From Cyclobacteriaceae bacterium (lineage in GTDB: Bacteria > Bacteroidota > Bacteroidia > Cytophagales > Cyclobacteriaceae), in the NCBI GenBank assembly GCA_028284125.1, contig JANQSI010000023.1:62001-126000 (forward strand): a stretch of DNA of 64,000 nucleotides. Reading direction: 5' to 3'. The notes below the pieces were generated by a model. The model did no database searches, was not told the DNA's origin, and saw only the letters and a list, made by a program, of their open reading frames with translations. Below, piece after piece: positions 1-64,000 of this stretch (positions are counted from its first letter, which is position 1; each line of letters opens with the position of its first letter). The position numbers were made by a program, and so were the translations under genes.

Positions 1-538
1 AAACTTAAGTGTAGCCACGTTTGCAGGCGGTTGCTTCTGGTGTGTTGAGGCTTCTTTTGAGCAAATCAAGGGTGTGGCATCAGCAGTTTCAGGATATACC
101 GGAGGGAAAAAATCAACGGCTGATTACAAGTTGGTGAGCTCCGGACGAACCAAGCATTTCGAAGCAGTTCAAGTATTTTACGATCCGGATGTGATCGATT
201 ACAATACCTTACTAGACATTTTCTTCACTACACATGATCCTACGCAAACAAACGGCCAGGGAAATGATATAGGACCGCAATATCGCTCTGCGATCTTTTA
301 TCATGACGAAGAGCAAAAGAAATTGGCCGAAGCTAAAATTAAGGAGCTTACTCCTACGTTCAATAAGCCGATCGATACGCAACTGATTGTTTTCGATGCA
401 TTTTATGATGCTGAGGAATATCACCAGGATTACGAGGTGAAGAACCCGAACAATCCATATATCATGGCTGTCTCTCGACCTAAGATTAACAAAGTCGCAA
501 AGAAATTTAAAGCGATTTTGAAGGAGAAAGAAAACTGA
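1..538 (+). CDS. msrA: Peptide-methionine (S)-S-oxide reductase, 5' end cut by window
   Basis: Reduces the S-epimer of methionine sulfoxide in oxidised proteins, using thioredoxin. The frame is open from base 2, and the signature GGCFWC, with the nucleophilic first cysteine, falls at bases 26-43, so the true start lies left of the window. Family blocks follow: SGYTGG, FYDPDVIDYNTLLDIFF, HDPTQTNGQGNDIGPQYRSAIFY, and a YHQDYE-like end. About 178 residues are visible, close to a full single-domain MsrA. There is no fused MsrB domain; the gene ends at 538, just before the convergent membrane-protein gene. Confidence 0.95.
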   Translation, partial: NLSVATFAGGCFWCVEASFEQIKGVASAVSGYTGGKKSTADYKLVSSGRTKHFEAVQVFYDPDVIDYNTLLDIFFTTHDPTQTNGQGNDIGPQYRSAIFYHDEEQKKLAEAKIKELTPTFNKPIDTQLIVFDAFYDAEEYHQDYEVKNPNNPYIMAVSRPKINKVAKKFKAILKEKEN

Positions 539-1675
539 TCATTCCTTATAAAAAGGAATTTGGGCATAAATAGTATCATTCAAGCCCATGTTAGAATCTC
601 GAATGAATGTCTCGTCTAGAAGAACATTCAGGAGATGTTCTTTCCCACTTTTAAAGTTGGAAATATCTAAAAAGAACAGGTATCCAAACTGATTTTCCGA
701 ACCTGAATAATCTCGAATTGAGAGTGGATCCATTTCCTGATCATTGATGGAAATGCGAATGGCATTATTATCAAGAGCAGCCTCCACGATTGTGTTTTCA
801 TGTAAGTATAGTCTCATCAAATTCTTCTCTTGATAATAAGAACTTATACTGGCGTTATATCTTGTAAATGGGTCTCGCTCATCATCGTAAGAACTTCTTA
901 TGTAATCTTCAAACCGTCCTTCCACTGTGATCAATTTTGGTAGGCCAAGTACTTCACGGCTATTTATCGCTGCAAGTAGTACAAAAGTGATGGCATAAAA
1001 AGCAAGCCCAACAATGAGTTTCACCCTTTTGTAGCTGTTAATCAGATAATAATAGATATCTCTATATAAGAAGGAAAGTGAAAGTTGATACATAATCCAC
1101 AAAACGGGATACAAGATCACTCCCAACTTTGTTTTCTTTAGATATCCAAAGGAGGCAAAGTCTATAAGAAGAATCACCAATAGTGAAATAATCACGAAAT
1201 CGGGTATCCCCAATGGTGTAAGAGACGCAAAGAGTGCGATGCTCAATGTGGTAAATCCCAACGAAATCAGCAATAGAAAGAATGTGATAGAGAATATCAA
1301 GCTGGAAAGCTTACCTACCATCTCTGCGCTCTGGTTGATCTCCATGTTCTGGATTCTTTGCTCGTAAGGCTTCTTGAAATTGAATTTCTTACTGTCGAAT
1401 TCTGGGGCAAGACCATAGGCAATTCCCATTTTCATAATCCAAAAACCTCTAACAATAAGATGAATTGCAAAGCCGACGGCTAGCGTACCTGCCATCCCCG
1501 ACAGCAAAGTCAATACTATCATTGAACCTCCGATATCCAGCGGATTAATGACAAATGCAAGCGCTACGATTTTTGGCTGGATATTGAATAAAGTCAAAAC
1601 CAATCCTCCGGAAATAAGAATTTCAGGTTCCCAGCTAACAAGAGGCCACTTTTTGAATGATGCTTCTTTATTCAT
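539..1675 (-). CDS. Hypothetical polytopic membrane protein
   Basis: 378-residue inner-membrane protein that I do not recognise. About six hydrophobic segments are visible, roughly residues 20-45, 55-78, 122-148, 155-175, 182-202 and 218-240. A hydrophilic C-terminal part of about 140 residues follows, rich in Asp, Ser and Tyr, and probably soluble. A basic stretch near residues 95-110 lies between segments 2 and 3. It starts at ATG 1675 and ends directly against msrA, tail to tail. The secreted-protein gene upstream on the same strand stops 30 bp before this start, so the two may be co-transcribed. No motif suggests a reaction or substrate. Confidence 0.6.
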   Translation of the reverse strand: MNKEASFKKWPLVSWEPEILISGGLVLTLFNIQPKIVALAFVINPLDIGGSMIVLTLLSGMAGTLAVGFAIHLIVRGFWIMKMGIAYGLAPEFDSKKFNFKKPYEQRIQNMEINQSAEMVGKLSSLIFSITFFLLLISLGFTTLSIALFASLTPLGIPDFVIISLLVILLIDFASFGYLKKTKLGVILYPVLWIMYQLSLSFLYRDIYYYLINSYKRVKLIVGLAFYAITFVLLAAINSREVLGLPKLITVEGRFEDYIRSSYDDERDPFTRYNASISSYYQEKNLMRLYLHENTIVEAALDNNAIRISINDQEMDPLSIRDYSGSENQFGYLFFLDISNFKSGKEHLLNVLLDETFIRDSNMGLNDTIYAQIPFYKE

Positions 1676-1705
1676 AATTCCTTATGAAAGATAGATCAAA
1701 TCCCG

Positions 1706-2536
1706 TCAAGGGTTGATTTCTTGGAGGAAGCGTTGACTCATCCAGCCTACTGACATGTTTGTTGGTTTTCTATAGACCAGTAAGGATTTGGTTGGCTGGA
1801 TGTTATTTTCCATTGCAACAAACCACCATAGTCTTCCTTTTTCGTCAACTTTTTCAGCTATTGCCCTCCCAATTGAGCCTTGCGGATATATAGCAACCAC
1901 ATTTCCATCAATATGCTCACTCCATTCATTAGACTCACGATCTATTTTTGGTTGAGCTCGCAGATTGTAATGTGTCCTTGTCGTAGTGAAAGGTTTAGGA
2001 GAGAAGAAGACACTCGGAAGTTCTGTGTTTTGCTTATATGAGTATTCTACAGAAGTCAAAAGTTTTGCATCATTTGGCCTGACCGACAAATGGGCTATTA
2101 ATCGGTAGTGTTCTTCAGCAGGGCAACAAGGTTTTTGAAGAATTTTGAAAATCAGAAATCCTGACAAATTGGATCGCTCCATTTCGATAATCTCCCCTCC
2201 AAGTGTATTTGAAATTACGTAGGTTGACCCAGTCTTAACAAAAACGATTATCCCATCCGAATTCCCAACCTTGCCATTGTAGATGACATCCAATTCTGAA
2301 TCCGAATTAGCATCTATAAAATGAAATGAATCATGATTGGTTCCTTCAGCGTATTGCTGGGTAATGATGGGTGGAATCTTTGGGGTCTTGATGACTTCAT
2401 CCAGTTTGGTTTTTCTAATGTCAGGAGAAAGTGGAGTTTCCCAATCGTTCCAGTTCAAGTTGCCTTGAAACATTAGGTTTTGGGCACTCATCTGTAACAT
2501 AAGGAGCAGCAAGAATGCAGACAAAAATCCTCTCAT
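1706..2536 (-). CDS. Secreted protein with C-terminal SH3-like domain
   Basis: 276 residues from ATG 2536; an in-frame GTG six bases upstream is less likely because the signal peptide (FLSAFLLLLMLQMSAQ) begins cleanly at this ATG. The middle (about 60-180) looks beta-rich. A pair of cysteines (KPCCPAEE) sits near residue 140. The last 85 residues resemble a bacterial SH3 domain: YNLRAQP, then GNVVAIYPQG, a WWFVAM strand and a closing VGWM. Such domains commonly bind cell-wall peptides or other surface ligands. Function is otherwise unknown. Confidence 0.6.
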   Translation of the reverse strand: MRGFLSAFLLLLMLQMSAQNLMFQGNLNWNDWETPLSPDIRKTKLDEVIKTPKIPPIITQQYAEGTNHDSFHFIDANSDSELDVIYNGKVGNSDGIIVFVKTGSTYVISNTLGGEIIEMERSNLSGFLIFKILQKPCCPAEEHYRLIAHLSVRPNDAKLLTSVEYSYKQNTELPSVFFSPKPFTTTRTHYNLRAQPKIDRESNEWSEHIDGNVVAIYPQGSIGRAIAEKVDEKGRLWWFVAMENNIQPTKSLLVYRKPTNMSVGWMSQRFLQEINP

Positions 2537-2592
2537 GGTCACTTCAATAAGAACTAAAGTTAACGTGAGTTAATATAAATAAATGCAAATAT

Positions 2593-2680
2593 CCCCTTGA
2601 GGGGATTATTGGGGTGTTTTGAAACGGATTAAGATAGATTTAGGAGAAACACTCTCTTAACCTCCCTCTAGTGGGGAATC
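2593..2680. repeat. Dispersed palindromic intergenic repeat, family A copy 1
   Basis: The left half begins CCCCTTGAGGGG and runs into GGGGTGTTTT; the right half begins GAAACACTCTC and ends CCTCCCTCTAGTGGGG. Read on opposite strands, the halves are imperfect copies of each other, so the element folds into a long hairpin. A second copy with the same layout lies at 49396-49480. Confidence 0.65.
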
Positions 2681-2704
2681 CTTAAGATTTAAGATGGTTG
2701 ACAA

Positions 2705-4576
2705 TTATTGGAGTTCACTCAACTCCAACCATCGCATTTCTTTTTCTTCAAGCTCTTGCTCCACTTCTTTTATCTCCTCACTTAGCGCTTGAAGTTTTTC
2801 GTATTCGGTTTCGGTGTTGAGCGAATCATGAAGTTTCTTTTTTCTAGCCTCCAACTTAGGTATGCTATTATCAAGTTCTTTCAACTCTCTTTGCTCATTA
2901 TAATTAAGTTTTCTCTCCGTGGACTTTGCCTCTTTTTTCGTTACTTCCTTCTTTTCAGATTTTGATGGCTCAGTTTCTGCCACAGGTAGTCCAACCTCAT
3001 TTCTATAGTCCGAATAATTACCAGGAAAATCTTTTATGACTCCATTTCCTTTGAAAACAAACAAATGGTCAACCAGTCGATCCATGAAATAGCGATCGTG
3101 TGAGACAATCATGAGACAGCCATTGAAGTTTTGCAAATAATCCTCCAACACATTCAATGTCATGATATCGAGATCGTTGGTAGGTTCATCAAGGATTAGG
3201 AAGTTTGGATTAGCCATCAAAACTCGTAACAGTTGAAGCCTTCTTTTTTCTCCGCCACTTAGTTTACCCACAAAATTGTGTTGCATTTTAGGTGGAAAAA
3301 GGAATTGATTCAAAAGTTGTGAAGCTGTGATTTCCGAACCATTGTCAAGTCGGATGTATTCAGTTACCTCCTTTACAATATCAAGAACCTTTTTATTGGG
3401 ATCAAAAATGGTCTCATCTTGCGTGTAGTATCCAAATTTGGTGGTCAAACCAATATCAATCTTGCCGGCATCAGGCTTGATATTTTGAGACAGAATGTTC
3501 AAGAAAGTGGATTTGCCGACCCCATTTGGTCCAATAATCCCAATCCGATCTTTTCGTTTGAACACATAGTTAAAATCATCAATGAGTTTGAGGTCTTCGA
3601 AAGCTTGGGAGATATGCTCCAGCTCAAGAATTTTCTTACCTTGTCGTTCACCTTTAAGGTTGACCTCCAATTGTGAAGCACGTGTCCCCTTATTGGCTGT
3701 TTCCTTCAGATCATGAAAAGCGTCGATTCGATACTTTGCTTTCGTTCCACGCGCCTTCGGTTGTCGTCTCATCCATTCAAGCTCCGTTTTCAGCAAGTTC
3801 TTCGCCTTGGAAACAGTGGCAGCTTCCATTTCTTGTCGTTCTGCTTTCTTCTCCAGGAAATGACTGTAATTACCCTTGTAACGAAAAAGCTTTCCATTTT
3901 CAATTTCCAGAATCTCATTCGTCACTCGATCTAGAAAATACCGATCGTGCGTCACCATCAAAAGAGTCAAATTTTGAGTGGCCAGGTAGTTTTCCAGCCA
4001 TTCGATCACCTCAAGGTCCAGGTGGTTTGTGGGTTCATCGAGGATTAGAAAATCGGGATTCGTAACCAATGCTTGAGCAAGAGCTACTCGTTTTCGCTGA
4101 CCGCCTGAAAGGTCTCCCATTTTTTGTTCAAGGTTGTAAAGTCCCAGCTTGCCCAGCAACGTCTTTATTTGATGTTCGTATTCCCATGCATTCAATGCAT
4201 CCATTTTCTCAATGATGGAAGACAAGTCAGGTGCGTTTTCAGGATCAGTTTCGGTCTTTAAAAGAGCTAATTCATAATCCCGAATAAGATTCAATTCTTC
4301 TTGATCGTGAGTAAAAATTGCTTCAGAAATCTTTTCTTCCTTGTTGAATTCAGGGTGTTGTTGTAGAATCGAAACTTGTAATCCTTTGCGAAAGGATACA
4401 ATTCCACCATCGGGAGCGTCTATACCAGCAATTACCTTAAGCAACGTGGATTTCCCACAGCCATTAACACCCACAAGTGCTGCTTTTTGTCCCTGATCAA
4501 GACCAAAAGTGATCTCATTGAACAATTGTTTTTCATCAAAGCTCTTAGTGAGTCCCTCTACCGACAGATAATTCAT
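2705..4576 (-). CDS. ABC-F family ATP-binding protein (Uup/YheS-like)
   Basis: Cytosolic protein with two ATPase domains and no membrane segments, so an ABC-F ribosome-associated factor rather than a transporter. Counting from the ATG at 4585, the first Walker A (GVNGCGKST) is at 39-47, followed by LSGGQRKR and LILDEPTNHLD. The second domain has GPNGVGKST near 352, LSGGEKRR and LILDEPTNDLD. Between them lies an Arg/Lys-rich interdomain linker (MRRQPKARGTKAKYR). The C-terminal 70 residues are a Lys/Glu-rich coiled coil, as in Uup. I chose ATG 4576 (MNYLSVEGL), which matches the usual family start, over the ATG nine bases upstream. Whether it rescues stalled ribosomes or confers antibiotic resistance cannot be read from sequence; nothing nearby suggests resistance. 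Confidence 0.9.
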   Translation of the reverse strand: MNYLSVEGLTKSFDEKQLFNEITFGLDQGQKAALVGVNGCGKSTLLKVIAGIDAPDGGIVSFRKGLQVSILQQHPEFNKEEKISEAIFTHDQEELNLIRDYELALLKTETDPENAPDLSSIIEKMDALNAWEYEHQIKTLLGKLGLYNLEQKMGDLSGGQRKRVALAQALVTNPDFLILDEPTNHLDLEVIEWLENYLATQNLTLLMVTHDRYFLDRVTNEILEIENGKLFRYKGNYSHFLEKKAERQEMEAATVSKAKNLLKTELEWMRRQPKARGTKAKYRIDAFHDLKETANKGTRASQLEVNLKGERQGKKILELEHISQAFEDLKLIDDFNYVFKRKDRIGIIGPNGVGKSTFLNILSQNIKPDAGKIDIGLTTKFGYYTQDETIFDPNKKVLDIVKEVTEYIRLDNGSEITASQLLNQFLFPPKMQHNFVGKLSGGEKRRLQLLRVLMANPNFLILDEPTNDLDIMTLNVLEDYLQNFNGCLMIVSHDRYFMDRLVDHLFVFKGNGVIKDFPGNYSDYRNEVGLPVAETEPSKSEKKEVTKKEAKSTERKLNYNEQRELKELDNSIPKLEARKKKLHDSLNTETEYEKLQALSEEIKEVEQELEEKEMRWLELSELQ

Positions 4577-4650
4577 TGAATGCAAAACTAGTTAACTGAG
4601 AATGGAACAAATCGCTGTAAATTGGTCTTGTATTATAAAAGCCTTTTGCT

Positions 4651-5571
4651 ATGAAATTTCTTATGATCATTTCGGCCACATTGATTTTGGTTTCATGCGC
4701 CTCAACTCAATCTCAAGAAAAGACTTACCAGAAGCCCGAAGGTTTTAACAAGTATTGGTATGGTGGAGAAGCCGAGCTTACAAGCTACGAGTTAAAACAA
4801 GCACGATATGGAGAAATTCACGCTGGAGAAGCCGTGTTGATTTTCGTGACAGAACCATTTTCCAGGTCCAAACAAGTAAAATTGGATGACTGGAGGAACG
4901 AAACTCTGGATAACGTCAGTGTGATGAAATTGAATTTCAACAAAAAATTTCTCACAGGTATTTATCCCTATTCCATGATGTCTTCCACCTTCACACCTGT
5001 TTCAGAAGATAAACATCCGGATATTCTTAAAGTCACTACTTCTTCTCAAGAATGGTGTGGGCATACATTCACGCAGTTGAACCTCGAAAAGAACAACTAC
5101 CGGTTCAGGGGATTTTCCTATTTCGAATCTGAGGGTGATGTGGATCAAAAAATCACTAAGACTGTTTTGGAAGACGAGATCTGGACGAGAATCCGTTTTA
5201 ACCCAAATGGCCTACCAATCGGAAAAATCAGTATCATTCCCGGAACGTTTTATCTGAGGCTAAGGCACCAGGAAGCAAAACCTCAACAAGCGGAAGCAAA
5301 AATTGAGGAAGTTGTCAGTTCCGATTTTGGAGAGAGCGGACATACTAAGTATTCAATTGAATATGAGAACCGAAAACTTACCATTTATTTCAATAGCGTT
5401 TTCCCGTATGAGATTCTGGGCTGGGAAGAAACTTATATAAGCGGGTTTGGGAAACCTCAGCAATTGACTACTTCAGCGAAACGGATAAGTACGATTAAAT
5501 CTGCCTATTGGGGTCAGAACAGTAATTCCGATCGGGAAATAAGAAAGGAATTGGGTTTACGAACCGAGTAA
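4651..5571 (+). CDS. Lipoprotein of the family often mislabelled 'septum formation inhibitor Maf'
   Basis: 306 residues with a type II signal peptide, lipobox LVSC (Cys16), so probably anchored in a membrane. Family-like blocks are visible: YWYGGEAELTSYEL, ARYGEIHAGEAVLIFVTEPFS, KLNFNKKFLTGIYPYSMMSSTF and EWCGHTF. From memory, similar Bacteroidetes lipoproteins carry the name Maf in databases, but this protein has none of the Maf nucleotide pyrophosphatase motifs, so that name should not be carried over. The real role is unknown. It is followed after 12 bp by the Nudix gene, suggesting co-transcription. Confidence 0.7.
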   Translation: MKFLMIISATLILVSCASTQSQEKTYQKPEGFNKYWYGGEAELTSYELKQARYGEIHAGEAVLIFVTEPFSRSKQVKLDDWRNETLDNVSVMKLNFNKKFLTGIYPYSMMSSTFTPVSEDKHPDILKVTTSSQEWCGHTFTQLNLEKNNYRFRGFSYFESEGDVDQKITKTVLEDEIWTRIRFNPNGLPIGKISIIPGTFYLRLRHQEAKPQQAEAKIEEVVSSDFGESGHTKYSIEYENRKLTIYFNSVFPYEILGWEETYISGFGKPQQLTTSAKRISTIKSAYWGQNSNSDREIRKELGLRTE

Positions 5572-5583
5572 CACTTTTGAGAG

Positions 5584-6123
5584 ATGGAAAACCCCTGGGA
5601 AACCCACGCTTCTAAGGAAATTTATTCCAATCCCTGGATTACTCTTACAGAACATGATGTGAGAAATCCCGGTGGTGGGAAAGGCATTTACGGGAAAGTA
5701 CACTTCAAGAATTTGGCGTTAGGAATCATTCCTCTGGATGATGAAATGAACACGTGGCTAGTAGGCCAGTACCGATATACACTGGATGAATATTCTTGGG
5801 AAATTCCAATGGGTGGAGGTCCGATTGGGATTGACAAACTGGTATCAGCGAAAAGAGAATTGAAAGAAGAAACCGGACTGGAAGCAGCTAAATGGACAGA
5901 GATCCTTAAAATCCATACATCAAACTCGGTAACGGATGAAGTGGGATATGCGTATCTCGCCGAGGATTTGAAAGAAGGTGACACCGCTTTTGAAGAAACT
6001 GAAGAATTAGAGATCAGAAAATTGCCGTTCAAAACAGTAGTCTCCATGTGTGAGAAAGGAGAAATTACTGATAGCTTAAGTGTAGCCAGTATTTACAAAC
6101 TAGCCAGAATGCTAAAAATGTGA
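5584..6123 (+). CDS. Nudix hydrolase, ADP-ribose pyrophosphatase-like
   Basis: 179-residue cytosolic enzyme that probably cleaves a nucleoside diphosphate linked to another group, most likely ADP-ribose. The Nudix box core RELKEETGL is intact and supplies the metal-binding glutamates. The upstream part, MGGGPIGIDKL, has the family glycines, but the first conserved glutamate of Gx5Ex7RE is replaced by isoleucine. The preceding VGQYRYTLDEYSWEIP is typical of ADP-ribose hydrolases. It lies 12 bp after the lipoprotein gene and ends tail to tail with the deacetylase gene. Confidence 0.85.
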   Translation: MENPWETHASKEIYSNPWITLTEHDVRNPGGGKGIYGKVHFKNLALGIIPLDDEMNTWLVGQYRYTLDEYSWEIPMGGGPIGIDKLVSAKRELKEETGLEAAKWTEILKIHTSNSVTDEVGYAYLAEDLKEGDTAFEETEELEIRKLPFKTVVSMCEKGEITDSLSVASIYKLARMLKM

Positions 6124-6124
6124 T

Positions 6125-6958
6125 TTAATTGGAAGCTCTTGAAACTTTGATGCGATCAAGTTGAGAAAAGCCATAAGGCCCTACATAATCATCTTTGATT
6201 GAATAAAACTCATCTTCCATTGCCTCATCTAGTGTCACAAATTCCCATCCTTCTCTTTTATACCAATCCAATAGCTTCCCAAGGTAGTCGGCATTGATCG
6301 GGTTGGAATGAAGTAATAATATTTGAGGGATCTCTCTGTTGGTTAGTTGCAAGCTTAACTTCTGATATCGGGCTGTGACTTCTTTCATGTGATACAGATA
6401 CTCCCTGGCTATCTTATCCATGTTTTTATGATCATCAATTTTCATCGCAAGACTGTAGCCTCGATTATACACCCATTCATTATTGTCTATCGTCACAGGA
6501 GCGATCAGAAGTCCTTTTTCCTTGAGGTAGGAATAAACTGAGTCGCGCTTGGTTCTGGTGTTTCCTCGATGCAACATAGAATAACGGAAATAATTAGAAT
6601 TAATCCATTTTCCAGTTAATTGCTGACAAGAATCAATATCAGCTATATATTTTTCAGCTGATACTTTGTTGAGATCGTAATGGTTATTCGTGTGATTGCC
6701 CAATTGATGTCCAGCTGCTACTGCTTTGTCAAGAATAACTTTTGTTGCCTCGCTCATATTTCTTGAAGTAACAAAAAGAGTGGCTTTCACTTTGTGTTTT
6801 TTTAGTGTCTTCAAGATTTTGTCAAAAGCTTCTATTTTCTGTTCATCCGTGAATCCACCGGAGTATCCAAACGGAAGGTCATCCAGAGTGATAGCAATTT
6901 TTTGGGCAAGAAGTGTCGAGCTTGTTATCACAAGCAGAACAGCTAGAATGTATTTCAT
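6125..6958 (-). CDS. Polysaccharide deacetylase family protein (NodB fold), secreted
   Basis: 277 residues with a signal peptide (MKYILAVLLVITSSTLLAQ). The catalytic motifs of carbohydrate esterase family 4 are visible: motif 1 as ITLDDLPFG, with the aspartate pair, and motif 2 as GNHTNNH, with two metal-binding histidines. LLHSNPINADYLGKLLDWYKREGWEFVTLDEA near the end matches the late His-containing motif. It probably removes acetyl groups from a cell-wall or surface glycan in the periplasm; the substrate is unknown. It is divergent from the MATE gene, sharing a 53-bp promoter gap. Confidence 0.85.
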   Translation of the reverse strand: MKYILAVLLVITSSTLLAQKIAITLDDLPFGYSGGFTDEQKIEAFDKILKTLKKHKVKATLFVTSRNMSEATKVILDKAVAAGHQLGNHTNNHYDLNKVSAEKYIADIDSCQQLTGKWINSNYFRYSMLHRGNTRTKRDSVYSYLKEKGLLIAPVTIDNNEWVYNRGYSLAMKIDDHKNMDKIAREYLYHMKEVTARYQKLSLQLTNREIPQILLLHSNPINADYLGKLLDWYKREGWEFVTLDEAMEDEFYSIKDDYVGPYGFSQLDRIKVSRASN

Positions 6959-7011
6959 GATTAGGCGGTTTATTAAGCTAAGATACTACCTTGCGGCATC
7001 TTTGAGAAAGC

Positions 7012-8322
7012 ATGACACTTCGAGAGCATCTTAGGAAAAATGCACTGCTAGCTGCGCCTGTTATGGTTGGACAGCTAGGTCATATTATGGTAACTGTGGC
7101 CGATAGCGTAATGGTCGGAAGAGTTGGAGTGATCCCGCTGGCTGCCGCTACATTCGCAGGCACTTTTTTTCACTTGTTGATGCTTTTTGGAATTGGAGTT
7201 AGCTATTCCATTACGCCTGTAGTTGCAGCAACTAACCCAAGCGACAGACCAAAACTCTTATCATTCCTCCAAAGCGGTCTTGGCATGAATATGAGTTTAG
7301 GAGTTCTTTTAGTCTTGACCTGTTTTTTTGCTAGCAACTTTCTCGAATATTTTGGTCAGGAACAAGAAGTAGTAGAAGCCGCAAGACCGTATTTGATTAT
7401 TGTAGCGCTATCTCTATTTCCCATCATGATCTTCCAAACCTTCCGACAATTCTCGGAAGGACTATCGGATACTTTATCTCCTATGATTGTTTCAGTGGTT
7501 GCTAACTTGATGAATGTAGGGTTGAATTACATTCTCATTTATGGGAAACTAGGTTTCGAACCTTTGGGTTTGAATGGTGCTGGTTATGCCACGCTTATTT
7601 CACGTATCTCAATGGCGGTTCTAATCATCCTACTTGTTCGAAAGAAATGTATAGGTTTCAAATGGAAGTTTGAAGTTGCAATCATCAAACGATTACTGAA
7701 GATTGGTATTCCGTCAGGAATGCAATACATTTTTGAAGTAGGGGCTTTTGCAACAGCAGCAATCATGGTTGGGTGGATCAGTGCAGAAGCATTAGCAGCT
7801 CATAACATTGCTTTGAATTTATCTGCGATCACCTATATGGCTGCAACTGGCTTAGCCGCTGCATCCACTATTCGTATTGGCAATCAGGTTGGACTTAAAG
7901 ACAGAAGAAACCTAAGAATCGCCGGTTTTTCAACAATGGGAATGGTGGCAGTTTTCATGGCTTTTTGCGGGTTACTCTTCATTTTTCTGAGAGAATCACT
8001 AACTGCACTTTACATCGAAGATGAGGAAGTTCGATCCATCGCCTCGTTTCTTTTAATTGTTGCCGCCGCATTCCAGATATCGGATGGACTACAAGCGGTA
8101 GGGCTTGGCGTTCTACGAGGACTTACTGATGTAAAAGTTCCAACAATCGTCACATTTGTGGCATTTTGGGTGATAGCTATCCCATTAGGCTATGTACTTG
8201 GTTTCACACAAAATTTAGGTGTCAATGGTGTTTGGTATGCTTTGTGCATAGGACTGACCATTGCCGCCATTTTTCATATATGGCGATTTAACCGATTATC
8301 TAAGAGAATTAACTTCGAATAA
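7012..8322 (+). CDS. MATE family efflux transporter
   Basis: 436 residues, about 12 hydrophobic segments in two homologous halves, the usual size of MATE drug/sodium antiporters. The N-terminus (ALLAAPVMVGQLGHIMVTVADSVMVGR) and the mid-protein LLKIGIPSGMQYIFEVGAFA repeat the same family motif in each half. It is expected to export cationic or aromatic compounds across the inner membrane using a Na+ or H+ gradient; the substrate cannot be told. It ends one base before the convergent permease gene. Confidence 0.92.
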   Translation: MTLREHLRKNALLAAPVMVGQLGHIMVTVADSVMVGRVGVIPLAAATFAGTFFHLLMLFGIGVSYSITPVVAATNPSDRPKLLSFLQSGLGMNMSLGVLLVLTCFFASNFLEYFGQEQEVVEAARPYLIIVALSLFPIMIFQTFRQFSEGLSDTLSPMIVSVVANLMNVGLNYILIYGKLGFEPLGLNGAGYATLISRISMAVLIILLVRKKCIGFKWKFEVAIIKRLLKIGIPSGMQYIFEVGAFATAAIMVGWISAEALAAHNIALNLSAITYMAATGLAAASTIRIGNQVGLKDRRNLRIAGFSTMGMVAVFMAFCGLLFIFLRESLTALYIEDEEVRSIASFLLIVAAAFQISDGLQAVGLGVLRGLTDVKVPTIVTFVAFWVIAIPLGYVLGFTQNLGVNGVWYALCIGLTIAAIFHIWRFNRLSKRINFE

Positions 8323-8323
8323 A

Positions 8324-10930
8324 CTATTCGTCCTTCAAGTGATTTACTGGATTTGAAGAAGCCGCTCGCAGTGACTGATATCCAACAGTCAAAATAACTA
8401 ACAAGAATACAAGCACTAATGTGACAGCAAAAGTGATCCAGGAAATGGGAATTCTATAGTGATAGCCTTCCAACCAATCGGTCATGAAGAACAACACGAA
8501 TGGCACACTAAGAATAAATGAAATCACTACCCATTTGGTAAAGTCTCTAAATATCAGCCGGAGGATTCCACTTATTTCGGCACCTAACACTTTGCGAATG
8601 CTAATTTCTTTTCTTCTCTTTTCGATGATAAATAGCGTAAGTCCGTAAAGTCCTAGACATGCGACCACAATGGCAAGCGCTGAGAACATCGTGACCATCC
8701 CTAAGTACCGCTTTTCAGCTTCATATAACTCTTGAACTCTGTCATTTAGAAAATGGTAGGTGAAATCACTAGTCGAACCAAGCTCATTCCACTTATCTTC
8801 TATTTCCTCGAGCCTTTCCGTAAGATTCGACATGTTCATTCTGCATGTAATGAATCGATGAACCGGATGATCTCCAGTCCGATGAAATATTAAAGTTGGA
8901 GCAACTTCGATTTGCAAGCTTTCGAAATTAAAATCTTCCACTATTCCGACTACATTGAGCCGAAAGTCACCGATTTTAATCACGTTTGGCTCATTCGGAT
9001 CAAACTCAAAGGCTCTTGCTGCAGCTTCATTTAGAATAACAGACTCTCTTTGATGACCCTCTGTGTCTGAAAGAAAGTGATTCCCATGTTTTAGTTTGAT
9101 ATCGTAGGTATTGAAAAAATTTGCATCGACGTAGGTGTATCGCATCCGAAGCGGATCACCATTCCATCCATCTGGTCGAACAAACACAAAACTTCTTGTC
9201 CAATTCGTTGGAATAGCTCTACTCATAGCTACCTCACTGATATAAGACTTGTTCCTAAGTTCTTCTTTAAAAGTATTTAGCCGAACAATTCCTTGATCAC
9301 GATCAGTAAAGCTGGCTGCTGATGCCACGAATGATATTGTACTTTCACTATCAAATCCCATGTCCTTGTTTGTCATATAGGAAATTTGATTTCGAATCAT
9401 GATTGCACTTGTGATGAGAAACAAGGCAATGGAAAATTGAAGCACAACCAGAATATTTCTAAAATTGACTGAGCCACCAAAACCAATTCGCTGTTGAAGT
9501 GCCTCAATCGATTTCATCGACGAGAGATACAACGCTGGGTAACTTCCACTCAAGAAACCAAGCGCTATTGCCAGGATTGCACTGAAGCCCAAGATCTGAA
9601 TCAGGCTGAATTGATCAAAGGAGATGGTGACATCAAAAAAGTCGTTGAAGGATGGAATCGCTAAGAATACAATTATTAAACCCAGCACGATAGCAAACAG
9701 AGAGGTGACAAACGCTTCGGTAATAAACTGAGTTCTGAGTTGTCCTTTTACTGCACCCAAAACCTTTCTCAATCCGATTTCTTTCATTCGCTGAGAAGCT
9801 TGAGCAGTTGAAAGATTCATGAAATTGATAGCGGCAATTAGAAGGATTCCAATGCCTATGAAGAGAAGTGTAATCGCATCGTCTTTTCTGCCTATGAACG
9901 TATCATAATATTCTTCAAATGGCAGCAACTTGAAATTGGTATTTTCACGAACATCAACGCCCCATATTGTTTCAATAAGGTCTGGAAATGCCGCTTCCAA
10001 CTCAAATGCGATATTCTCTGAGTCCAATAAAACATACGTTTCTAAAAAAGAAGACCCCCAGTCATTTGCCGATTCATCGTAGGTAGGAGCACTTTCCATT
10101 TGAACAATGAAACTAGGTTGATAAGAATTGTTTTCTGGGTATTCTTCAAGCACTGCAGATACTTGAAAGCGCATGATTGTATCTTCAAATGGCAGAAAGA
10201 GCTCTATCTCCTCTCCCACCGCATTTTCCTTCTTAAAATATTTCAATGCCATTTCTGAGCTTAGAACTACAGATTGTAAATCATCAAAGACTTTTCCATC
10301 ATTTCCATGCAGAAGTGGAAAAGTGAAAATGTCGAAAAAAGATTCATCCGTGTACATGATGTCCTCATCGATGTAACGGTTGTTCTGCACAACACTACCT
10401 CCTGGTTGAAATATCCGGGCACTTTCTTTGACCTGACTATAATCTGCTAAAAGACGGTCTTTCATTGGAACCCAAGTGTCGTAAGTGGCTTGAACCCCGT
10501 CAGGAGTTATTCGCTCTTTGTAAGCGAGGAAAATCTGTTCCTTGTTTTGGTGATTGTCATCAAATGAAATGATTTGATACGAATAGAGAAAAATCAAAAC
10601 AAAGGCTGCAGCTCCGATTGATAAACCGAAGATGTTGATAAATGAAGTGGATCTTCTTTTAAGTAAAGTCCTAAATGCGATTTTGATGTAGTTTCTGAAG
10701 ATCATAGTGTTAAGAGATAAGTAGTAAAATGATTTTAAGTTTTTTGGCCTTAATGATTTGATGACTTCCCAGGTAAATCTGGCTTTTGCCTTAGCTACTC
10801 CCTTTTCCTTAAGCCTCCAATAAAAAGCTTCATGCAGATCACCTAAGATTTCATCCGAATAGTCCTCTCGACAGAAAAAAGTTAAAAGCCTGTTTGCCCA
10901 GGCTGGTGGATGGTGTTGACTGGAACTCAC
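8324..10930 (-). CDS. Orphan ABC permease, FtsX/MacB type with N-terminal prefix domain
   Basis: 868 residues from GTG 10930. That start overlaps the PadR stop (GTGA), and the resulting N-terminus SSSQHHPPAWANRL lines up with the other permeases here; the longer ATG 10966 reading would add 12 unmatched residues. Order: prefix domain (1-75); first TM helix near 100 (FINIFGLSIGAAAFVLIF) and a large periplasmic domain; FtsX module near 360-470 containing KEIGLRKVLGA; second periplasmic domain; FtsX module near 730-865 with KEISIRKVLGA. No ATPase gene is adjacent. The family's role, export or mechanotransmission across the envelope, is not settled for prefix-domain members. PadR next door probably controls it. 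Confidence 0.88.
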   Translation of the reverse strand: MSSSQHHPPAWANRLLTFFCREDYSDEILGDLHEAFYWRLKEKGVAKAKARFTWEVIKSLRPKNLKSFYYLSLNTMIFRNYIKIAFRTLLKRRSTSFINIFGLSIGAAAFVLIFLYSYQIISFDDNHQNKEQIFLAYKERITPDGVQATYDTWVPMKDRLLADYSQVKESARIFQPGGSVVQNNRYIDEDIMYTDESFFDIFTFPLLHGNDGKVFDDLQSVVLSSEMALKYFKKENAVGEEIELFLPFEDTIMRFQVSAVLEEYPENNSYQPSFIVQMESAPTYDESANDWGSSFLETYVLLDSENIAFELEAAFPDLIETIWGVDVRENTNFKLLPFEEYYDTFIGRKDDAITLLFIGIGILLIAAINFMNLSTAQASQRMKEIGLRKVLGAVKGQLRTQFITEAFVTSLFAIVLGLIIVFLAIPSFNDFFDVTISFDQFSLIQILGFSAILAIALGFLSGSYPALYLSSMKSIEALQQRIGFGGSVNFRNILVVLQFSIALFLITSAIMIRNQISYMTNKDMGFDSESTISFVASAASFTDRDQGIVRLNTFKEELRNKSYISEVAMSRAIPTNWTRSFVFVRPDGWNGDPLRMRYTYVDANFFNTYDIKLKHGNHFLSDTEGHQRESVILNEAAARAFEFDPNEPNVIKIGDFRLNVVGIVEDFNFESLQIEVAPTLIFHRTGDHPVHRFITCRMNMSNLTERLEEIEDKWNELGSTSDFTYHFLNDRVQELYEAEKRYLGMVTMFSALAIVVACLGLYGLTLFIIEKRRKEISIRKVLGAEISGILRLIFRDFTKWVVISFILSVPFVLFFMTDWLEGYHYRIPISWITFAVTLVLVFLLVILTVGYQSLRAASSNPVNHLKDE

Positions 10931-11253
10931 TGAAATACAAAGTTCATTGTCGGAATCACCTTCCACATCTCACTTCGCTTTTGCTGCAGGTATTTGGCAG
11001 CTTCATATCCTTTATTAGTTGCCTGATAAATACGCTTCCTTCTGCCTCCCCTTTCAGCGGTAGGTTCTCCCATTTTGGATGTAACCAGATCCTTTTTTTC
11101 TAAGCGCTTCAACACCACATGAATAGCAGGAAGAGAAATGGATTGATTAAGTTGCGATTCATATTCCTTGGCTATGTCAACGCCATACGTTTCATCTTTC
11201 ATCAACAAGATTATAAGGATCATTTCTTCGAGAACTCCAAGCTGAAGGTTCAT
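10927..11253 (-). CDS. PadR family transcriptional regulator
   Basis: 108 residues, a winged-helix repressor with little beyond the DNA-binding domain. Family features: ILLMKDETYGVDIAKEYE, LPAIHVVLKRLEKKDLVTS with the recognition helix, and the wing GEPTAERGGRRKRIYQATNKG. It overlaps the permease start by four bases, so the two are translationally coupled. Two identical 21-base direct repeats lie between this start and the divergent MFS gene, one touching the start codon, as expected for autorepression. The ligand is unknown. Confidence 0.92.
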   Translation of the reverse strand: MNLQLGVLEEMILIILLMKDETYGVDIAKEYESQLNQSISLPAIHVVLKRLEKKDLVTSKMGEPTAERGGRRKRIYQATNKGYEAAKYLQQKRSEMWKVIPTMNFVFQ

Positions 11254-11306
11254 ATCATTAATTTTTGTTTAACATAAGGATACGAATATCATTAATTTTT
11301 GTTTAA
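11252..11306. promoter_or_regulatory. Direct-repeat candidate PadR operator between padR and MFS gene
   Basis: Two identical 21-base copies, at 11252-11272 and 11286-11306, both containing ATTAATTTTTGTTTAA, with starts 34 bases apart (13-base gap). The first overlaps the padR start codon. The AACAAAAAT core (reverse strand) recurs in front of the padR gene at 14967. The position suits repression of padR and possibly of the divergent MFS exporter. Confidence 0.6.
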
Positions 11307-11341
11307 AATATAAATTCCAATGAATGTGATATCTTCGGCGC

Positions 11342-12562
11342 ATGAAGAAAAAGAGTGCAGCACTCAGCTTTATTTTTATAACGGTTTTAATTGATATCGT
11401 AGGAATTGGACTCATCATTCCTATCATTCCAAACCTTATCGTCGAGCTGACCGATGTAGATAACTCCGAAGCAGCGATCATAGGTGGCTCACTAGCAGCA
11501 ACCTATGCGGTGATGCAGTTCTTTTTTGCTCCAGTTCTTGGTGGATTGAGTGATAAACTTGGTCGAAGACCAGTTCTTCTGTTAGCGCTTTTCGGATTGG
11601 GAATTGACTACTTGGTCATCGCATTTGCTCCGACGTTGGTTTGGTTATTCATCGCCCGCATGATTTCTGGAATATGTGGTAGTAGTGTTACCGTGGCAAA
11701 CGCCTATATCGCAGACATTAGTACTCCTGAAGATCGAGCTAAGAACTTTGGAATGATTGGAGCAGCCTTTGGACTGGGGTTCATTATCGGACCGGCAATA
11801 GGGGGATTTCTGGGTGAAATGGGAACAAAAATTCCATTTTTTGCCGCGGCGGGTTTGTCCTTGCTCAATTGGTTATATGGCTATTTCATCATCCCGGAAT
11901 CGCTTGCTCAGGAAAACCGTAGAGCGTTTGAGTGGAAAAGAGCCAACCCTTTTGGTACACTGAAAAGTATCTTCAAATACAAGACAATTGTAGGCTTACT
12001 TATATGCCTTTTTCTCATTTACGTTGCGCAAAATGCTACCCATTCCAATTGGGCTTTTTACACAAAGGAAAAATTTGATTGGTCTCCTCAAGACATAGGG
12101 TTGTCGCTGATGTTTGTTGGAGTTATGGTTGCCATTGTTCAAGGAGGAATCGTTGGCCCGGTAGTTAAAAAAATAGGAGAGGTAAAAGCAGTATATCTGG
12201 GTCTGTTTTTCAATATTGCAGGCTTGTTTTTGTTGGCATGGCCTACCCAATCCTGGATGGTTTATGCTATTATCGTCCCATATGCATTTGGTGGTTTGGC
12301 TGGCCCCTCTGTTCAATCCATTATGTCAGGTCAAATTCCGAAAAATGCGCAAGGGGAACTTCAAGGTGGTCTCGCAAGCACGTTGATTGTAACTGCCATC
12401 ATCGGAGCTCCATTGATGACAGGGATTTTCAGTTATTACACAAAACCAGAAAATGACATTTATTTTCCAGGTGCCCCTTTTATTCTGGCTACTTTACTTG
12501 GTTTGATTAGTCTAGTTTTTGCGTATCGATCGTTGGTTGGATTTGATAAAAGAAACGAATAA
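11342..12562 (+). CDS. MFS drug exporter, TCR/Tet family
   Basis: 406 residues with 12 predicted membrane helices. N-terminal FIFITVLIDIVGIGLIIPIIP and motif A (GGLSDKLGRRPVLL, loop 2-3) place it with tetracycline-resistance-like proton antiporters, as does GLGFIIGPAIGGFLGE (motif C, antiporter signature). Real tetracycline export is not implied; many chromosomal members have unknown substrates. It is divergent from padR across an 88-bp gap with the direct-repeat operator, so PadR may also repress this gene. A TATCTTCG box resembling a -7 element sits 5 bp before the start. Confidence 0.85.
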   Translation: MKKKSAALSFIFITVLIDIVGIGLIIPIIPNLIVELTDVDNSEAAIIGGSLAATYAVMQFFFAPVLGGLSDKLGRRPVLLLALFGLGIDYLVIAFAPTLVWLFIARMISGICGSSVTVANAYIADISTPEDRAKNFGMIGAAFGLGFIIGPAIGGFLGEMGTKIPFFAAAGLSLLNWLYGYFIIPESLAQENRRAFEWKRANPFGTLKSIFKYKTIVGLLICLFLIYVAQNATHSNWAFYTKEKFDWSPQDIGLSLMFVGVMVAIVQGGIVGPVVKKIGEVKAVYLGLFFNIAGLFLLAWPTQSWMVYAIIVPYAFGGLAGPSVQSIMSGQIPKNAQGELQGGLASTLIVTAIIGAPLMTGIFSYYTKPENDIYFPGAPFILATLLGLISLVFAYRSLVGFDKRNE

Positions 12563-12788
12563 GAATCTATCATTTTCTTAGAATTCAACATTTTGGTATA
12601 CATATAGTATATCAAGTTTACATTTCATCTCTTACAACTAAAACAGGTTTACATAATAATATAATATTAATTACGATTTGATTTATCATTTTGATTGCTT
12701 AAGTCTTGAGAACAATTTTCTCTAAGTGGGTAATTGGTAAAACAGATCATTCATTTAAGAACCAAAAGATTGAAAATTAAAAGTTAAG

Positions 12789-13838
12789 ATGAAGTATTTA
12801 ATAGTCTCTTTACTCACTTTTTTACTATTCTCATGTCAAACTAATATTGATGACGATATGTCTCTAGACCCAGATTCTTTTGAGGTCTATTCTTCCACTA
12901 TCAATCATTTAGCTGAAGAAGAAATGATTACGATAATTGAAAAGAATGATGAATATTCGACTATCAAGTTAGGCGAAGATCAGATCAGAGAAAACACAAT
13001 TTTAAGGTTAAGGGAAGTGAATTTTGGAAATGTCAATCAGCGTATAATTGATGCCTTGAACAATAATCAAATCGATCATCTAGAAGAAATCCTCTTGAAT
13101 TTATCAACTCAAACAAGGGCAAGACAGGAAGAGATTCTGAGTGGCTTCATTTCTAATTCAAATGTTTACACCGCAGAACAGCACCATTACATTGACCCGT
13201 TTATCTCAAAGTTCGTAAACGTAGAAAATTATGAATCGGCAATGATTCTAGCTAGGAATTTTGAAAGCGAAATAATGACTTCAAATTTGACTCAAGAGGA
13301 TAAAATCTTGTTAATTCAGTTTAGTGCTTCAAGTCTAGCACTGACTGAGTTTGCTCAAAAAGGAGGAATTGAGGAAATGAGGAACAAAATTGCGGAAGAT
13401 CTGGGTATTGACAATCAGAATGGACGAATTAATGGTGCCTGCAATGTAGATTGGAGAATGGTTTGGTTAGGTGGTGTTGCTGCTGGAGTTGTAGGAGCCT
13501 ACACAGGCGCAACCGCTGGTGCAACCGCAGGGACTGTCGTTTTTCCAGTTGTGGGGACTGTTTCAGGAGTTGTAGGGGGTGGAGTAGTAGGATTTGCCTC
13601 TGGGTTTGTGTCCGGTACTTTAACGGGTATTGGAGTTAGTCTTTTAGGTACCTGCTTTCGAGGTAGTCGAGGTAAATGCGGTACTCCAGGTAATCCTCCA
13701 TGCATTCATGATAATAAGAATCTGGAGATGACGGGTAGAACTGAAGCAGCTTGTAATCAAATGAGAGCAATGGGGTTCACAGAATTCCAACTTCCTTCAG
13801 TTTGTAGACAAAATATTGTTTATCGATTATTTTATTAA
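12789..13838 (+). CDS. Lipoprotein with glycine-zipper hydrophobic segment and cysteine-rich tail
   Basis: 349 residues, not recognised. It has a type II signal peptide with lipobox LFSC (Cys16), an acidic, largely helical part (20-215), then a 55-residue segment of Gly, Ala and Val with small-residue spacing (for example GGVAAGVVGAYTGATAG), and a tail with cysteines in GTCF, GKCG, PPCIHD, AACN and SVCRQ. A glycine zipper of this kind can pack or insert into membranes. The coding strand is visibly more AT-rich than its neighbours, and the 226-bp leader is very AT-rich, hinting at acquired DNA. The next gene begins five bases after the stop. Confidence 0.65.
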   Translation: MKYLIVSLLTFLLFSCQTNIDDDMSLDPDSFEVYSSTINHLAEEEMITIIEKNDEYSTIKLGEDQIRENTILRLREVNFGNVNQRIIDALNNNQIDHLEEILLNLSTQTRARQEEILSGFISNSNVYTAEQHHYIDPFISKFVNVENYESAMILARNFESEIMTSNLTQEDKILLIQFSASSLALTEFAQKGGIEEMRNKIAEDLGIDNQNGRINGACNVDWRMVWLGGVAAGVVGAYTGATAGATAGTVVFPVVGTVSGVVGGGVVGFASGFVSGTLTGIGVSLLGTCFRGSRGKCGTPGNPPCIHDNKNLEMTGRTEAACNQMRAMGFTEFQLPSVCRQNIVYRLFY

Positions 13839-13843
13839 AATAG

Positions 13844-14065
13844 ATGTTTCGAAAGAAAAGACTAAAATTTATTCTCAAATTGGTGTTACTAAGCCCCATT
13901 GCGATGCTATTATTACCAGAGCCGTGGGGCAGCATCAATCCGTTAGACTATGGATTTTGGTATAGCATTCTTCTCACTGTAATTGCAGGACTTTCGTCTA
14001 ACTATACTGTGAATTTTATCTTTAGAAAACATGGAACAAATTATCGAAAAAAGAAGGATTTTTAA
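13844..14065 (+). CDS. Small membrane protein, hypothetical
   Basis: 73 residues, basic at both ends (MFRKKRLKF and FRKHGTNYRKKKDF), with two hydrophobic stretches near 10-24 and 36-58, so probably two helices with both ends in the cytoplasm. It lies five bases after the glycine-zipper lipoprotein gene and shares its AT-rich composition, so the two look like one unit. An immunity or partner role is possible but only a guess. Confidence 0.5.
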   Translation: MFRKKRLKFILKLVLLSPIAMLLLPEPWGSINPLDYGFWYSILLTVIAGLSSNYTVNFIFRKHGTNYRKKKDF

Positions 14066-14115
14066 ATAGCATCAATGATATTTTAAGCTGTAATCGAAAT
14101 ACCTATCTTGAGAAT

Positions 14116-14763
14116 ATGAAAATACTTCTCAGTCAGTTGATGATTTATTTATGTGTATCAGCCCATGCGCAAATCACACCCTATCAAGTTCTTGATAAAG
14201 CCGCTGCTTACCATGACCCAAATGGAAAATGGAAAAACTTGAACACCACACTGCTCTTTACAGAAACACGTCCATTGGGGGATGATCAAAAGACAACGAT
14301 GGTTATCGACAATACAAGGAGTTACATGAAGATCGACCGAAATGGAGAAAATGTATATGAAGTTTTGGGTGAATCCAGTAAGGTGTTGGTAGGAGATCAT
14401 GATGAAGCAAGGGCATTGAGGATGAGAAATTACTACTTGTACTTATGGGGACTTCCAATGAAACTCTATGATGAAGGAACTCCTTTTGATCGAGATGTTG
14501 AGGAAGAAATGCTTGACGGAGTAAAATGTTACGTTCTTCGGGTGGTTTACCAGAAAGACACCTGGTATTTCCATTTTGATCAGAACACTGGTCGAATGCT
14601 CCAGTACAAATTTTATCAAGATAAAGAAGAGAAGAAAGGAGAATTGATCACGCTCGAAGATGAAATCATCATCGACGGAATCAAAATTCCTCAAAAAAGA
14701 AGCTGGTATACACTACCAGAAATGAAGTATCTCGGAACGGATATTCTTGCCGGATCGAAATAG
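14116..14763 (+). CDS. Secreted protein, LolA-like / DUF6503-type
   Basis: 215 residues with a signal peptide ending near SAHAQ. Beta-rich repeated strands follow: NTTLLFTETRP, TMVIDNTRSYMKI, DGVKCYVLRVVYQKDTWYFHFDQNTGRM and ELITLEDEIIIDGIKIPQKRSWY. The pattern 'thing measured, then residue-tail strand, then fixed by DGIKIPQ' resembles the lipoprotein-carrier-like half-barrels common in Bacteroidetes and the family I remember as DUF6503. It probably acts in the periplasm, perhaps binding a lipid or lipoprotein. No partner is adjacent. Confidence 0.6.
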   Translation: MKILLSQLMIYLCVSAHAQITPYQVLDKAAAYHDPNGKWKNLNTTLLFTETRPLGDDQKTTMVIDNTRSYMKIDRNGENVYEVLGESSKVLVGDHDEARALRMRNYYLYLWGLPMKLYDEGTPFDRDVEEEMLDGVKCYVLRVVYQKDTWYFHFDQNTGRMLQYKFYQDKEEKKGELITLEDEIIIDGIKIPQKRSWYTLPEMKYLGTDILAGSK

Positions 14764-14779
14764 CTTTCATTGTGGGAAG

Positions 14780-14860
14780 ATGCTGAAACAAATTCAGCAT
14801 GACATCACGAATAATCTCAACATTACTTGTTAGAACGTCCCCCCTGAACTTGTTTCAGGG
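14780..14860. repeat. Pair of short palindromes, family C intergenic repeat
   Basis: Two hairpins between genes: ATGCTGAA-acaaa-TTCAGCAT at 14780-14800, and CCCTGAA-cttgt-TTCAGGG at 14842-14860. Their cores are the same sequence in opposite orientation, so the pair is itself an inverted repeat. The first could also help end transcription of the gene finishing at 14763, but it has no T-run. Confidence 0.6.
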
Positions 14861-14906
14861 TCTTCAAACATTAATCTTTTATAGAGGATTAGCGGCAATC
14901 CATTTA

Positions 14907-14950
14907 CTTAACAAAAATGAAACATATCTATTATATTCACGTTTGTTAAG
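14907..14950. promoter_or_regulatory. Inverted-repeat candidate PadR operator
   Basis: Perfect 9-bp arms CTTAACAAA (14907-14915) and TTTGTTAAG (14942-14950), separated by 26 bases and ending 16 bases before the padR start. The AACAAAAAT inside the left side also occurs in the operator at 11252-11306. Confidence 0.5.
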
Positions 14951-14966
14951 CAAATAAAATTGAACC

Positions 14967-15296
14967 ATGGAATATCAATTAGGCGAGTTTGAAGAACTCG
15001 TTTTATTAACGGTTGCGGCACAACATGATACTGCGTATGGTGTATCGATTTTGGAGTTTCTTAGTGCAGAAACAAAGAAAAAAATCAACATCAGTGCGAT
15101 TCACGTTGCGCTCAAGCGATTGCAAAAGAAAGGTTTTGTTAACTCAAGAGAAGGTGGAATAACTGCTGAAAGAGGGGGCCGCAGGAAAAAGTACTATGTG
15201 GTCACAGCATATGGAAAACAAGTATTGGATGCGCAAAACAATCTGCGCTCCAGGATTTACAACAAAATTCCTCAAATCTCTTTTTCAAAGGTTTAA
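14967..15296 (+). CDS. PadR family transcriptional regulator
   Basis: 109 residues, a winged-helix regulator. It begins MEYQLGEFEELVLLTVAAQ and has the recognition-helix region ISAIHVALKRLQKKGFVNS and the wing GGITAERGGRRKKYYVVTAYG. It is clearly related to the PadR at 10927-11253, sharing the AERGGRRKK/R wing and nearby spacing. The stop abuts the first permease start with no gap, so one transcript probably carries this gene and both permeases. A perfect 9-bp inverted repeat upstream is a plausible autoregulatory site. Confidence 0.92.
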   Translation: MEYQLGEFEELVLLTVAAQHDTAYGVSILEFLSAETKKKINISAIHVALKRLQKKGFVNSREGGITAERGGRRKKYYVVTAYGKQVLDAQNNLRSRIYNKIPQISFSKV

Positions 15297-17927
15297 ATGT
15301 CAGAGCTAGAACCACCAAAATGGGCTGTCAGGTTTCTGCGATGGTACTGCAGGGACGAGTATCTCTCAGAGATCGAGGGGGACTTGTTTGAACTTTTTCA
15401 TATCCGAAAGAAGAAATCCATAAAATCTGCCAACCTGTTTTTTGTGTGGAATGTACTCCGATCCTTTCGCCTAATCAATCTTAGAAAAACTCAAATAAAT
15501 AATTGGACTATGAACATGTTAAAGAACTATACTAAAATCTACTTCCGACGATTTAGGAAGGAGACCGTGCACTTCATCGTGAATATGCTTGGGCTTGGAA
15601 TGGGATTCGCCATTCTCTTTTTCATCCTAATGTTCGTGCATGACGAACTCAACATCGATGCATTTCATTCAAAAAAGGATCGAGTATACAGAGTTATAGA
15701 AAGAAGCATGGAAGACGATGGCCTACACCATTACCTTTCCGTTGCGAATCCACTTGCTGATGCTTTAAAAGCAGATTTTCCTGCTGTGGAAGAAACAGCC
15801 CACATGTCTTATTTTGGATCTCAGGTATTGGCAAAAGGTGATAAACGTCTTGCAGACCGTGATTGGGCACTCGTGACGAGAGGAATTTTTAACATCCTGG
15901 ATTTTGAATTTCTTGATGGCAATCCAATGAAAGAGTTTGAAGGACCTGCTGGTATAATTATCACAAAGGATATTGCCATGACGCTTTTTGGGAAAGAAGA
16001 TGTAGTTGGTGAAGTCATAGATCAGGCTCGCTTTGGACCCGCTGAGGTTATCGCAATTCTAGATGAAATGCCAAGAAACTCTACGTATCGGTTTAATCAG
16101 ATTTATGTCATAGATAAAAACCAGATGTCGGAAGGATTTCAACGTTTTTTCAATAGTTGGAACACCCGCTTCTTTCAATCATGGGTCTTACTGAAAGAAG
16201 GCGCAACTCCTGAAGATGTTTATGCTCAGAAGAAGGCCTTCTTAGAAAAATATTACGATGATGAAATTCGTGACGAACACGATTTTTACTTTCATCCTTT
16301 AGCAGACGTACATCTTGGATCAACACACATTGAAGATGGCGGACCAGCACCACTTCTTTCCATTCCATACAGCGATCGTCAGTTTGTTAACATCATCATG
16401 TTAATGGGCTTCTTGGTAATATTTATCGCAGCACTTAACTACATCAACTTGTCTTCAGTACAAGCTTTGAAGCGAACATTGGAGGCCAGCATGCGAAAAA
16501 TCAATGGAGCTAGAAACAAACATTTGGTAGGTCAACTTTTCTTCGAAACATTTCTTACGGTAATCATTGCCTATGCTATATCGCTGCTTTTGGTAGTGGT
16601 TTTCTTTCCTTATTTTCTAGAAATAGCCAATAAGGATTTCGAGTTGAGTTTACTTTTCTCTAGTGATTTTTGGATCTATCATATTACGACGATTCTCATA
16701 ATATGGTCAATCTCAGCGTTCCTTCCGGCGTTCTATTATTCAAAACTCAAACGTTCTTTGTTGGTATTGAAAAATGCTTTTACTGGCAAAGGAGATTCGT
16801 TGCGAAAAGTGTTGGTCGGTATCCAATATGCTCTTTCACTTTTTCTAATTATAGGCTCAGTTGTAATCTATCGACAGCTAAATTTTGTTCAGTCAAAAGA
16901 CCTTGGGTTTGACAACTCCAATCTGATCATTTTGGATATTAATTCTGGAACGGCTCGAAGAAGCTTCAAAAATATCATCGAGGGAATTAAAACAAACCCG
17001 GATGTAATTAATGCTTCGACCTCTTCAAGAGTGCCTGGCGAATGGAAAGATTTACCAATTGCTAGACTCCATAATGTACTTTCAAATCCTCCGGTAGAAG
17101 CAAATCATTATGCTGTTGATAAGGATTGGATAGATACTTATCAAATAGAACTTGTAGATGGAGAAAACTTTGTTGGTGCAGATCAGACGGATAGTTTGAA
17201 CATCATCATTAACCAAAAGGCAGCTGAAATGCTGTCACTTGAAGCTCCGCTTGGGGAAAGAATTTGGGTGAATAATGACAATGATTCGGTGCAAATGAGA
17301 ATTATTGGAATCATTGAAGATTTTCATTTCCAGTCGCTTTATGAACCCATCGGTCCGGTCGTACTTACTCATTGGAATAATCACGTTCGATCCATCGACT
17401 ATTTCACTATTCGGTACAGTCAAAATCCAAAGCAAACTGTTGAGCATGTTGAAGAAGTCAATGCAACTTTTGATCCTGGCACTCCAGCAGAGATTCATTT
17501 TCTCGACCAACAATGGGAGCGTTTTTATGAAGCAGAAGAAAGCAGAAGCACGATTATCTTAATTGCATCAATCGTATCGATCATTATTTCAGCTTTTGGA
17601 CTTTTCGGCTTGATCAATTTTACTGCAGAGAGAAAAACAAAGGAAATTGGAATAAGAAAGGTGATGGGTGCAACAGTACCAAACATCATCAATCTGATCT
17701 TAAAGGACTACATGATTCTACTGCTTATTTCATTGGTGGTAGCCGCTCCATTAGCCTATTGGCTATTCAATGAATGGTTAGCTGATTTTGCTTACAGAAT
17801 AAATCTGAGCATAGATGTCTTCCTGATTGCCTTCGTGGTAGTCTCGCTCATCTCGTTCTCTACTGTCCTATCAAGGATTTTGCGGATTGCCAAGTCAAAT
17901 CCGGTGAACTCCATTAAATACGAATAG
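15297..17927 (+). CDS. Orphan ABC permease, FtsX/MacB type, first of tandem pair
   Basis: 876 residues. The prefix domain (about 1-75) contains PPKWAVRFLRWYCRDEYLSE and GDLFELFHIR. TM1 is near 100, followed by a periplasmic domain. The first FtsX module (about 365-480) has the degenerate coupling motif EASMRKINGA, where relatives read KEIGLRKVLGA. A second periplasmic domain follows, then FtsX module 2 (about 745-875) with the standard KEIGIRKVMGA and ending NPVNSIKYE. The degenerate first motif suggests unequal halves. It starts at the base after the padR stop and is followed one base later by the second permease. No ATPase is encoded nearby. Confidence 0.88.
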   Translation: MSELEPPKWAVRFLRWYCRDEYLSEIEGDLFELFHIRKKKSIKSANLFFVWNVLRSFRLINLRKTQINNWTMNMLKNYTKIYFRRFRKETVHFIVNMLGLGMGFAILFFILMFVHDELNIDAFHSKKDRVYRVIERSMEDDGLHHYLSVANPLADALKADFPAVEETAHMSYFGSQVLAKGDKRLADRDWALVTRGIFNILDFEFLDGNPMKEFEGPAGIIITKDIAMTLFGKEDVVGEVIDQARFGPAEVIAILDEMPRNSTYRFNQIYVIDKNQMSEGFQRFFNSWNTRFFQSWVLLKEGATPEDVYAQKKAFLEKYYDDEIRDEHDFYFHPLADVHLGSTHIEDGGPAPLLSIPYSDRQFVNIIMLMGFLVIFIAALNYINLSSVQALKRTLEASMRKINGARNKHLVGQLFFETFLTVIIAYAISLLLVVVFFPYFLEIANKDFELSLLFSSDFWIYHITTILIIWSISAFLPAFYYSKLKRSLLVLKNAFTGKGDSLRKVLVGIQYALSLFLIIGSVVIYRQLNFVQSKDLGFDNSNLIILDINSGTARRSFKNIIEGIKTNPDVINASTSSRVPGEWKDLPIARLHNVLSNPPVEANHYAVDKDWIDTYQIELVDGENFVGADQTDSLNIIINQKAAEMLSLEAPLGERIWVNNDNDSVQMRIIGIIEDFHFQSLYEPIGPVVLTHWNNHVRSIDYFTIRYSQNPKQTVEHVEEVNATFDPGTPAEIHFLDQQWERFYEAEESRSTIILIASIVSIIISAFGLFGLINFTAERKTKEIGIRKVMGATVPNIINLILKDYMILLLISLVVAAPLAYWLFNEWLADFAYRINLSIDVFLIAFVVVSLISFSTVLSRILRIAKSNPVNSIKYE

Positions 17928-17928
17928 A

Positions 17929-20565
17929 ATGGATCACAAGCATCCTCCAATTTGGGCGGTAAGATTCTTACGGTGGTTTTGCCGGGAAACCTATCTCTCA
18001 GAAATTGAGGGTGACTTGTTTGAACTGTATCATATTCGGGCAAAAAAGTCGGAGCGAAAAGCAAACTTCTTTTTTGTCTGGAATGTGGTTCGGTCCTTCA
18101 GGCTTATCAATTTGAAAAAAAACTCAATGCTAAACTCTACTGGTATGTTTAGAAATTATTTTAAAATTGGAATTCGATCTCTGATAAAGGATCGTAAGTT
18201 CAGTTTCATAAATCTCGCTGGCCTCTCTTTAGGACTGGCGATTTTCCTGGCGATAGTGCTATTGGTTCAACACGAACTAAATTTTGATACGTTCCATTCA
18301 AAAGCAGATAGAATCTATCAGGTAATTCAAGTGTTTCAGAATTCGGATGGAGATGATCCTGAGATATGGACTTCATCCAAACTATCTGAAGCACTTAGGA
18401 ATGATCTATCGATGGTAGAAAGTGCGGTTTCCCTCAATGGAGCTGCATCCACATGGGTAGAAGCGAATGGGAAACGTTTTTTCGAGGAGGACGGAATTAT
18501 GTCTGGACCTCAATTTTTCGAAATCTTTGATTTTGAGCTAGTAGAAGGGGCTCCAGAAGAAGTAATGAAAAATAAACGATCGGTAGTCATAACTGAATCT
18601 CTCGCAAAAAAGTACTTTGGTTTTGAGGATCCAATTGGTCAGGAAATGGAATTCAGAAGTTATGGTCGATTTACGATTACTGGGATTTTGAAAGACATCC
18701 CTGCTAATTCATACATTCAATTTAACTATATCCTAACACAAGATCTGGATGTTTACTTTTCTCAAGTTTCCCCAGGGTTTAGAACCTTCTTCCTTTCCTG
18801 GTCTGGAGATCCGACTGCAACTTACGTTTTGCTAGATGATCCAGCATCGAAGGAAAATTTTGAATCGCAGATCTCTAGCTTACTCAAAACGTATCTTGGT
18901 GAGGATAAGGAAATTAACAGACATTACTTGCTCGGACTCCCGGACCTTCATTTCAACTCTCATGGAATCGACGGAAACATAAACCGATACATAAAAGGCG
19001 ATTACAAAAAGGTCCAAATCTTAATTGGAATTGCAATCATTATTTTGGCAATGGCCTGCCTCAATTACATTAACATTTCAACCGCCAGGTACATAAAAAG
19101 GACCCGAGAGGTGGGCGTCAGAAAAGCAATGGGTGCTTACAATAGTCAAGTCACCTGGCAGTTCTTAATAGAGTCATTTTTGATGGTTTTGGTATCTTTT
19201 TCAGTTGGAATCGTACTTGTATATTTTCTTCTTCCCCTATTTAACAAGTTGACTGGGATCCATCTGATTTTTGACTTCAATGCACTTATTACCGTATTGC
19301 CATATTTTTTCGCAACCATTTTGTTAGTAACCATTTTAGCTGGCTTCTATCCGGCATTTCATCTCAGTAGATTTCCTGCAGTCAGTGTGCTTAAAAACCT
19401 GACCGTCTCTGTAAAGGGAAATGGTTTTTTGAGAAGGGCATTGGTCACGGTTCAATACATGTTCGTAATTACCATTCTTGCCAGCCTGATCATTGTGAAT
19501 CAACAGTACTCATTTATGTCCAATAAATCATTGGGTTTCATAACCGACGAACTTGTGATTTTGGAAATCGACGATGGAAATGTCAGAAATAACTATGAAT
19601 TATTTAAATCTGAACTCTTGAAGCATCCAGATATCAAAGGAGTTACGGGGTTTACTAGAATGATTAGCGGTTACAGGTCAGGGACCTCAGTAAGTGTAAA
19701 TCAATTGGAAACACCAGATGAGATCGTGCCTATGCGGTTTTATGGCATGGACGAAAATGGCTTGTCGTTACTAGAATTCCAGTTGCTGTATGGACAGAAC
19801 TTTTCAGGAATCCATTCGCTTGATAGCACGTCTGTTTTTTTGAATGAGACGGCAGCAGAGAAGTATGGAGGAGAAAATATCGTGGGAAAGTTCATAGAGA
19901 TAGAAGAGTTGGGAGATGATAAGCTTAGAGCGAAAGTAATCGGTATTGTTAAGGATTTTCACCACCAGTCTCTTCATGCTGAGATCGGACCGGTAGTTAT
20001 TGGTTACTACCTGAATCCACTTGTCAGCCTTGATGATATTGTCATTCAACTAAGCGGTTTTAACACGCTTCAAACCCTGGAAGCTATTGAGCAAATTCAT
20101 GCTCGCTATGACACAAGAGAAATGTTGACTTGGGAGTTTATGGACGATATGGTTCAACGAGCCTATGAAGACGAACAAGTGTTCCGAAACATTTTCGTTG
20201 GAGCTTCTATATTATCATTCTGTATCGCATTACTTGGAATGATTGGACTCACATCCTACAGTATTACTTCCAAAACAAAAGAAATTGGGATCCGAAAAAT
20301 ACTAGGAGCATCTTTTTATAGTATTCTGAATATGGAGACAAAGGAACTAGCCAAGTATTTGGGAGTATCTACGATCATTGCTATCCCAATCAGTTGGTGG
20401 TTCACTTACACTTGGTTAATGAATTTTGAATTCAGAATTGGAATATCGCCATTGACATTTATTGCGGTGATTGCATTTATTCTTTTAGCCACAATTCTTG
20501 TTGTTTTTCTAGTCGGGAGAAAAGTAGCTGCATCTCCACCTGTAGAAGCAATCCGATATGAGTAG
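17929..20565 (+). CDS. Orphan ABC permease, FtsX/MacB type, second of tandem pair
   Basis: 878 residues, same layout as its upstream neighbour: prefix domain (1-75), TM1 near 98 (FINLAGLSLGLAIFLAIVLL), periplasmic domain, FtsX module 1 with REVGVRKAMGA, second periplasmic domain, and FtsX module 2 with KEIGIRKILGA. It starts one base after the preceding stop, so the pair is co-translated. The prefix domain is about 80 percent identical by eye to that of the preceding permease, far more than the rest of the two proteins. A strong palindrome of family B follows the stop. Confidence 0.88.
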   Translation: MDHKHPPIWAVRFLRWFCRETYLSEIEGDLFELYHIRAKKSERKANFFFVWNVVRSFRLINLKKNSMLNSTGMFRNYFKIGIRSLIKDRKFSFINLAGLSLGLAIFLAIVLLVQHELNFDTFHSKADRIYQVIQVFQNSDGDDPEIWTSSKLSEALRNDLSMVESAVSLNGAASTWVEANGKRFFEEDGIMSGPQFFEIFDFELVEGAPEEVMKNKRSVVITESLAKKYFGFEDPIGQEMEFRSYGRFTITGILKDIPANSYIQFNYILTQDLDVYFSQVSPGFRTFFLSWSGDPTATYVLLDDPASKENFESQISSLLKTYLGEDKEINRHYLLGLPDLHFNSHGIDGNINRYIKGDYKKVQILIGIAIIILAMACLNYINISTARYIKRTREVGVRKAMGAYNSQVTWQFLIESFLMVLVSFSVGIVLVYFLLPLFNKLTGIHLIFDFNALITVLPYFFATILLVTILAGFYPAFHLSRFPAVSVLKNLTVSVKGNGFLRRALVTVQYMFVITILASLIIVNQQYSFMSNKSLGFITDELVILEIDDGNVRNNYELFKSELLKHPDIKGVTGFTRMISGYRSGTSVSVNQLETPDEIVPMRFYGMDENGLSLLEFQLLYGQNFSGIHSLDSTSVFLNETAAEKYGGENIVGKFIEIEELGDDKLRAKVIGIVKDFHHQSLHAEIGPVVIGYYLNPLVSLDDIVIQLSGFNTLQTLEAIEQIHARYDTREMLTWEFMDDMVQRAYEDEQVFRNIFVGASILSFCIALLGMIGLTSYSITSKTKEIGIRKILGASFYSILNMETKELAKYLGVSTIIAIPISWWFTYTWLMNFEFRIGISPLTFIAVIAFILLATILVVFLVGRKVAASPPVEAIRYE

Positions 20566-20587
20566 AGCTGTCAATTAACGTTATCAA

Positions 20588-20628
20588 GAGCGTAGCGAAG
20601 AGATTGCTTCGCTACGCTCGCAATGACG
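20588..20628. repeat. Palindromic intergenic repeat, family B copy 1
   Basis: Perfect 13-bp arms GAGCGTAGCGAAG (20588-20600) and CTTCGCTACGCTC (20607-20619) with a 6-base loop, followed by GCAATGACG. Read on the minus strand it begins CGTCATTGCGAGCG, the form known from many Bacteroidetes intergenic repeats. It could fold as a terminator-like hairpin between two convergent genes but has no T-run. Confidence 0.75.
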
Positions 20629-20644
20629 AAATACTTTAAAGAAA

Positions 20645-21007
20645 CTAACCAGGAATGTTGTAGTAAAATCGCTCGTGCACGATCTGATCACCTTCCCACT
20701 TCTTAGAGGATACCTCTTCCATTTTCATTCTGCTTCCATCTTTGAAAGAAACATCAATCCAAGATTCTGTCATTGTAGTACCCTCATTTTCATTGGAAGT
20801 GATTGCCTTTACTCCTCCATCATGAATTTCAGACATACCAGCCATCCATTCTTCTTCTCTTTTTCTGTTCGCATCTTTTCCCTCAAATATTTCTCCGGTG
20901 GCTTCATGCATGACCACATTTTCAGCATAAAATTTTTCAAATGCCTCTAGCATTTGGCCTTGGCCCATCATTGATTGTAATTCTTGTTCTTTTTCTAAAT
21001 AACTCAT
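20645..21007 (-). CDS. SnoaL-like (NTF2-fold) protein
   Basis: 120 residues from ATG 21007. The reading frame stays open further upstream, but those codons cross the rpoD promoter region and do not resemble a protein. Features of SnoaL/ketosteroid-isomerase-like small proteins: YAENVVMHEATGEIFEGKDANRKREEEW, with the conserved loop after the first helices, then beta strands ending QIVHERFYYNIPG. Such proteins bind small hydrophobic ligands or act as isomerase-like enzymes; no catalytic set can be assigned here. It is divergent from rpoD with a 233-bp gap. Confidence 0.75.
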   Translation of the reverse strand: MSYLEKEQELQSMMGQGQMLEAFEKFYAENVVMHEATGEIFEGKDANRKREEEWMAGMSEIHDGGVKAITSNENEGTTMTESWIDVSFKDGSRMKMEEVSSKKWEGDQIVHERFYYNIPG

Positions 21008-21162
21008 AGTATTTCTTTTAAGGTTTGACGTATGAGCCTTAACGAATGCGACAAATTTTTGATGAAGAATTGATATTATATCTTTTTTACCAATACGTCG
21101 AAAAATCGAAACCATCGAAGGAAAAAATTGGTTGAAATAAAATAGATAAGTGATCGTATTTA

Positions 21163-21194
21163 TTGTAAATACTCGCTTAATGGGTCTATCTTTG
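21163..21194 (+). promoter_or_regulatory. rpoD promoter, Bacteroidetes consensus
   Basis: TATCTTTG at 21187-21194 matches the -7 consensus TAnnTTTG. TTG at 21163-21165 fits the -33 box, with a 21-base spacer. Transcription would begin shortly after 21194, leaving a leader of about 40 bases before the ATG at 21241. Confidence 0.6.
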
Positions 21195-21240
21195 CAGATT
21201 GCTTTTTTGGACCCATAATAACACGTAGACAAAAAGACAT

Positions 21241-22113
21241 ATGCGACAACTGAAAATTACCCAGTCGATTACCAATAGAAGGGAAAGCCATACGCTTGAG
21301 AAGTATTTTACTGAGGTAAGTAACGTGCCAATGATTACTCCTGACGAGGAGGTAACACTTGCTAAAAAGATCAAGGAAGGGGATGATTTGGCATTGGAGA
21401 AATTGGTGAAAGCGAATCTCCGATTTGTTGTGTCTGTTGCAAAACAATACCAAAACAGGAGTCTTCCTTTGAATGATTTGATTAACGAGGGAAACCTTGG
21501 TCTGATAAAAGCTGCCAAGAAGTTTGACGAGACGAAAGGATTTAAATTCATCTCCTACGCCGTGTGGTGGATTCGTCAGTCAATCATGCAGGCGTTGGCT
21601 GAACAATCCAGAATTGTGAGACTTCCGATGAATAAATCTGGTGCGATTAACCAGATTAGAAGAGCCTATGCTGAATTGGAGCAAAAGTTTGAGCGTGAGC
21701 CAACAGAAGAGGAGCTGGCAGATATATTGGACATGAAGCCAAGTGAGGTTAGAAACACACTTGGAGCGGAAGTGAAGCAAATGTCAATGGACGCACCTTT
21801 CGGTGAAGATGAAAGTGGTTCACTTTTGGATGTTCTTGAAAATGTCACTACCGGACCAACGGATGGAAATCTCGTTTTCAACGATTCTTTGAAAGTGGAA
21901 ACCATGCGAGCACTTTCTACTTTGACGGCTCGAGAAAGAGAAGTGATCATGATGAGTTTCGGTATCGGTTACGAAAATCCATACACGCTTGAGGAAATTG
22001 GTGATGCCATGGGTCTTACAAGAGAAAGAGTAAGACAGATCAGAGAAAAAGCATTGCAGAAACTAAGAGAGCCTGGTAAGAATAGAAGATTGAAAGAATT
22101 CTGCGCGACTTAA
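21241..22113 (+). CDS. rpoD: Primary RNA polymerase sigma factor RpoD/SigA
   Basis: 290 residues, the short Bacteroidetes form of the housekeeping sigma-70 without the long N-terminal region 1.1. It opens MRQLKITQSITNR and shows region 2 (DLINEGNLGLIKAAKKFDETKGFKFISYAVWWIRQSI), region 3 (EQKFEREPTEEELADIL) and region 4 (TLEEIGDAMGLTRERVRQIREKALQKLR), the helix that reads the -33 box. It is transcribed alone from the promoter at 21163-21194. Family B repeats lie on both sides (20588 and 22153). Confidence 0.97.
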   Translation: MRQLKITQSITNRRESHTLEKYFTEVSNVPMITPDEEVTLAKKIKEGDDLALEKLVKANLRFVVSVAKQYQNRSLPLNDLINEGNLGLIKAAKKFDETKGFKFISYAVWWIRQSIMQALAEQSRIVRLPMNKSGAINQIRRAYAELEQKFEREPTEEELADILDMKPSEVRNTLGAEVKQMSMDAPFGEDESGSLLDVLENVTTGPTDGNLVFNDSLKVETMRALSTLTAREREVIMMSFGIGYENPYTLEEIGDAMGLTRERVRQIREKALQKLREPGKNRRLKEFCAT

Positions 22114-22152
22114 TTCGCGAAAAGAAATTAACTTGAAGGCTGTCTCAAAAGC

Positions 22153-22237
22153 CGTCATCGCGAGGTATCGAAGCGATCTCATGCTAGAAAAGTACCTTCC
22201 AATCAATTAAGATAGCTTCACTTCGTTCGCTATGACG
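22153..22237. repeat. Palindromic intergenic repeat, family B copies 2 and 3
   Basis: Left arm CGTCATCGCGAGG... at 22153-22179 and right arm at 22210-22237, whose reverse complement begins CGTCATAGCGAACG. Both match the repeat at 20588-20628 (CGTCATTGCGAGCG) with scattered differences. The two arms form an imperfect stem with a 30-base loop. Confidence 0.65.
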
Positions 22238-22268
22238 TTCATATGGACTTTTTAGAAAGTCACGTTTT

Positions 22269-22898
22269 ATGTCTATTTCAGACCAACTTGCATATTCTCA
22301 AGGGCGCAAAGATCAAGAGCCAAATAAAATACTGGCCCAGGGAATAGCCGATATTGAAGACACCAAACGGCTTATAGAATTAATAACTTTCATTGAAAGT
22401 AAGCCGCATCGCAGGCTTCAAATGGATGCTGCACTCACAGTTGCATATGTGGGAGAACTGAATCCAGAGATGTTAATTCCACATGTCGACTTCTTGATTG
22501 AAAAATTAAAAGATACCATTGATCGCGTTGCGTGGGGAAGTATGATTGCATTATCTCACATTTCACCTTTGGTGCTTGATCAGATGTACAAACACTTGCC
22601 TGAGCTGTTAGATGCCATGGACATGGGAAGCATCGTTGGGAGAGATCACGGATTCAAGATCCTGGTTAACTTGTACAGAGAAGAGCGCTACTCTTCAGAT
22701 ATGCTCTTCATTTTGTTGGAACAAATCAGAAAAGCTCCCTCGAATCAGCTGGGACAATATGCCGAGCGATTAATTGAGGTGATAAAAGATGAACATAAGT
22801 CGGAATTGATAACAGTACTTGAGGAAAGAGGACAAGACCTCACAAATGAATACCATTTGAAACGTTTGACGAAAAATCTTAAAAAATTATACAAATGA
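22269..22898 (+). CDS. HEAT-repeat-like alpha-solenoid protein
   Basis: 209 residues, cytosolic, almost all helix. Repeating helix pairs (RRLQMDAALTVAYVGELNPEMLIPHVDFLIEKL and DTIDRVAWGSMIALSHISPLVLDQMYKHLPELLDAM) resemble HEAT repeats, which usually form protein-binding surfaces. The family is not recognised further. Its stop overlaps the csaA start by four bases (ATGA), so the two proteins are probably made together and this one may support RNA or tRNA handling. Confidence 0.6.
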   Translation: MSISDQLAYSQGRKDQEPNKILAQGIADIEDTKRLIELITFIESKPHRRLQMDAALTVAYVGELNPEMLIPHVDFLIEKLKDTIDRVAWGSMIALSHISPLVLDQMYKHLPELLDAMDMGSIVGRDHGFKILVNLYREERYSSDMLFILLEQIRKAPSNQLGQYAERLIEVIKDEHKSELITVLEERGQDLTNEYHLKRLTKNLKKLYK

Positions 22899-23224
22899 TT
22901 ACATGGCAAGATTTTGAGAAAGTGGACATGCGAGTAGGAACCATAACTGAAGTGGAAGATTTTCCTGAGGCTAGGAATCCAGCTTACAAATTGAAAGTAG
23001 ATTTTGGAGATGAAATTGGAATAAAAAGAAGTTCTGCTCAGATTACCACACTCTACAAAAAAGAAGAGTTACTTAATAGGCAAGTGATTGCTGTAGTGAA
23101 CTTTCCTCCAAAGCAAATTGGTCCATTTATGAGTGAATGTCTAGTGATGGGAGTTTATCAGGGAAGTGATGTTGTTTTGTTACAGCCCGATAAAGCGGTT
23201 GAAAATGGAGCTAAAATTGGTTAG
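22895..23224 (+). CDS. csaA: tRNA-binding protein, CsaA-like
   Basis: 109 residues, a single OB-fold of the tRNA-binding type found at the C-terminus of methionyl- and N-terminus of phenylalanyl-tRNA synthetase beta chains. Blocks: FEKVDMRVGTITEVEDFPEARNPAYKLKVDFG, RSSAQITTLY, LLNRQVIAVVNFPPKQIGPFMSECLVMG. The best match is CsaA, described as chaperone-like with tRNA-binding activity. The start overlaps the HEAT-like gene by four bases. It overlaps the convergent hypothetical gene by four bases at its stop. Confidence 0.9.
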   Translation: MITWQDFEKVDMRVGTITEVEDFPEARNPAYKLKVDFGDEIGIKRSSAQITTLYKKEELLNRQVIAVVNFPPKQIGPFMSECLVMGVYQGSDVVLLQPDKAVENGAKIG

Positions 23225-23931
23225 TTAATCCTCTCTTTCCTCTTTACCTTATAGAGCGAGTCCTTGATATAGAGATAGATTGTATCCCCTTTGAAGTCAA
23301 ACCCGTAGTGGATCAACTCATCCGTTCTTAGTTTGCTGATTCGATTAAATTCCTTCGGATCAGGTTCAAGTAAAAAGGGTGTTAAATCCTTATAAACCTT
23401 TATTGGTTTTTCCTTCTTCTTTCTTGGTCTGCGAATTTGTTTAGTATCTACCACAGGTAAAGAAGGGTGTTTGAAATAATTTTCCCTATTCTCAACATGA
23501 AAATAAATGGTTCTCTTCATATCGTGGGAGCTCGTCAAGAGTTTGACAAGCGTTAATGTGGAGTCCGTTAACTCTGCTACCGAGAAGATTCCACCAAATC
23601 TCAATTCACCTTCGTACTTCATATTGGTCAAGGAGTGTTTAATGTATTTCCTATCGATTAGCTCCCAACTTCCAGGCATTCCATTGAATACAAATGAGTC
23701 ATGACTGAAGTAGGTAATATAAGATGTACCGAATCTACCTATCGTATCATCTCGCACCAACATTTCTTGATCTTCAGATACCCAAAACGGACCAATGAGC
23801 ATGGAGAGGTTTTGTCTGTCAAGAAGAATCGCCTCAGGATTGTTTAGCTCAAAACTTCTCTGTCCAGCTAGTTCAAAATGAACTAAGTGAATCAATGCGA
23901 TCAATAGATATGGTTGCCATCCTTGAATCAT
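23221..23931 (-). CDS. Hypothetical exported protein
   Basis: 236 residues with a hydrophobic N-terminus (LLIALIHLVHFELAGQ) that looks like a signal peptide. No domain is recognised. It is beta-rich up to about 150 and then basic (RRPRKKKEKP near 165). It ends in a four-base overlap with csaA on the other strand. Low conservation is likely; the frame is long and uses normal codons. Confidence 0.5.
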   Translation of the reverse strand: MIQGWQPYLLIALIHLVHFELAGQRSFELNNPEAILLDRQNLSMLIGPFWVSEDQEMLVRDDTIGRFGTSYITYFSHDSFVFNGMPGSWELIDRKYIKHSLTNMKYEGELRFGGIFSVAELTDSTLTLVKLLTSSHDMKRTIYFHVENRENYFKHPSLPVVDTKQIRRPRKKKEKPIKVYKDLTPFLLEPDPKEFNRISKLRTDELIHYGFDFKGDTIYLYIKDSLYKVKRKERIN

Positions 23932-24037
23932 GACTTCTGATAATTAATCCGTCGGAATAGATTCTTTTTTCTTTCTTTGCGACTTTCGCTAAGACAACAC
24001 CTCTTACTAAAGATAAACATTAATCGAGCCAAATAAT

Positions 24038-24814
24038 ATGCCTCAACTTCATCTGGTTTCCTGGAACGTGAATGGTATCAGAGCCATGATCAAAAAAGAT
24101 TTTATAAAAGATGTCAGGACCATGGATCCTGATGTTTTGTGTTTACAGGAAACCAAGGGTCAGCCTGAAGAAGTGAAAACGGCGCTTCAACTTTTGCCAG
24201 AATATTCTGTTGCAGTAAATTCTTCAAAAGAACGAAAAGGCTATTCGGGGACGGCTATTCTTTCGAAAGAGAAACCGAAGGAAGTTTTTTATGATATCGG
24301 AATTACTGAACACGACCAGGAAGGCAGAGTGATCGCTGCTGAGTTTGATCAGTTTTTTGTAGTAACTGTTTACACTCCAAATTCGGGTGAAGGAATGAAG
24401 CGTTTGGGATATCGAACAGAATGGGATGAGGCTTTTAGAAACTATGTCTTAAGCCTTGAGTATAAAAAACCTGTGATTATTTGTGGGGATCTAAACGTTG
24501 CTCACACTGAAATTGATCTTGCACGACACAAGGAAAACTACAACAAACAATCAGGGCACACACAGGATGAAATTGATGGTTTTGAAAATCTATTGAATGC
24601 CGGATTCATCGATACGTTTCGAATGAAGTATCCAGAAGAAGTAAAGTATTCTTGGTGGAACTATAAGTACAATGCGCGAGCACGTAATGTTGGCTGGCGT
24701 ATCGACTACTTTTTAACCAGCGAACAATTGAAAGGCAAAATTGAAGATTCGCTTATCTACAATGAATACCTAGGATCCGATCATTGTCCTGTTGGGTTGA
24801 AACTGAATCACTAA
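24038..24814 (+). CDS. xth: Exodeoxyribonuclease III
   Basis: 258 residues, an AP-endonuclease/exonuclease III family member of normal size. It incises DNA at abasic sites and trims 3' ends in base-excision repair. Motifs: SWNVNGIRA, DVLCLQETKG (metal-binding Glu), CGDLNVAH, DTFRMKYPEEVKYSWWNY, WRIDYFLTS and GSDHCPVGL with the catalytic His. There is no signal peptide. A 76-bp gap separates it from gcvT. Confidence 0.95.
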   Translation: MPQLHLVSWNVNGIRAMIKKDFIKDVRTMDPDVLCLQETKGQPEEVKTALQLLPEYSVAVNSSKERKGYSGTAILSKEKPKEVFYDIGITEHDQEGRVIAAEFDQFFVVTVYTPNSGEGMKRLGYRTEWDEAFRNYVLSLEYKKPVIICGDLNVAHTEIDLARHKENYNKQSGHTQDEIDGFENLLNAGFIDTFRMKYPEEVKYSWWNYKYNARARNVGWRIDYFLTSEQLKGKIEDSLIYNEYLGSDHCPVGLKLNH

Positions 24815-24848
24815 AATCTACCAATACAAAAAACGATTAAAGGAATCT

Positions 24849-24874
24849 TTGGCGATTCTTCCTGATTACATTTG
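24849..24874 (+). promoter_or_regulatory. gcvT candidate promoter
   Basis: TACATTTG at 24867-24874 matches TAnnTTTG. TTG at 24849-24851 could be the -33 box, although the 15-base spacer is shorter than usual. It lies 17 bases before the gcvT ATG. Confidence 0.4.
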
Positions 24875-24891
24875 TGACAAATATTTAGCCA

Positions 24892-25974
24892 ATGAATGCA
24901 AAACAAATTCCTCTTAATTCCATTCACGAAAAATTGGGTGGTAAAATGGTTCCATTTGCTGGCTACAGCATGCCAGTTCGATATTCATCAGACAAAGAAG
25001 AACATCTAACCGTTCGTGAAGGTGTCGGAGTATTCGATGTTTCTCATATGGGAGAATTCATGGTTCGAGGACCTCACGCTCTTGATTTGATTCAATGGGT
25101 TACTTCCAATGACGCATCAAAATTGGTGAATGGCCAAGCCCAGTATTCATGCCTGCCCAACGACAAAGGAGGAATTGTGGATGACCTGTTGGTTTATCGC
25201 TTTTCTGATGATAAATACATGTTGGTGGTGAATGCCTCCAACATTGAGAAAGACTGGAATTGGATCAAAAGCCAGGACAAGTGGGACGTTGAGATGGAAA
25301 ATGTCTCTGATGACATTGTTTTGTTGGCGGTACAAGGGCCAAAAGCCGTTGAAGCGTTGCAGAAACTTACCGAAGTAGACCTTGGAGCAATCAGTTTCTA
25401 TACCTTTAAGTCTGCAATCCTAGCTGGTGTAGAAATGATTATTTCCGCTACTGGATATACAGGCTCAGGTGGATTTGAATTATACATCACCAAGGAGTAC
25501 GCGGAAGAGGTGTGGAATAAAATCTTCGAGGCTGGTGAAGAGTTTGGGATCAAGCCTATTGGTTTAGGAGCTCGCGACACACTTCGGTTAGAAAAAGGAT
25601 TTTGCTTGTATGGAAATGACATTACTGATGAGACTTCACCTTTAGAAGCAGGTCTTGGTTGGGTCACGAAGTTTACTAAGGAATTTGTGAATTCAGAAAG
25701 CTTGCAAGCCCAAAAAGAAGCAGGAGTAACCAGGAAACTTGTGGGTTTTGAAATGATCGAGCGGGGAATTCCAAGACAAGGATATGAATTGGCTGATTTG
25801 GATGGAAATATTATCGGAAAAGTCACCTCAGGAACCATGTCACCATCTCTAAACATGGGAATCGGAATGGGTTATGTAACCACTGAAAACAGTAAATCTG
25901 AAACCGAAATAAACGTGGTGATCCGTGGTAAAAGCCTAAAAGCCAAAGTGGTTCGACCTCCGTTCTTGAAATGA
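24892..25974 (+). CDS. gcvT: Aminomethyltransferase (glycine cleavage T protein)
   Basis: 360 residues. It transfers the aminomethyl carbon from the lipoylated H protein to tetrahydrofolate and releases ammonia, as part of glycine cleavage. Blocks: [14 protein letters not shown] at the N-terminus, [66 protein letters not shown] (the folate-binding region) and [13 protein letters not shown]. The start is close to the typical family start. Its stop overlaps comB by four bases (ATGA), so the two are co-translated. Genes for P and H proteins are not in the window. Confidence 0.96.
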
Positions 25975-26675
25975 AAACACTTGAAGTTTGCTTGTCTCCC
26001 GAGCTGATTCATCAACTTCAGTTGGAAGGGAAAATTGTGGTTGTCGTTGACATTTTTCGAGCCACATCCTGCATCGTTACCGGTCTGGCAAATGGTGTCG
26101 AAGCAATCAGACCAGTGGCAGAAGTTGAAGAATGCAAGAAACTGGGTGAGCAAGGCTACATCACAGCTGGTGAACGTGGCGGAATCAAAGTTCCGGAATT
26201 CGATATGGGAAATTCTCCCTTTGAATATCAATCTGAAAATGTGAAAGGCAAGAAAGTGGCTATTTCTACCACCAATGGATCTCAGGCGATTGTAAAGTCA
26301 AATGGTGCTGATGAAATCATCATCGGAGCGTTTTTGAATTTAGAGGCAGTTTCAGAATATATTTTACAGGAAAAGAAGGATGTAATCATTCACTGTGCAG
26401 GCTGGAAGGGAACGGTAAATCTTGAAGACACTTTATTCGCTGGGGCGCTCATTGACGAATGCGCAGAAGAAATGAAACCTCTTGGAGATTCTGCCTTGTT
26501 AGCTCATCAGTTGTTTATTGGCAACCATGAGAATCTGTTTGGTTTGGCAAAACAATCCGGTCACGCTGAACGTCTGGCTGGCTTTGGGATAGAGAAGGAT
26601 CTAGAATTCTGTATGACAGTGGATGAATTTTCGGTGGTTCCAAGGCTGGAGGATGGAGAGTTGGTAGCAAACTAA
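25971..26675 (+). CDS. comB: 2-phosphosulfolactate phosphatase-like protein (ComB family)
   Basis: 234 residues. The family member in archaea and some bacteria removes phosphate from 2-phospho-3-sulfolactate. Diagnostic stretches: [52 protein letters not shown] and [22 protein letters not shown]. It starts inside the end of gcvT (ATGA), an unusual pairing that may mean a role other than coenzyme M synthesis here. It overlaps the convergent TolB-like gene by four bases at the stop. The exact substrate in this organism is uncertain. Confidence 0.85.
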
Positions 26676-27541
26676 TTCAACTCAATCTCACAAATCTCAT
26701 AATTTCCATTCCTATACCCAGCAATTAGAAGTTTCGTACCATCAGGAGACCAACTTGGAAGAGTATCACCATCTTCGTTATTTGTGATGCGTTTTTGATT
26801 TTCACCATTCGCATCCATTACATAAATCTCAGGTCTACTATTTTCCATGGAGGTGACGTAAGCGATCTTTTTTCCATCTGGGGACCATCGTGGACAAAAG
26901 TTATGTTTTGGCCAGTTGGTTAATCGTTGGATGCCTGATCCATCCACATTCATTGTGTAGATCTCATCATCTTCGTTATTGGTTTCATGTCTAGAGAAAA
27001 ACACCAATTTCTTTCCATCAGATGACCAGTTGGGATAAAGTGATCTGAAGTCAAAATCAGTCACTTGATTTAGATTTTTTCCTTTCTTATCTACCAAATA
27101 AATATTCGGATCACCTCCCAGGTTGCTAGCTGAAAAAGCAATTTTTTTTCCATCAGGTGAATAGTTTGCAAAGATTGGACTCCCATCCAAACCTTCAATA
27201 TTGATTTCACTTGTTTTGTTACTCCCAAGTGTCAATTCAAACAATTGGTTTCCCCCATTTCTATTGGACTCGAATAGAATTTTTTTACCGGATGGATGCC
27301 AGGTTGGTCTTCGATCTTGGGCTGTATCAGATGTTAGTAGTTTTTGATTTTTCCCATCGGAATCCATGACAAAAATGTCCCAATTTCCATTTCTATTGGA
27401 TTCGAAAAGAATCTTACTTCCATCTGGAGAATAACTTGGGTAGCGATCCTCTGAAGAGTGATTCGTCAATATCTTTTCTCCTTGACAGAATGCTCCTATC
27501 GCAAAGGCTAAAAAGCTGAGTAAATGAAGGGACTTAAGCAT
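26672..27541 (-). CDS. TolB-like beta-propeller protein, six PD40 repeats
   Basis: 289 residues from ATG 27541, with a signal peptide (LHLLSFLAFAIGAFCQ); an in-frame TTG four codons upstream is the alternative start. Six PD40/WD40-like repeats follow at about 40-residue spacing, each marked by a variant of (Y/W)SPDG: YPSYSPDG, PTWHPSG, FANYSPDG, YPNWSSDG, CPRWSPDG and LPSWSPDG. The protein is a single six-bladed propeller in the periplasm, without the N-terminal domain of TolB, so it is better called a PD40 protein than TolB. It may bind peptides or glycans. It ends tail to tail with comB. Confidence 0.8.
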   Translation of the reverse strand: MLKSLHLLSFLAFAIGAFCQGEKILTNHSSEDRYPSYSPDGSKILFESNRNGNWDIFVMDSDGKNQKLLTSDTAQDRRPTWHPSGKKILFESNRNGGNQLFELTLGSNKTSEINIEGLDGSPIFANYSPDGKKIAFSASNLGGDPNIYLVDKKGKNLNQVTDFDFRSLYPNWSSDGKKLVFFSRHETNNEDDEIYTMNVDGSGIQRLTNWPKHNFCPRWSPDGKKIAYVTSMENSRPEIYVMDANGENQKRITNNEDGDTLPSWSPDGTKLLIAGYRNGNYEICEIELN

Positions 27542-27603
27542 GCTGAATTTCAAAACTTAGGATGTTGTACGATCGTTTGTTTTAAAGGATATAACTTGAA
27601 ACA

Positions 27604-27834
27604 ATGAATTGGCTCATCACCCTGGTTTCCGTTGCACTTGTTCTTCAGATCGTCTTGTTTATCATGGGACGTAGAATAAGGAAAAGAGAAAAGGAAAACA
27701 GTATTATCGAAAAGTACAAGATCGATTCAAGGCAGAGAGCATGGCAGTTGCTCGGTGATACATCCATTCCTGAAGAAGATCGTGAAAAGATCAGGATGCT
27801 GTACGAAGGAGAGGAGGAAACTGGAGAGTCTTAA
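27604..27834 (+). CDS. Small single-pass membrane protein
   Basis: 76 residues: one hydrophobic helix (MNWLITLVSVALVLQIVLFIMG), then a basic stretch RRIRKREKE and a charged C-terminal tail. The likely topology is N-terminus out, tail in the cytoplasm. It is not recognised. It is divergent from the PD40 protein gene (62-bp gap between starts) and ends 16 bases before the convergent M1 peptidase gene. Confidence 0.55.
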   Translation: MNWLITLVSVALVLQIVLFIMGRRIRKREKENSIIEKYKIDSRQRAWQLLGDTSIPEEDREKIRMLYEGEEETGES

Positions 27835-27850
27835 GTATATGGTAATTCTC

Positions 27851-29425
27851 CTACTTTTCCTCAAATAGAAGCCAAACGTCTGGGTCTAGAATAACTTCCT
27901 CGGGTTTGGTGTCCGAAACAATTTCAAATGTGTGTCGGTTGTTATCCACTCGGAGCGTTTCAATCGTTGTTTTACCATTTGCTGTAATCCCAACTTCTAA
28001 CGGAAAACCGAAAGCAAAGTGCTCTTGTTTTTGCTCGAGTGAAACAATTATTTTTTTGTTTTGGTACTCCCAGTTCCACTGAATTTCAGGGTATCCTTTG
28101 GTGTAAATCCATTGTTGGAAGAAAGATTCGAGATCTTCGCCAGATACTTTTTCCATTACTACTCGGAAGTCACCCGTCATGACATTGGAATCTCTGAATG
28201 CCTCATAATACTGTCTGATTCCTTTCCAGAAAATTTCATCTCCTAATTTGCGACGAAGCATGTTTAAAACCCAACTGCCTTTTTGATAAGTGTTAGTGCT
28301 AAGAACACGCATTGGGTTTTTGATGGAATTGTCTACAACAGCCGATGGATTTCTTTTATAATACTCAATTACCTGCCGCCGGTCCAATATCAATTCCTCT
28401 TTTCTTTTGTTATTGCCATACACATCCTCTTGATAAAGAATGGTGAAATAGGTGGCAAAACCTTCACTCAGCCAGACATGATTCCAGCTATTTTCTGTGG
28501 CTGAATTACCAAACCACTGATGTGCAATTTCATGTGCAATTAATCCCTCAACTTCATTTTTTCCTGAAACTGAATTTTCGAAATAGGCAATCGTGCCTGC
28601 ATTCTCCAAACCGCCCCATTGAGTTTTTGCCTGCATATTGGCAAGTTTGGCGAAAGGATAGGGACCAATATTTTTCACAAAATATTCAAGCACATTTACA
28701 GCCACAGCATAGTCAGAAAATCCATCCAGTCGATTTTCAGGGTAAACCCAAGCAGTGACAGGAATATCATTCACCTTACCCAATAGTTTTGTAGCAAACT
28801 GAGTGACACCAATAGTAACAACTTTCATCGCAACAGGTGCAGGCTCATGGTAATGCGTGATTTTATATCCATTTCCGAGGCTACTTTCCTCCACTTTTTT
28901 ACCTGTTGCTACAACATCATATTTATCTGGTGCAGTGATCTTAAATTCCAGCGAAGCTTTGTCATAGGGATGATCCACGCATGGAAGCCAATGTCGCGCA
29001 AGATTTGGCCAGTTGTCGCCAAAGAATGAGCGTTGACCAAACTTGGTAGTATCTATTACAAGTCCCCTCTCTGGAATTCCTTGATATTGGACTTTATACG
29101 TTTTGATTCCAGACTTAGCAGGGACTATAATTTTGTTGTTTTCATATTCATACGAAATAGGCCTCTCTCCTTCTGACATTCCGATCAGCTCCATCCCAAA
29201 CTCGCCACTTTTCTTGATCAAATCGAGGGAGAAATTCTCAACTTCATCTTTAAAGTCAACAGTGACAAGGGCTTCTCCGGTTATTCTGTTATTGGAATCA
29301 TTGAGTTCCAGGCTAAAGACATAATGTCTGACATCTGCAAATTCATTTCTTTCATAGACATCTTGAGAGTAAGCTGTAGAATTCCATAGCAATGCCAGGA
29401 TTGCCAGCAGAAGAGTCCGTTTCAT
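27851..29425 (-). CDS. M1 family aminopeptidase, secreted
   Basis: 524 residues with a signal peptide (LLLAILALLWNSTAYSQ). Catalytic zinc motif HEIAHQWFGN, then 19 residues later LSEGFATYF supplies the third ligand Glu, as in the M1 family. The exopeptidase loop usually reading GxMEN is GGLENAG here. It lacks the C-terminal armadillo domain of large M1 enzymes; after about 450 comes a short beta-rich tail. It is expected to cleave N-terminal residues from peptides in the periplasm or outside the cell. Its start shares one base with the stop of the MazG-like gene (TAATG), so translation is coupled. Confidence 0.9.
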   Translation of the reverse strand: MKRTLLLAILALLWNSTAYSQDVYERNEFADVRHYVFSLELNDSNNRITGEALVTVDFKDEVENFSLDLIKKSGEFGMELIGMSEGERPISYEYENNKIIVPAKSGIKTYKVQYQGIPERGLVIDTTKFGQRSFFGDNWPNLARHWLPCVDHPYDKASLEFKITAPDKYDVVATGKKVEESSLGNGYKITHYHEPAPVAMKVVTIGVTQFATKLLGKVNDIPVTAWVYPENRLDGFSDYAVAVNVLEYFVKNIGPYPFAKLANMQAKTQWGGLENAGTIAYFENSVSGKNEVEGLIAHEIAHQWFGNSATENSWNHVWLSEGFATYFTILYQEDVYGNNKRKEELILDRRQVIEYYKRNPSAVVDNSIKNPMRVLSTNTYQKGSWVLNMLRRKLGDEIFWKGIRQYYEAFRDSNVMTGDFRVVMEKVSGEDLESFFQQWIYTKGYPEIQWNWEYQNKKIIVSLEQKQEHFAFGFPLEVGITANGKTTIETLRVDNNRHTFEIVSDTKPEEVILDPDVWLLFEEK

Positions 29426-29754
29426 TATTTCTTAAGCTTTTCGTTTTCCAAATGACGCGTAGCGTCACGGCTATTTTTTTTGTCCAGATTTTTTTTGAAA
29501 GCATCAGTCAAATCCACTCCTGTTTGATTGGCGATACAGATGAGTACCCACATAACATCAGCAATTTCATCGCCTAAGGAACCTTTTTTATCCGAGTCCT
29601 TGAACGATTGTTCCCCATAAGTTCGTGACATGATTCTGGCAAGCTCTCCCACCTCTTCAGTAAGAATGGTCATGTTAGTTAACTCACTGAAATATCTAAC
29701 TCCCTTCGTTTTTATCCAATCATCAACTTCCTTTTGGGCCTCCGCTATCGTCAT
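29425..29754 (-). CDS. MazG-like nucleotide pyrophosphohydrolase
   Basis: 109 residues, an all-helical MazG/dUTPase-like domain. Metal-binding acidic motifs are visible: LTEEVGELARIM and, after the loop, SLGDEIADVMWVLICIANQTGVDL. It probably hydrolyses non-canonical nucleoside triphosphates to monophosphate and pyrophosphate. It lies between a lipoprotein gene (no gap) and the M1 peptidase gene (one-base overlap), an operon-like run whose functional logic is unclear. Confidence 0.88.
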   Translation of the reverse strand: MTIAEAQKEVDDWIKTKGVRYFSELTNMTILTEEVGELARIMSRTYGEQSFKDSDKKGSLGDEIADVMWVLICIANQTGVDLTDAFKKNLDKKNSRDATRHLENEKLKK

Positions 29755-30306
29755 TTAGTTTATGATGTTATCGTTTTCTTGTTTTACAGCAAATCCTTCT
29801 TCTTCTAATTTGGAAAGGAAAAAAGCTAACCTGGTTTGCTCTTCATTCATCAAAGAGTCCATATTAGGTTCAAATTCTGAGAATTGTTCATGGGGAAATC
29901 TCTTACCCGGTTCATAATAATCTTTCCAGAAAAGGCACTCAACGATATCATTTCCACGATAATAGTATTTGAATTCCTCCGCCAGGCTTTCATCCACAAA
30001 GTTGATCATGTGACCTGAAAAGATGGGTTTCTTATTTTCAAAATAGAAATAGTCGTCTCGTTCGAAATGAGGTGTTCGAGTAATTCCGACAAGCTTTTGA
30101 ATTAATCCTTCCGACATATAAGCTCTGATTTTGTACGTAGAATCACCCTGAACAAAATCATCTTCAAGAATGGTGATTCGATGGTGATGGTCAATGGCCT
30201 TGACTTTATAGTCAATGGCTTCCACCAGTTTTTGATTTTCCTTTTTTATTTCTGGGCTACATGCAACTAAAAAAACAATAGCTACCAGGACGTATAAACT
30301 TCTCAT
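29755..30306 (-). CDS. Hypothetical lipoprotein
   Basis: 183 residues with a type II signal peptide and lipobox LVAC (Cys16). The mature part begins SPEIKKENQKLVEAIDYKV, then beta strands with an unusual density of acidic and aromatic residues. No family is recognised. The stop abuts the MazG-like start directly, so this is the first gene of the operon leading to the M1 peptidase. The promoter must lie in the long gap upstream (right side). Confidence 0.55.
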   Translation of the reverse strand: MRSLYVLVAIVFLVACSPEIKKENQKLVEAIDYKVKAIDHHHRITILEDDFVQGDSTYKIRAYMSEGLIQKLVGITRTPHFERDDYFYFENKKPIFSGHMINFVDESLAEEFKYYYRGNDIVECLFWKDYYEPGKRFPHEQFSEFEPNMDSLMNEEQTRLAFFLSKLEEEGFAVKQENDNIIN

Positions 30307-30510
30307 GTCAGGTTATTTTTTAGAAAAGTTAATGATTTCCTTAATTCTTCTTGTGATGTAAAATTGATTTAAGATCAATCAATATTAGGATTCAAGATAC
30401 TAGAGAAAGATTAAACCGAGTTTAATAATCTCTGTCATCCTGTAAAACAAGTTAATAGGGCCTGGTCGCTTGATTCTTATTCTTTATTGTAACAATTAAG
30501 GACAAAGACA

Positions 30511-30700
30511 TGGTTTACATACGCCCTCCAGGGTGAACCCAGAGGGACCGCACTGATCAGGTTCTAAACCTAATACTGACTTTCAATTTAAGATCTAAAC
30601 CTTTAATTTTGGTCAGTCGCTTGTATAAGCGCATTACGGATTTACCGTATGTAACCACAAAACAAAGATGGCAATACTGAAAGGTGTTGCTATTTTTTTT
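30511..30700 (+). ncRNA. Structured RNA with intrinsic terminator (ncRNA or riboswitch candidate)
   Basis: The gap from 30307 to about 30800 holds no protein gene. A 12-bp closing stem pairs 30511-30523 with 30646-30657, with one bulged base at 30516. Inside are CCCTC/GAGGG (524-528/542-546) capped by GGG-TGAA-CCC; ACTGATC/GGTCAGT (552-558/611-617) enclosing AGGTT/AACCT; and CGCTT-gtat-AAGCG (618-631). An alternative hairpin TACGG-attta-CCGTA (635-649) uses the same bases as the inner half of the closing stem. An intrinsic terminator follows: GGCAATAC (670-677), loop, GTGTTGCT (684-691), then ATTTTTTTT. The orientation is set by the T-run. No known RNA family is recognised. Confidence 0.65.
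30670..30700 (+). terminator. Intrinsic terminator of the structured RNA
   Basis: An 8-bp stem (two G-U pairs), GGCAATAC/GTGTTGCT, with loop TGAAAG, followed by eight T residues. It sits 159 bases before the DUF2911 start, so it ends a separate RNA or acts as the decision point of a riboswitch. Confidence 0.7.
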
Positions 30701-30802
30701 GGTCTACTTCTAGTCTTCCACAGTTTTTGGCATCAAAAAAGTCGTAGTAACAACCTCACTTACAGTTTTGAACCATTTTGAACAGAAAAAAGAGTTAATC
30801 TT

Positions 30803-30862
30803 ATGAACAAAAGACATTCAATTGCGTGCAATTGGGTTCGAACTTTAAAACTAAACGTATGA
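30803..30862 (+). CDS. Possible 19-codon leader peptide upstream of DUF2911 gene
   Basis: ATG at 30803 opens a 19-codon frame (MNKRHSIACNWVRTLKLNV) whose TGA overlaps the DUF2911 ATG as ATGA (30859-30862). It contains a perfect hairpin CAATTGC-GT-GCAATTG at 30819-30834. A four-base overlap of this type often means translational coupling, but a frame this short can arise by chance. Confidence 0.3.
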   Translation: MNKRHSIACNWVRTLKLNV

Positions 30863-31377
30863 AATTAATGAGAACACTGACCATTTTAAGTATGAGCTTT
30901 CTGCTTGTTTTTGCAGTACAAGCTCAGCAAGATAAGAGCAAGAGACCAAGCCCTCCTGCAGAGGTAACAAAAGAGATAAACGGGAAAACTGTAACTGTCA
31001 ATTACAGTAAGCCTTCCAAAAGAGGTAGAGCTATCTTCGGCGAGCTCGTTTCTTACGGACAAGTATGGCGTACTGGTGCAAATGAATCCTCGTGGATTGA
31101 GTTTTCTGATGATGCGAAAGTTGAAGGTAAAAAAATTGCGGCTGGTAAGTATGGTCTGTTCACAATTCCTGGAGCAGATGAGTGGGTAATTATCTTTAAT
31201 AGTGTATCTGACAAATGGGGTGCATTCTCCTACAAAGAGGAAGATGATGTACTCAGAGTATCTGTTAAGCCTGGAAAAACGGATGGAGTTGTTGAAGTAT
31301 TCGATATCGGTATCGAAGATAATGGGGTTGTAACTATGGCTTGGGATGATACGAAAGTTTCATTTGAGGTAAAATAA
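30859..31377 (+). CDS. DUF2911 domain secreted protein
   Basis: 172 residues from ATG 30859, which opens a good signal peptide (MRTLTILSMSFLLVFAVQAQ); longer reading from a GTG upstream gives no signal peptide. The mature protein is one DUF2911 domain: VTVNYSKPSKRGRAIFGELVSYGQVWRTGANESSWIEFSDDAKVEGKKIAAGKYGLFTIP is its hallmark region. The family is common in Bacteroidetes, beta-rich, and of unknown function. It may be controlled by the structured RNA and leader ORF upstream. A convergent inverted-repeat terminator follows. Confidence 0.85.
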   Translation: MKLMRTLTILSMSFLLVFAVQAQQDKSKRPSPPAEVTKEINGKTVTVNYSKPSKRGRAIFGELVSYGQVWRTGANESSWIEFSDDAKVEGKKIAAGKYGLFTIPGADEWVIIFNSVSDKWGAFSYKEEDDVLRVSVKPGKTDGVVEVFDIGIEDNGVVTMAWDDTKVSFEVK

Positions 31378-31398
31378 TTCAGCATTTGCTTTTTAGCT

Positions 31399-31439
31399 GT
31401 TAGCTATTGGTGACTCATTAAGATAAGCCAATAGCTAAT
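31399..31439. terminator. Hairpin between convergent DUF2911 and yicC genes
   Basis: Perfect 11-bp arms TTAGCTATTGG (31400-31410) and CCAATAGCTAA (31428-31438), extended by one G-U pair, with a 17-base loop. It lies midway between two convergent stops, so a shared bidirectional role is likely even though neither side has a strong T-run. Confidence 0.5.
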
Positions 31440-31449
31440 GGCAAAAACA

Positions 31450-32325
31450 TCACAAAATATTGAGCACCTGCTCTTTTATTTTTTCTAACTCATCCTTCAT
31501 TACCACCACTGTTCTTTGAACATCCGCATCGTTGGCTTTAGATCCAATGGTGTTGATTTCTCTTCCAATTTCTTGAGCAATAAATCCCAGTTTTTTTCCT
31601 GCTTGCTCTTCTTTTTCCAAAACCTCCCCAAAGTAGTTAAGATGTTGATTGAGGCGAACTTTCTCTTCGGTGATATCCATCTTTTCAAGATAGTAGATCA
31701 ATTCCTGTTCAAAACGATTTTCATCAACTTGTACTTTTTCCCTTATCTCATCCAGGTTTTTTTGTAATCGAGCACGGATGTTTTCATTTCTGCTCGCGTC
31801 GGCAGCTTCAATCTCCTTTAATCCTTGTGAGATATTTGAAGCATACTCTTGCAATTTTTGCTCGAGTGCTTTGCCTTCTTCACTTCGGAATCCGTTACAC
31901 TGATTCGTGGCAGCAGACAGACTTGCAAAAATCTCTTCCCACGGAATCTGTTCTGGACTCAACTCTTGTTGTTTCACGACCTCAGGGGCTTGCAAAGCCA
32001 TTTCGAACAATCCATCTTCTTCGTGTCCAACCTCTGATGCCAACGATTTAAATTTCTTAAAATAAGCCTTGAAAAGACTATCATCTACATGAACATTTGA
32101 GTCCTCAGCTTCGGTTATGATTAACTCAACCGAGAGCATGATTTTTCCTCTCTTTAGTTGATCCGAGATAAGATTCCGGATCTCAATTTCTTTGGTTGAA
32201 AACTCCTTTCCATACCTTGGAGTCAGGTCGAGAAATTTGCTGTTCAGCGATTTTACTTCCGTCTTAATCTGGAATTGTTGGTAGGTACGCTCATCACGTC
32301 CATATCCTGTCATGGATTGTTGCAT
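31450..32325 (-). CDS. yicC: YicC family endoribonuclease-like protein
   Basis: 291 residues, normal for YicC/YloC. It begins MQQSMTGYGRDE (family start) and has VEVKSLNSKFLDL-like and LRNLISDQLKRGKI-like blocks; the C-terminal DUF1732 half ends LNQHLNYFGEVLEKEEQAGKKLGFIAQEIGREINTIGSKANDA. Members cut single-stranded RNA and influence small-RNA stability. A 20-bp gap separates it from the propeller-barrel gene upstream on the same strand. Confidence 0.92.
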   Translation of the reverse strand: MQQSMTGYGRDERTYQQFQIKTEVKSLNSKFLDLTPRYGKEFSTKEIEIRNLISDQLKRGKIMLSVELIITEAEDSNVHVDDSLFKAYFKKFKSLASEVGHEEDGLFEMALQAPEVVKQQELSPEQIPWEEIFASLSAATNQCNGFRSEEGKALEQKLQEYASNISQGLKEIEAADASRNENIRARLQKNLDEIREKVQVDENRFEQELIYYLEKMDITEEKVRLNQHLNYFGEVLEKEEQAGKKLGFIAQEIGREINTIGSKANDADVQRTVVVMKDELEKIKEQVLNIL

Positions 32326-32345
32326 CCTGCAAATTTAACAGAAGA

Positions 32346-35300
32346 CTAAAAGTCGAGCCCGAGCGAGAAGTATAAGCGAGTGTTTCCAACCTCTCCATCA
32401 ATATATGGCCGTGCTGCGTCAAACTTGATGTAGTATCCAAAGAGCACTGTTCTAAGTCCCCAGCCGAACCCTCCTAGCCACGGATTCTGGAACTTAACGA
32501 TTTCCGCCTGGAAAGCATTCTCTTCACCAAATGTTTGCGTGATTGATCTGCCATCGCTAAACGGTGGCTGTCCTGTCCAAACAGAGCCTATATCTGCGAA
32601 AGCTATCACTTGGAAGTTTCGAAGGAAATTCGACTTGATTGGAGAATTGCTCAAATATTGAAAGAACGGAAGTCTGATCTCAGAATTAATCACCAGTGCA
32701 TCGGTACCAAAAGCCTCATTGTAATCGAGTCCTCTCAAGTTCGTTGCAAACTCGTTAAAGAAGAGATCGGAATTATCTCTTTGATTGTCAATGGTCAACG
32801 GATCATTTTGTCCTTGCGAGTCACTGCTGGCAAATAACCAGTTATCCATCCCTCCCAACATATAAACTTTTGCTGCTGGGCCCATCTGTTTACCATAAAG
32901 AATCCGGTTCGCCCAAATGATCTGCTTGTGAAGCTTTTGGTAATGTCTGAAGTCAAATCGCAGATTGCTGAAATTTCTCCCTCCATCAGCGGTATGGAAG
33001 TGAGAAGTGTATTCCAAAAGTGCTCGCGTCCCCTGGAATTGGTTGAACTCTTTTTCTATGGTATTGTCAAATATCAAAGAAGCAGTTCCTCCAATATAGT
33101 TGTGTTCACTGTTAGGCGCATAGCCCTCCGGTAACTCTCCCTTAACAACCTGATAGTTCAAGTTATTGAAGGTCGTGGTAGTAAAAAATGGAGAAAGTTC
33201 AGCGCGAAATGTATGCGTGATTGGAACAGAACCTGTGAGTTTTACACGGTTTAATTTGTATTTCAATCGTACTTCCTCTTCTCCCGTATTCCCTTCGATC
33301 AAGTAGCTCTTTCGGTCAAGTCTGAATTTGAAATCCATCCAGTAGGGCAAGTAATGAAACTCAGCAAAAATGTCTCCTTGATTGAGACTGGTTTTAATCA
33401 GCGCTCCGCCTTTTATCTTGTAATTTTCAAGCACATCGTTTATCTCCACTTCTGTGAATGCCATGAAGTTTCGGTAAGGATCCCACAAGAATGAAGTGAT
33501 CACGTTGTTGAAAGTAAACCTGGGAACATATGGGATTGGGCCAACTCGTTCCGTCTCACGTTGAAAATTGCTGTATTTCGTGAAAAATGATTCCGGTTGA
33601 AATTCCGTTTCACTCTCGTCTTGAAATTCATAATTATCCGTATCAATCCAGTCGGGATTTGCCTCCACTTCTTCATTTTCCTCATCCTCGAAAACGAAGT
33701 TTTCAGCATCTAAAACAGTCAGTTGGGGAGGTTCTTCTACGACTTCCTCTTCTGTCTTCTCAACATTGTTTTGCTTTGCCAGCACCCTTGAAACTACCAT
33801 CATGGCATTTTCTCTTCGTTTTCGTGGTGTCTCCGGAGTGAAATTGTTTCTATATAAGTCAATAGAATCAGAATAGAATACCTTTTCTCGGCCTTTGTCT
33901 AGCATGACATATGTCATGCGATCTGGGTCGAAATGCAGATCATAGCTTACTATACTCTTGTCAAATGAAGTGATTTGAATGGATGTGGAATCAAAGAAAT
34001 TGTATCTAAATAAATTTGAAATACCTCGCTGGTCACTCAGGTAATAAATCTCGTATTGGTTCTTGACGTATGGTTTTCTGTCCTCACTGTAGGTATTGGT
34101 CATCCGATAAAACTCATTGGTAGTGGTATCCAAATCGTAAATGAACAAGTTGAAGTTGTTGTTCAGATTGGCAAATGGAACATCCGCCACATTTACTGAA
34201 TCATTTTCTCGGTTCGAACTGAAAACAAAAGCCGCTGTCCCAGGCACAAATGTAGGATCTAGGTCATCATATACGTCTCGTGTGATTCTTCGAAGTGCAT
34301 TCCTTCTCATACTTATGAGAAACAAATCATTCTGTCCATCTATATCTCCAGAAATGATGGCGAGTTTCCCATTGTCGTTGAAAGAGAAACTTTCGATTTG
34401 TCGGAACCTGTTGAGTGGTTTTTGAAATTTTTTTCCTGATTCCAAATTAAAAGTGTTCAGATAGAGAAACCCTCTTTTGAAAAGAATAACCCCGAGCGTT
34501 TCATTGTCTTGCCAGTCAAGTAGCGGAAGGGCTTTGTCAACATCTTGCCCATTTATCTTGTACCCTCCTTCCGTAATTTTTTTGACATTGCCACTCTCAA
34601 GATCTTGAACGAACACCTGATACTTTCCCGATTTCAGCGTTGCATAAGCCACCTTGTCCGCATCGTTGTTAAACCGGATTGAAGTATTAATGAGATCTTT
34701 ATTTCCTCTGATCTTATCAATGATGTCATCTTTGGAAGCAGCTCTATACCCTTTGGTTACTTCTTCTCTCTGAAGCAGGTAATAATTCTGCCAGTCATCC
34801 ATAAATGATTTGAAAGACAAGCCAAGTGTATTAGCAATACTATTCTCCTCTTTCCGAATGATTCTTGTGAGATTTAGAATATTAGAGATGTTGCTTTCTC
34901 CATATTTCACTGCAATGAAGTTCCAGATACTCTGACCAATAATTGCCGAGGATTCTTTATCAATTCGCTTTAGCTTTTTGATCTTTTTCCTGCTCATGTA
35001 ATCACGCAGGTAGTCATCCATCTCCTTCGTCCAGCCATAAGCCATGTATCGTGCGGCTCCATCAATGAACCAATCCGGAAGCGTGAGTAGGTAGCTGTTC
35101 TGGAAAATTTCAGCTAAGCTCCCACCATACATCATATCATTAATTAGCGTGCTTGTCAGCTTGAGAAAAAGGTCTTCTCTGAATTTAGAGGCTTGACCTG
35201 GGTAAGCAACTTCTACCTGAAGTTTTACAAAATCAGTTCTACCGCCAATAGTGTATACTGCCCCATCGATTCCGATATTACTCTGCTGCAAATCGTGAAT

Positions 35301-35576
35301 GGAATTATAGATTAAAATCTTGGTTTTATTGTAAGGAGCATAGCCCAACTGGTCTGTAAGACTTACAAATTCTTCTTCAAGAAAATCGATAGCTTCAAGC
35401 GCGTATTCCTGGCCTCCGGGATAGTAGTAAACATCAAAATTGTTGGTGCTGTAATAGTACCAGTCAAAGTTCTTGTATTGGATTCTATTCTGGCCAAATG
35501 GAGTAGTGTAATGCTGCGCAAATGCCACATTAGCAATTAATGCAAATACTACTGTTTTAATAAACCCTTTGAACAT
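32346..35576 (-). CDS. Large envelope protein: inactive gluzincin-like domain, TolB-like propeller and BamA-like barrel
   Basis: 1076 residues from ATG 35576, which opens a signal peptide (FIKTVVFALIANVAFAQ); longer readings run into the upstream gene. The first 280 residues resemble the peptidase MA/gluzincin fold (FDVYYYPGG, LTLPDWFIDGAARYMAYG), but where HExxH should be there is TLINDMMYGGSL. The middle (about 290-600) has PD40-like repeats. An acidic linker (EEEVVEEPP) leads to a C-terminal region of amphipathic strands ending in Phe (YFSLGLDF), like a 16-strand surface-antigen barrel. It is probably an outer-membrane protein with a surface or periplasmic domain. It starts inside the upstream oxidoreductase gene (20-bp overlap). 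Confidence 0.75.
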   Translation of the reverse strand: MFKGFIKTVVFALIANVAFAQHYTTPFGQNRIQYKNFDWYYYSTNNFDVYYYPGGQEYALEAIDFLEEEFVSLTDQLGYAPYNKTKILIYNSIHDLQQSNIGIDGAVYTIGGRTDFVKLQVEVAYPGQASKFREDLFLKLTSTLINDMMYGGSLAEIFQNSYLLTLPDWFIDGAARYMAYGWTKEMDDYLRDYMSRKKIKKLKRIDKESSAIIGQSIWNFIAVKYGESNISNILNLTRIIRKEENSIANTLGLSFKSFMDDWQNYYLLQREEVTKGYRAASKDDIIDKIRGNKDLINTSIRFNNDADKVAYATLKSGKYQVFVQDLESGNVKKITEGGYKINGQDVDKALPLLDWQDNETLGVILFKRGFLYLNTFNLESGKKFQKPLNRFRQIESFSFNDNGKLAIISGDIDGQNDLFLISMRRNALRRITRDVYDDLDPTFVPGTAAFVFSSNRENDSVNVADVPFANLNNNFNLFIYDLDTTTNEFYRMTNTYSEDRKPYVKNQYEIYYLSDQRGISNLFRYNFFDSTSIQITSFDKSIVSYDLHFDPDRMTYVMLDKGREKVFYSDSIDLYRNNFTPETPRKRRENAMMVVSRVLAKQNNVEKTEEEVVEEPPQLTVLDAENFVFEDEENEEVEANPDWIDTDNYEFQDESETEFQPESFFTKYSNFQRETERVGPIPYVPRFTFNNVITSFLWDPYRNFMAFTEVEINDVLENYKIKGGALIKTSLNQGDIFAEFHYLPYWMDFKFRLDRKSYLIEGNTGEEEVRLKYKLNRVKLTGSVPITHTFRAELSPFFTTTTFNNLNYQVVKGELPEGYAPNSEHNYIGGTASLIFDNTIEKEFNQFQGTRALLEYTSHFHTADGGRNFSNLRFDFRHYQKLHKQIIWANRILYGKQMGPAAKVYMLGGMDNWLFASSDSQGQNDPLTIDNQRDNSDLFFNEFATNLRGLDYNEAFGTDALVINSEIRLPFFQYLSNSPIKSNFLRNFQVIAFADIGSVWTGQPPFSDGRSITQTFGEENAFQAEIVKFQNPWLGGFGWGLRTVLFGYYIKFDAARPYIDGEVGNTRLYFSLGLDF

Positions 35577-36600
35577 CTGCTTCAGTTTCAATCTTCGTTT
35601 TCTTCTCCAGAAAATCCACAAAATTAGCGGCAAAAAAAGGTGTCAATGAAACACCTTTTGTACCAAACCCATTAAAGATACCCAATGTTTTCTTTTCCTG
35701 GTGTAGTCCAATAAATGGTTTTCTGTCAAAAGTCGCAGGTCTGATACCTGCTCGTTTGTTTTTTATACGGTAAGGGCCCACAAAAAGCTTGCTTAACCGA
35801 CGTTTTAAATTTGAAATCCCTTCAGGTTGTGGTTCAAAAGTCAAATTTTTATGGTCGTAAGTCGAACCGATGGTGTGATAACCTCCCTTTGGGATCATGA
35901 AAACCCCTCGATTGATAATGTAATCTTCAGGTAGGCCGCACTCAATATCAATCACTTCTCCTCTGACCGGCTTGAATGGGAGGTCTTTGAAAAAAGGATT
36001 ATCCTGATTTACTCCCTCACAGAAGATCGCTTTTTCAGCTTCAATTTCTTTATATCTAACCTTATCACTCACAAATTCCAGCGCTTTGTAATCAAACATT
36101 CCAGATGTATAGACTCCCTTATCTATCAAGTATTCTCTAAACGCAGATAGAAGGGTTTTCAAGTCCACATAACCGGATTTTTTTAGCATAATTCCACCTA
36201 ACTCATCTTGAATGTGCTGATAACCGATCGATTTAGACTTCAATTCTTGAACAAAGTTTGAATAGCCCTCGTCAATTTTAACAGACCACTCATTTCTCTC
36301 ACCAACTGTATTAAATGGTCTGTAAATTGGAATTTGATATAGGAATTTCTTCTTGAGAAGTTTTTCAAGTTCTTGATAATGACTTTCAAGTGAAAGAAAA
36401 ATATCGTCGGCAAGCCAGGTTTTTATCATCTTTTTCCCGGTAATGGGATTGTACAATCCAGCGGCTTTTTTGGATGAAGTGTCCTCCGTTTCACGATTGA
36501 TTACCAGGATTTCCTTGCCACGATTGATCATTTCGTAAGCCAGCCACGAACCGGCAATTCCTTGCCCTACAATTATATAATCAACCTTTCTCTTAACCAC
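35557..36600 (-). CDS. FAD-dependent oxidoreductase, DAO family
   Basis: 347 residues from GTG 36600 (VKRKVDYIIVGQGIAGSW), where the FAD-binding Rossmann motif GxGxxG begins ten residues in. A GTG at 36648 would lengthen it but would overlap the start of the divergent MBL gene. Features: EILVINRE after the first helix, and GIRPATFDRKPFIGLHQEKKTLGIFNGFGTKG near the end, typical of D-amino-acid/glycine oxidase-like enzymes. Substrate unknown. Its 3' end overlaps the propeller-barrel gene start by 20 bp. Confidence 0.82.
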   Translation of the reverse strand: MVKRKVDYIIVGQGIAGSWLAYEMINRGKEILVINRETEDTSSKKAAGLYNPITGKKMIKTWLADDIFLSLESHYQELEKLLKKKFLYQIPIYRPFNTVGERNEWSVKIDEGYSNFVQELKSKSIGYQHIQDELGGIMLKKSGYVDLKTLLSAFREYLIDKGVYTSGMFDYKALEFVSDKVRYKEIEAEKAIFCEGVNQDNPFFKDLPFKPVRGEVIDIECGLPEDYIINRGVFMIPKGGYHTIGSTYDHKNLTFEPQPEGISNLKRRLSKLFVGPYRIKNKRAGIRPATFDRKPFIGLHQEKKTLGIFNGFGTKGVSLTPFFAANFVDFLEKKTKIETEADVQRVY

Positions 36601-36642
36601 TTTACTTTTGCATTGCTCAAAAGGGGGTTCAAAACTAATCAC

Positions 36643-37281
36643 ATGCACATTAAGTCATTTGTATTTAATCCATTCTATGAAAATACTTACGTGGTTTCTT
36701 CCAATATCGGAAATGCATTCATTTTCGATCCTGGATGCTATGAAGATTTCGAGGTGGCTGAAATATCTGAATATATTGAAAATGAGGGATTGACTATCAA
36801 AAGTATCATCAATACCCATTGTCACATTGATCATGTGTTAGGAAATAAGGTTTTGAAAGAGAAATACAGCTGCCCATTGATGATACCCCAAAATGAATTG
36901 GAAATTTTCAATGCTGTCGTTGCGTATGCTCCACAATGGGGAATTACCGGCTATCAGCATGCAGATGTCGATGAATTCTTAAATGAAGGTGAAGATTTGA
37001 CACTAGATGAAATCAATTTATCGATGATTGAGGTGTCCGGACATTCTCCTGGCCATCTGATTTTCTATGAAAAAAATGAAAAAGTGATAATCGGAGGTGA
37101 TGTACTCTTCAGAGAAAGTATTGGAAGAACAGATCTTCCTGGTGGTAATCATGATGATTTGCTAAGAAATATCCAAGAAAAAGTATATACGCTTCCAGAA
37201 GATGTGACTGTATTTCCAGGACACGGCCCAGAAACAACCATTGGGTATGAGAAAGAGAATAATCCATTCGTGAAAGGTTAA
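36643..37281 (+). CDS. MBL-fold metallohydrolase, glyoxalase II-like
   Basis: 212 residues from ATG 36643 (MHIKSFVFNPFYENTYVV), a typical start for this family; an upstream ATG would add unrelated residues. Metal-binding motif THCHIDHVLG (HxHxDH), then EVSGHSPGHL and the third-ligand region GGDVLFRESIGRTDLPGG, plus PGHGPETTIGYEK. This is the layout of glyoxalase II-type thioester hydrolases. The substrate may be a hydroxyacyl-glutathione-like thioester or a persulfide. It is followed after 21 bp by pssA. Confidence 0.88.
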   Translation: MHIKSFVFNPFYENTYVVSSNIGNAFIFDPGCYEDFEVAEISEYIENEGLTIKSIINTHCHIDHVLGNKVLKEKYSCPLMIPQNELEIFNAVVAYAPQWGITGYQHADVDEFLNEGEDLTLDEINLSMIEVSGHSPGHLIFYEKNEKVIIGGDVLFRESIGRTDLPGGNHDDLLRNIQEKVYTLPEDVTVFPGHGPETTIGYEKENNPFVKG

Positions 37282-37302
37282 GCGGAACCACGTTTTGCAA
37301 TT

Positions 37303-37959
37303 ATGAAAAAGCACATTCCCAATATTTTGACAAGTCTGAACCTAGCGATTGGATCCGCAGGAATATTCTATGTGCTTACGACGGACTACAATTACGCCTT
37401 CTATTTCGTGATCGTAGCTGGAATTTTTGATTTCTTGGATGGTTTTGCCGCTCGACTTTTAAAAGTAAAGTCAGAAATGGGGAAGGAATTGGACTCGTTA
37501 GCAGACCTTGTTTCATTCGGCCTATTGCCAGCATTCTATGTGATGAAATTGCTGGATAATGTTTCCGAGTTTTATTGGGTTGCATTGTTGATTGTAGTTT
37601 TCTCAGCGCTGCGTTTAGCAAAATTTAATTTAGACGACTCTCAATCAGACAGCTTTGAAGGTTTGCCAACACCAGCAAATGCAATCATGCTCACGTCAAT
37701 ACTCTTTCTGGGTTATCAATTGCCAGAGGAAACACTAATCGGGATTGTTGTGATGTCGAGCCTGCTGCTAATCTCTAAACTTCGACTTATTGCACTGAAA
37801 TTCAAGTCATTTGGATGGAAACAAAATGAAGCTCGATGGGTTCTGATCTTAGGATCAATCGTTTTGTTTATGGTCTTTCGATGGACATTTATTCCACTTC
37901 TTATTCCATTTTATATAGTTGTATCGGTTGTATCAAGTGTTTCTTTGAATAGAGGTTGA
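37303..37959 (+). CDS. pssA: CDP-diacylglycerol-serine O-phosphatidyltransferase
   Basis: 218 residues, about six to seven membrane helices. It makes phosphatidylserine from CDP-diacylglycerol and serine. The CDP-alcohol transferase signature DG(x)2AR(x)8G(x)3D(x)3D is intact: DGFAARLLKVKSEMGKELDSLAD. A second family block is SFEGLPTPANAIML. The gene lies between the MBL hydrolase and porU; the six-base gap to porU suggests one transcript. Confidence 0.93.
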   Translation: MKKHIPNILTSLNLAIGSAGIFYVLTTDYNYAFYFVIVAGIFDFLDGFAARLLKVKSEMGKELDSLADLVSFGLLPAFYVMKLLDNVSEFYWVALLIVVFSALRLAKFNLDDSQSDSFEGLPTPANAIMLTSILFLGYQLPEETLIGIVVMSSLLLISKLRLIALKFKSFGWKQNEARWVLILGSIVLFMVFRWTFIPLLIPFYIVVSVVSSVSLNRG

Positions 37960-37965
37960 CAGACA

Positions 37966-40900
37966 ATGAAATTTTGCGGCGATTATACTAACAGCTTTAC
38001 TGATGCGTTTGGGTTTTTAGTGAAAAGGAAAAACCTAATCTTCACACTCACTTTTCTTTTTTGTATTACGTCAACCTTTGGTCAATCTGGAAATTCTGTT
38101 CTCAGAGAAGGAAGTTGGTATCGTGTTGCAATTACTGAAACAGGAGTTTTCAAGTTAACCCGATCTGACCTGGAAGCGCTCGGGATTAATGTTGCTTCGA
38201 TCGATCCGAGAAAAATTGGCGTTTATGGAAATGGTATTCAGGGCACTTTGCCTCAGCCAAATAATGAATCACGCCCGGAAGATCTTTTAGAAAATGCCAT
38301 CTCGATTTCGGGAGAGGCAGATGGGTCTTTTGATAATGGAGATTTCCTTCTTTTTTATGGAGTTGGCCCGGACAAAGAATCCTGGAGTGAGGGGGAATTC
38401 GAATACGAGAAAAATATCTATTCAGATACAGCCTATTATTTTCTTACTATTGGAAATACTGACGGGAAACGAATTCAGACAAAAAATAACCTGGTGGGTG
38501 CTGCAATCACCATTAATCAATTTGATGACCACATCATTTTTGAAGAAGACTTAACGAACATTTTAGATGCCGGGGGTATTGGTGGATCAGGTCGAGGTTG
38601 GTATGGTGAGTTGCTTAGCAGCGGCGATGAAATAACTCATGATTATTCCATTGAAGGACTCACATCGGATGTGACGATTGAAATTGCAGGAGTAAGCCAA
38701 TCGCCAGTATCGAATTCATTTACTGTTTCATCCAATGGTGCTTTCATTGGTGAGTTTATCATGAACTCTATTCCTACCGGCGAAGGCACAACTTATAGCA
38801 TCAAAGCCAGGGCCGGATCAGGCTCATTTTCCATTCCACAATCCTCAGATCTTCAACTGCAAATTACCTACGAAGGAGGTAGTCCAGCAGCTAGGGGCTT
38901 TTTCGACCATTATTATGTGACCTTCCGAAAATCATTGTCATTGTATGATTCTCAAACGATCTTTAGAAACATTTCTAATGTCGGAGAGTTGTTGGAATAT
39001 TCTATCTCTAATGCAGAAAATGCTACCGTTTGGAACGTTACAGATCCAATTAATGTAGCAAGTCAGCAATTTGAAGCAAATGGCACATCTATCTCATTTG
39101 AAAGTCAGGCAAGTGAAGTAGAAGAATTTGTAGTTTTTCTCCCAGATGAAATTCCTGCTCCAATTTTAATCGGAAGTGTCTCGAATCAAGATTTGAGAGG
39201 AGATTTCAATTATGAAGCGTTGATTGTTAGTAATGAACAGTTCCTGGCAGAAGCGGAGCAATTGGCTCAATTCCATCGAACGCATGATGGTCTGTCCGTT
39301 AAGATTGTTACTCCACAACAGATTTACAATGAGTTTTCTTCAGGCAGACAAGATGTTACGGCGATTAGAGACTATGCAAAATACGCATACCAGGAGAGTG
39401 GGATTTTGAAATACCTTTTGCTATTTGGCGATTGTTCATTCGATTATAAAGACAGAAAAACGAACAACACCAACTTCGTTCCGACTTACGAATCAAGAGA
39501 TAGCTTTCATCCGATCTTCAGCCATTCTTCAGATGACTATTTTGGTTTCTTCGAAGATGACGAAGGTGAATGGGCAGAAAATTCCGCAGGAGATCATACA
39601 ATGGAAATAGGCATAGGAAGATTGCCTGCAAAGTCCAGGGAAGAAGCTCAAACTATGGTTGATAAAATCATCTATTACTCAACCAGTCCAAATACGCTCG
39701 GAAAATGGAGAAATCAAATTGCGTATCTGGCTGATGATGGAGATACAAACACACACGCCATTCATGCGGAGTTATTGTCAGAATTGGTGGACACTACTTT
39801 TTCTCAGTATCGAATTGAAAAAATTCTTTTAGATGCGTTCAATCAAGAAGTGACAGCCAACAATGAAGAGTTCTCCCCGGAGACAACACGCGCCTTGAAA
39901 GCGAGAATTAAAGAAGGAACATTTAGCATCAACTTTATTGGTCATGGAAATGAACAATTGTGGATGCAGGAACAGGTGTTGACTGACAATTTGATAGAGA
40001 GTTTGACCAACCTGGACAAAATGCCGATCTTCATTACTGCCACTTGTGAGTACGGACGCTATGACGATCCGAGGCTGGAGTCAGGAGCTGAAAAACTATT
40101 GCTAAATGAAAATGGTGGAGCAATCGCTTTACTCACAACAAGTCGTCCGGTGTTTGCAAGCACGAACTTTGATCTTAATGAGGCCTTCCATAGAAATGTT
40201 TTCAGGAAAGTGAATGGGGAATCACAACGCCTGGGTGACATCATAAAGATTACAAAAAATGAAGGCCTTCAAGGACCAGTTAATCGAAACTTCACACTTC
40301 TGGGAGATCCAATGATGTTGCCGGCTTTTCCAAAATTGGATATCACAATTAATGAATTGACAACTCAACAAGACACACTAAGCGCACTAGAGGAGATTAC
40401 ATTCACCGGACAAATCGAAAGAAACGGACAAACTGAAACCAACTTCAACGGCACATTGGATATTGTCATTTTTGACGAAAAACAATCGTTTAAAACAAAA
40501 GGCCAGGAAAGCGAGCCTTACAACTATACGGTCAGAAACAATGCGTTATTTCGCGGAGAATCAACGGTAACCAATGGCACATTTTCATTCACTTTTCTGG
40601 TCCCTAAAACCATCACTTATCAATTTAATGTAGGTAAGATGAGTTTGTATGCGTGGGACGAAACGCAAAACATCGATGCTGCAGGTTCTTCTATGCGATT
40701 TGTGATGGGAGGAACCAATCAAAATAGTATAGCAAATACTGAAGCACCAACTGTTGATATGTATTTAAACGATGAGTCTTTCAGAAATGGGGCTACTGTA
40801 AGCAGTTCATCCATCCTTTTTGCCAAAATAAGTGACGAAAATGGTGTCACAACAACTGGTAACGGGTTGGTACAAGGAATAACGCTTTTGCTGAACGATG

Positions 40901-41388
40901 AGACGATAAATCTTAATCAGTTTTATTCTGCGGACTTAGATACCTACCAAAGCGGAACAGTAGTTTATCCCATCCAGGATTTAGAGCCAGGTAATTATTC
41001 CGCTACGATTCAAGTGTATGATACCCATAACAATCTTACCTCCCAGAAGATAGAATTTGTGGTTTCAGATGAATCATTTATTTCCCTTTTCAATACACGG
41101 ACATATCCCAATCCATCGTATGGAGAAACGACATTTTCATTTGAGCATGATAGAGAAGAGGAGGATTTGGAAGTTTCCCTTTTAGTTTACAATACACGCG
41201 GAGACCTGATGTATTCGGGTACATACGATTATCAAAACAGCCAGCGATTGATAGAACTGGAATGGTTTAATAATACCAATTCCGGTCAACCCTTGCCTAC
41301 AGGGCTATATTTCTACAGAGTAATAATAAAAAGTAGATTGGACGGAGCGGTGAAAGAAATCTCAAATAAACTCGTTGTTAATGAATAG
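37966..41388 (+). CDS. porU: Type IX secretion system sortase PorU
   Basis: 1140 residues as read from ATG 37966. A second start, GTG 38020 (VKRKNLIFTLTFLFCITSTFGQ), gives a cleaner signal peptide, so the true start is uncertain. The C25/gingipain peptidase domain has the catalytic His in FIGHGNEQLW (H660) and Cys in ITATCEYGRY (C694), counting from 37966. SSDDYFGFFEDDEGEW and GIGRLPAKSREEAQ match PorU. The end (TYPNPSYGETTFSFEH... LPTGLYFYRV) is a T9SS C-terminal domain. It cleaves that domain from cargo and helps attach cargo to the surface together with PorV, encoded next door. Confidence 0.93.
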   Translation: MKFCGDYTNSFTDAFGFLVKRKNLIFTLTFLFCITSTFGQSGNSVLREGSWYRVAITETGVFKLTRSDLEALGINVASIDPRKIGVYGNGIQGTLPQPNNESRPEDLLENAISISGEADGSFDNGDFLLFYGVGPDKESWSEGEFEYEKNIYSDTAYYFLTIGNTDGKRIQTKNNLVGAAITINQFDDHIIFEEDLTNILDAGGIGGSGRGWYGELLSSGDEITHDYSIEGLTSDVTIEIAGVSQSPVSNSFTVSSNGAFIGEFIMNSIPTGEGTTYSIKARAGSGSFSIPQSSDLQLQITYEGGSPAARGFFDHYYVTFRKSLSLYDSQTIFRNISNVGELLEYSISNAENATVWNVTDPINVASQQFEANGTSISFESQASEVEEFVVFLPDEIPAPILIGSVSNQDLRGDFNYEALIVSNEQFLAEAEQLAQFHRTHDGLSVKIVTPQQIYNEFSSGRQDVTAIRDYAKYAYQESGILKYLLLFGDCSFDYKDRKTNNTNFVPTYESRDSFHPIFSHSSDDYFGFFEDDEGEWAENSAGDHTMEIGIGRLPAKSREEAQTMVDKIIYYSTSPNTLGKWRNQIAYLADDGDTNTHAIHAELLSELVDTTFSQYRIEKILLDAFNQEVTANNEEFSPETTRALKARIKEGTFSINFIGHGNEQLWMQEQVLTDNLIESLTNLDKMPIFITATCEYGRYDDPRLESGAEKLLLNENGGAIALLTTSRPVFASTNFDLNEAFHRNVFRKVNGESQRLGDIIKITKNEGLQGPVNRNFTLLGDPMMLPAFPKLDITINELTTQQDTLSALEEITFTGQIERNGQTETNFNGTLDIVIFDEKQSFKTKGQESEPYNYTVRNNALFRGESTVTNGTFSFTFLVPKTITYQFNVGKMSLYAWDETQNIDAAGSSMRFVMGGTNQNSIANTEAPTVDMYLNDESFRNGATVSSSSILFAKISDENGVTTTGNGLVQGITLLLNDETINLNQFYSADLDTYQSGTVVYPIQDLEPGNYSATIQVYDTHNNLTSQKIEFVVSDESFISLFNTRTYPNPSYGETTFSFEHDREEEDLEVSLLVYNTRGDLMYSGTYDYQNSQRLIELEWFNNTNSGQPLPTGLYFYRVIIKSRLDGAVKEISNKLVVNE

Positions 41389-41477
41389 TAACCTGTCCTA
41401 TTGACCTTTATAAGATGCAATCAGGCATTTTGCACCTAAAAATTGTAATTTTGAAATCCTTTTTTAAAAATATTCGA

Positions 41478-42683
41478 ATGAATCTACCTCTGAGGAAATC
41501 GCTCACGATTCTTCTAGCATTTGTTTCCATTCAATCATATGGTCAATTCCTATTTGGTCAAGATAGTTTGAGCAGACCGATTACCGTTTCGGTACCTTTT
41601 CTATTATTCGCCCCAGACAGTAGAGCTTCTGCGATGGGTGATGTTGGAGTTGCTACAAGTCCAGATGCAAATAGTGTGCATTGGAATAATGCGAAGTTAG
41701 CATTCATAGATACAGATTTAGGTTTTTCATTTTCATACTCTCCATGGTTGGGAAACATTGTAGACGACATGTCATTGAATTATTTGTCATTCTACAAGAA
41801 AATTGATCAGACACAAGCTTTTGGAGCATCAATGCGATATTTTGATTTGGGTGAAATAGCTTTATTCGATGAGTTTGCAAATGCTCAAGGCATTGAAAAT
41901 CCTAGTGAACTTGCCGTTGATGGAACTTACTCCAGGAAGCTATCGGAAAACATGAGTTTGGGCGTTACGCTTAGATTCATTTGGTCCAACCTCGCAGGAA
42001 ATATTACAGGTGCACCTGATGCAAAAGCCGGGACAAGTGTCGCGGTAGACTTTGGTTGGTACTATACAAAACCACTATTGCTTGCTGGAAAGGATTCAGA
42101 ACTTTCGATCGGTGCACACATTTCGAATATTGGACAAAAAGTCACTTACAGTTCAGAAGCCAACGAAAACTTCATTCCGGGAAATCTTCGACTTGGGTCA
42201 GCTTTCAAGACGAACCTTGATGCCTACAACACCATCACGTTCGCCTTTGACATCAACAAGTTACTAGTTCCGACACCTCCTATTTATGAAACCAACGCTG
42301 CTGGAGAAATCCAGACAGACGCTAATGGAAACAATATCATTCGAAGTGGCAAGGATCCAAATCGATCGCTTTTGTCCGGAACTTTCGGATCATTTGGAGA
42401 CGCTCCAGATGGATTTTCTGAGGAATTAAAAGAACTGACTTACTCGACAGGAGTTGAGTATTGGTATCGTGATGTGTTTGCTGCCAGGGTTGGATATTTT
42501 GCAGAACATAAGAACAAAGGAGACAGAAAATACTTCACAGTAGGTGCCGGATTCAGATACCAGGTTTTTGGATTTGATTTCTCGTATTTGATCCCTAGAG
42601 GACAGAATCACCCACTCGCTGATACCTTAAGAATTTCGCTTTTATTCGGGCTTGACAAGAGCTCCGATGATTCAGACGGATAA
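41478..42683 (+). CDS. porV: Type IX secretion outer-membrane protein PorV
   Basis: 401 residues from ATG 41478, which opens a signal peptide (LTILLAFVSIQSYGQ); an earlier in-frame ATG would precede it with 21 residues lacking a signal. PorV is a 14-strand FadL-like outer-membrane barrel that binds cargo C-terminal domains and PorU. Family blocks: VPFLLFAPDSRASAMGDVGVATSPDANSVHWNNAKLAF, MRYFDLGEI, TLRFIWSN, EYWYRDVFAARVGYFAEHKNKG and KYFTVGAGFRYQVFGFDFSYLIP. It lies 89 bp after porU. A hairpin terminator follows. Confidence 0.92.
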   Translation: MNLPLRKSLTILLAFVSIQSYGQFLFGQDSLSRPITVSVPFLLFAPDSRASAMGDVGVATSPDANSVHWNNAKLAFIDTDLGFSFSYSPWLGNIVDDMSLNYLSFYKKIDQTQAFGASMRYFDLGEIALFDEFANAQGIENPSELAVDGTYSRKLSENMSLGVTLRFIWSNLAGNITGAPDAKAGTSVAVDFGWYYTKPLLLAGKDSELSIGAHISNIGQKVTYSSEANENFIPGNLRLGSAFKTNLDAYNTITFAFDINKLLVPTPPIYETNAAGEIQTDANGNNIIRSGKDPNRSLLSGTFGSFGDAPDGFSEELKELTYSTGVEYWYRDVFAARVGYFAEHKNKGDRKYFTVGAGFRYQVFGFDFSYLIPRGQNHPLADTLRISLLFGLDKSSDDSDG

Positions 42684-42705
42684 GTGAAAAACCTCTCTTC
42701 AAATG

Positions 42706-42756
42706 GATAACAATGTTGTTATCTCTTCTTTCTATTTTTGGGCTTTCAAAAAAGCC
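42706..42756 (+). terminator. Terminator region after porV
   Basis: Perfect 8-bp stem GATAACAA-TG-TTGTTATC (42706-42723), followed by a pyrimidine-rich run (TCTTCTTTCTATTTTT), then a second hairpin GGCTTT-caaa-AAAGCC (42741-42756). It lies just before the aminotransferase start. Confidence 0.55.
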
Positions 42757-42765
42757 AAGGAATAG

Positions 42766-43962
42766 ATGGAACAACCCTCCAAGCGAATTACAAGCATCCC
42801 TGAGTCAGCCACTTTGGCAATGACTGCCAAAGCTCGAGAGATGAAGGAAAATGGGATTGATGTGATCAGTCTCAGCATTGGTGAACCTGATTTTAAGACA
42901 CCAAAACACATACAGCAAGGGGCCATTGATGCGATCAATGAAGGGAAGTATTTTGCCTATCCGCCGGTAAATGGATACCTGGATTTAAGGAAAGCTATTT
43001 CCGAGAAACTGAAGCGAGATAATAACCTTGACTATTCACCAAACCAGATAGTAGTTTCGAATGGGGCTAAGCAATCCATCGCTAACGTTTTCATGTCCAT
43101 TTTGGACCCAGGAGATGAAGTCATTGTATTTACTCCTTATTGGGTGAGCTATTCAGCAATGATTATGCTAGCCGAAGGATCTCCCGTTTTTGTCAATGGA
43201 ACTTTTGAAAATGATTTCAAAGTAACAGCCGACCAACTTGAGGCAGCAATCACAGATAAAACGAAGGCTGTCATTTTTTCTTCCCCTTGCAATCCGACCG
43301 GTTCCGTTTTTACGAAGGACGACTTGGAAAAAATCGCTGTTGTATTGAGACAACACTCAGACATTATAGTAATTGCCGATGAAATTTACGAGCATATTAA
43401 TTTCTCAGGCAAGCATGTAAGCATTGGATCGCTTGATGGTATGCTGGATCGTACAGTGACTGTGAACGGATTTTCAAAAGGTTATGCGATGACAGGCTGG
43501 AGAGTCGGTTACATTGGCGCCCCGACTTGGATTGCGAAAGCTGCGAACAAAATGCAAGGGCAGTACACGTCCGGGAATAGCTCAATTTCTCAACGCGCAG
43601 CATTAGCCGCTTTAAATGGACCACTAGATGCAACGGCTGAAATGGCCGAAGCTTACAAGTCACGCAGACAGTTGGTCTATGACTTATTAAGAGAAATACC
43701 TGGATTTGAAGTGAATATGCCAGAAGGGGCATTTTACTTTTTCCCGGACGTCAGTCATTATGTTGGAAAATCCTACAACGGAACCACAATTAACAGTGTA
43801 GGTGATCTTTGCTTATTCTTATTGGAAGATGCACATGTGTCGCTTGTAACAGGCGAAGCTTTTGGTGATCCTGATTGTTTAAGACTTTCGTATGCAGCTT
43901 CTGAGGAAGATCTGAAAACGGCAATTGCCAATATGAAAGAATCATTAGCTAAATTATCCTAA
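42766..43962 (+). CDS. Pyridoxal phosphate-dependent aspartate aminotransferase
   Basis: 398 residues, fold type I, class I aminotransferase (Igamma type). Blocks: LSIGEPDFKTP, FSSPCNPTGSVF (cofactor loop), DEIYEHINF and the lysine-containing NGFSKGYAMTGWRVGYIGAP, where the Schiff-base lysine sits. It transfers the amino group between aspartate and 2-oxoglutarate and may also accept prephenate. It has its own upstream region after the porV terminator. Confidence 0.92.
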   Translation: MEQPSKRITSIPESATLAMTAKAREMKENGIDVISLSIGEPDFKTPKHIQQGAIDAINEGKYFAYPPVNGYLDLRKAISEKLKRDNNLDYSPNQIVVSNGAKQSIANVFMSILDPGDEVIVFTPYWVSYSAMIMLAEGSPVFVNGTFENDFKVTADQLEAAITDKTKAVIFSSPCNPTGSVFTKDDLEKIAVVLRQHSDIIVIADEIYEHINFSGKHVSIGSLDGMLDRTVTVNGFSKGYAMTGWRVGYIGAPTWIAKAANKMQGQYTSGNSSISQRAALAALNGPLDATAEMAEAYKSRRQLVYDLLREIPGFEVNMPEGAFYFFPDVSHYVGKSYNGTTINSVGDLCLFLLEDAHVSLVTGEAFGDPDCLRLSYAASEEDLKTAIANMKESLAKLS

Positions 43963-44033
43963 TATTACGATTGTAATCGTTGGTGATTTGCCCATAGTCA
44001 TTCGAAGATGACTTATTCACAACCTTGAAAGCT

Positions 44034-45038
44034 ATGAAATACAAGAACATAGAGGAAATACTTGACGCGTTTAAGGACAAGACGGTGTTGGTGTTGGGCG
44101 ATGTTATGGTTGATTCTTACCTCTATGGAAAAGCAAAACGAATTTCAACGGAAGCTCCTGTTCCTATTCTAGTTGCCAATAAACGAGAAAAAACGTTGGG
44201 CGGAGCGGCGAACGTCGCAATGAACGTACATGCCCTGGGTGCAAAGCCAATCCTTTGTTCAATTGTTGGTGACGACAAAGACGGATCCATTTTTAGACAG
44301 CTTTTGCGAGATCAAAAAATGGCTACAAAAGGGATCATCAAGAGTGGAAATAGAGTAACTACCGTAAAACACAGGATTTTATCAGGAACTCAGCACCTAG
44401 TTCGTGTGGATTATGAAGATACTCATCCAATCGTTCCGCTTGATAGAAAAGCACTTTTGCACCACATTGAGAATCTGATTGAAGAGTGCGATCTGATCAT
44501 CTTCCAGGATTACGACAAAGGAACGCTTGATTCTGTTGTAATTAAGGAGACACTGAAACTGGCTAGGAAAAAGAAAATTCCAACCGCTGTAGATCCGAAC
44601 CAGCGAAATTTTCTAAGCTACAAGAACGTGACACTTTTCAAGCCTAATCTTACAGAGCTAAAAGAAGGACTTGAAATCAATTTTGAAGACAATAATGAAA
44701 AGGAACTGAAAGGTGCCATCAAGAAGCTTGGTGAGGAGATTAAGGCCAAGAACTTGTTAGTGACACTTGGCGGAAAAGGTATCCTGTATCAGTCGGATAA
44801 AGAAAAAGGCAAATATCCAGCACGAGCCAAAAAACAAATCTATGTCACTGGTGCAGGAGATACTGTAATAAGTATCGCCGGGCTATGCTTGACTTTAGAC
44901 CTTCCATTGGCTTTGACAGCCGAACTTGCTAACATGGGAGGTGGTATTGTTTGCGAATCACCTGGAGTAACACCCATTCACAGAGAGGAACTCATTAAAG
45001 AAGCCGAAACAAATTCCATCCTCGAGAAATATCTTTAA
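44034..45038 (+). CDS. PfkB-family sugar kinase, heptose kinase (HldE/RfaE N-domain-like)
   Basis: 334 residues from ATG 44034; an in-frame TTG nine bases upstream is less likely. It resembles the kinase half of HldE, which phosphorylates heptose 7-phosphate in LPS core synthesis, without the nucleotidyltransferase half. Motifs: VLVLGDVMVDSYLYG, LGGAANVAMNVHALGA, VRVDYED and the PfkB signature YVTGAGDTVIS with the catalytic Asp. It is followed after 16 bp by the hybrid histidine kinase gene. Confidence 0.88.
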   Translation: MKYKNIEEILDAFKDKTVLVLGDVMVDSYLYGKAKRISTEAPVPILVANKREKTLGGAANVAMNVHALGAKPILCSIVGDDKDGSIFRQLLRDQKMATKGIIKSGNRVTTVKHRILSGTQHLVRVDYEDTHPIVPLDRKALLHHIENLIEECDLIIFQDYDKGTLDSVVIKETLKLARKKKIPTAVDPNQRNFLSYKNVTLFKPNLTELKEGLEINFEDNNEKELKGAIKKLGEEIKAKNLLVTLGGKGILYQSDKEKGKYPARAKKQIYVTGAGDTVISIAGLCLTLDLPLALTAELANMGGGIVCESPGVTPIHREELIKEAETNSILEKYL

Positions 45039-45054
45039 ATTGGTTTGACCAACC

Positions 45055-47409
45055 ATGACAAAGTATTTCATATCGATTTTTTTCCTTGCCTTAAGCCTCT
45101 ACTCTTTTGGCCAAAAAGCTGAAAAGGGAATAATCGATCTTTCCAATGTTGATCTGACGGATTCCTTTCATGAATTATCTGGTGAATGGGAGTTCTATTG
45201 GGAAGAATTGGCCGACCCTGCTAATCTGCCGGAAGACAAGAAGGATTATTACACATTTCCTGCGTTATGGAACAATGGAATCACCGAAAGTGGAAAAGAA
45301 CTTACTTCGTCAGGTTATGCTACCTATCGATTAAAGGTGATCATGCCCCCTCTGGACAAAACACCAAGTCTGGCTATTTCAATGGGAGAAATGTACACTT
45401 CTTACAAACTGTACTATAACGGATTTGAGTTTTCAAATAATGGGACAGTTGGAAAAGACAAAGAATCAATTGTAGAAGATTGGTTTCCTTATACATTGAC
45501 GCTTGGTAGGTACACAGACACGCTTGAGTTTGTAGTTCAGATTGCAAATTTCAGACATATTAAGGGTGGTATAAGAGAACCAATCTTGCTGGGAGATAGG
45601 AAAAAACTAGTTGCGCAACGTGACTTTAATTTTAGCTACGATTTCCTCTTATCAGGAAGTTTGATCATGGGAGGATTGTTCTTCCTCGGTTTATTTCTAT
45701 TTGGCCAGCATGAAAAGTCCGTACTTTATTTTGCTTTATTCTGTATCACTTTCAGCTATCGAATGGTGGGTAGTGGTGAATATGCCTTGCACGCATTATT
45801 CCCGGACTTGTCCTGGCAGTTCATTATACGAACAGAATATATTTCACTTTTCGTACCCACAGGAATTTTTGCGGTTTATTCCTATCTGCTCTACCCAAAA
45901 GATGCGCATAAAAGTATATTACTTGGAGTGGCGTCCATTGCGTTGATTTTTTCGCTAAGCTCACTTTTTGCTCCCACAATATTCTTTACCCGGCTTGTTG
46001 AAGCCTACTTACTCATCATCGTTCTGACGATTTTTTACCTGGTTTATCTCTATTGGTTGGCGTTCAAAAGAAGGCGGCTCGGAGCGGAATATGCGCTTGG
46101 GAGTACGGGGATCGTTTTTGTCGTGGCAATGTATTTGATCTTGATTTACCTGACTCCTACAAGAGAAAACACACTGCTCACCTTTTGTGGCTTCATTCTG
46201 TTTTTCTTTTTTCAGTCGCTTATACTTTCCTTTCGGTTTGCAGCATCTCTAAAGCAAGCCAAAGAAGAGGCAGAAGCAGCCTCCAAGGCCAAAACAGACT
46301 TTTTAAGCACGATTTCTCATGAGATCAGAACGCCGCTAAATGCAGTGGTTGGGATTTCTCACTTCCTAATGAATGACAAGCCAAAGAAAAATCAAATAGA
46401 AAGCCTGGAGTCATTAAAATTTTCTGCGGAGAACCTCACGAATATCATTAATGATATTCTTGATTATAATAAGCTGGAATCTGGGTCCATAGAATTCGAA
46501 ATGACGGAAGTCAACCTGAGGGATTTGGCTAAAAAAATCATCAGCGCACACATGCCTTCAGCCAAAGCAAAAGGAGTTGATTTGATTTTAGAATTTGACG
46601 ATCGCATCCACGAGAATGTGTTGGCAGACTCAACCAGGATATATCAGGTGGTCAATAACCTGATTCACAATGCACTCAAGTTCACCTCCGAGGGTCATGT
46701 AAAACTAAGGCTGGATTTGGTTAGACATAATGCGAAATCTGTGAAAGTATTGTGTATCGTTTCCGACTCTGGCATTGGAATCTCAAGGGAGAAGCAAGCT
46801 GTGATTTTTGAAAAATTCACTCAAGCAGGTTCGTCCACTACCCGTGAATATGGTGGAACGGGGCTTGGTCTTGCAATTATCAAACGAATCCTAAACCTCG
46901 TTGGATCTGAAATAAATGTCGTCAGTGAAGAAGGAAAAGGCGCTGTATTTTCTTTCGAACTTTCTTTCAGTAAGGTGAAGCGATCACCAAAACCAGCAAT
47001 CTATGAAGACAACCTTGCAGATAAGAAATTGAAGGGGAAAAAGATCCTTTTAGTTGAAGACAATCAGATGAATGTGATGGTCGCAAGCAAGTTCCTGAAC
47101 AAGTGGGGAGTAAAAATCGACGTAGCTAGCAACGGTCAGGAAGGAGTTGATAAAGTGATGGAAAACGAATATGACCTTGTCTTGATGGATTTGCAAATGC
47201 CGATCTTGGATGGATATGAAGCGACCAGACAGATTCGTAGGAACAACAATAAGATACCCATCATAGCTCTGACTGCATCAGCCTTGTTAAGAGTGCGGAG
47301 AGAAGTACATGCTGCCGGAATGAATGATTATGTTACTAAACCATTTGACCCGGAAGAACTAAAAAGAAAAATCGTCTACCAGCTAACGAGAGCTAAATTC
47401 TCGCACTGA
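45055..47409 (+). CDS. Hybrid sensor histidine kinase/response regulator with 7TM-DISM sensor
   Basis: 784 residues. A signal peptide ends near SFGQ20; a periplasmic beta-rich domain (25-190) contains [15 protein letters not shown] and the ATYRLKV block, as in 7TMR-DISM extracellular domains. Seven helices span about 195-400, then a coiled coil, then HisKA with phosphoacceptor H422 ([10 protein letters not shown]), an HATPase (N box HNALKFT, GSGIG-like [16 protein letters not shown]), and a REC domain with D712 and K762. It senses an unknown ligand and signals by phosphorelay. No histidine phosphotransfer or output domain is attached. It overlaps hemE by 27 bp tail to tail. Confidence 0.93.
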
Positions 47410-48408
47410 GTTGATAAAACACTTGACCTTTTCTGGATCTGTATCAGGATACACTCCATGTCCAAGATTTGCAATGTGCGAATGATTCTCAAATTGAGAT
47501 AACATTCGTTTTGTCTCCTCTTCGATTTCACTGAAAGAACCGTAAAGCGCACACGGATCAAGATTTCCTTGAAGTGTTTTGCTTTTCAAAACTTCCTTAG
47601 CCTTATTCGGATTCATGTTCCAATCTAGACCCACGGTGTTGCAGCTCAAATCGTTCATTTCCTCTAATGCAAACCATGCACCCTTAGCAAAAACCGTGAT
47701 TGGCACCTCATCAATAGCATCACAGATTTTGGAAATGTATTTTAGGGAAAACTCACTGTAATGATTAGGAGGAAGAACTCCTGCCCAAGAATCAAAAACC
47801 TGGATCAGATCGGCCCCTGCAGCTATTTGGTTTTTCAAATACCCAATGGTTGTGTCCGTAATCATGTCCAGCAGACGATGAGCGTCAGATGGATTGGTGT
47901 ATAGCATTCCTCTTGCCTTAGAAAAAGTCTTGCTTCCGCCACCTTCAATCATATATGAGAAAATAGTCCATGGAGCCCCTGCAAAACCAATCAATGGAAC
48001 TCGTCTATCAAGCTCCGATTTGGTGAGCTTGATTGCTTCGTAGACATAATTCAACTCCGAAGGATCGGCCACTTTTAGCGAATCGATATCGTTGGATGAA
48101 GTTACCGTCTTTGGAAAATGAGGTCCTTTTTTCTCTACCATTTCATAGGCCAATCCCATTGCTTCAGGAATTACCAGGATATCAGAAAAAATAATGGCTG
48201 CATCCACATCCAAAATATCAACAGGCTGAATGGTCACTTCTGCTGCAAATTCTGGTGTTTCCACAAGCTCCTTGAATCCAGATAGTTTTCCGCGAACCGC
48301 GCGATATTCGGGTAAAATCCGTCCCGCTTGTCGCATCAACCAGACTGGCGTTCGTTCAGTCGATTCTCCCTTTGCGGCTCTTAGTAAAAGGTCGTTTTTT
48401 AAAGACAT
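47383..48408 (-). CDS. hemE: Uroporphyrinogen decarboxylase
   Basis: 341 residues, full length. It removes four carboxyl groups from uroporphyrinogen III to give coproporphyrinogen III in haem synthesis. Signatures: [18 protein letters not shown] (N-terminal arginine motif), [37 protein letters not shown], and [21 protein letters not shown] box five bases before the ATG fits the -7 consensus and would give a near-leaderless message. It shares a 69-bp divergent gap with sdaA. Confidence 0.96.
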
Positions 48409-48477
48409 GGCGACAAATTTAATCCTTCATTTAACGTTGACATCACGAATTGAAGGCTCATTTCGTAACTTTGTAGT
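48409..48477. promoter_or_regulatory. Divergent promoter region hemE/sdaA
   Basis: On the plus strand TAACTTTG at 48466-48473 lies four bases before the sdaA ATG. On the minus strand TAAATTTG at 48421-48414 lies five bases before the hemE ATG. Both match TAnnTTTG. With initiation a few bases downstream, both messages would have almost no leader. No good -33 box at normal spacing was found for either. Confidence 0.5.
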
Positions 48478-49371
48478 ATGGCTCTATTATTTGACAATTT
48501 CAGTGAATGGAAGAAGGCTTGCGAAGCTGAAAAAGTTCCACTTTATCAAGCGGTGATTGATTTTGAAGTCGAACAAAAAGGGAAAAGCGAAGAAGAAATT
48601 TGGGAAGGCGTTCAGAACGCTTTTCAAGTGATGAAAGATGCAGTGGTTTCCGGATTGAATGAAGACATGTCTTCTCATTCCGGAATGATCAACAACGGTG
48701 CAAAAAAAGTAATGGCATTCGAAACTGCGGTTTTATCTCCTGAATTTCAAAAACTAATTTCACGAGCACTAGCTGCGAAAGAAGTCAATTCGTGTATGGG
48801 TCGAGTAGTTGCTGCACCTACAGCAGGCGCCAGTGGAATCTTACCAGGTGTTTTAGTCACGTTACAAGAAATCCATGATATTTCGGATAGAAAAATTTGT
48901 GAGGCATTGTTGTTAGGAGCCGGTGTAGCGCTCATATTGGAAAAAAGAGCCTCGATCGCGGGCGCTGTTGGTGGATGTCAGGCGGAAACCGGTGCAGCAG
49001 CAGCAATGGCTAGTGCAGGAATAGCCTACTGTCTGGGCGGTACAAATGATCAGATTTTCAATGCTGTAGCCATTACTATTCAATGCATGTTGGGGTTAGT
49101 TTGCGATCCAGTAGCGGGACTTGTTGAAATTCCATGTGTGGTACGAAACGCCAGTGCAGCAGCAATTGCCAATTCCTCAGCCCAAATCGCCCTTGCCGAC
49201 GTAAGCGCTGTTATCCCAGTAGATGAATGTGTAGATGCGATGGGAGAAGTTGGTCAAAGCATGGAAGAACGGTACAAAGAAACCGCACTTGGAGGCCTGG
49301 CTGCTACGAAAACCGGAAAGGCAATTTCCAAGAGAGTATTGATTCAGGATATAGAAATAGAAGAAGAATAA
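48478..49371 (+). CDS. sdaAA: L-serine ammonia-lyase, iron-sulfur dependent, alpha subunit
   Basis: 297 residues. It deaminates L-serine to pyruvate and ammonia, using a [4Fe-4S] cluster held by cysteines. Family blocks: MSSHSGMINNGAKKV, NSCMGRVVAAPTAGASGILPGVL, VGGCQAETGAAAAMASAG, and VCDPVAGLVEIPCVVRNASAAAIANSSAQIAL. Cysteines in CMGRV, CQAE, VCDP and PCVV are candidate ligands. The beta subunit normally needed in two-subunit forms is not adjacent, so it is encoded elsewhere. Confidence 0.92.
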   Translation: MALLFDNFSEWKKACEAEKVPLYQAVIDFEVEQKGKSEEEIWEGVQNAFQVMKDAVVSGLNEDMSSHSGMINNGAKKVMAFETAVLSPEFQKLISRALAAKEVNSCMGRVVAAPTAGASGILPGVLVTLQEIHDISDRKICEALLLGAGVALILEKRASIAGAVGGCQAETGAAAAMASAGIAYCLGGTNDQIFNAVAITIQCMLGLVCDPVAGLVEIPCVVRNASAAAIANSSAQIALADVSAVIPVDECVDAMGEVGQSMEERYKETALGGLAATKTGKAISKRVLIQDIEIEEE

Positions 49372-49395
49372 TGGAAATGCGTAAATACAAAATAT

Positions 49396-49480
49396 ACCCT
49401 TGAGGGGATTACAGGGGTGTCTTTTAATGCAAGCAATTAAGTAGAAACACCCTCCTAGCCTCCCTCGAGGGAGGAATTCC
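49396..49480. repeat. Dispersed palindromic intergenic repeat, family A copy 2
   Basis: Same arrangement as 2593-2680: ACCCTTGAGGGGATTAC then AGGGGTGTC on the left; GAAACACCCTCCTAG then CCTCCCTCGAGGGAGG on the right. The last 16 bases (49459-49474) form a perfect palindrome. The element sits between convergent genes. Confidence 0.7.
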
Positions 49481-49546
49481 AGCTGAAAATTGGCCTTCTA
49501 AGTTTATTCTGGTACAGATTTCAATCTTACTTGAACTAGCACTGAA

Positions 49547-49999
49547 TCAGAGTTCTATCAAATCTCTGAAACCCTCGACATAACTTGCAAGCAAACAAAT
49601 AATTGTACTCCAAAAAACAGCGCTAAACCACATCCATCTGATGATGCGAGATTTCTTAGCGCCAAGCACGTTAATCAAAATGGCACCTCCAGGTGGTGTT
49701 AATATCAATGGTGTAAGAAGGCAAACACCTGGAACCCCAAACCTCTTCCAGACCTCTACTAATTGCCTGTTCCTCCTGGTAAATATCTTTCTTTCCTTTT
49801 TTCTGAATTTTTTAAAAAAATCCCTTAACGGATCTCCAAAAAAAGTAAAAATGTAAACGGTTGTCATCATACCCAATGCCGTGAGTATTATTACGACAAT
49901 GACCGGCATGTCATAAGCGATAATTCCCAATGCCGGACCAAAAACGAATTTGAGGCTGCTCAAAAAATAGACTGAAAAGTATTTTAGCAGTGTAGCCAT
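49547..49999 (-). CDS. Small polytopic membrane protein
   Basis: 150 residues with about four hydrophobic segments, near 8-28, 30-52, 92-112 and 122-142, and a basic cytoplasmic loop (FFKKFRKKERKIFTRRNRQ). The stretch FGVPGVCLLTPLILTPPGGAILINVLGAKK resembles the small multidrug-export family (Sm_multidrug_ex), but the match is weak and export is only a guess. It is divergent from adk. Confidence 0.5.
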   Translation of the reverse strand: MATLLKYFSVYFLSSLKFVFGPALGIIAYDMPVIVVIILTALGMMTTVYIFTFFGDPLRDFFKKFRKKERKIFTRRNRQLVEVWKRFGVPGVCLLTPLILTPPGGAILINVLGAKKSRIIRWMWFSAVFWSTIICLLASYVEGFRDLIEL

Positions 50000-50094
50000 A
50001 AGTCAATTGGCGAACTTACTGATAGCCCCCCGTATTCTTGATATTTTAGAAACTTTTTAGCCATATCTTTACGCCCTTTTACTAATTACTACAT

Positions 50095-50667
50095 ATGCTG
50101 AATATAGTTTTGTTCGGTCCTCCGGGAGCAGGTAAGGGGACGCAAAGTGAAAAATTGATAGCAACCAGATCCTTGGTTCATTTGTCTACCGGAGACTTGT
50201 TCAGAAAGCATCTCAATGAAGGAACACCGCTTGGAAAGAAAGCTCAATCTTTCATGGATGAAGGACGATTGGTTCCGGATGAAATTGTCATCGGCATGGT
50301 TGAAGACACCATCAAAAACCACATGGACGCAAATGGGTTCATCTTTGATGGATTTCCCAGAACTGTAGCCCAGGCTGAAGCACTGGATGAAATGTTGAAA
50401 AACTACAACCTCGATATATCGGGTATGATCAGCCTTGAAGTTCCAGAACCAGAGTTGATTTCGCGATTGCTTGATCGTGGAAAAACCTCAGGCAGAGTGG
50501 ATGATCAAAATGAATCAAAAATTGCAGTTCGAATAGAAGAGTATCAAAACAAAACTGCACCTGTCGCAGATTACTACGAAAAACAAGGCAAGTTCAATGG
50601 CATTGATGGCGTAGGTTCCATCGATCAGATTTTTGAAAAAATAGATGCTGTGGTGTCCGCCTTGTAG
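50095..50667 (+). CDS. adk: Adenylate kinase
   Basis: 190 residues. It interconverts ATP plus AMP and two ADP. P-loop [10 protein letters not shown] at 8-17, AMP-binding STGDLFR and DGFPRT, and the lid arginines in [14 protein letters not shown]. The lid is short, lacks the cysteines of zinc-type adenylate kinases, and marks the short form. It is followed two bases later by obgE. A TATCTTTA box at 50064-50071 is a possible -7 element. Confidence 0.96.
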
Positions 50668-50669
50668 GT

Positions 50670-51653
50670 ATGGAATCCAACTTCATTGATTATGTAAAAT
50701 TTTACTCCAGATCTGGCGATGGAGGTGCGGGATCAGTGCATTTTCGAAGAGAAAAATTTGTCCCAAAAGGTGGGCCAGATGGAGGCGATGGAGGAAAAGG
50801 CGGGAGCATCATTTTAAGAGGAAACGCGCAGTTGTGGACGTTGCTGCACCTTAAATACAGAAAGCACATAAAAGCTGAAAATGGAGGTCGGGGAGAAGGC
50901 GCTCGAAAAACTGGAGCTGATGCCGATAATATCATTTTAGAAGTTCCGATTGGTACAGTCGCCAGGAATGCTGATACCAATGAAAAGATGGTTGAGATTC
51001 TAGAAGATGGCGAGGAACAAGTGCTTTTACCAGGCGGAATGGGTGGACAAGGAAACTTTCATTATAAGACTTCCACCAACCAGGCGCCTCGATACGCGCA
51101 ACCAGGAATCGAAGGTATTGAAGCCTGGATCATTCTCGAACTTAAGATATTGGCCGATGTGGGACTTGTCGGATTTCCAAACGCCGGAAAATCGACACTT
51201 CTTGCCACCGTTTCAGCTGCAAAACCAGAAATCGCTGACTATCCATTTACAACGTTAACACCTAACCTTGGTGTTGTAGAATACAGAGATTACAAATCCT
51301 TCGTGATGGCAGACATTCCTGGAATTATAGAAGGTGCAGCTGAAGGAAAAGGGTTGGGCAATCGATTCTTAAGGCACATCGAACGAAACTCCATGTTGCT
51401 GTTTCTCATTCCTGCTGATTCAGACGATATCAAAAAGGAATATGAAATTCTATCGGGTGAACTCGAAAAACACAATCCTGAACTGTTAGATAAGCAAAGA
51501 CTTTTAGCCATTTCGAAATCTGATCTCCTTGATGAAGAATTGATGGAAGAAATGAAAGCTGAATTACCAGACATCAAAACCATGTTCATCTCAAGTGTTA
51601 CTGGTCTTGGAATTCAAGAGTTGAAAGATCGTATTTGGCAGACGTTGAACTAA
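50670..51653 (+). CDS. obgE: GTPase Obg
   Basis: 327 residues. The N-terminal Obg fold is glycine-rich ([30 protein letters not shown]), followed by a GTPase domain: G1 [10 protein letters not shown]2 region [10 protein letters not shown]3 DIPGIIEGA, and SKSDLLD in the G4 position. It acts in late 50S ribosome maturation. There is no C-terminal OCT domain, as in many Bacteroidetes versions. It lies two bases after adk, and the two are often neighbours. Confidence 0.95.
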
Positions 51654-51729
51654 TCCTGACATAATGGCACCCACTTCTCGATTGGCAAAGTAATTGACAT
51701 GCCTTTCAAGTCATTTATTAGGCACTATA

Positions 51730-52293
51730 ATGAAAGAAAAAGAAGAAAAAGCGAATACTGAGGAACTTGAAGGTCAAGTGGACACACAAGAGGAAGAACA
51801 GCAGGAAGAAGTTGGAGAAGAAGAGAACGAGACGAAGGCAGAACCTCCATCACTTGAAGAACAAATCGGAGAAGCAAAAGATAAATACCTGAGATTGTAT
51901 TCTGAGTTTGAGAATTTCAGAAGAAGAACTGCAAAAGAAAGATTGGAACTTATCAGCACCGCGAACCGTGATTTGATGTCCGAGTTACTTCCGGTGATTG
52001 ATGATCTGGAAAGAGCAATGGCGGCCTCAGAAGATGACAAAGAAGGGAAATCTTTCAAAGAAGGTGTGGAATTGATCCAAAATAAATTGATCAAGACGCT
52101 CGAAAATAAAGGACTGAAAAAAATGGGCGTGAAGAAAGGTGACAAATTTGATGACGAAAAACACGAAGCAATAACGCAGATCCCCGCAGAAAAGAAATTG
52201 GCTGGCAAAGTGGTGGATGTAATAGAAGAAGGATATTACCTGGGAGAGACGGTGGTCCGATTTGCAAAAGTTGTAGTAGGAGCAAAACAGTAA
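51730..52293 (+). CDS. grpE: Nucleotide exchange factor GrpE
   Basis: 187 residues from ATG 51730 (MKEKEEKAN). An upstream in-frame ATG at 51694 would add 12 hydrophobic residues with no family match. An acidic N-terminal tail is followed by a long coiled coil ([28 protein letters not shown]) and the C-terminal beta domain ([25 protein letters not shown]). It speeds ADP release from DnaK. It is followed one base later by dnaJ. Confidence 0.95.
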
Positions 52294-52294
52294 G

Positions 52295-53410
52295 ATGGCA
52301 AAGAGAGATTACTACGAAGTATTAGGAGTTGATAGATCTGCCAGTAAGGACGAACTGAAAAAAGCTTACAGAAAGATTGCGATCAAATTCCACCCAGATA
52401 AAAATCCGGACGATAAAGAAGCTGAGGAGAAGTTCAAGGAGGCTGCAGAAGCCTATGAAGTTCTCAGCAACGATGAAAAGCGCGGAAGATATGATCAGTT
52501 CGGTCATCAAGGTGTAGGTGGAGCAGCCGGTGGCTTTGGTGGAGGCGGAATGAACATGGAAGATATTTTCTCTCAGTTTGGAGATATTTTTGGCGGTGGT
52601 AATCCATTCGAAAGTTTCTTTGGAGGCGGTGGTCGAGGAGGACGTACCAGAAAAGGAACTAATCTTAGAATAAAACTGAAACTCACACTTCAGGAAATCG
52701 CTAATGGAGTGGAGAAAAAAATAAAGGTCAACAGGTTAATTGTTGATCCAAATACCACATTCAAAACTTGTCCTAGTTGTAATGGGACAGGTCAAGTTAG
52801 GAAGGTGATGAACACGATGCTTGGACAAATGATGAGTACCTCTACGTGTCCAGTATGTGGTGGAACTGGGCAGGTTGTTGAAAACAGAGCAACTGGTGTA
52901 GACAGCTCCGGACTCAAAAAGGAAGAAGAAGTTATTTCCATTAAAATTCCTGCCGGTGTGTCTGACGGGATGCAACTATCTATGTCGGGAAAAGGAAATG
53001 AGGTTGCCGGAGGTATTCCTGGTGATCTACTCATCCTTGTAGAGGAAGTGGAAGATGAAGTCCTTTCTAGAGACGGGAATAATGTTATTTACGATTTGTA
53101 TATAAGTTTCATTGATTCAGCACTGGGAACAAGCGTAGAGGTTCCGACCATAGATGGCAAAGCAAAAATCAAAATCGATGCTGGAACACAAAGTGGTAAA
53201 GTGCTTCGATTACGTGGAAAAGGAGTGAAATCACTAGAAGGATATGGACATGGAGATCAATTGGTTTACGTTAATGTCTGGACGCCTAAAAAACTTTCCA
53301 CTGAGGAAAAAACCATTCTCGAGGGGTTGAAAGATTCACCAAATTTCCAACCTTCACCATCCAAAACTGATAAGAGTTTCTTCGAAAGAATGAAAGAATT
53401 TTTCGAATAA
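52295..53410 (+). CDS. dnaJ: Co-chaperone DnaJ, with a reduced zinc-finger
   Basis: 371 residues. J domain with HPD at 33-35, a Gly/Phe-rich linker (about 72-115), then a cysteine-rich region and substrate-binding beta domains ([41 protein letters not shown]). The usual zinc region has four CxxCxGxG motifs. Here only two occur, CPSCNGTG at 159-166 and CPVCGGTG at 185-192. By position they are motifs II and III; motifs I and IV are missing, leaving VDPNTTFKT and [11 protein letters not shown]. It stimulates DnaK. It is in one unit with grpE. Confidence 0.95.
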
Positions 53411-53457
53411 ACTAATCAAAATGTAACCTCACTATAATCTTTCCGTAACGTACCTCT

Positions 53458-54348
53458 ATGTCGCGGTTGATAATGACTGCAGGGGTAACTCTGCTTGTGA
53501 GTGTAAGTGCGTTTAGTCAGCTTAAGAAGTTTTATATGATCAAGGATTCACCAACCTTTGATACGGTGGATTTTTATCTAAAAGCTACGGCTACTAATTG
53601 CCTTATCAATCAATCAACTGAAGACAAAAATCCATTAACTATTTATGGAAATCCGGACCTTGAGAAAATCAACCCGTCATTTAAAAACAAGGTCTACGAC
53701 AACACTTGCTACGCAAAGCTTGTACTGGATGAATACAGCTCTTCAAGCTTCAGCGACAGATTCACATTTGCCATGTCTCGAAAGACCGAGGAAAATGATT
53801 TCTGGAAGGTCAGTTTTGGTGATGATAAAATTTATCGTCTGAACCTCAATTACGGTTTTGGAAATGCGGACGTAAATCTCACCGGATCACCAGTTCAGAA
53901 ATTCAAACTGAGATCTGGTAGTGCAGATATTCTAGTCGGTTATGATAAAGGGGAAAGGAATCCGATCCGAATGGATACTTTTTATGTCAAGGCCGACTTT
54001 GGATCAATTGTGGCAAGACACATGGAGCTTTCTCGAGCCAAAAATGTAATCACAAAGATTGGATTCGGAAATGTGATGTTGGATTTTGCGAGAGGAGTAT
54101 CTGAAACATGCAAGGTGGATGCTTCTGTTGGAGCAGGAAACCTGGAAGTGGTACTTCCCGAAGAACAAACACCAATCATCATTTATGTTAGAGACTCACC
54201 ACTTTGCTCTATTCGCATGACAAAGGATTTCGAAGAGGTTGAAAAGAACGTTTATGTCAACCGGGCCTACGAAGTTGACGCTGATAATTTATTGACGTTC
54301 GACATAGATGTTGCGTTAGGTCAGGTCTACTTCAAATACGTCGACTGA
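53458..54348 (+). CDS. Hypothetical secreted protein with beta-helix-like (adhesin-type) repeats
   Basis: 296 residues with a signal peptide (ending VSAFSQ). The second half contains repeated strands of the pattern FGNADVNLTG, SGSADILVG, ADFGSIVARH, FGNVMLDF and GAGNLEVVLP, which resemble the toast-rack/DUF4097 beta-helix of envelope proteins. Two cysteines near the N-terminal part (TATNCLINQ and YDNTCYAK) might pair. Function unknown. It is 47 bp after dnaJ on the same strand. Confidence 0.55.
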   Translation: MSRLIMTAGVTLLVSVSAFSQLKKFYMIKDSPTFDTVDFYLKATATNCLINQSTEDKNPLTIYGNPDLEKINPSFKNKVYDNTCYAKLVLDEYSSSSFSDRFTFAMSRKTEENDFWKVSFGDDKIYRLNLNYGFGNADVNLTGSPVQKFKLRSGSADILVGYDKGERNPIRMDTFYVKADFGSIVARHMELSRAKNVITKIGFGNVMLDFARGVSETCKVDASVGAGNLEVVLPEEQTPIIIYVRDSPLCSIRMTKDFEEVEKNVYVNRAYEVDADNLLTFDIDVALGQVYFKYVD

Positions 54349-55008
54349 CTAATCCACATGTTTCAAGATACCCAGAACGAGCAGCAGTTGTGCTGCCGTG
54401 TAAGTGGACATAATCCATAACCCAGCGACCGGAATTTCCATATAGAATTTATTGATAGCTAGTATTGAGTCTGAAGCCACGAAAAGTAGACTTCCATACA
54501 ACACCCATCTGTAGCTTTCCTGCGATGTGATTCCTTCTCTAAGTCGTGCAGTTCCTGCCATAATACTAATTACAATTCCATAAATGAAAATTGGAATGGC
54601 CAAATCTCCAGCTTTGGGTATAAGAATGGCAAAAAGCACAAGTGCATACAATGCAAAAGGTAGAACCTTCAATACATCAAATCGAATATTCTGAAATGCA
54701 GATTTTTTAAGAACTACTATGTAAGTAATGTGAGCTAGCAGAAACAAACCCAATCCAATCATAAAAAACAATTGATCAGATTGATAAAGTAATGCCACAT
54801 CGCCCAACCAAGACAGCAAGATTGCTAGGCCAAGCAATAAGGTTTTAAGTGTTACTCTTCCCGAACTGTACTCTAAGATGTAGAAAAGCAATAAAGGCAT
54901 AAGTACCGGCTTGGTGAACCGATTCATATCACCGGAGGGGATCACTTGAGCCACCAGATTGGCTATTGAAAATACGATATATGCCCAAAAAATGATCTTA
55001 ACTCGCAT
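54349..55008 (-). CDS. Lysoplasmalogenase, YhhN/TMEM86 family
   Basis: 219 residues, about eight membrane helices. The family cleaves the vinyl-ether bond of lysoplasmalogens. Conserved acidic residues sit in membrane motifs: SWLGDVALL, LFLLAHITYI and LFVASDSILAINKF. It is followed (upstream on this strand, three bases away) by the MFS gene, so the two are probably co-transcribed. Confidence 0.8.
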   Translation of the reverse strand: MRVKIIFWAYIVFSIANLVAQVIPSGDMNRFTKPVLMPLLLFYILEYSSGRVTLKTLLLGLAILLSWLGDVALLYQSDQLFFMIGLGLFLLAHITYIVVLKKSAFQNIRFDVLKVLPFALYALVLFAILIPKAGDLAIPIFIYGIVISIMAGTARLREGITSQESYRWVLYGSLLFVASDSILAINKFYMEIPVAGLWIMSTYTAAQLLLVLGILKHVD

Positions 55009-55011
55009 TGC

Positions 55012-56154
55012 TTACTTTTTTCTGAAAAGAAGATAAATAAAAGCAAGAAATGCGAGCGAGCCAGAGCCGCCAAAAATTAGCGGAAGATTGTTAATATCTC
55101 CCTTGTAAATCAATCCTCCAAGAAGTGCTCCAGAGCCAATTCCAACCTCCAAGGCCATAAAAACGGTAGAAAAACCTCTCCCGCGAAATTGTTGAGGTGC
55201 AAGGTCGGTTGCCCAAGCGAAAATTGCCGGAGAAGAAAGTCCGTAACCTGCGCCTAGAATTAATGCGCCTGCGAACAATTCAAATGGTGAAGAGGCGAGA
55301 CCTGTTATAAAAGATCCTGTTCCAAGCGTAAGTGTTGCCACCATAAGAACGACCCTTCGTCCAAATCGATCTGAGAGTTTTCCACCAACCACCCTGGCAA
55401 CTAAGGAAGTGGAAGTGAAGTAAGCGAAAAATAACCCCTTGTTTGCCACACCTAGAGATTTACTTAAATCAGGAGCCAGTGAGATCGCTACCCCAAAAGA
55501 AAAAGTCACTAACATCATAACAATCGTCGGAGTTAGCACGGTAGGTTCATAAAGATCTGAGAAATTGATTTTTAAAAGAGAAGGTGAAAACTTCTGCCTA
55601 TCCTGGAGAGTTTCCTTCATCCCAAGCAAAACCAACACGGAAGATAGTGCCACAAATGCACTACTATAAAACAGCACGTCAATCGAAAAGTGTAATGCGA
55701 TTTCACCGCCAACATAGTTTCCGATTCCCATCCCTGTCATCCCAAAGAAACTAAGGATTCCCATGCCCTCACCTCTTCTATTTACCGGTGTGATGTCCGC
55801 AACATAGGCAGCAGTACCTGTTGGCTTAAACCCGGTAGAGAAGCCATGTAAGAACCGAATGAATAAGAAAGCATAAATGTTAAGGAAAAAAGGATAGAAA
55901 AGCGATACAATAGCCGTCACTGCTGCACCAACGACCATGACTGGAATTCTTCCCCAAGTATCGGTTAACTTCCCACTGAAGGGCCTGGAAATAAGCGCGG
56001 TAATGGTAAAAAACGTGATATGCAGCCCAATGTACTTTTCACCACCAAACGTTCGCATAAAGTCTGGCAGTTCTGGAAGCACCATGTTGAATGATCCGAA
56101 AAAAAGAAACGAACTAAGTGCAAGCAGCCAAAACTGCGGGGAATAATGTTTCAT
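55012..56154 (-). CDS. MFS transporter
   Basis: 380 residues with 12 predicted helices, a compact size. Motif A appears in both halves: SGKLTDTWGRIPVMV in loop 2-3 and GGKLSDRFGRRVVLM in loop 8-9. GEGMGILSFFGMTGMGIGNYVGGEIAL and DLAPQQFRGRGFSTVFMALEVGIGSGALLGG are other family-like stretches. Substrate unknown. It precedes the lysoplasmalogenase gene by three bases. Confidence 0.88.
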   Translation of the reverse strand: MKHYSPQFWLLALSSFLFFGSFNMVLPELPDFMRTFGGEKYIGLHITFFTITALISRPFSGKLTDTWGRIPVMVVGAAVTAIVSLFYPFFLNIYAFLFIRFLHGFSTGFKPTGTAAYVADITPVNRRGEGMGILSFFGMTGMGIGNYVGGEIALHFSIDVLFYSSAFVALSSVLVLLGMKETLQDRQKFSPSLLKINFSDLYEPTVLTPTIVMMLVTFSFGVAISLAPDLSKSLGVANKGLFFAYFTSTSLVARVVGGKLSDRFGRRVVLMVATLTLGTGSFITGLASSPFELFAGALILGAGYGLSSPAIFAWATDLAPQQFRGRGFSTVFMALEVGIGSGALLGGLIYKGDINNLPLIFGGSGSLAFLAFIYLLFRKK

Positions 56155-56201
56155 TTATGGAAAATCCAATTCACTTATGTGTTTCAATTTAAAGTCGACG
56201 A

Positions 56202-57300
56202 TTACTTGTCCGACATGGGCTCCTGTTGATGGAGAAGAAATGCCTTTATGAAATCGTTCAAATCTCCATCCAAAACATTTTGCACATCTGTCCTTTCAAA
56301 CCCAGTCCTGGCGTCTTTGATGAGCTTGTAAGGATGCAACACATAATTTCGAATTTGAGATCCAAAATCGATGGCTTTTTTCCCGGCTTCTATCTTGTCA
56401 CGCTCTTTGTTTCGCTTTTCAATTTCCAATTGATACAATTGAGATTTCAACATTTGCATGGCTCTTTCTCTGTTCGCTAGCTGTGAACGCTCTACCTGGC
56501 AAACCACGACTATTCCAGTTGGTTTGTGGGTGAGTTGAACTTTGGTTTCGACCTTGTTTACATTCTGACCACCAGCTCCACCTGATCTGGAAGTGTGTAA
56601 TTCTACATCTGATGGATTGATGTCTATTTCAATGGAATCGTCAACAACGGGGTAAACATAAACGGAAGCAAAGGATGTGTGCCTTCTGCCCCCACTGTCA
56701 AATGGAGAAATTCTTACCAACCGATGAACACCATTTTCTGATTTCAGATATCCGTAGGCCATTGGTCCCTCGAATTCTAGCGTGACTGATTTGACGCCAG
56801 CGACATCACCCGCCTGGAAATCTACCTCCCGGACTTTATATCCATTAGCTTCTCCCCACATGATGTACATCCGCATGAGGATACCTGCCCAATCATTACT
56901 TTCTGTCCCACCTGCTCCCGGATTGATCTGGAGCATGGCTGAAAGCTGATCTTCTTCCTCACTTAACATTTTTTTGAGCTCGAGCTCTTCAAGAAGCTTT
57001 AGGGCAGTGTCGTATTCCACCTGGACCTCCTCGTCTGTAGCTTCGCCTTCAACAGCAAACTCATACAGCGTTTCCACGTCTCCAAGTGACGTTTCGACTT
57101 TTTCATAGCTATCCGTCCATGTCTTGGCGACACGGATTTTCTTCATGGTTTTCTCAGCTTCTTCAGGATTACTCCAGAAATCTGGTTGGGCGGTTACAAG
57201 TTCTAATTCTTCGAGATTTTTCTTTCGACCTTCATAGTCAAAGGTACCCCCTCAAGGCATTAACACGAGCCTTTAAATCTTTCAGTTCTTCGTTTGTCAT
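56202..57300 (-). CDS. prfB: Peptide chain release factor 2, with programmed +1 frameshift
   Basis: The start ATG is at 57300. Twenty codons ([20 protein letters not shown]) run to an in-frame TGA at 57240-57238. The site reads AGG GGG TAC CTT TGA C; slipping +1 at CTT skips base 57240 and continues GAC TAT GAA, giving 365 residues in all. AGGGGG is the stimulating Shine-Dalgarno-like element and TGA C the regulatory stop, which RF2 itself reads. The body has the GGQ motif ([14 protein letters not shown]) and the SPF anticodon-like tripeptide ([18 protein letters not shown]). It releases peptides at UAA and UGA. A TATCTTCG box at 57328-57321 may be its -7 element. Confidence 0.96.
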
Positions 57301-57397
57301 TGGTTACATTGATGATGTCGCGAAGATAAAGAGTGCCCGCTTTATTCCCATTGTGCTGACCAGCTTTTCAAGTGGGATCTACAACTTATCGTAATTA

Positions 57398-59548
57398 TCA
57401 ACTTTCGTCCAACACCTCTTTGACTCTCTCAGGAAGAAACGGCATATGATAAAGTCTTTTACCTGTAAGCCGAGCAAATGCACTTGCTATTGCCCCACCT
57501 ATTGCTGGCAAAGAAGCCTCTCCTATTCCGGTTGGTGGAAGTGGAGAATCTACAAGTTTGACTTCAATAAGATCCGGAGATTCACTGTTTCTTAGCAGAT
57601 GGTAATCATTGAAGTTAGACTGTTCCACTGCTCCTCCTTTAAAAGATATTTTTTCCTTCAGCACACTGCTAATCCCCATAATTATCCCGCCTTCAATTTG
57701 TGCAATGGCATTGTTGGGTTGTACAATCAAACCAGCGTCCACTGCCATCCATACCTTTTCCACCTTTATTAGTCCTTTGCTTTTGTCTACTGAAACCTCA
57801 CAAACGCAGGCAGTGATCGCACTTCGCTCACAAAAACTAAAGCCCTTAGCTCGACCACTTTCAGTGGGCGATCCCCAATCACTGATTTTTACAACCTCAT
57901 CGATCACTTTGAGCGCTCGAGTATCTGAAATCATTTCGCGACGAAATTCCACAGGGTCTTTTCCGGCTTCTTCTGCGAGTTCATCTACGAATGCCTCGAT
58001 AGCAAATTTGTTCGCGCCATGACCTTCAGCGCGCCATGAACATGTTCGAACGGGTTCATCCAGATATTTCGCCTCAATTTTCTTATTCGGAATATCATAA
58101 AAAGGCAATGCAGACCCTGTGCTAATCAGCGCCCTTCCCGGACCGATCGTAGCATATTTCCAAGAATCAATCCTTCCTCGATTATCCAGTGCCGCTTCCA
58201 TTCGCTGTAAGGTTGCGGGCCTGAACATCCCAGCGGCAAGATCATCTTCACGCATCCAAATAAGCTTGACAGGTTTTGTCACCTTCATCGCAATCTGACA
58301 CGCCTCAATCATGGTGTCACGTTTAGTACGCCGACCAAAGCCTCCACCTAAATAGCATCTGTAGACAGTGATAGCTGACTCTTCCAACCCCAATGTTTTG
58401 GCTGCATCCCTTAAAACACTATCTGGAGCTTGAGTTCCTATCCAGATTTCAGCGGATTGTTTGTCTTCCGCCAAAGCCACTGTGACATTAAGTGGTTCCA
58501 TTTGTGAATGGTAAGTGAAATCATTGTAGAAGTCCGCAGAAACTCTAAGCATACTCCTGGAAGGTCTGAATCCATTCCCTTTTTCCTCTACTACTCTCGT
58601 TTCAAGATCCGAACTTTCCAATCTTTCCGCATACTTCCCCAGTGCCTTTTCACTATTGAACCCTTTGGTTTTTGCGTCCACTTCCCAGTCTATAACCAAT
58701 TGATTTTTTGCTTTCAGCGCATCTTCAAGAGTGCTTGCTACTACCGCCACACCATTTTCCAAAACCATAATGTCCTCGACACCTTCCAGATTCATAATTT
58801 CACTTTTATTCTTCAGGCGTGGTTTAGAGTCAAAAACAGGGCCATGATCTACAAGCGCATACAAACGATCTTTGACCGCCATGTCCAATGAATACTTAGC
58901 CTCACCAGCCACTTTTTCTGGGAAATCTCTTCTTTGAACGCTCCTTCCAATAATGTTAAATTCATCGGAAGACTTCAAATCTTTTTCTGTCACGTCAGGC
59001 AAAGCCTCAGGCAAGGAGCCAAGTTCTACCAACTCACCATAGCTCATAGAACGTCCGGACCCTCGATGATACACAGACCCATTTTCGCAATGTGTTTGAT
59101 TTGGTTTGACTTCCCATAGCGTAGCTGCCATTAGTTGAATCGTCTTTCTCACCTGAGCCCCGGCTAAGCGCAATTTCATGTGATATCCTTCTACTGCATA
59201 GCTCCCTACAATGGCCATCATATTTCGAAACCCCCATCCATCATGACCATAAATATCTGAGTCAATTGGACTGTCTTCTATCTTTACCTTTTCCCATTCT
59301 ATTTCCAATTCCTCAGCCACAATTACAGGCAATGCGGTCATTGATCCCTGGCCCATTTCTGCCGCAGGATTATAAATGGTGACCGTTCCATCAGTTCCAA
59401 TGCGAACCCAAGCATTGACCGGAATTTCTTTTGTCCCATTTCGTGAAGGAACGGAGCACATTTGACCGATTGACCCTATGCTTATCAGAAAAGTAAGCCC
59501 ACCGCCTACTTTTAAAAACTTCCTGCGATTGATTGTCATTTCTTTCAT
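57398..59548 (-). CDS. Molybdenum hydroxylase, large molybdopterin-binding subunit (IorB/CoxL-like)
   Basis: 716 residues. It has a Tat signal ([19 protein letters not shown]), so it folds with its cofactor in the cytoplasm and is exported. Xanthine dehydrogenase-like aldehyde oxidase blocks: [69 protein letters not shown] and [34 protein letters not shown]. It is closest to the isoquinoline 1-oxidoreductase beta-type with no FAD subunit. It overlaps the iron-sulfur subunit gene by four bases. The substrate is unknown. Confidence 0.9.
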
Positions 59549-60012
59549 GATGCGTTTCTTTCGGATTCGACAATCTTTTCAATGGCCTTATTGATTCTGT
59601 AATAGGTGCCGCATCGACAAAGTACCTGGTCCATGCTTTTTTTAATCTCGCTCAATGATGGCTTGGGGTTTTTATCCAACAGAGCGGCTGCCTGCATGAG
59701 CTGACCAGATTGGCAATAGCCGCATTGGGGAACTTGATCTTCAATCCAAACTTCCTGCAATGGATGTAACACTTCTTTCGAGAGGCCTTCAATAGTTGTC
59801 ACCGAGCGTCCTTCAAGCGCAGCAACAAAAGTCATACACGCTTTAACCGGAGAACCATCCAGGTGAACTGTACAAGCCCCGCATTGGGCAATTCCGCATC
59901 CATACTTGGTCCCAGTTAACTCCAGATATTCTCGTAGATACCAGAGCAGCTTGGTGTCTCGTTCGACTTCTGCTGTTTGCTTTTCGCCGTTCAGTTGAAA
60001 TGTAACTTTCAC
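59545..60012 (-). CDS. Molybdenum hydroxylase, (2Fe-2S) small subunit
   Basis: 155 residues from GTG 60012. It carries two [2Fe-2S] clusters for the large subunit: the plant-ferredoxin type in [16 protein letters not shown] (with a further Cys in KACMTF) and the second type in QCGYCQSGQ and [10 protein letters not shown]. It passes electrons to an external acceptor, since no FAD subunit is encoded. It overlaps the large-subunit gene by four bases, as expected for a translated pair. The N-terminus has no signal peptide, so it is likely co-exported with the Tat-tagged partner. Confidence 0.93.
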
Positions 60013-60119
60013 AATTAAAAATTTTGAAAGTCAACTTATGGACTTGATGCAAAAGCAGTGAAATGTTTAATTAATCACTCTGATGGATTAATTAATCAGC
60101 CACCAAAAAATATGAAGAG

Positions 60120-62708
60120 CTACTCTACTCTCAGGCCAGTAACCGGATTGGATTTTGCAGGAACCAAAACTGCATTCGTGATCATGATGAGTGAAACAAT
60201 CATCACAAATAAACCACTTGCCACGCTTGCCAAAATAGATACTTCCACTCGATAGAAATAAATGGTGTCGAGAACAAAATCGGCAATGAAGTAACCTAAA
60301 ACACAGCCAAGAACAAATGATACGGAAAGTACAATCGTAAATGAATGATTGATCGTAAAAATCAGTTCTTTAATGGATGCGCCAAGAACTTTTCTGATGC
60401 TCACTTCTTTCGTTCTCCTTGCGATGTTGAGTTTTGCCAAAGAGAAAATACCAATGACGCTGAGCAATCCACCCAGGATGGCCATAGCCAGGAATACTTT
60501 GTAAATACTGTCACTCTGGCTTGAACCGTTTCCTATCGATACATCTCTTTGAAACTGGCCAGGGTATGGTTCATCTATGTTGGCACTCCAAATAGATGTT
60601 AACTTCTCATTCACTTCCTGGAGATCTCCATGGGTGGTTTTTACAACCAAATGGGGTAATTCTTCCTGCCTATCCAGCGCGAAAATAATTGGTCGAACTT
60701 CTGAGCTCTTGAACACATTGAAGATGATATCCGTTGTGACACCAACGATGGTTTTTGAAATACCTCCGACCTTTACCACTTGATTTACAGGATCTTCTCC
60801 TTCAAAATACTGTCTGGCGAATTCTTGATTAACCAAAATGGAATTTTGACGATCGAATTCACTATCGTCAATAAATCCACGACCGGAAGTAATCTTCACA
60901 TTCATAAAATCCAGATAGCCCGATCCCACGGAATAGTAGCGCACGTCATAATTAGATGTATCCATTTCAAGCATGATTTCGTCGCTGAAACGTCCATAGT
61001 TTGCCAGGTGGTGACGTGTACTTGAGATACTTACACCAGGTATTTGTTCTATCCTTGGCTTTATTGTGACATGGTGAGTTGAGTCTGTCACGGGCAAGTG
61101 AATAATTCCTTCATTTTGATAGCCCAACTCTAATTGATCCAAGAAATCGGAGTTGAGTGAAAAACTGATTGCTGTGACTAAAATGGTAATTGAAATGCTA
61201 TACTGAGCCACGGTCAGCACTTTATTCAACAAACTGACACCTTTAAGTTTTACCGACTTTCTAAGAATTGCGACCGGCTGAAATTTCCATGCGTATAAAG
61301 CTGGAAGTAAGCCTGAAATCAAAGTAGTGAAAACGAGGAATGAAGCAGCAAAAAGTGATATACCCAGCAGGTTAACATCTTTAAGCAAAAAGGACTCACC
61401 TTCAAAAAGGCTCATGAATCCATTCGAGATCGTATTGGACATCAACATCCCAATACTGAAGGATATGGCACTTATCATCCCAATCTCAAACAGAAACTGA
61501 ATGAAGATTTGTTTACCTCGTGAACCCAATGTTTTACGAATACCTATTTCTTTAAGTCTTTTGGCAATCAATGCCATAGAAGTGTTGGCAAGGTTGAAGC
61601 ATGCAACAAAAAATATCAACAAAGCCAAAACGCCGAGGATCATTGTTGCTGAAATGGGAAGCCGATCATTGGTATAAGATCGCGTCAATTCATCCTCTGA
61701 AATCAAAGAACTTCTAAAAGGAACCAACTCGAAATGATCTATTTTGAATTCTTCATGGGCTTCATTTTGTCTGCCGATATACGAATTAATAATGGAAATA
61801 ACTTCCTCTTCTTGCCCTGGATTTATCTCTAAGTAATGACCCACGTAAGCCTGGTTTCCCCAATCGTTTTGCTCAATATTCAGTGAATTGAAATAATCAT
61901 CCCGGTTTATAAGAACTCCGAAATAAAAACTGGTATTTAATGGTAGATCTTCAAATACACCTCCGACTATAACGTCTAGCCTTCGGTTGTTTCTCAGATA
62001 GATCGTCAACTCTTTTCCCAGCGCCATTTCATTGCCAAAATATCTTTTCGCAGAGGGTTTTGTGAGGTAGACCATTGGGCGCTTTCCCAGATCTGCGAAA
62101 GAACCGTACCAGAGTGGAATGTCAAACATCTCAAAGAAATCAGTGGAAACCACAGCTACTCCATCTTCAAAAAAATCGGCTCCACTTTTAATAGTCATTA
62201 ATCGATCATAGTAGCTGCTTACTTTGGTTATCCCACTGATCTCGTTTCGTAGATTGTTATCCATTGCTAGCGGAGAAAGTTCATTCCTCCGCTCGCGGTT
62301 ATTCTCTATAGTCATTGCATGTATCCGATAGATCTTTTCTGTGTTGGGGTAGAAAGAATCGAATTCAATGTTATAGGCCTGGAAAGTATAAGCGAAAATG
62401 CAGACACCTATGGCACAACTTAATCCTACAACATTGATGAGCATGGACCATTTGTTTTTCCATGAATGTCTAATGGCCAATTTGATATATGATTTAAAAA
62501 GTGATCCCATTGTATTTGAGCGTTTTGAAATTTTTAAAGGAATTAAGGATAGTGCATCCATCAGAAAATAAATGTTCGCCTTGACTCGACCCTTCTCTTC
62601 CACCCTTTCCGCGAATAACTCCTCAAAATCTCCTTGCACATCATCTAACCGACGTGAAGGACAGCAGAGATTTAGGGTTTTTCTTAGAAAGTGATTCGGC
62701 CTATTCAT
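60120..62708 (-). CDS. Orphan ABC permease, FtsX/MacB type
   Basis: 862 residues. A shorter prefix domain (LNLCCPSRRLDDVQGDFEELFAERVEEKG) is followed by TM1 (about 90), a periplasmic domain, FtsX module 1 with KEIGIRKTLGS, a second periplasmic domain, FtsX module 2 with KEVSIRKVLGA, and the tail NPVTGLRVE. Its start lies one base after the PadR stop. The prefix is distinctly different from those of the three other permeases here. No ATPase is nearby. Confidence 0.87.
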   Translation of the reverse strand: MNRPNHFLRKTLNLCCPSRRLDDVQGDFEELFAERVEEKGRVKANIYFLMDALSLIPLKISKRSNTMGSLFKSYIKLAIRHSWKNKWSMLINVVGLSCAIGVCIFAYTFQAYNIEFDSFYPNTEKIYRIHAMTIENNRERRNELSPLAMDNNLRNEISGITKVSSYYDRLMTIKSGADFFEDGVAVVSTDFFEMFDIPLWYGSFADLGKRPMVYLTKPSAKRYFGNEMALGKELTIYLRNNRRLDVIVGGVFEDLPLNTSFYFGVLINRDDYFNSLNIEQNDWGNQAYVGHYLEINPGQEEEVISIINSYIGRQNEAHEEFKIDHFELVPFRSSLISEDELTRSYTNDRLPISATMILGVLALLIFFVACFNLANTSMALIAKRLKEIGIRKTLGSRGKQIFIQFLFEIGMISAISFSIGMLMSNTISNGFMSLFEGESFLLKDVNLLGISLFAASFLVFTTLISGLLPALYAWKFQPVAILRKSVKLKGVSLLNKVLTVAQYSISITILVTAISFSLNSDFLDQLELGYQNEGIIHLPVTDSTHHVTIKPRIEQIPGVSISSTRHHLANYGRFSDEIMLEMDTSNYDVRYYSVGSGYLDFMNVKITSGRGFIDDSEFDRQNSILVNQEFARQYFEGEDPVNQVVKVGGISKTIVGVTTDIIFNVFKSSEVRPIIFALDRQEELPHLVVKTTHGDLQEVNEKLTSIWSANIDEPYPGQFQRDVSIGNGSSQSDSIYKVFLAMAILGGLLSVIGIFSLAKLNIARRTKEVSIRKVLGASIKELIFTINHSFTIVLSVSFVLGCVLGYFIADFVLDTIYFYRVEVSILASVASGLFVMIVSLIMITNAVLVPAKSNPVTGLRVE

Positions 62709-62709
62709 C

Positions 62710-63054
62710 CTATTTGGTCGAGAATACCTGAAATACGCCTTCGGGAATATTTTCCCAAAGACTCTTTCTCGTGTCCATCACTTCTTTGAGAGCATTTTGT
62801 CCGGCATTGGTTACAGAGAAATATCGCTTGGGTTTACCTCCACGTGTTTTGGTTGCCTCACCCAGTCTGGAAGTCAAGAAACCTTTGTCTTCAAGCCTGT
62901 AAAGACCGGTATGCAAAGCCCCCATACTTACTTTTCGATTGAGACGAGATTCGATTTCTTTTTTGATTGCAAGTCCGTATGCTCCTTCATTGAGGATGCC
63001 AATAGTGAGCATGACGATCTCTTCGAACTCTCCAATGTTATTTCTGGTACTCAT
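62710..63054 (-). CDS. PadR family transcriptional regulator
   Basis: 114 residues with winged-helix elements IGEFEEIVMLTIGILNEGAYGLAIKKEIE, KVSMGALHTGLYRLEDKGFLTSR and the wing TRGGKPKRYFSVTNAG. It differs from the two other PadR proteins in wing residues (TRGGKPKR instead of AERGGRRK). The gene runs one base into the permease. A perfect 19-bp inverted repeat lies right upstream, as expected for self-repression by a dimer. Confidence 0.9.
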   Translation of the reverse strand: MSTRNNIGEFEEIVMLTIGILNEGAYGLAIKKEIESRLNRKVSMGALHTGLYRLEDKGFLTSRLGEATKTRGGKPKRYFSVTNAGQNALKEVMDTRKSLWENIPEGVFQVFSTK

Positions 63055-63056
63055 TG

Positions 63057-63128
63057 TTATTTTCTAATTGCAGGTTTAATACGAGGCAAATGTAAAAGAG
63101 TTTCATTTTACCTGCAATTAGAAAATAA
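63057..63128. promoter_or_regulatory. Perfect 19-bp inverted repeat upstream of padR
   Basis: Arms TTATTTTCTAATTGCAGGT (63057-63075) and ACCTGCAATTAGAAAATAA (63110-63128) are exact reverse complements across a 34-base spacer. The left arm lies two bases from the padR start codon, so the region is the promoter and probable operator of this cassette. Confidence 0.65.
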
Positions 63129-63224
63129 TTATAAGACGAATTTGATTGGCAGAAAGAAAATTTCAGTTAACTACTTCTACAAAGTAGAATGATTCTTGAA
63201 GTTCCTCAGAGTTCGTGGATCCTA

Positions 63225-64000
63225 CTAACTTTCCTCAAGAAACTGATCCAATCGCTTAATGATGTTCTCGTACTTTTCATTCAACTGAGCATACCCCAAT
63301 TTTTCGGTTGCAGCAGTAAGCATGTTACTCACCGTGCTACAATACTCCGTATGCGAGAAATCTTTTTCAGGGATTGCATCTTTCCTTTGATCTAAAGTTT
63401 TGGATAAGCCATCGCGAATGCTTTTCATTTTCTTCCGTATTTCCTTCTGCTTACCCACATTTACATATGAATCTGCATATCTGATTGGAAGAAGATAAGA
63501 GGTATATGCTCCATCAAAATCCAGACGATCGAGCTCTTTATCAATAAGATCAACCAGCTTCTGGTGCTCTCCATCCTTAAGGTATTTTCTAGCCAATAGT
63601 GATATACCATATGAACTCCCAAATCGATCTGAAGGATCAGCATTGACGCTTTCCATGTAATCCTTCAAATCACTTTCCACTTCATCAAACAAACCAAACC
63701 CGTTGATATTGATGATCCATATTCTTTGCCGAGCGGCATGAGCGTATAGTGAATTAGAATCGAGCACCTTAGAAAATGCTGCTTTTGCTTCATTAGGTTG
63801 AAGATTCCAGAAATAGACCTCTCCTAGTAGATACTGTTCTCTCAAATCGAGGTTTTCCGTTTTGACTCGCTCACCAAATCGTTTGGTGTTCTCAAGACGT
63901 CCTTTATCAGGATTTTCGTTTACTTCCTGATACATTAACGCTAGAACTTCAGATGGGAGCAAATCGCCGGTTTGAGCATTTGTAGAGAAAATAGTGCAAA
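63225..64000 (-). CDS. TPR-containing exported protein, 5' end cut by window
   Basis: The frame stays open to the right edge. The last residues upstream read TIFSTNAQTGD, like the end of a signal peptide, so the true start lies just outside. About 258 residues are visible. REQYLLGEVYFWNLQPNEAKAAFSKVLDSNSLYAHAARQRIWI resembles tetratricopeptide repeats, and the rest is helical with acidic spacing. It is probably a periplasmic scaffold protein of unknown function, ending 170 bases from the padR start. Confidence 0.55.
   Translation of the reverse strand, partial: CTIFSTNAQTGDLLPSEVLALMYQEVNENPDKGRLENTKRFGERVKTENLDLREQYLLGEVYFWNLQPNEAKAAFSKVLDSNSLYAHAARQRIWIININGFGLFDEVESDLKDYMESVNADPSDRFGSSYGISLLARKYLKDGEHQKLVDLIDKELDRLDFDGAYTSYLLPIRYADSYVNVGKQKEIRKKMKSIRDGLSKTLDQRKDAIPEKDFSHTEYCSTVSNMLTAATEKLGYAQLNEKYENIIKRLDQFLEES

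Follow-up and report, generated by a model that had tools for sequence, protein, structure and literature searches.

A dispersed structured RNA element in a Cyclobacteriaceae genome that is probably read from both strands and resembles a type I toxin-antitoxin module

What kind of gene occupies positions 30511-30700 of the 64,000-nucleotide stretch of Cyclobacteriaceae DNA analysed here (the window), and from which strand is it read? An initial annotation had placed a structured RNA in this gap, either a stand-alone plus-strand small RNA or a riboswitch, and several of its structural claims were borne out. The folding energy of the stretch lies 4.8 sd below that of dinucleotide-preserving shuffles, none of 200 of which equalled it, and we recovered the proposed closing stem of 11-12 bp (30512-30523 paired to 30645-30656, with a single bulged T) together with the internal hairpins that it encloses. 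Also present are a TACGG/CCGTA hairpin (30635-30649), which cannot form at the same time as the inner half of the closing stem, and an intrinsic terminator consisting of a hairpin and eight T (30664-30700). The claim that the RNA matches no known family also held: no Rfam covariance model reached its gathering score in the window, and the highest-scoring model there, at 23.6 bits against a gathering score of 45, is that of the Listeria small RNA sbrA (RF01489) within the gap, a partial match that rests on the terminator hairpin. A suggested likeness to cobalamin riboswitches was not borne out, as no cobalamin riboswitch was found among the seven Rfam matches at E up to 10 between positions 30300 and 31000. 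The gap does lie between the listed longer open reading frames, as the annotation had it, yet its minus strand carries a short open reading frame and a promoter-like box. The structured RNA itself is real; the idea of a single-copy plus-strand small RNA or riboswitch was abandoned, since the gap is one of seven scattered copies, within the same genome, of an undescribed structured RNA gene. Judged from its sequence, this element is probably read from both strands, and its layout, a tiny peptide paired with an antisense RNA, looks like that of a bacterial toxin-antitoxin module.

The copies were found by BLAST with 201 bases against 98 relatives, which returned six copies in full and part of a seventh in the own genome, as well as two copies in another genome of the same family (G056); covariance models confirmed the seven and the two. 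The nine copies are mutually 59-79% identical, and their tree has one strongly supported fork and does not group the two G056 copies together. Full-length matches were confined to the own genome and G056 across 195 relatives and across sets at the level of family (390 genomes), order (390) and class (395), which overlap and each include the own genome, and the nine congeners gave no full-length match. Among the 195 relatives, 45 genomes had a model match at E up to 0.1, the own genome and G056 included; the short matches in the 43 others (at most 39 bits) are taken as terminator-like, judged from their length of ~50-150 nt. Of 22 pattern matches in genome contigs, two are those of G056 and the other 20 had no full-length model match. 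The models behind the genome searches were plus-strand ones, and in the large sets between 6 and 12 candidates were scored for each genome, so distant relatives on the minus strand may have escaped. Phages, plasmids and viral contigs, queried by DNA, patterns or peptide, yielded no match, and the peptide copies tried matched no Pfam, NCBIfam or PHROGs model.

The nine copies allowed us to ask which helices coevolve. We named hand-chosen segments along the plus strand a (the 5' arm of the closing stem, P1), b, c and d, and compared the pairing energy of segments from the same copy with that of segments combined across copies. Out of 20,000 reassignments, none was as good as the own-copy combination for a-d or for c-d and 10 were as good for b-c; no coevolution was seen for a-b (13,779 as good). 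Overall, 29 pairs have changed on both sides, compared to at most 9 when the alignment is slid, and in the c-d hairpin this holds for five of six pairs. Covariation, which the initial annotation had proposed as a check, is thus seen for the closing stem as well as for the competing hairpin, among the dispersed copies; the same gap in relatives, which it had proposed to align, lacks the element in two of them (G003 and G004). In the resulting structure, arm a (30511-30523) and arm d (30645-30658, containing a GTG) form P1, as the 3' and the 5' arm, respectively, of a minus-strand RNA. They enclose the minus-strand hairpin P2 (30525-30546) and segment b (30548-30555, minus), which pairs with segment c (30634-30639) around hairpins P3 (30559-30571, minus), P4 (30575-30617, minus) and P5 (30618-30631, assigned to both RNAs). 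The competing c-d hairpin, TACGG-ATTTA-CCGTA, was assigned to the plus strand.

The two strands could be told apart by the pairs that depart from the standard, because an A.C on the plus strand is a G.U on the minus strand. In the model structure, the body helices (P1, P2, b-c, P3 and P4) depart in 23 A.C and 6 G.T cells on the plus strand and the terminator in 1 and 18 (Fisher 6e-7; 2e-6 without copy C13), cells that are non-independent and that include some P1/P2 A.C cells due to misalignment. Counted by pair columns, the body has 15 A.C and 5 G.T, the terminator 1 and 6 (Fisher 0.009). Two P4 columns that are absent from the model structure carry an edge T.G in eight of nine copies and A.C in three of nine; with both added, the body counts become 26 A.C and 14 G.T (binomial 0.08 alone, Fisher 1e-5 versus the terminator). 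By this measure the body helices lean towards minus and the terminator is plus-like. The body alone also folds better on the minus strand (8/9 copies by energy, 7/9 by z), with an RNAalifold energy of -44.0 compared to -30.5 on the plus strand; when the terminator is included the strands are level (mean -65.6 plus, -64.8 minus). Moreover, the outermost P1 pair is standard on the minus strand in all nine copies and on the plus strand in four. On these comparisons, the principal structured RNA probably comes from the minus strand.

Each strand carries a match to TAnnTTTG, the -7 promoter element of Bacteroidota, located four bases before a purine in all nine copies. The plus box (TAATTTTG, 30604-30611) lies within P4 and is the best of 372 positions (mean 5.67 of 6), and the minus box (CATCTTTG, 30663-30670; TATCTTTG in both G056 copies) is the second best (mean 5.33 of 6). 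In column shuffles the best score was reached by 5/300 and the second best by 0/300, in a setting where T-rich columns favour TAnnTTTG. Relative to the purine at 30658, the minus box begins at -12 and has its G at -5, and no clear -33 element accompanies it. The promoters of Flavobacterium johnsoniae, as described in PMC6847099, have nearly invariant T-12, A-11, T-8, T-7, T-6 and G-5, a spacing of 4-5 nt taken as diagnostic and a weak -33 element; the boxes of the element match this measured pattern and spacing. The minus box falls in the terminator region, and the DNA of the plus-strand terminator hairpin and T-run would double as spacer and A-tract upstream of this box.

From these boxes, two overlapping RNAs can be predicted. 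The minus-strand RNA (30510-30658, 149 nt) would be closed by P1, its first base pairing with its last in 9/9 predicted folds (z -4.4 to -8.4), and the sequence directly after P1 is T-rich (30/45 bases, background 36%). The plus-strand antisense RNA (30616-30700, ~85 nt) would start with a purine in all nine copies and comprise P5, the TACGG/CCGTA hairpin, an A-rich linker and the terminator (fold z -3.9 to -8.7); it would span the 5' end of the minus RNA and be complementary to its first 43 nt. Predicted folds of the plus RNA contain c-d in 9/9 copies and P5 in 7/9, and those of the minus RNA contain the inner part of a-d in 6/9 and c-d in 3/9 (C2b, C13 and G056b). Most simply, c-d would belong to the plus RNA, and a-d together with b-c to the minus RNA. 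The mutually exclusive helices, which had been likened to a switch, are indeed exclusive and covary; a single plus-strand switch is the part of that proposal that fared less well, as they are better read as the folds of two RNAs from opposite strands. A fold switch within the minus RNA, or a single switching RNA, is possible since c-d is also predicted in three of nine minus RNAs; these folds and the enlarged polarity count make the two-RNA reading slightly less likely.

We then considered whether the minus RNA encodes a peptide. In the window, a short minus-strand frame (30557-30658) begins with GTG at the predicted RNA 5' end and specifies 33 amino acids with a net charge of +9 (VVTYGKSVMRLYKRLTKIKGLDLKLKVSIRFRT), a candidate toxin-like cationic peptide. 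GTG (seven copies) or ATG (two copies) occupies the predicted minus RNA 5' end in 9/9 copies, and the frame is open for 33-36 codons in eight of them, seven by scripted scan and C13 via the GTG at its +1, which would give peptides in the size range of toxins (<~60 aa); in C1a the frame is broken by a stop after 13 codons. The eight predicted peptides have net charges of +5 to +11 and mean hydrophobicities of -0.17 to 0.00, with amphipathic moments only and no plainly hydrophobic, membrane-type character, a property that is also missing from the accepted system SymE. To score coding, we shuffled the columns of a 27-codon core with base pairs kept together and evaluated six frames. The minus frame has a substitution score of 1.74 versus -0.30 (sd 0.51; 0/500 pair-preserving shuffles as high) and a synonymous share of 0.36 versus 0.20 (3/500), its core is open in 9/9 rows (2/500), and 28 of 63 changes fall on third codon positions (610/20,000 permutations as high). 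A high score is also reached by plus frame 1 of the core (5/500, open in 8/9); its third positions coincide with those of the minus frame, and no conserved start was seen. A second plus-strand candidate, a frame over the terminator (MAILKGVAIFF...), has an ATG in only 4/9 copies and differing ends.

The minus RNAs may alternatively be multicopy noncoding structured RNAs, with or without a plus antisense RNA, whose open frame is due to chance; they would have a protein-binding or regulatory role, with their ends paired and perhaps with a change of fold between a-d and c-d. We regard this as unlikely, while noting that the polarity, promoter-box and fold evidence applies to it equally, that the third-position bias is modest, that a leaderless GTG start is unusual and that C1a is not open. 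What speaks for a peptide is that so few shuffles match the open core and the substitution pattern (2 and 0 of 500, respectively) and that a start codon stands at the predicted 5' end of every copy. The predicted mRNA would be leaderless, with GTG as its start in 7/9 copies; leaderless mRNAs make up 5.5% in F. psychrophilum, according to PMC9723704.

Another explanation, close to that of the initial annotation except in being multicopy, assigns the element to the plus strand: a stand-alone small RNA with its 3' end at the terminator, which alternates between closing stem and competing hairpin. Such an RNA would account for the near-fixed spacing of the plus terminator and for the coevolution of both a-d and c-d, and when the sequence is read on the plus strand alone, the closing stem is favoured in six copies and the hairpin in three, which is how a bistable RNA would behave. 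However, its body helices would contain more A.C than G.T departures, and a promoter for it, sought as a TTTG/TAnnTTTG pair within 60 bases on the upstream side of the closing stem, did not score above shuffles in 8/9 copies (most shuffles scored as high or higher; C2a was slightly above them). In addition, the similarity among the six own-genome copies aligned extends, by eye, beyond the T-run, into sequence that a plus RNA does not need. On the basis that no upstream promoter stands out and that similarity runs past the T-run, a plus RNA fits poorly, and we consider this explanation quite improbable.

The genomic setting bears on the remaining alternatives. The genes next to the copies vary: the window copy lies beside a DUF2911 gene (Pfam), and other copies lie at sites that we take to be a malate dehydrogenase/PPK1 gap, an FKBP gene, a LysR/EamA pair and a CBS/PPK2 region. 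In four of nine copies (C1a, C1b, C13 and G056b) no co-directional gene comes next downstream on the plus strand. The comparison with close relatives covered five of the six own-genome sites, all but C13, and found these five empty there: the element is missing from the DUF2911 gap in G003 and G004, from the malate dehydrogenase-PPK1 gap in G004 and G001 (with the gene pair itself retained), from the FKBP gap in G004 and G001, from the LysR-EamA gap in G004, and from the tandem site in G003 and G004. Given the differing neighbours and the empty sites, the element does not serve as leader to one particular gene, nor does the genus carry it throughout. At the LysR-EamA gap (the C2a site), G001 and G003 (L127 and L128) have a different small gene instead of the element, presumably a gamma-glutamylcyclotransferase gene. 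Two of the six own-genome sites are near polyphosphate-kinase-like genes (L016:6373-8472 and L013:7628-8551, which we take to be polyphosphate kinases 1 and 2), which may be chance.

Dispersed copies, empty sites in relatives and a patchy distribution could also mark a repeat or small mobile element at the level of DNA, devoid of RNA function, with single strands that happen to fold. This is very improbable: the end sequences vary, no target duplication was seen by eye, which also led us to reject an integron or transposon site, and the departures differ between body and terminator as expected of RNAs from two strands. As for a riboswitch or leader of DUF2911, which the initial annotation had entertained and for which an annotated-type ATG on the same strand ~158 bases downstream speaks, it is extremely improbable, because other copies have unrelated or no co-directional downstream genes and the DUF2911 genes of G003 and G004 lack the RNA. 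DUF2911 (30859-31374 in the window) is itself an expanded family of unknown function, with 11 matches in the own genome and 2 to 12 in each of nine congeners (E up to 1e-10). A retron was likewise rejected: a reverse transcriptase domain was matched once in the own genome, in a 649-aa frame (L112, G000:C6:168974-169432) on a contig without an element copy, and elsewhere once in G005, with none in G003, G004, G006, G007 or G056.

We come back to the type I toxin-antitoxin-like reading, in which the scattered copies are those of a module whose two RNAs overlap divergently, a possibility that we rate just below even. Its computed support consists of the multiple copies, the structural coevolution, the strand-specific helix departures, the conserved boxes and the open frame; the presence of more than one copy per genome, two of them in tandem, the single broken frame and the empty sites count toward it as well. 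The two transcripts, translation, toxicity and antisense control are what we infer, and for this reason we say that the module works like, not that it is, a type I toxin-antitoxin pair. In this model, the minus strand would give rise to a ~150-nt RNA starting at the purine four bases after its TAnnTTTG box, and the 5' end of this RNA, with the GTG or ATG of the 33-36-residue cationic peptide, would be locked to the 3' end in P1, so that the full-length RNA would be silent. From its own TAnnTTTG box, the plus strand would produce the ~85-nt antisense RNA, which would include the competing hairpin and stop at the intrinsic terminator; this RNA would capture any minus 5' end that has opened and thereby block its translation. 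More tentatively, and with doubt outweighing confidence, the element might be the first multicopy type I toxin-antitoxin-like family of Cytophagales: a ~190-bp palindrome-rich cassette in which two promoters face each other. One would drive a leaderless mRNA for a cationic peptide, with its two ends paired, and the other an antisense RNA that builds its hairpin from the very bases by which the mRNA is closed. If true, this would provide a compact module of two RNAs in nine natural variants, open to direct tests of each strand, and it would imply that riboswitch-like exclusive helices can arise from two overlapping RNAs and not from one switching RNA.

We know of no sequence relation between the element and Ibs-Sib, Ldr-Rdl or Hok-Sok; of these, the hok mRNA refolds. 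On the two-RNA reading, the element would share with all three a structured toxin mRNA as well as a small peptide frame whose 5' part is covered by an RNA from the opposite strand (as described in PMC4147584), and it differs in its candidate peptide, which is cationic and not clearly hydrophobic, in its predicted leaderless mRNA and in its Bacteroidota-type boxes. The title of a reference within PMC4147584 terms hok/sok, ldr/rdl and symE/symR divergently overlapping. Ibs-Sib resembles the element further in having several copies per genome, five in E. coli MG1655, where it was first noticed as a 140-nt repeat (PMC4147584). In many type I systems, structure keeps the full-length toxin mRNA inactive and the antisense RNA targets the opened form, as reported in PMC11228461, which also describes timP/timR, a toxin mRNA first annotated as noncoding, whose control involves alternative folds as well as an antisense RNA; by contrast, TimP is an enterobacterial inner-membrane protein and its antisense RNA binds the 5' UTR. 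Within Bacteroidota, FopS of Bacteroides is a multicopy RNA family as well (14 members with their own sigma-ABfr promoters; PMC11697453), yet it consists of a single-stranded 5' stretch and a terminator and is conserved in Bacteroidaceae. FopS was deposited in Rfam by its authors (PMC11697453); its described fold differs from that of the element, and no gathering-level Rfam match was obtained here. A literature search with most subscription journals outside its scope listed matches among whose titles and abstract starts no type I toxin-antitoxin system is described for Bacteroidota.

The surroundings of individual copies showed some further features. One G056 copy lies 80 bases past an interrupted gene in two frames (L018:58-1149), presumably a tyrosine recombinase gene. 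Among seven loci around other copies, the only gathering-level Rfam match was a Flavo-1 RNA (RF01705, 46.2 bits) at L018:4045-4113, 2.6 kb from one G056 copy; Flavo-1 is referred to in PMC9723704 as a motif of unclear function. Finally, the tandem copies of the own genome (L013:6287-7037) are 378 nt apart and are separated and flanked by a 38-nt repeat present three times (71-100% identical), two of these repeat copies containing CGGAAGAAACTTCCG.
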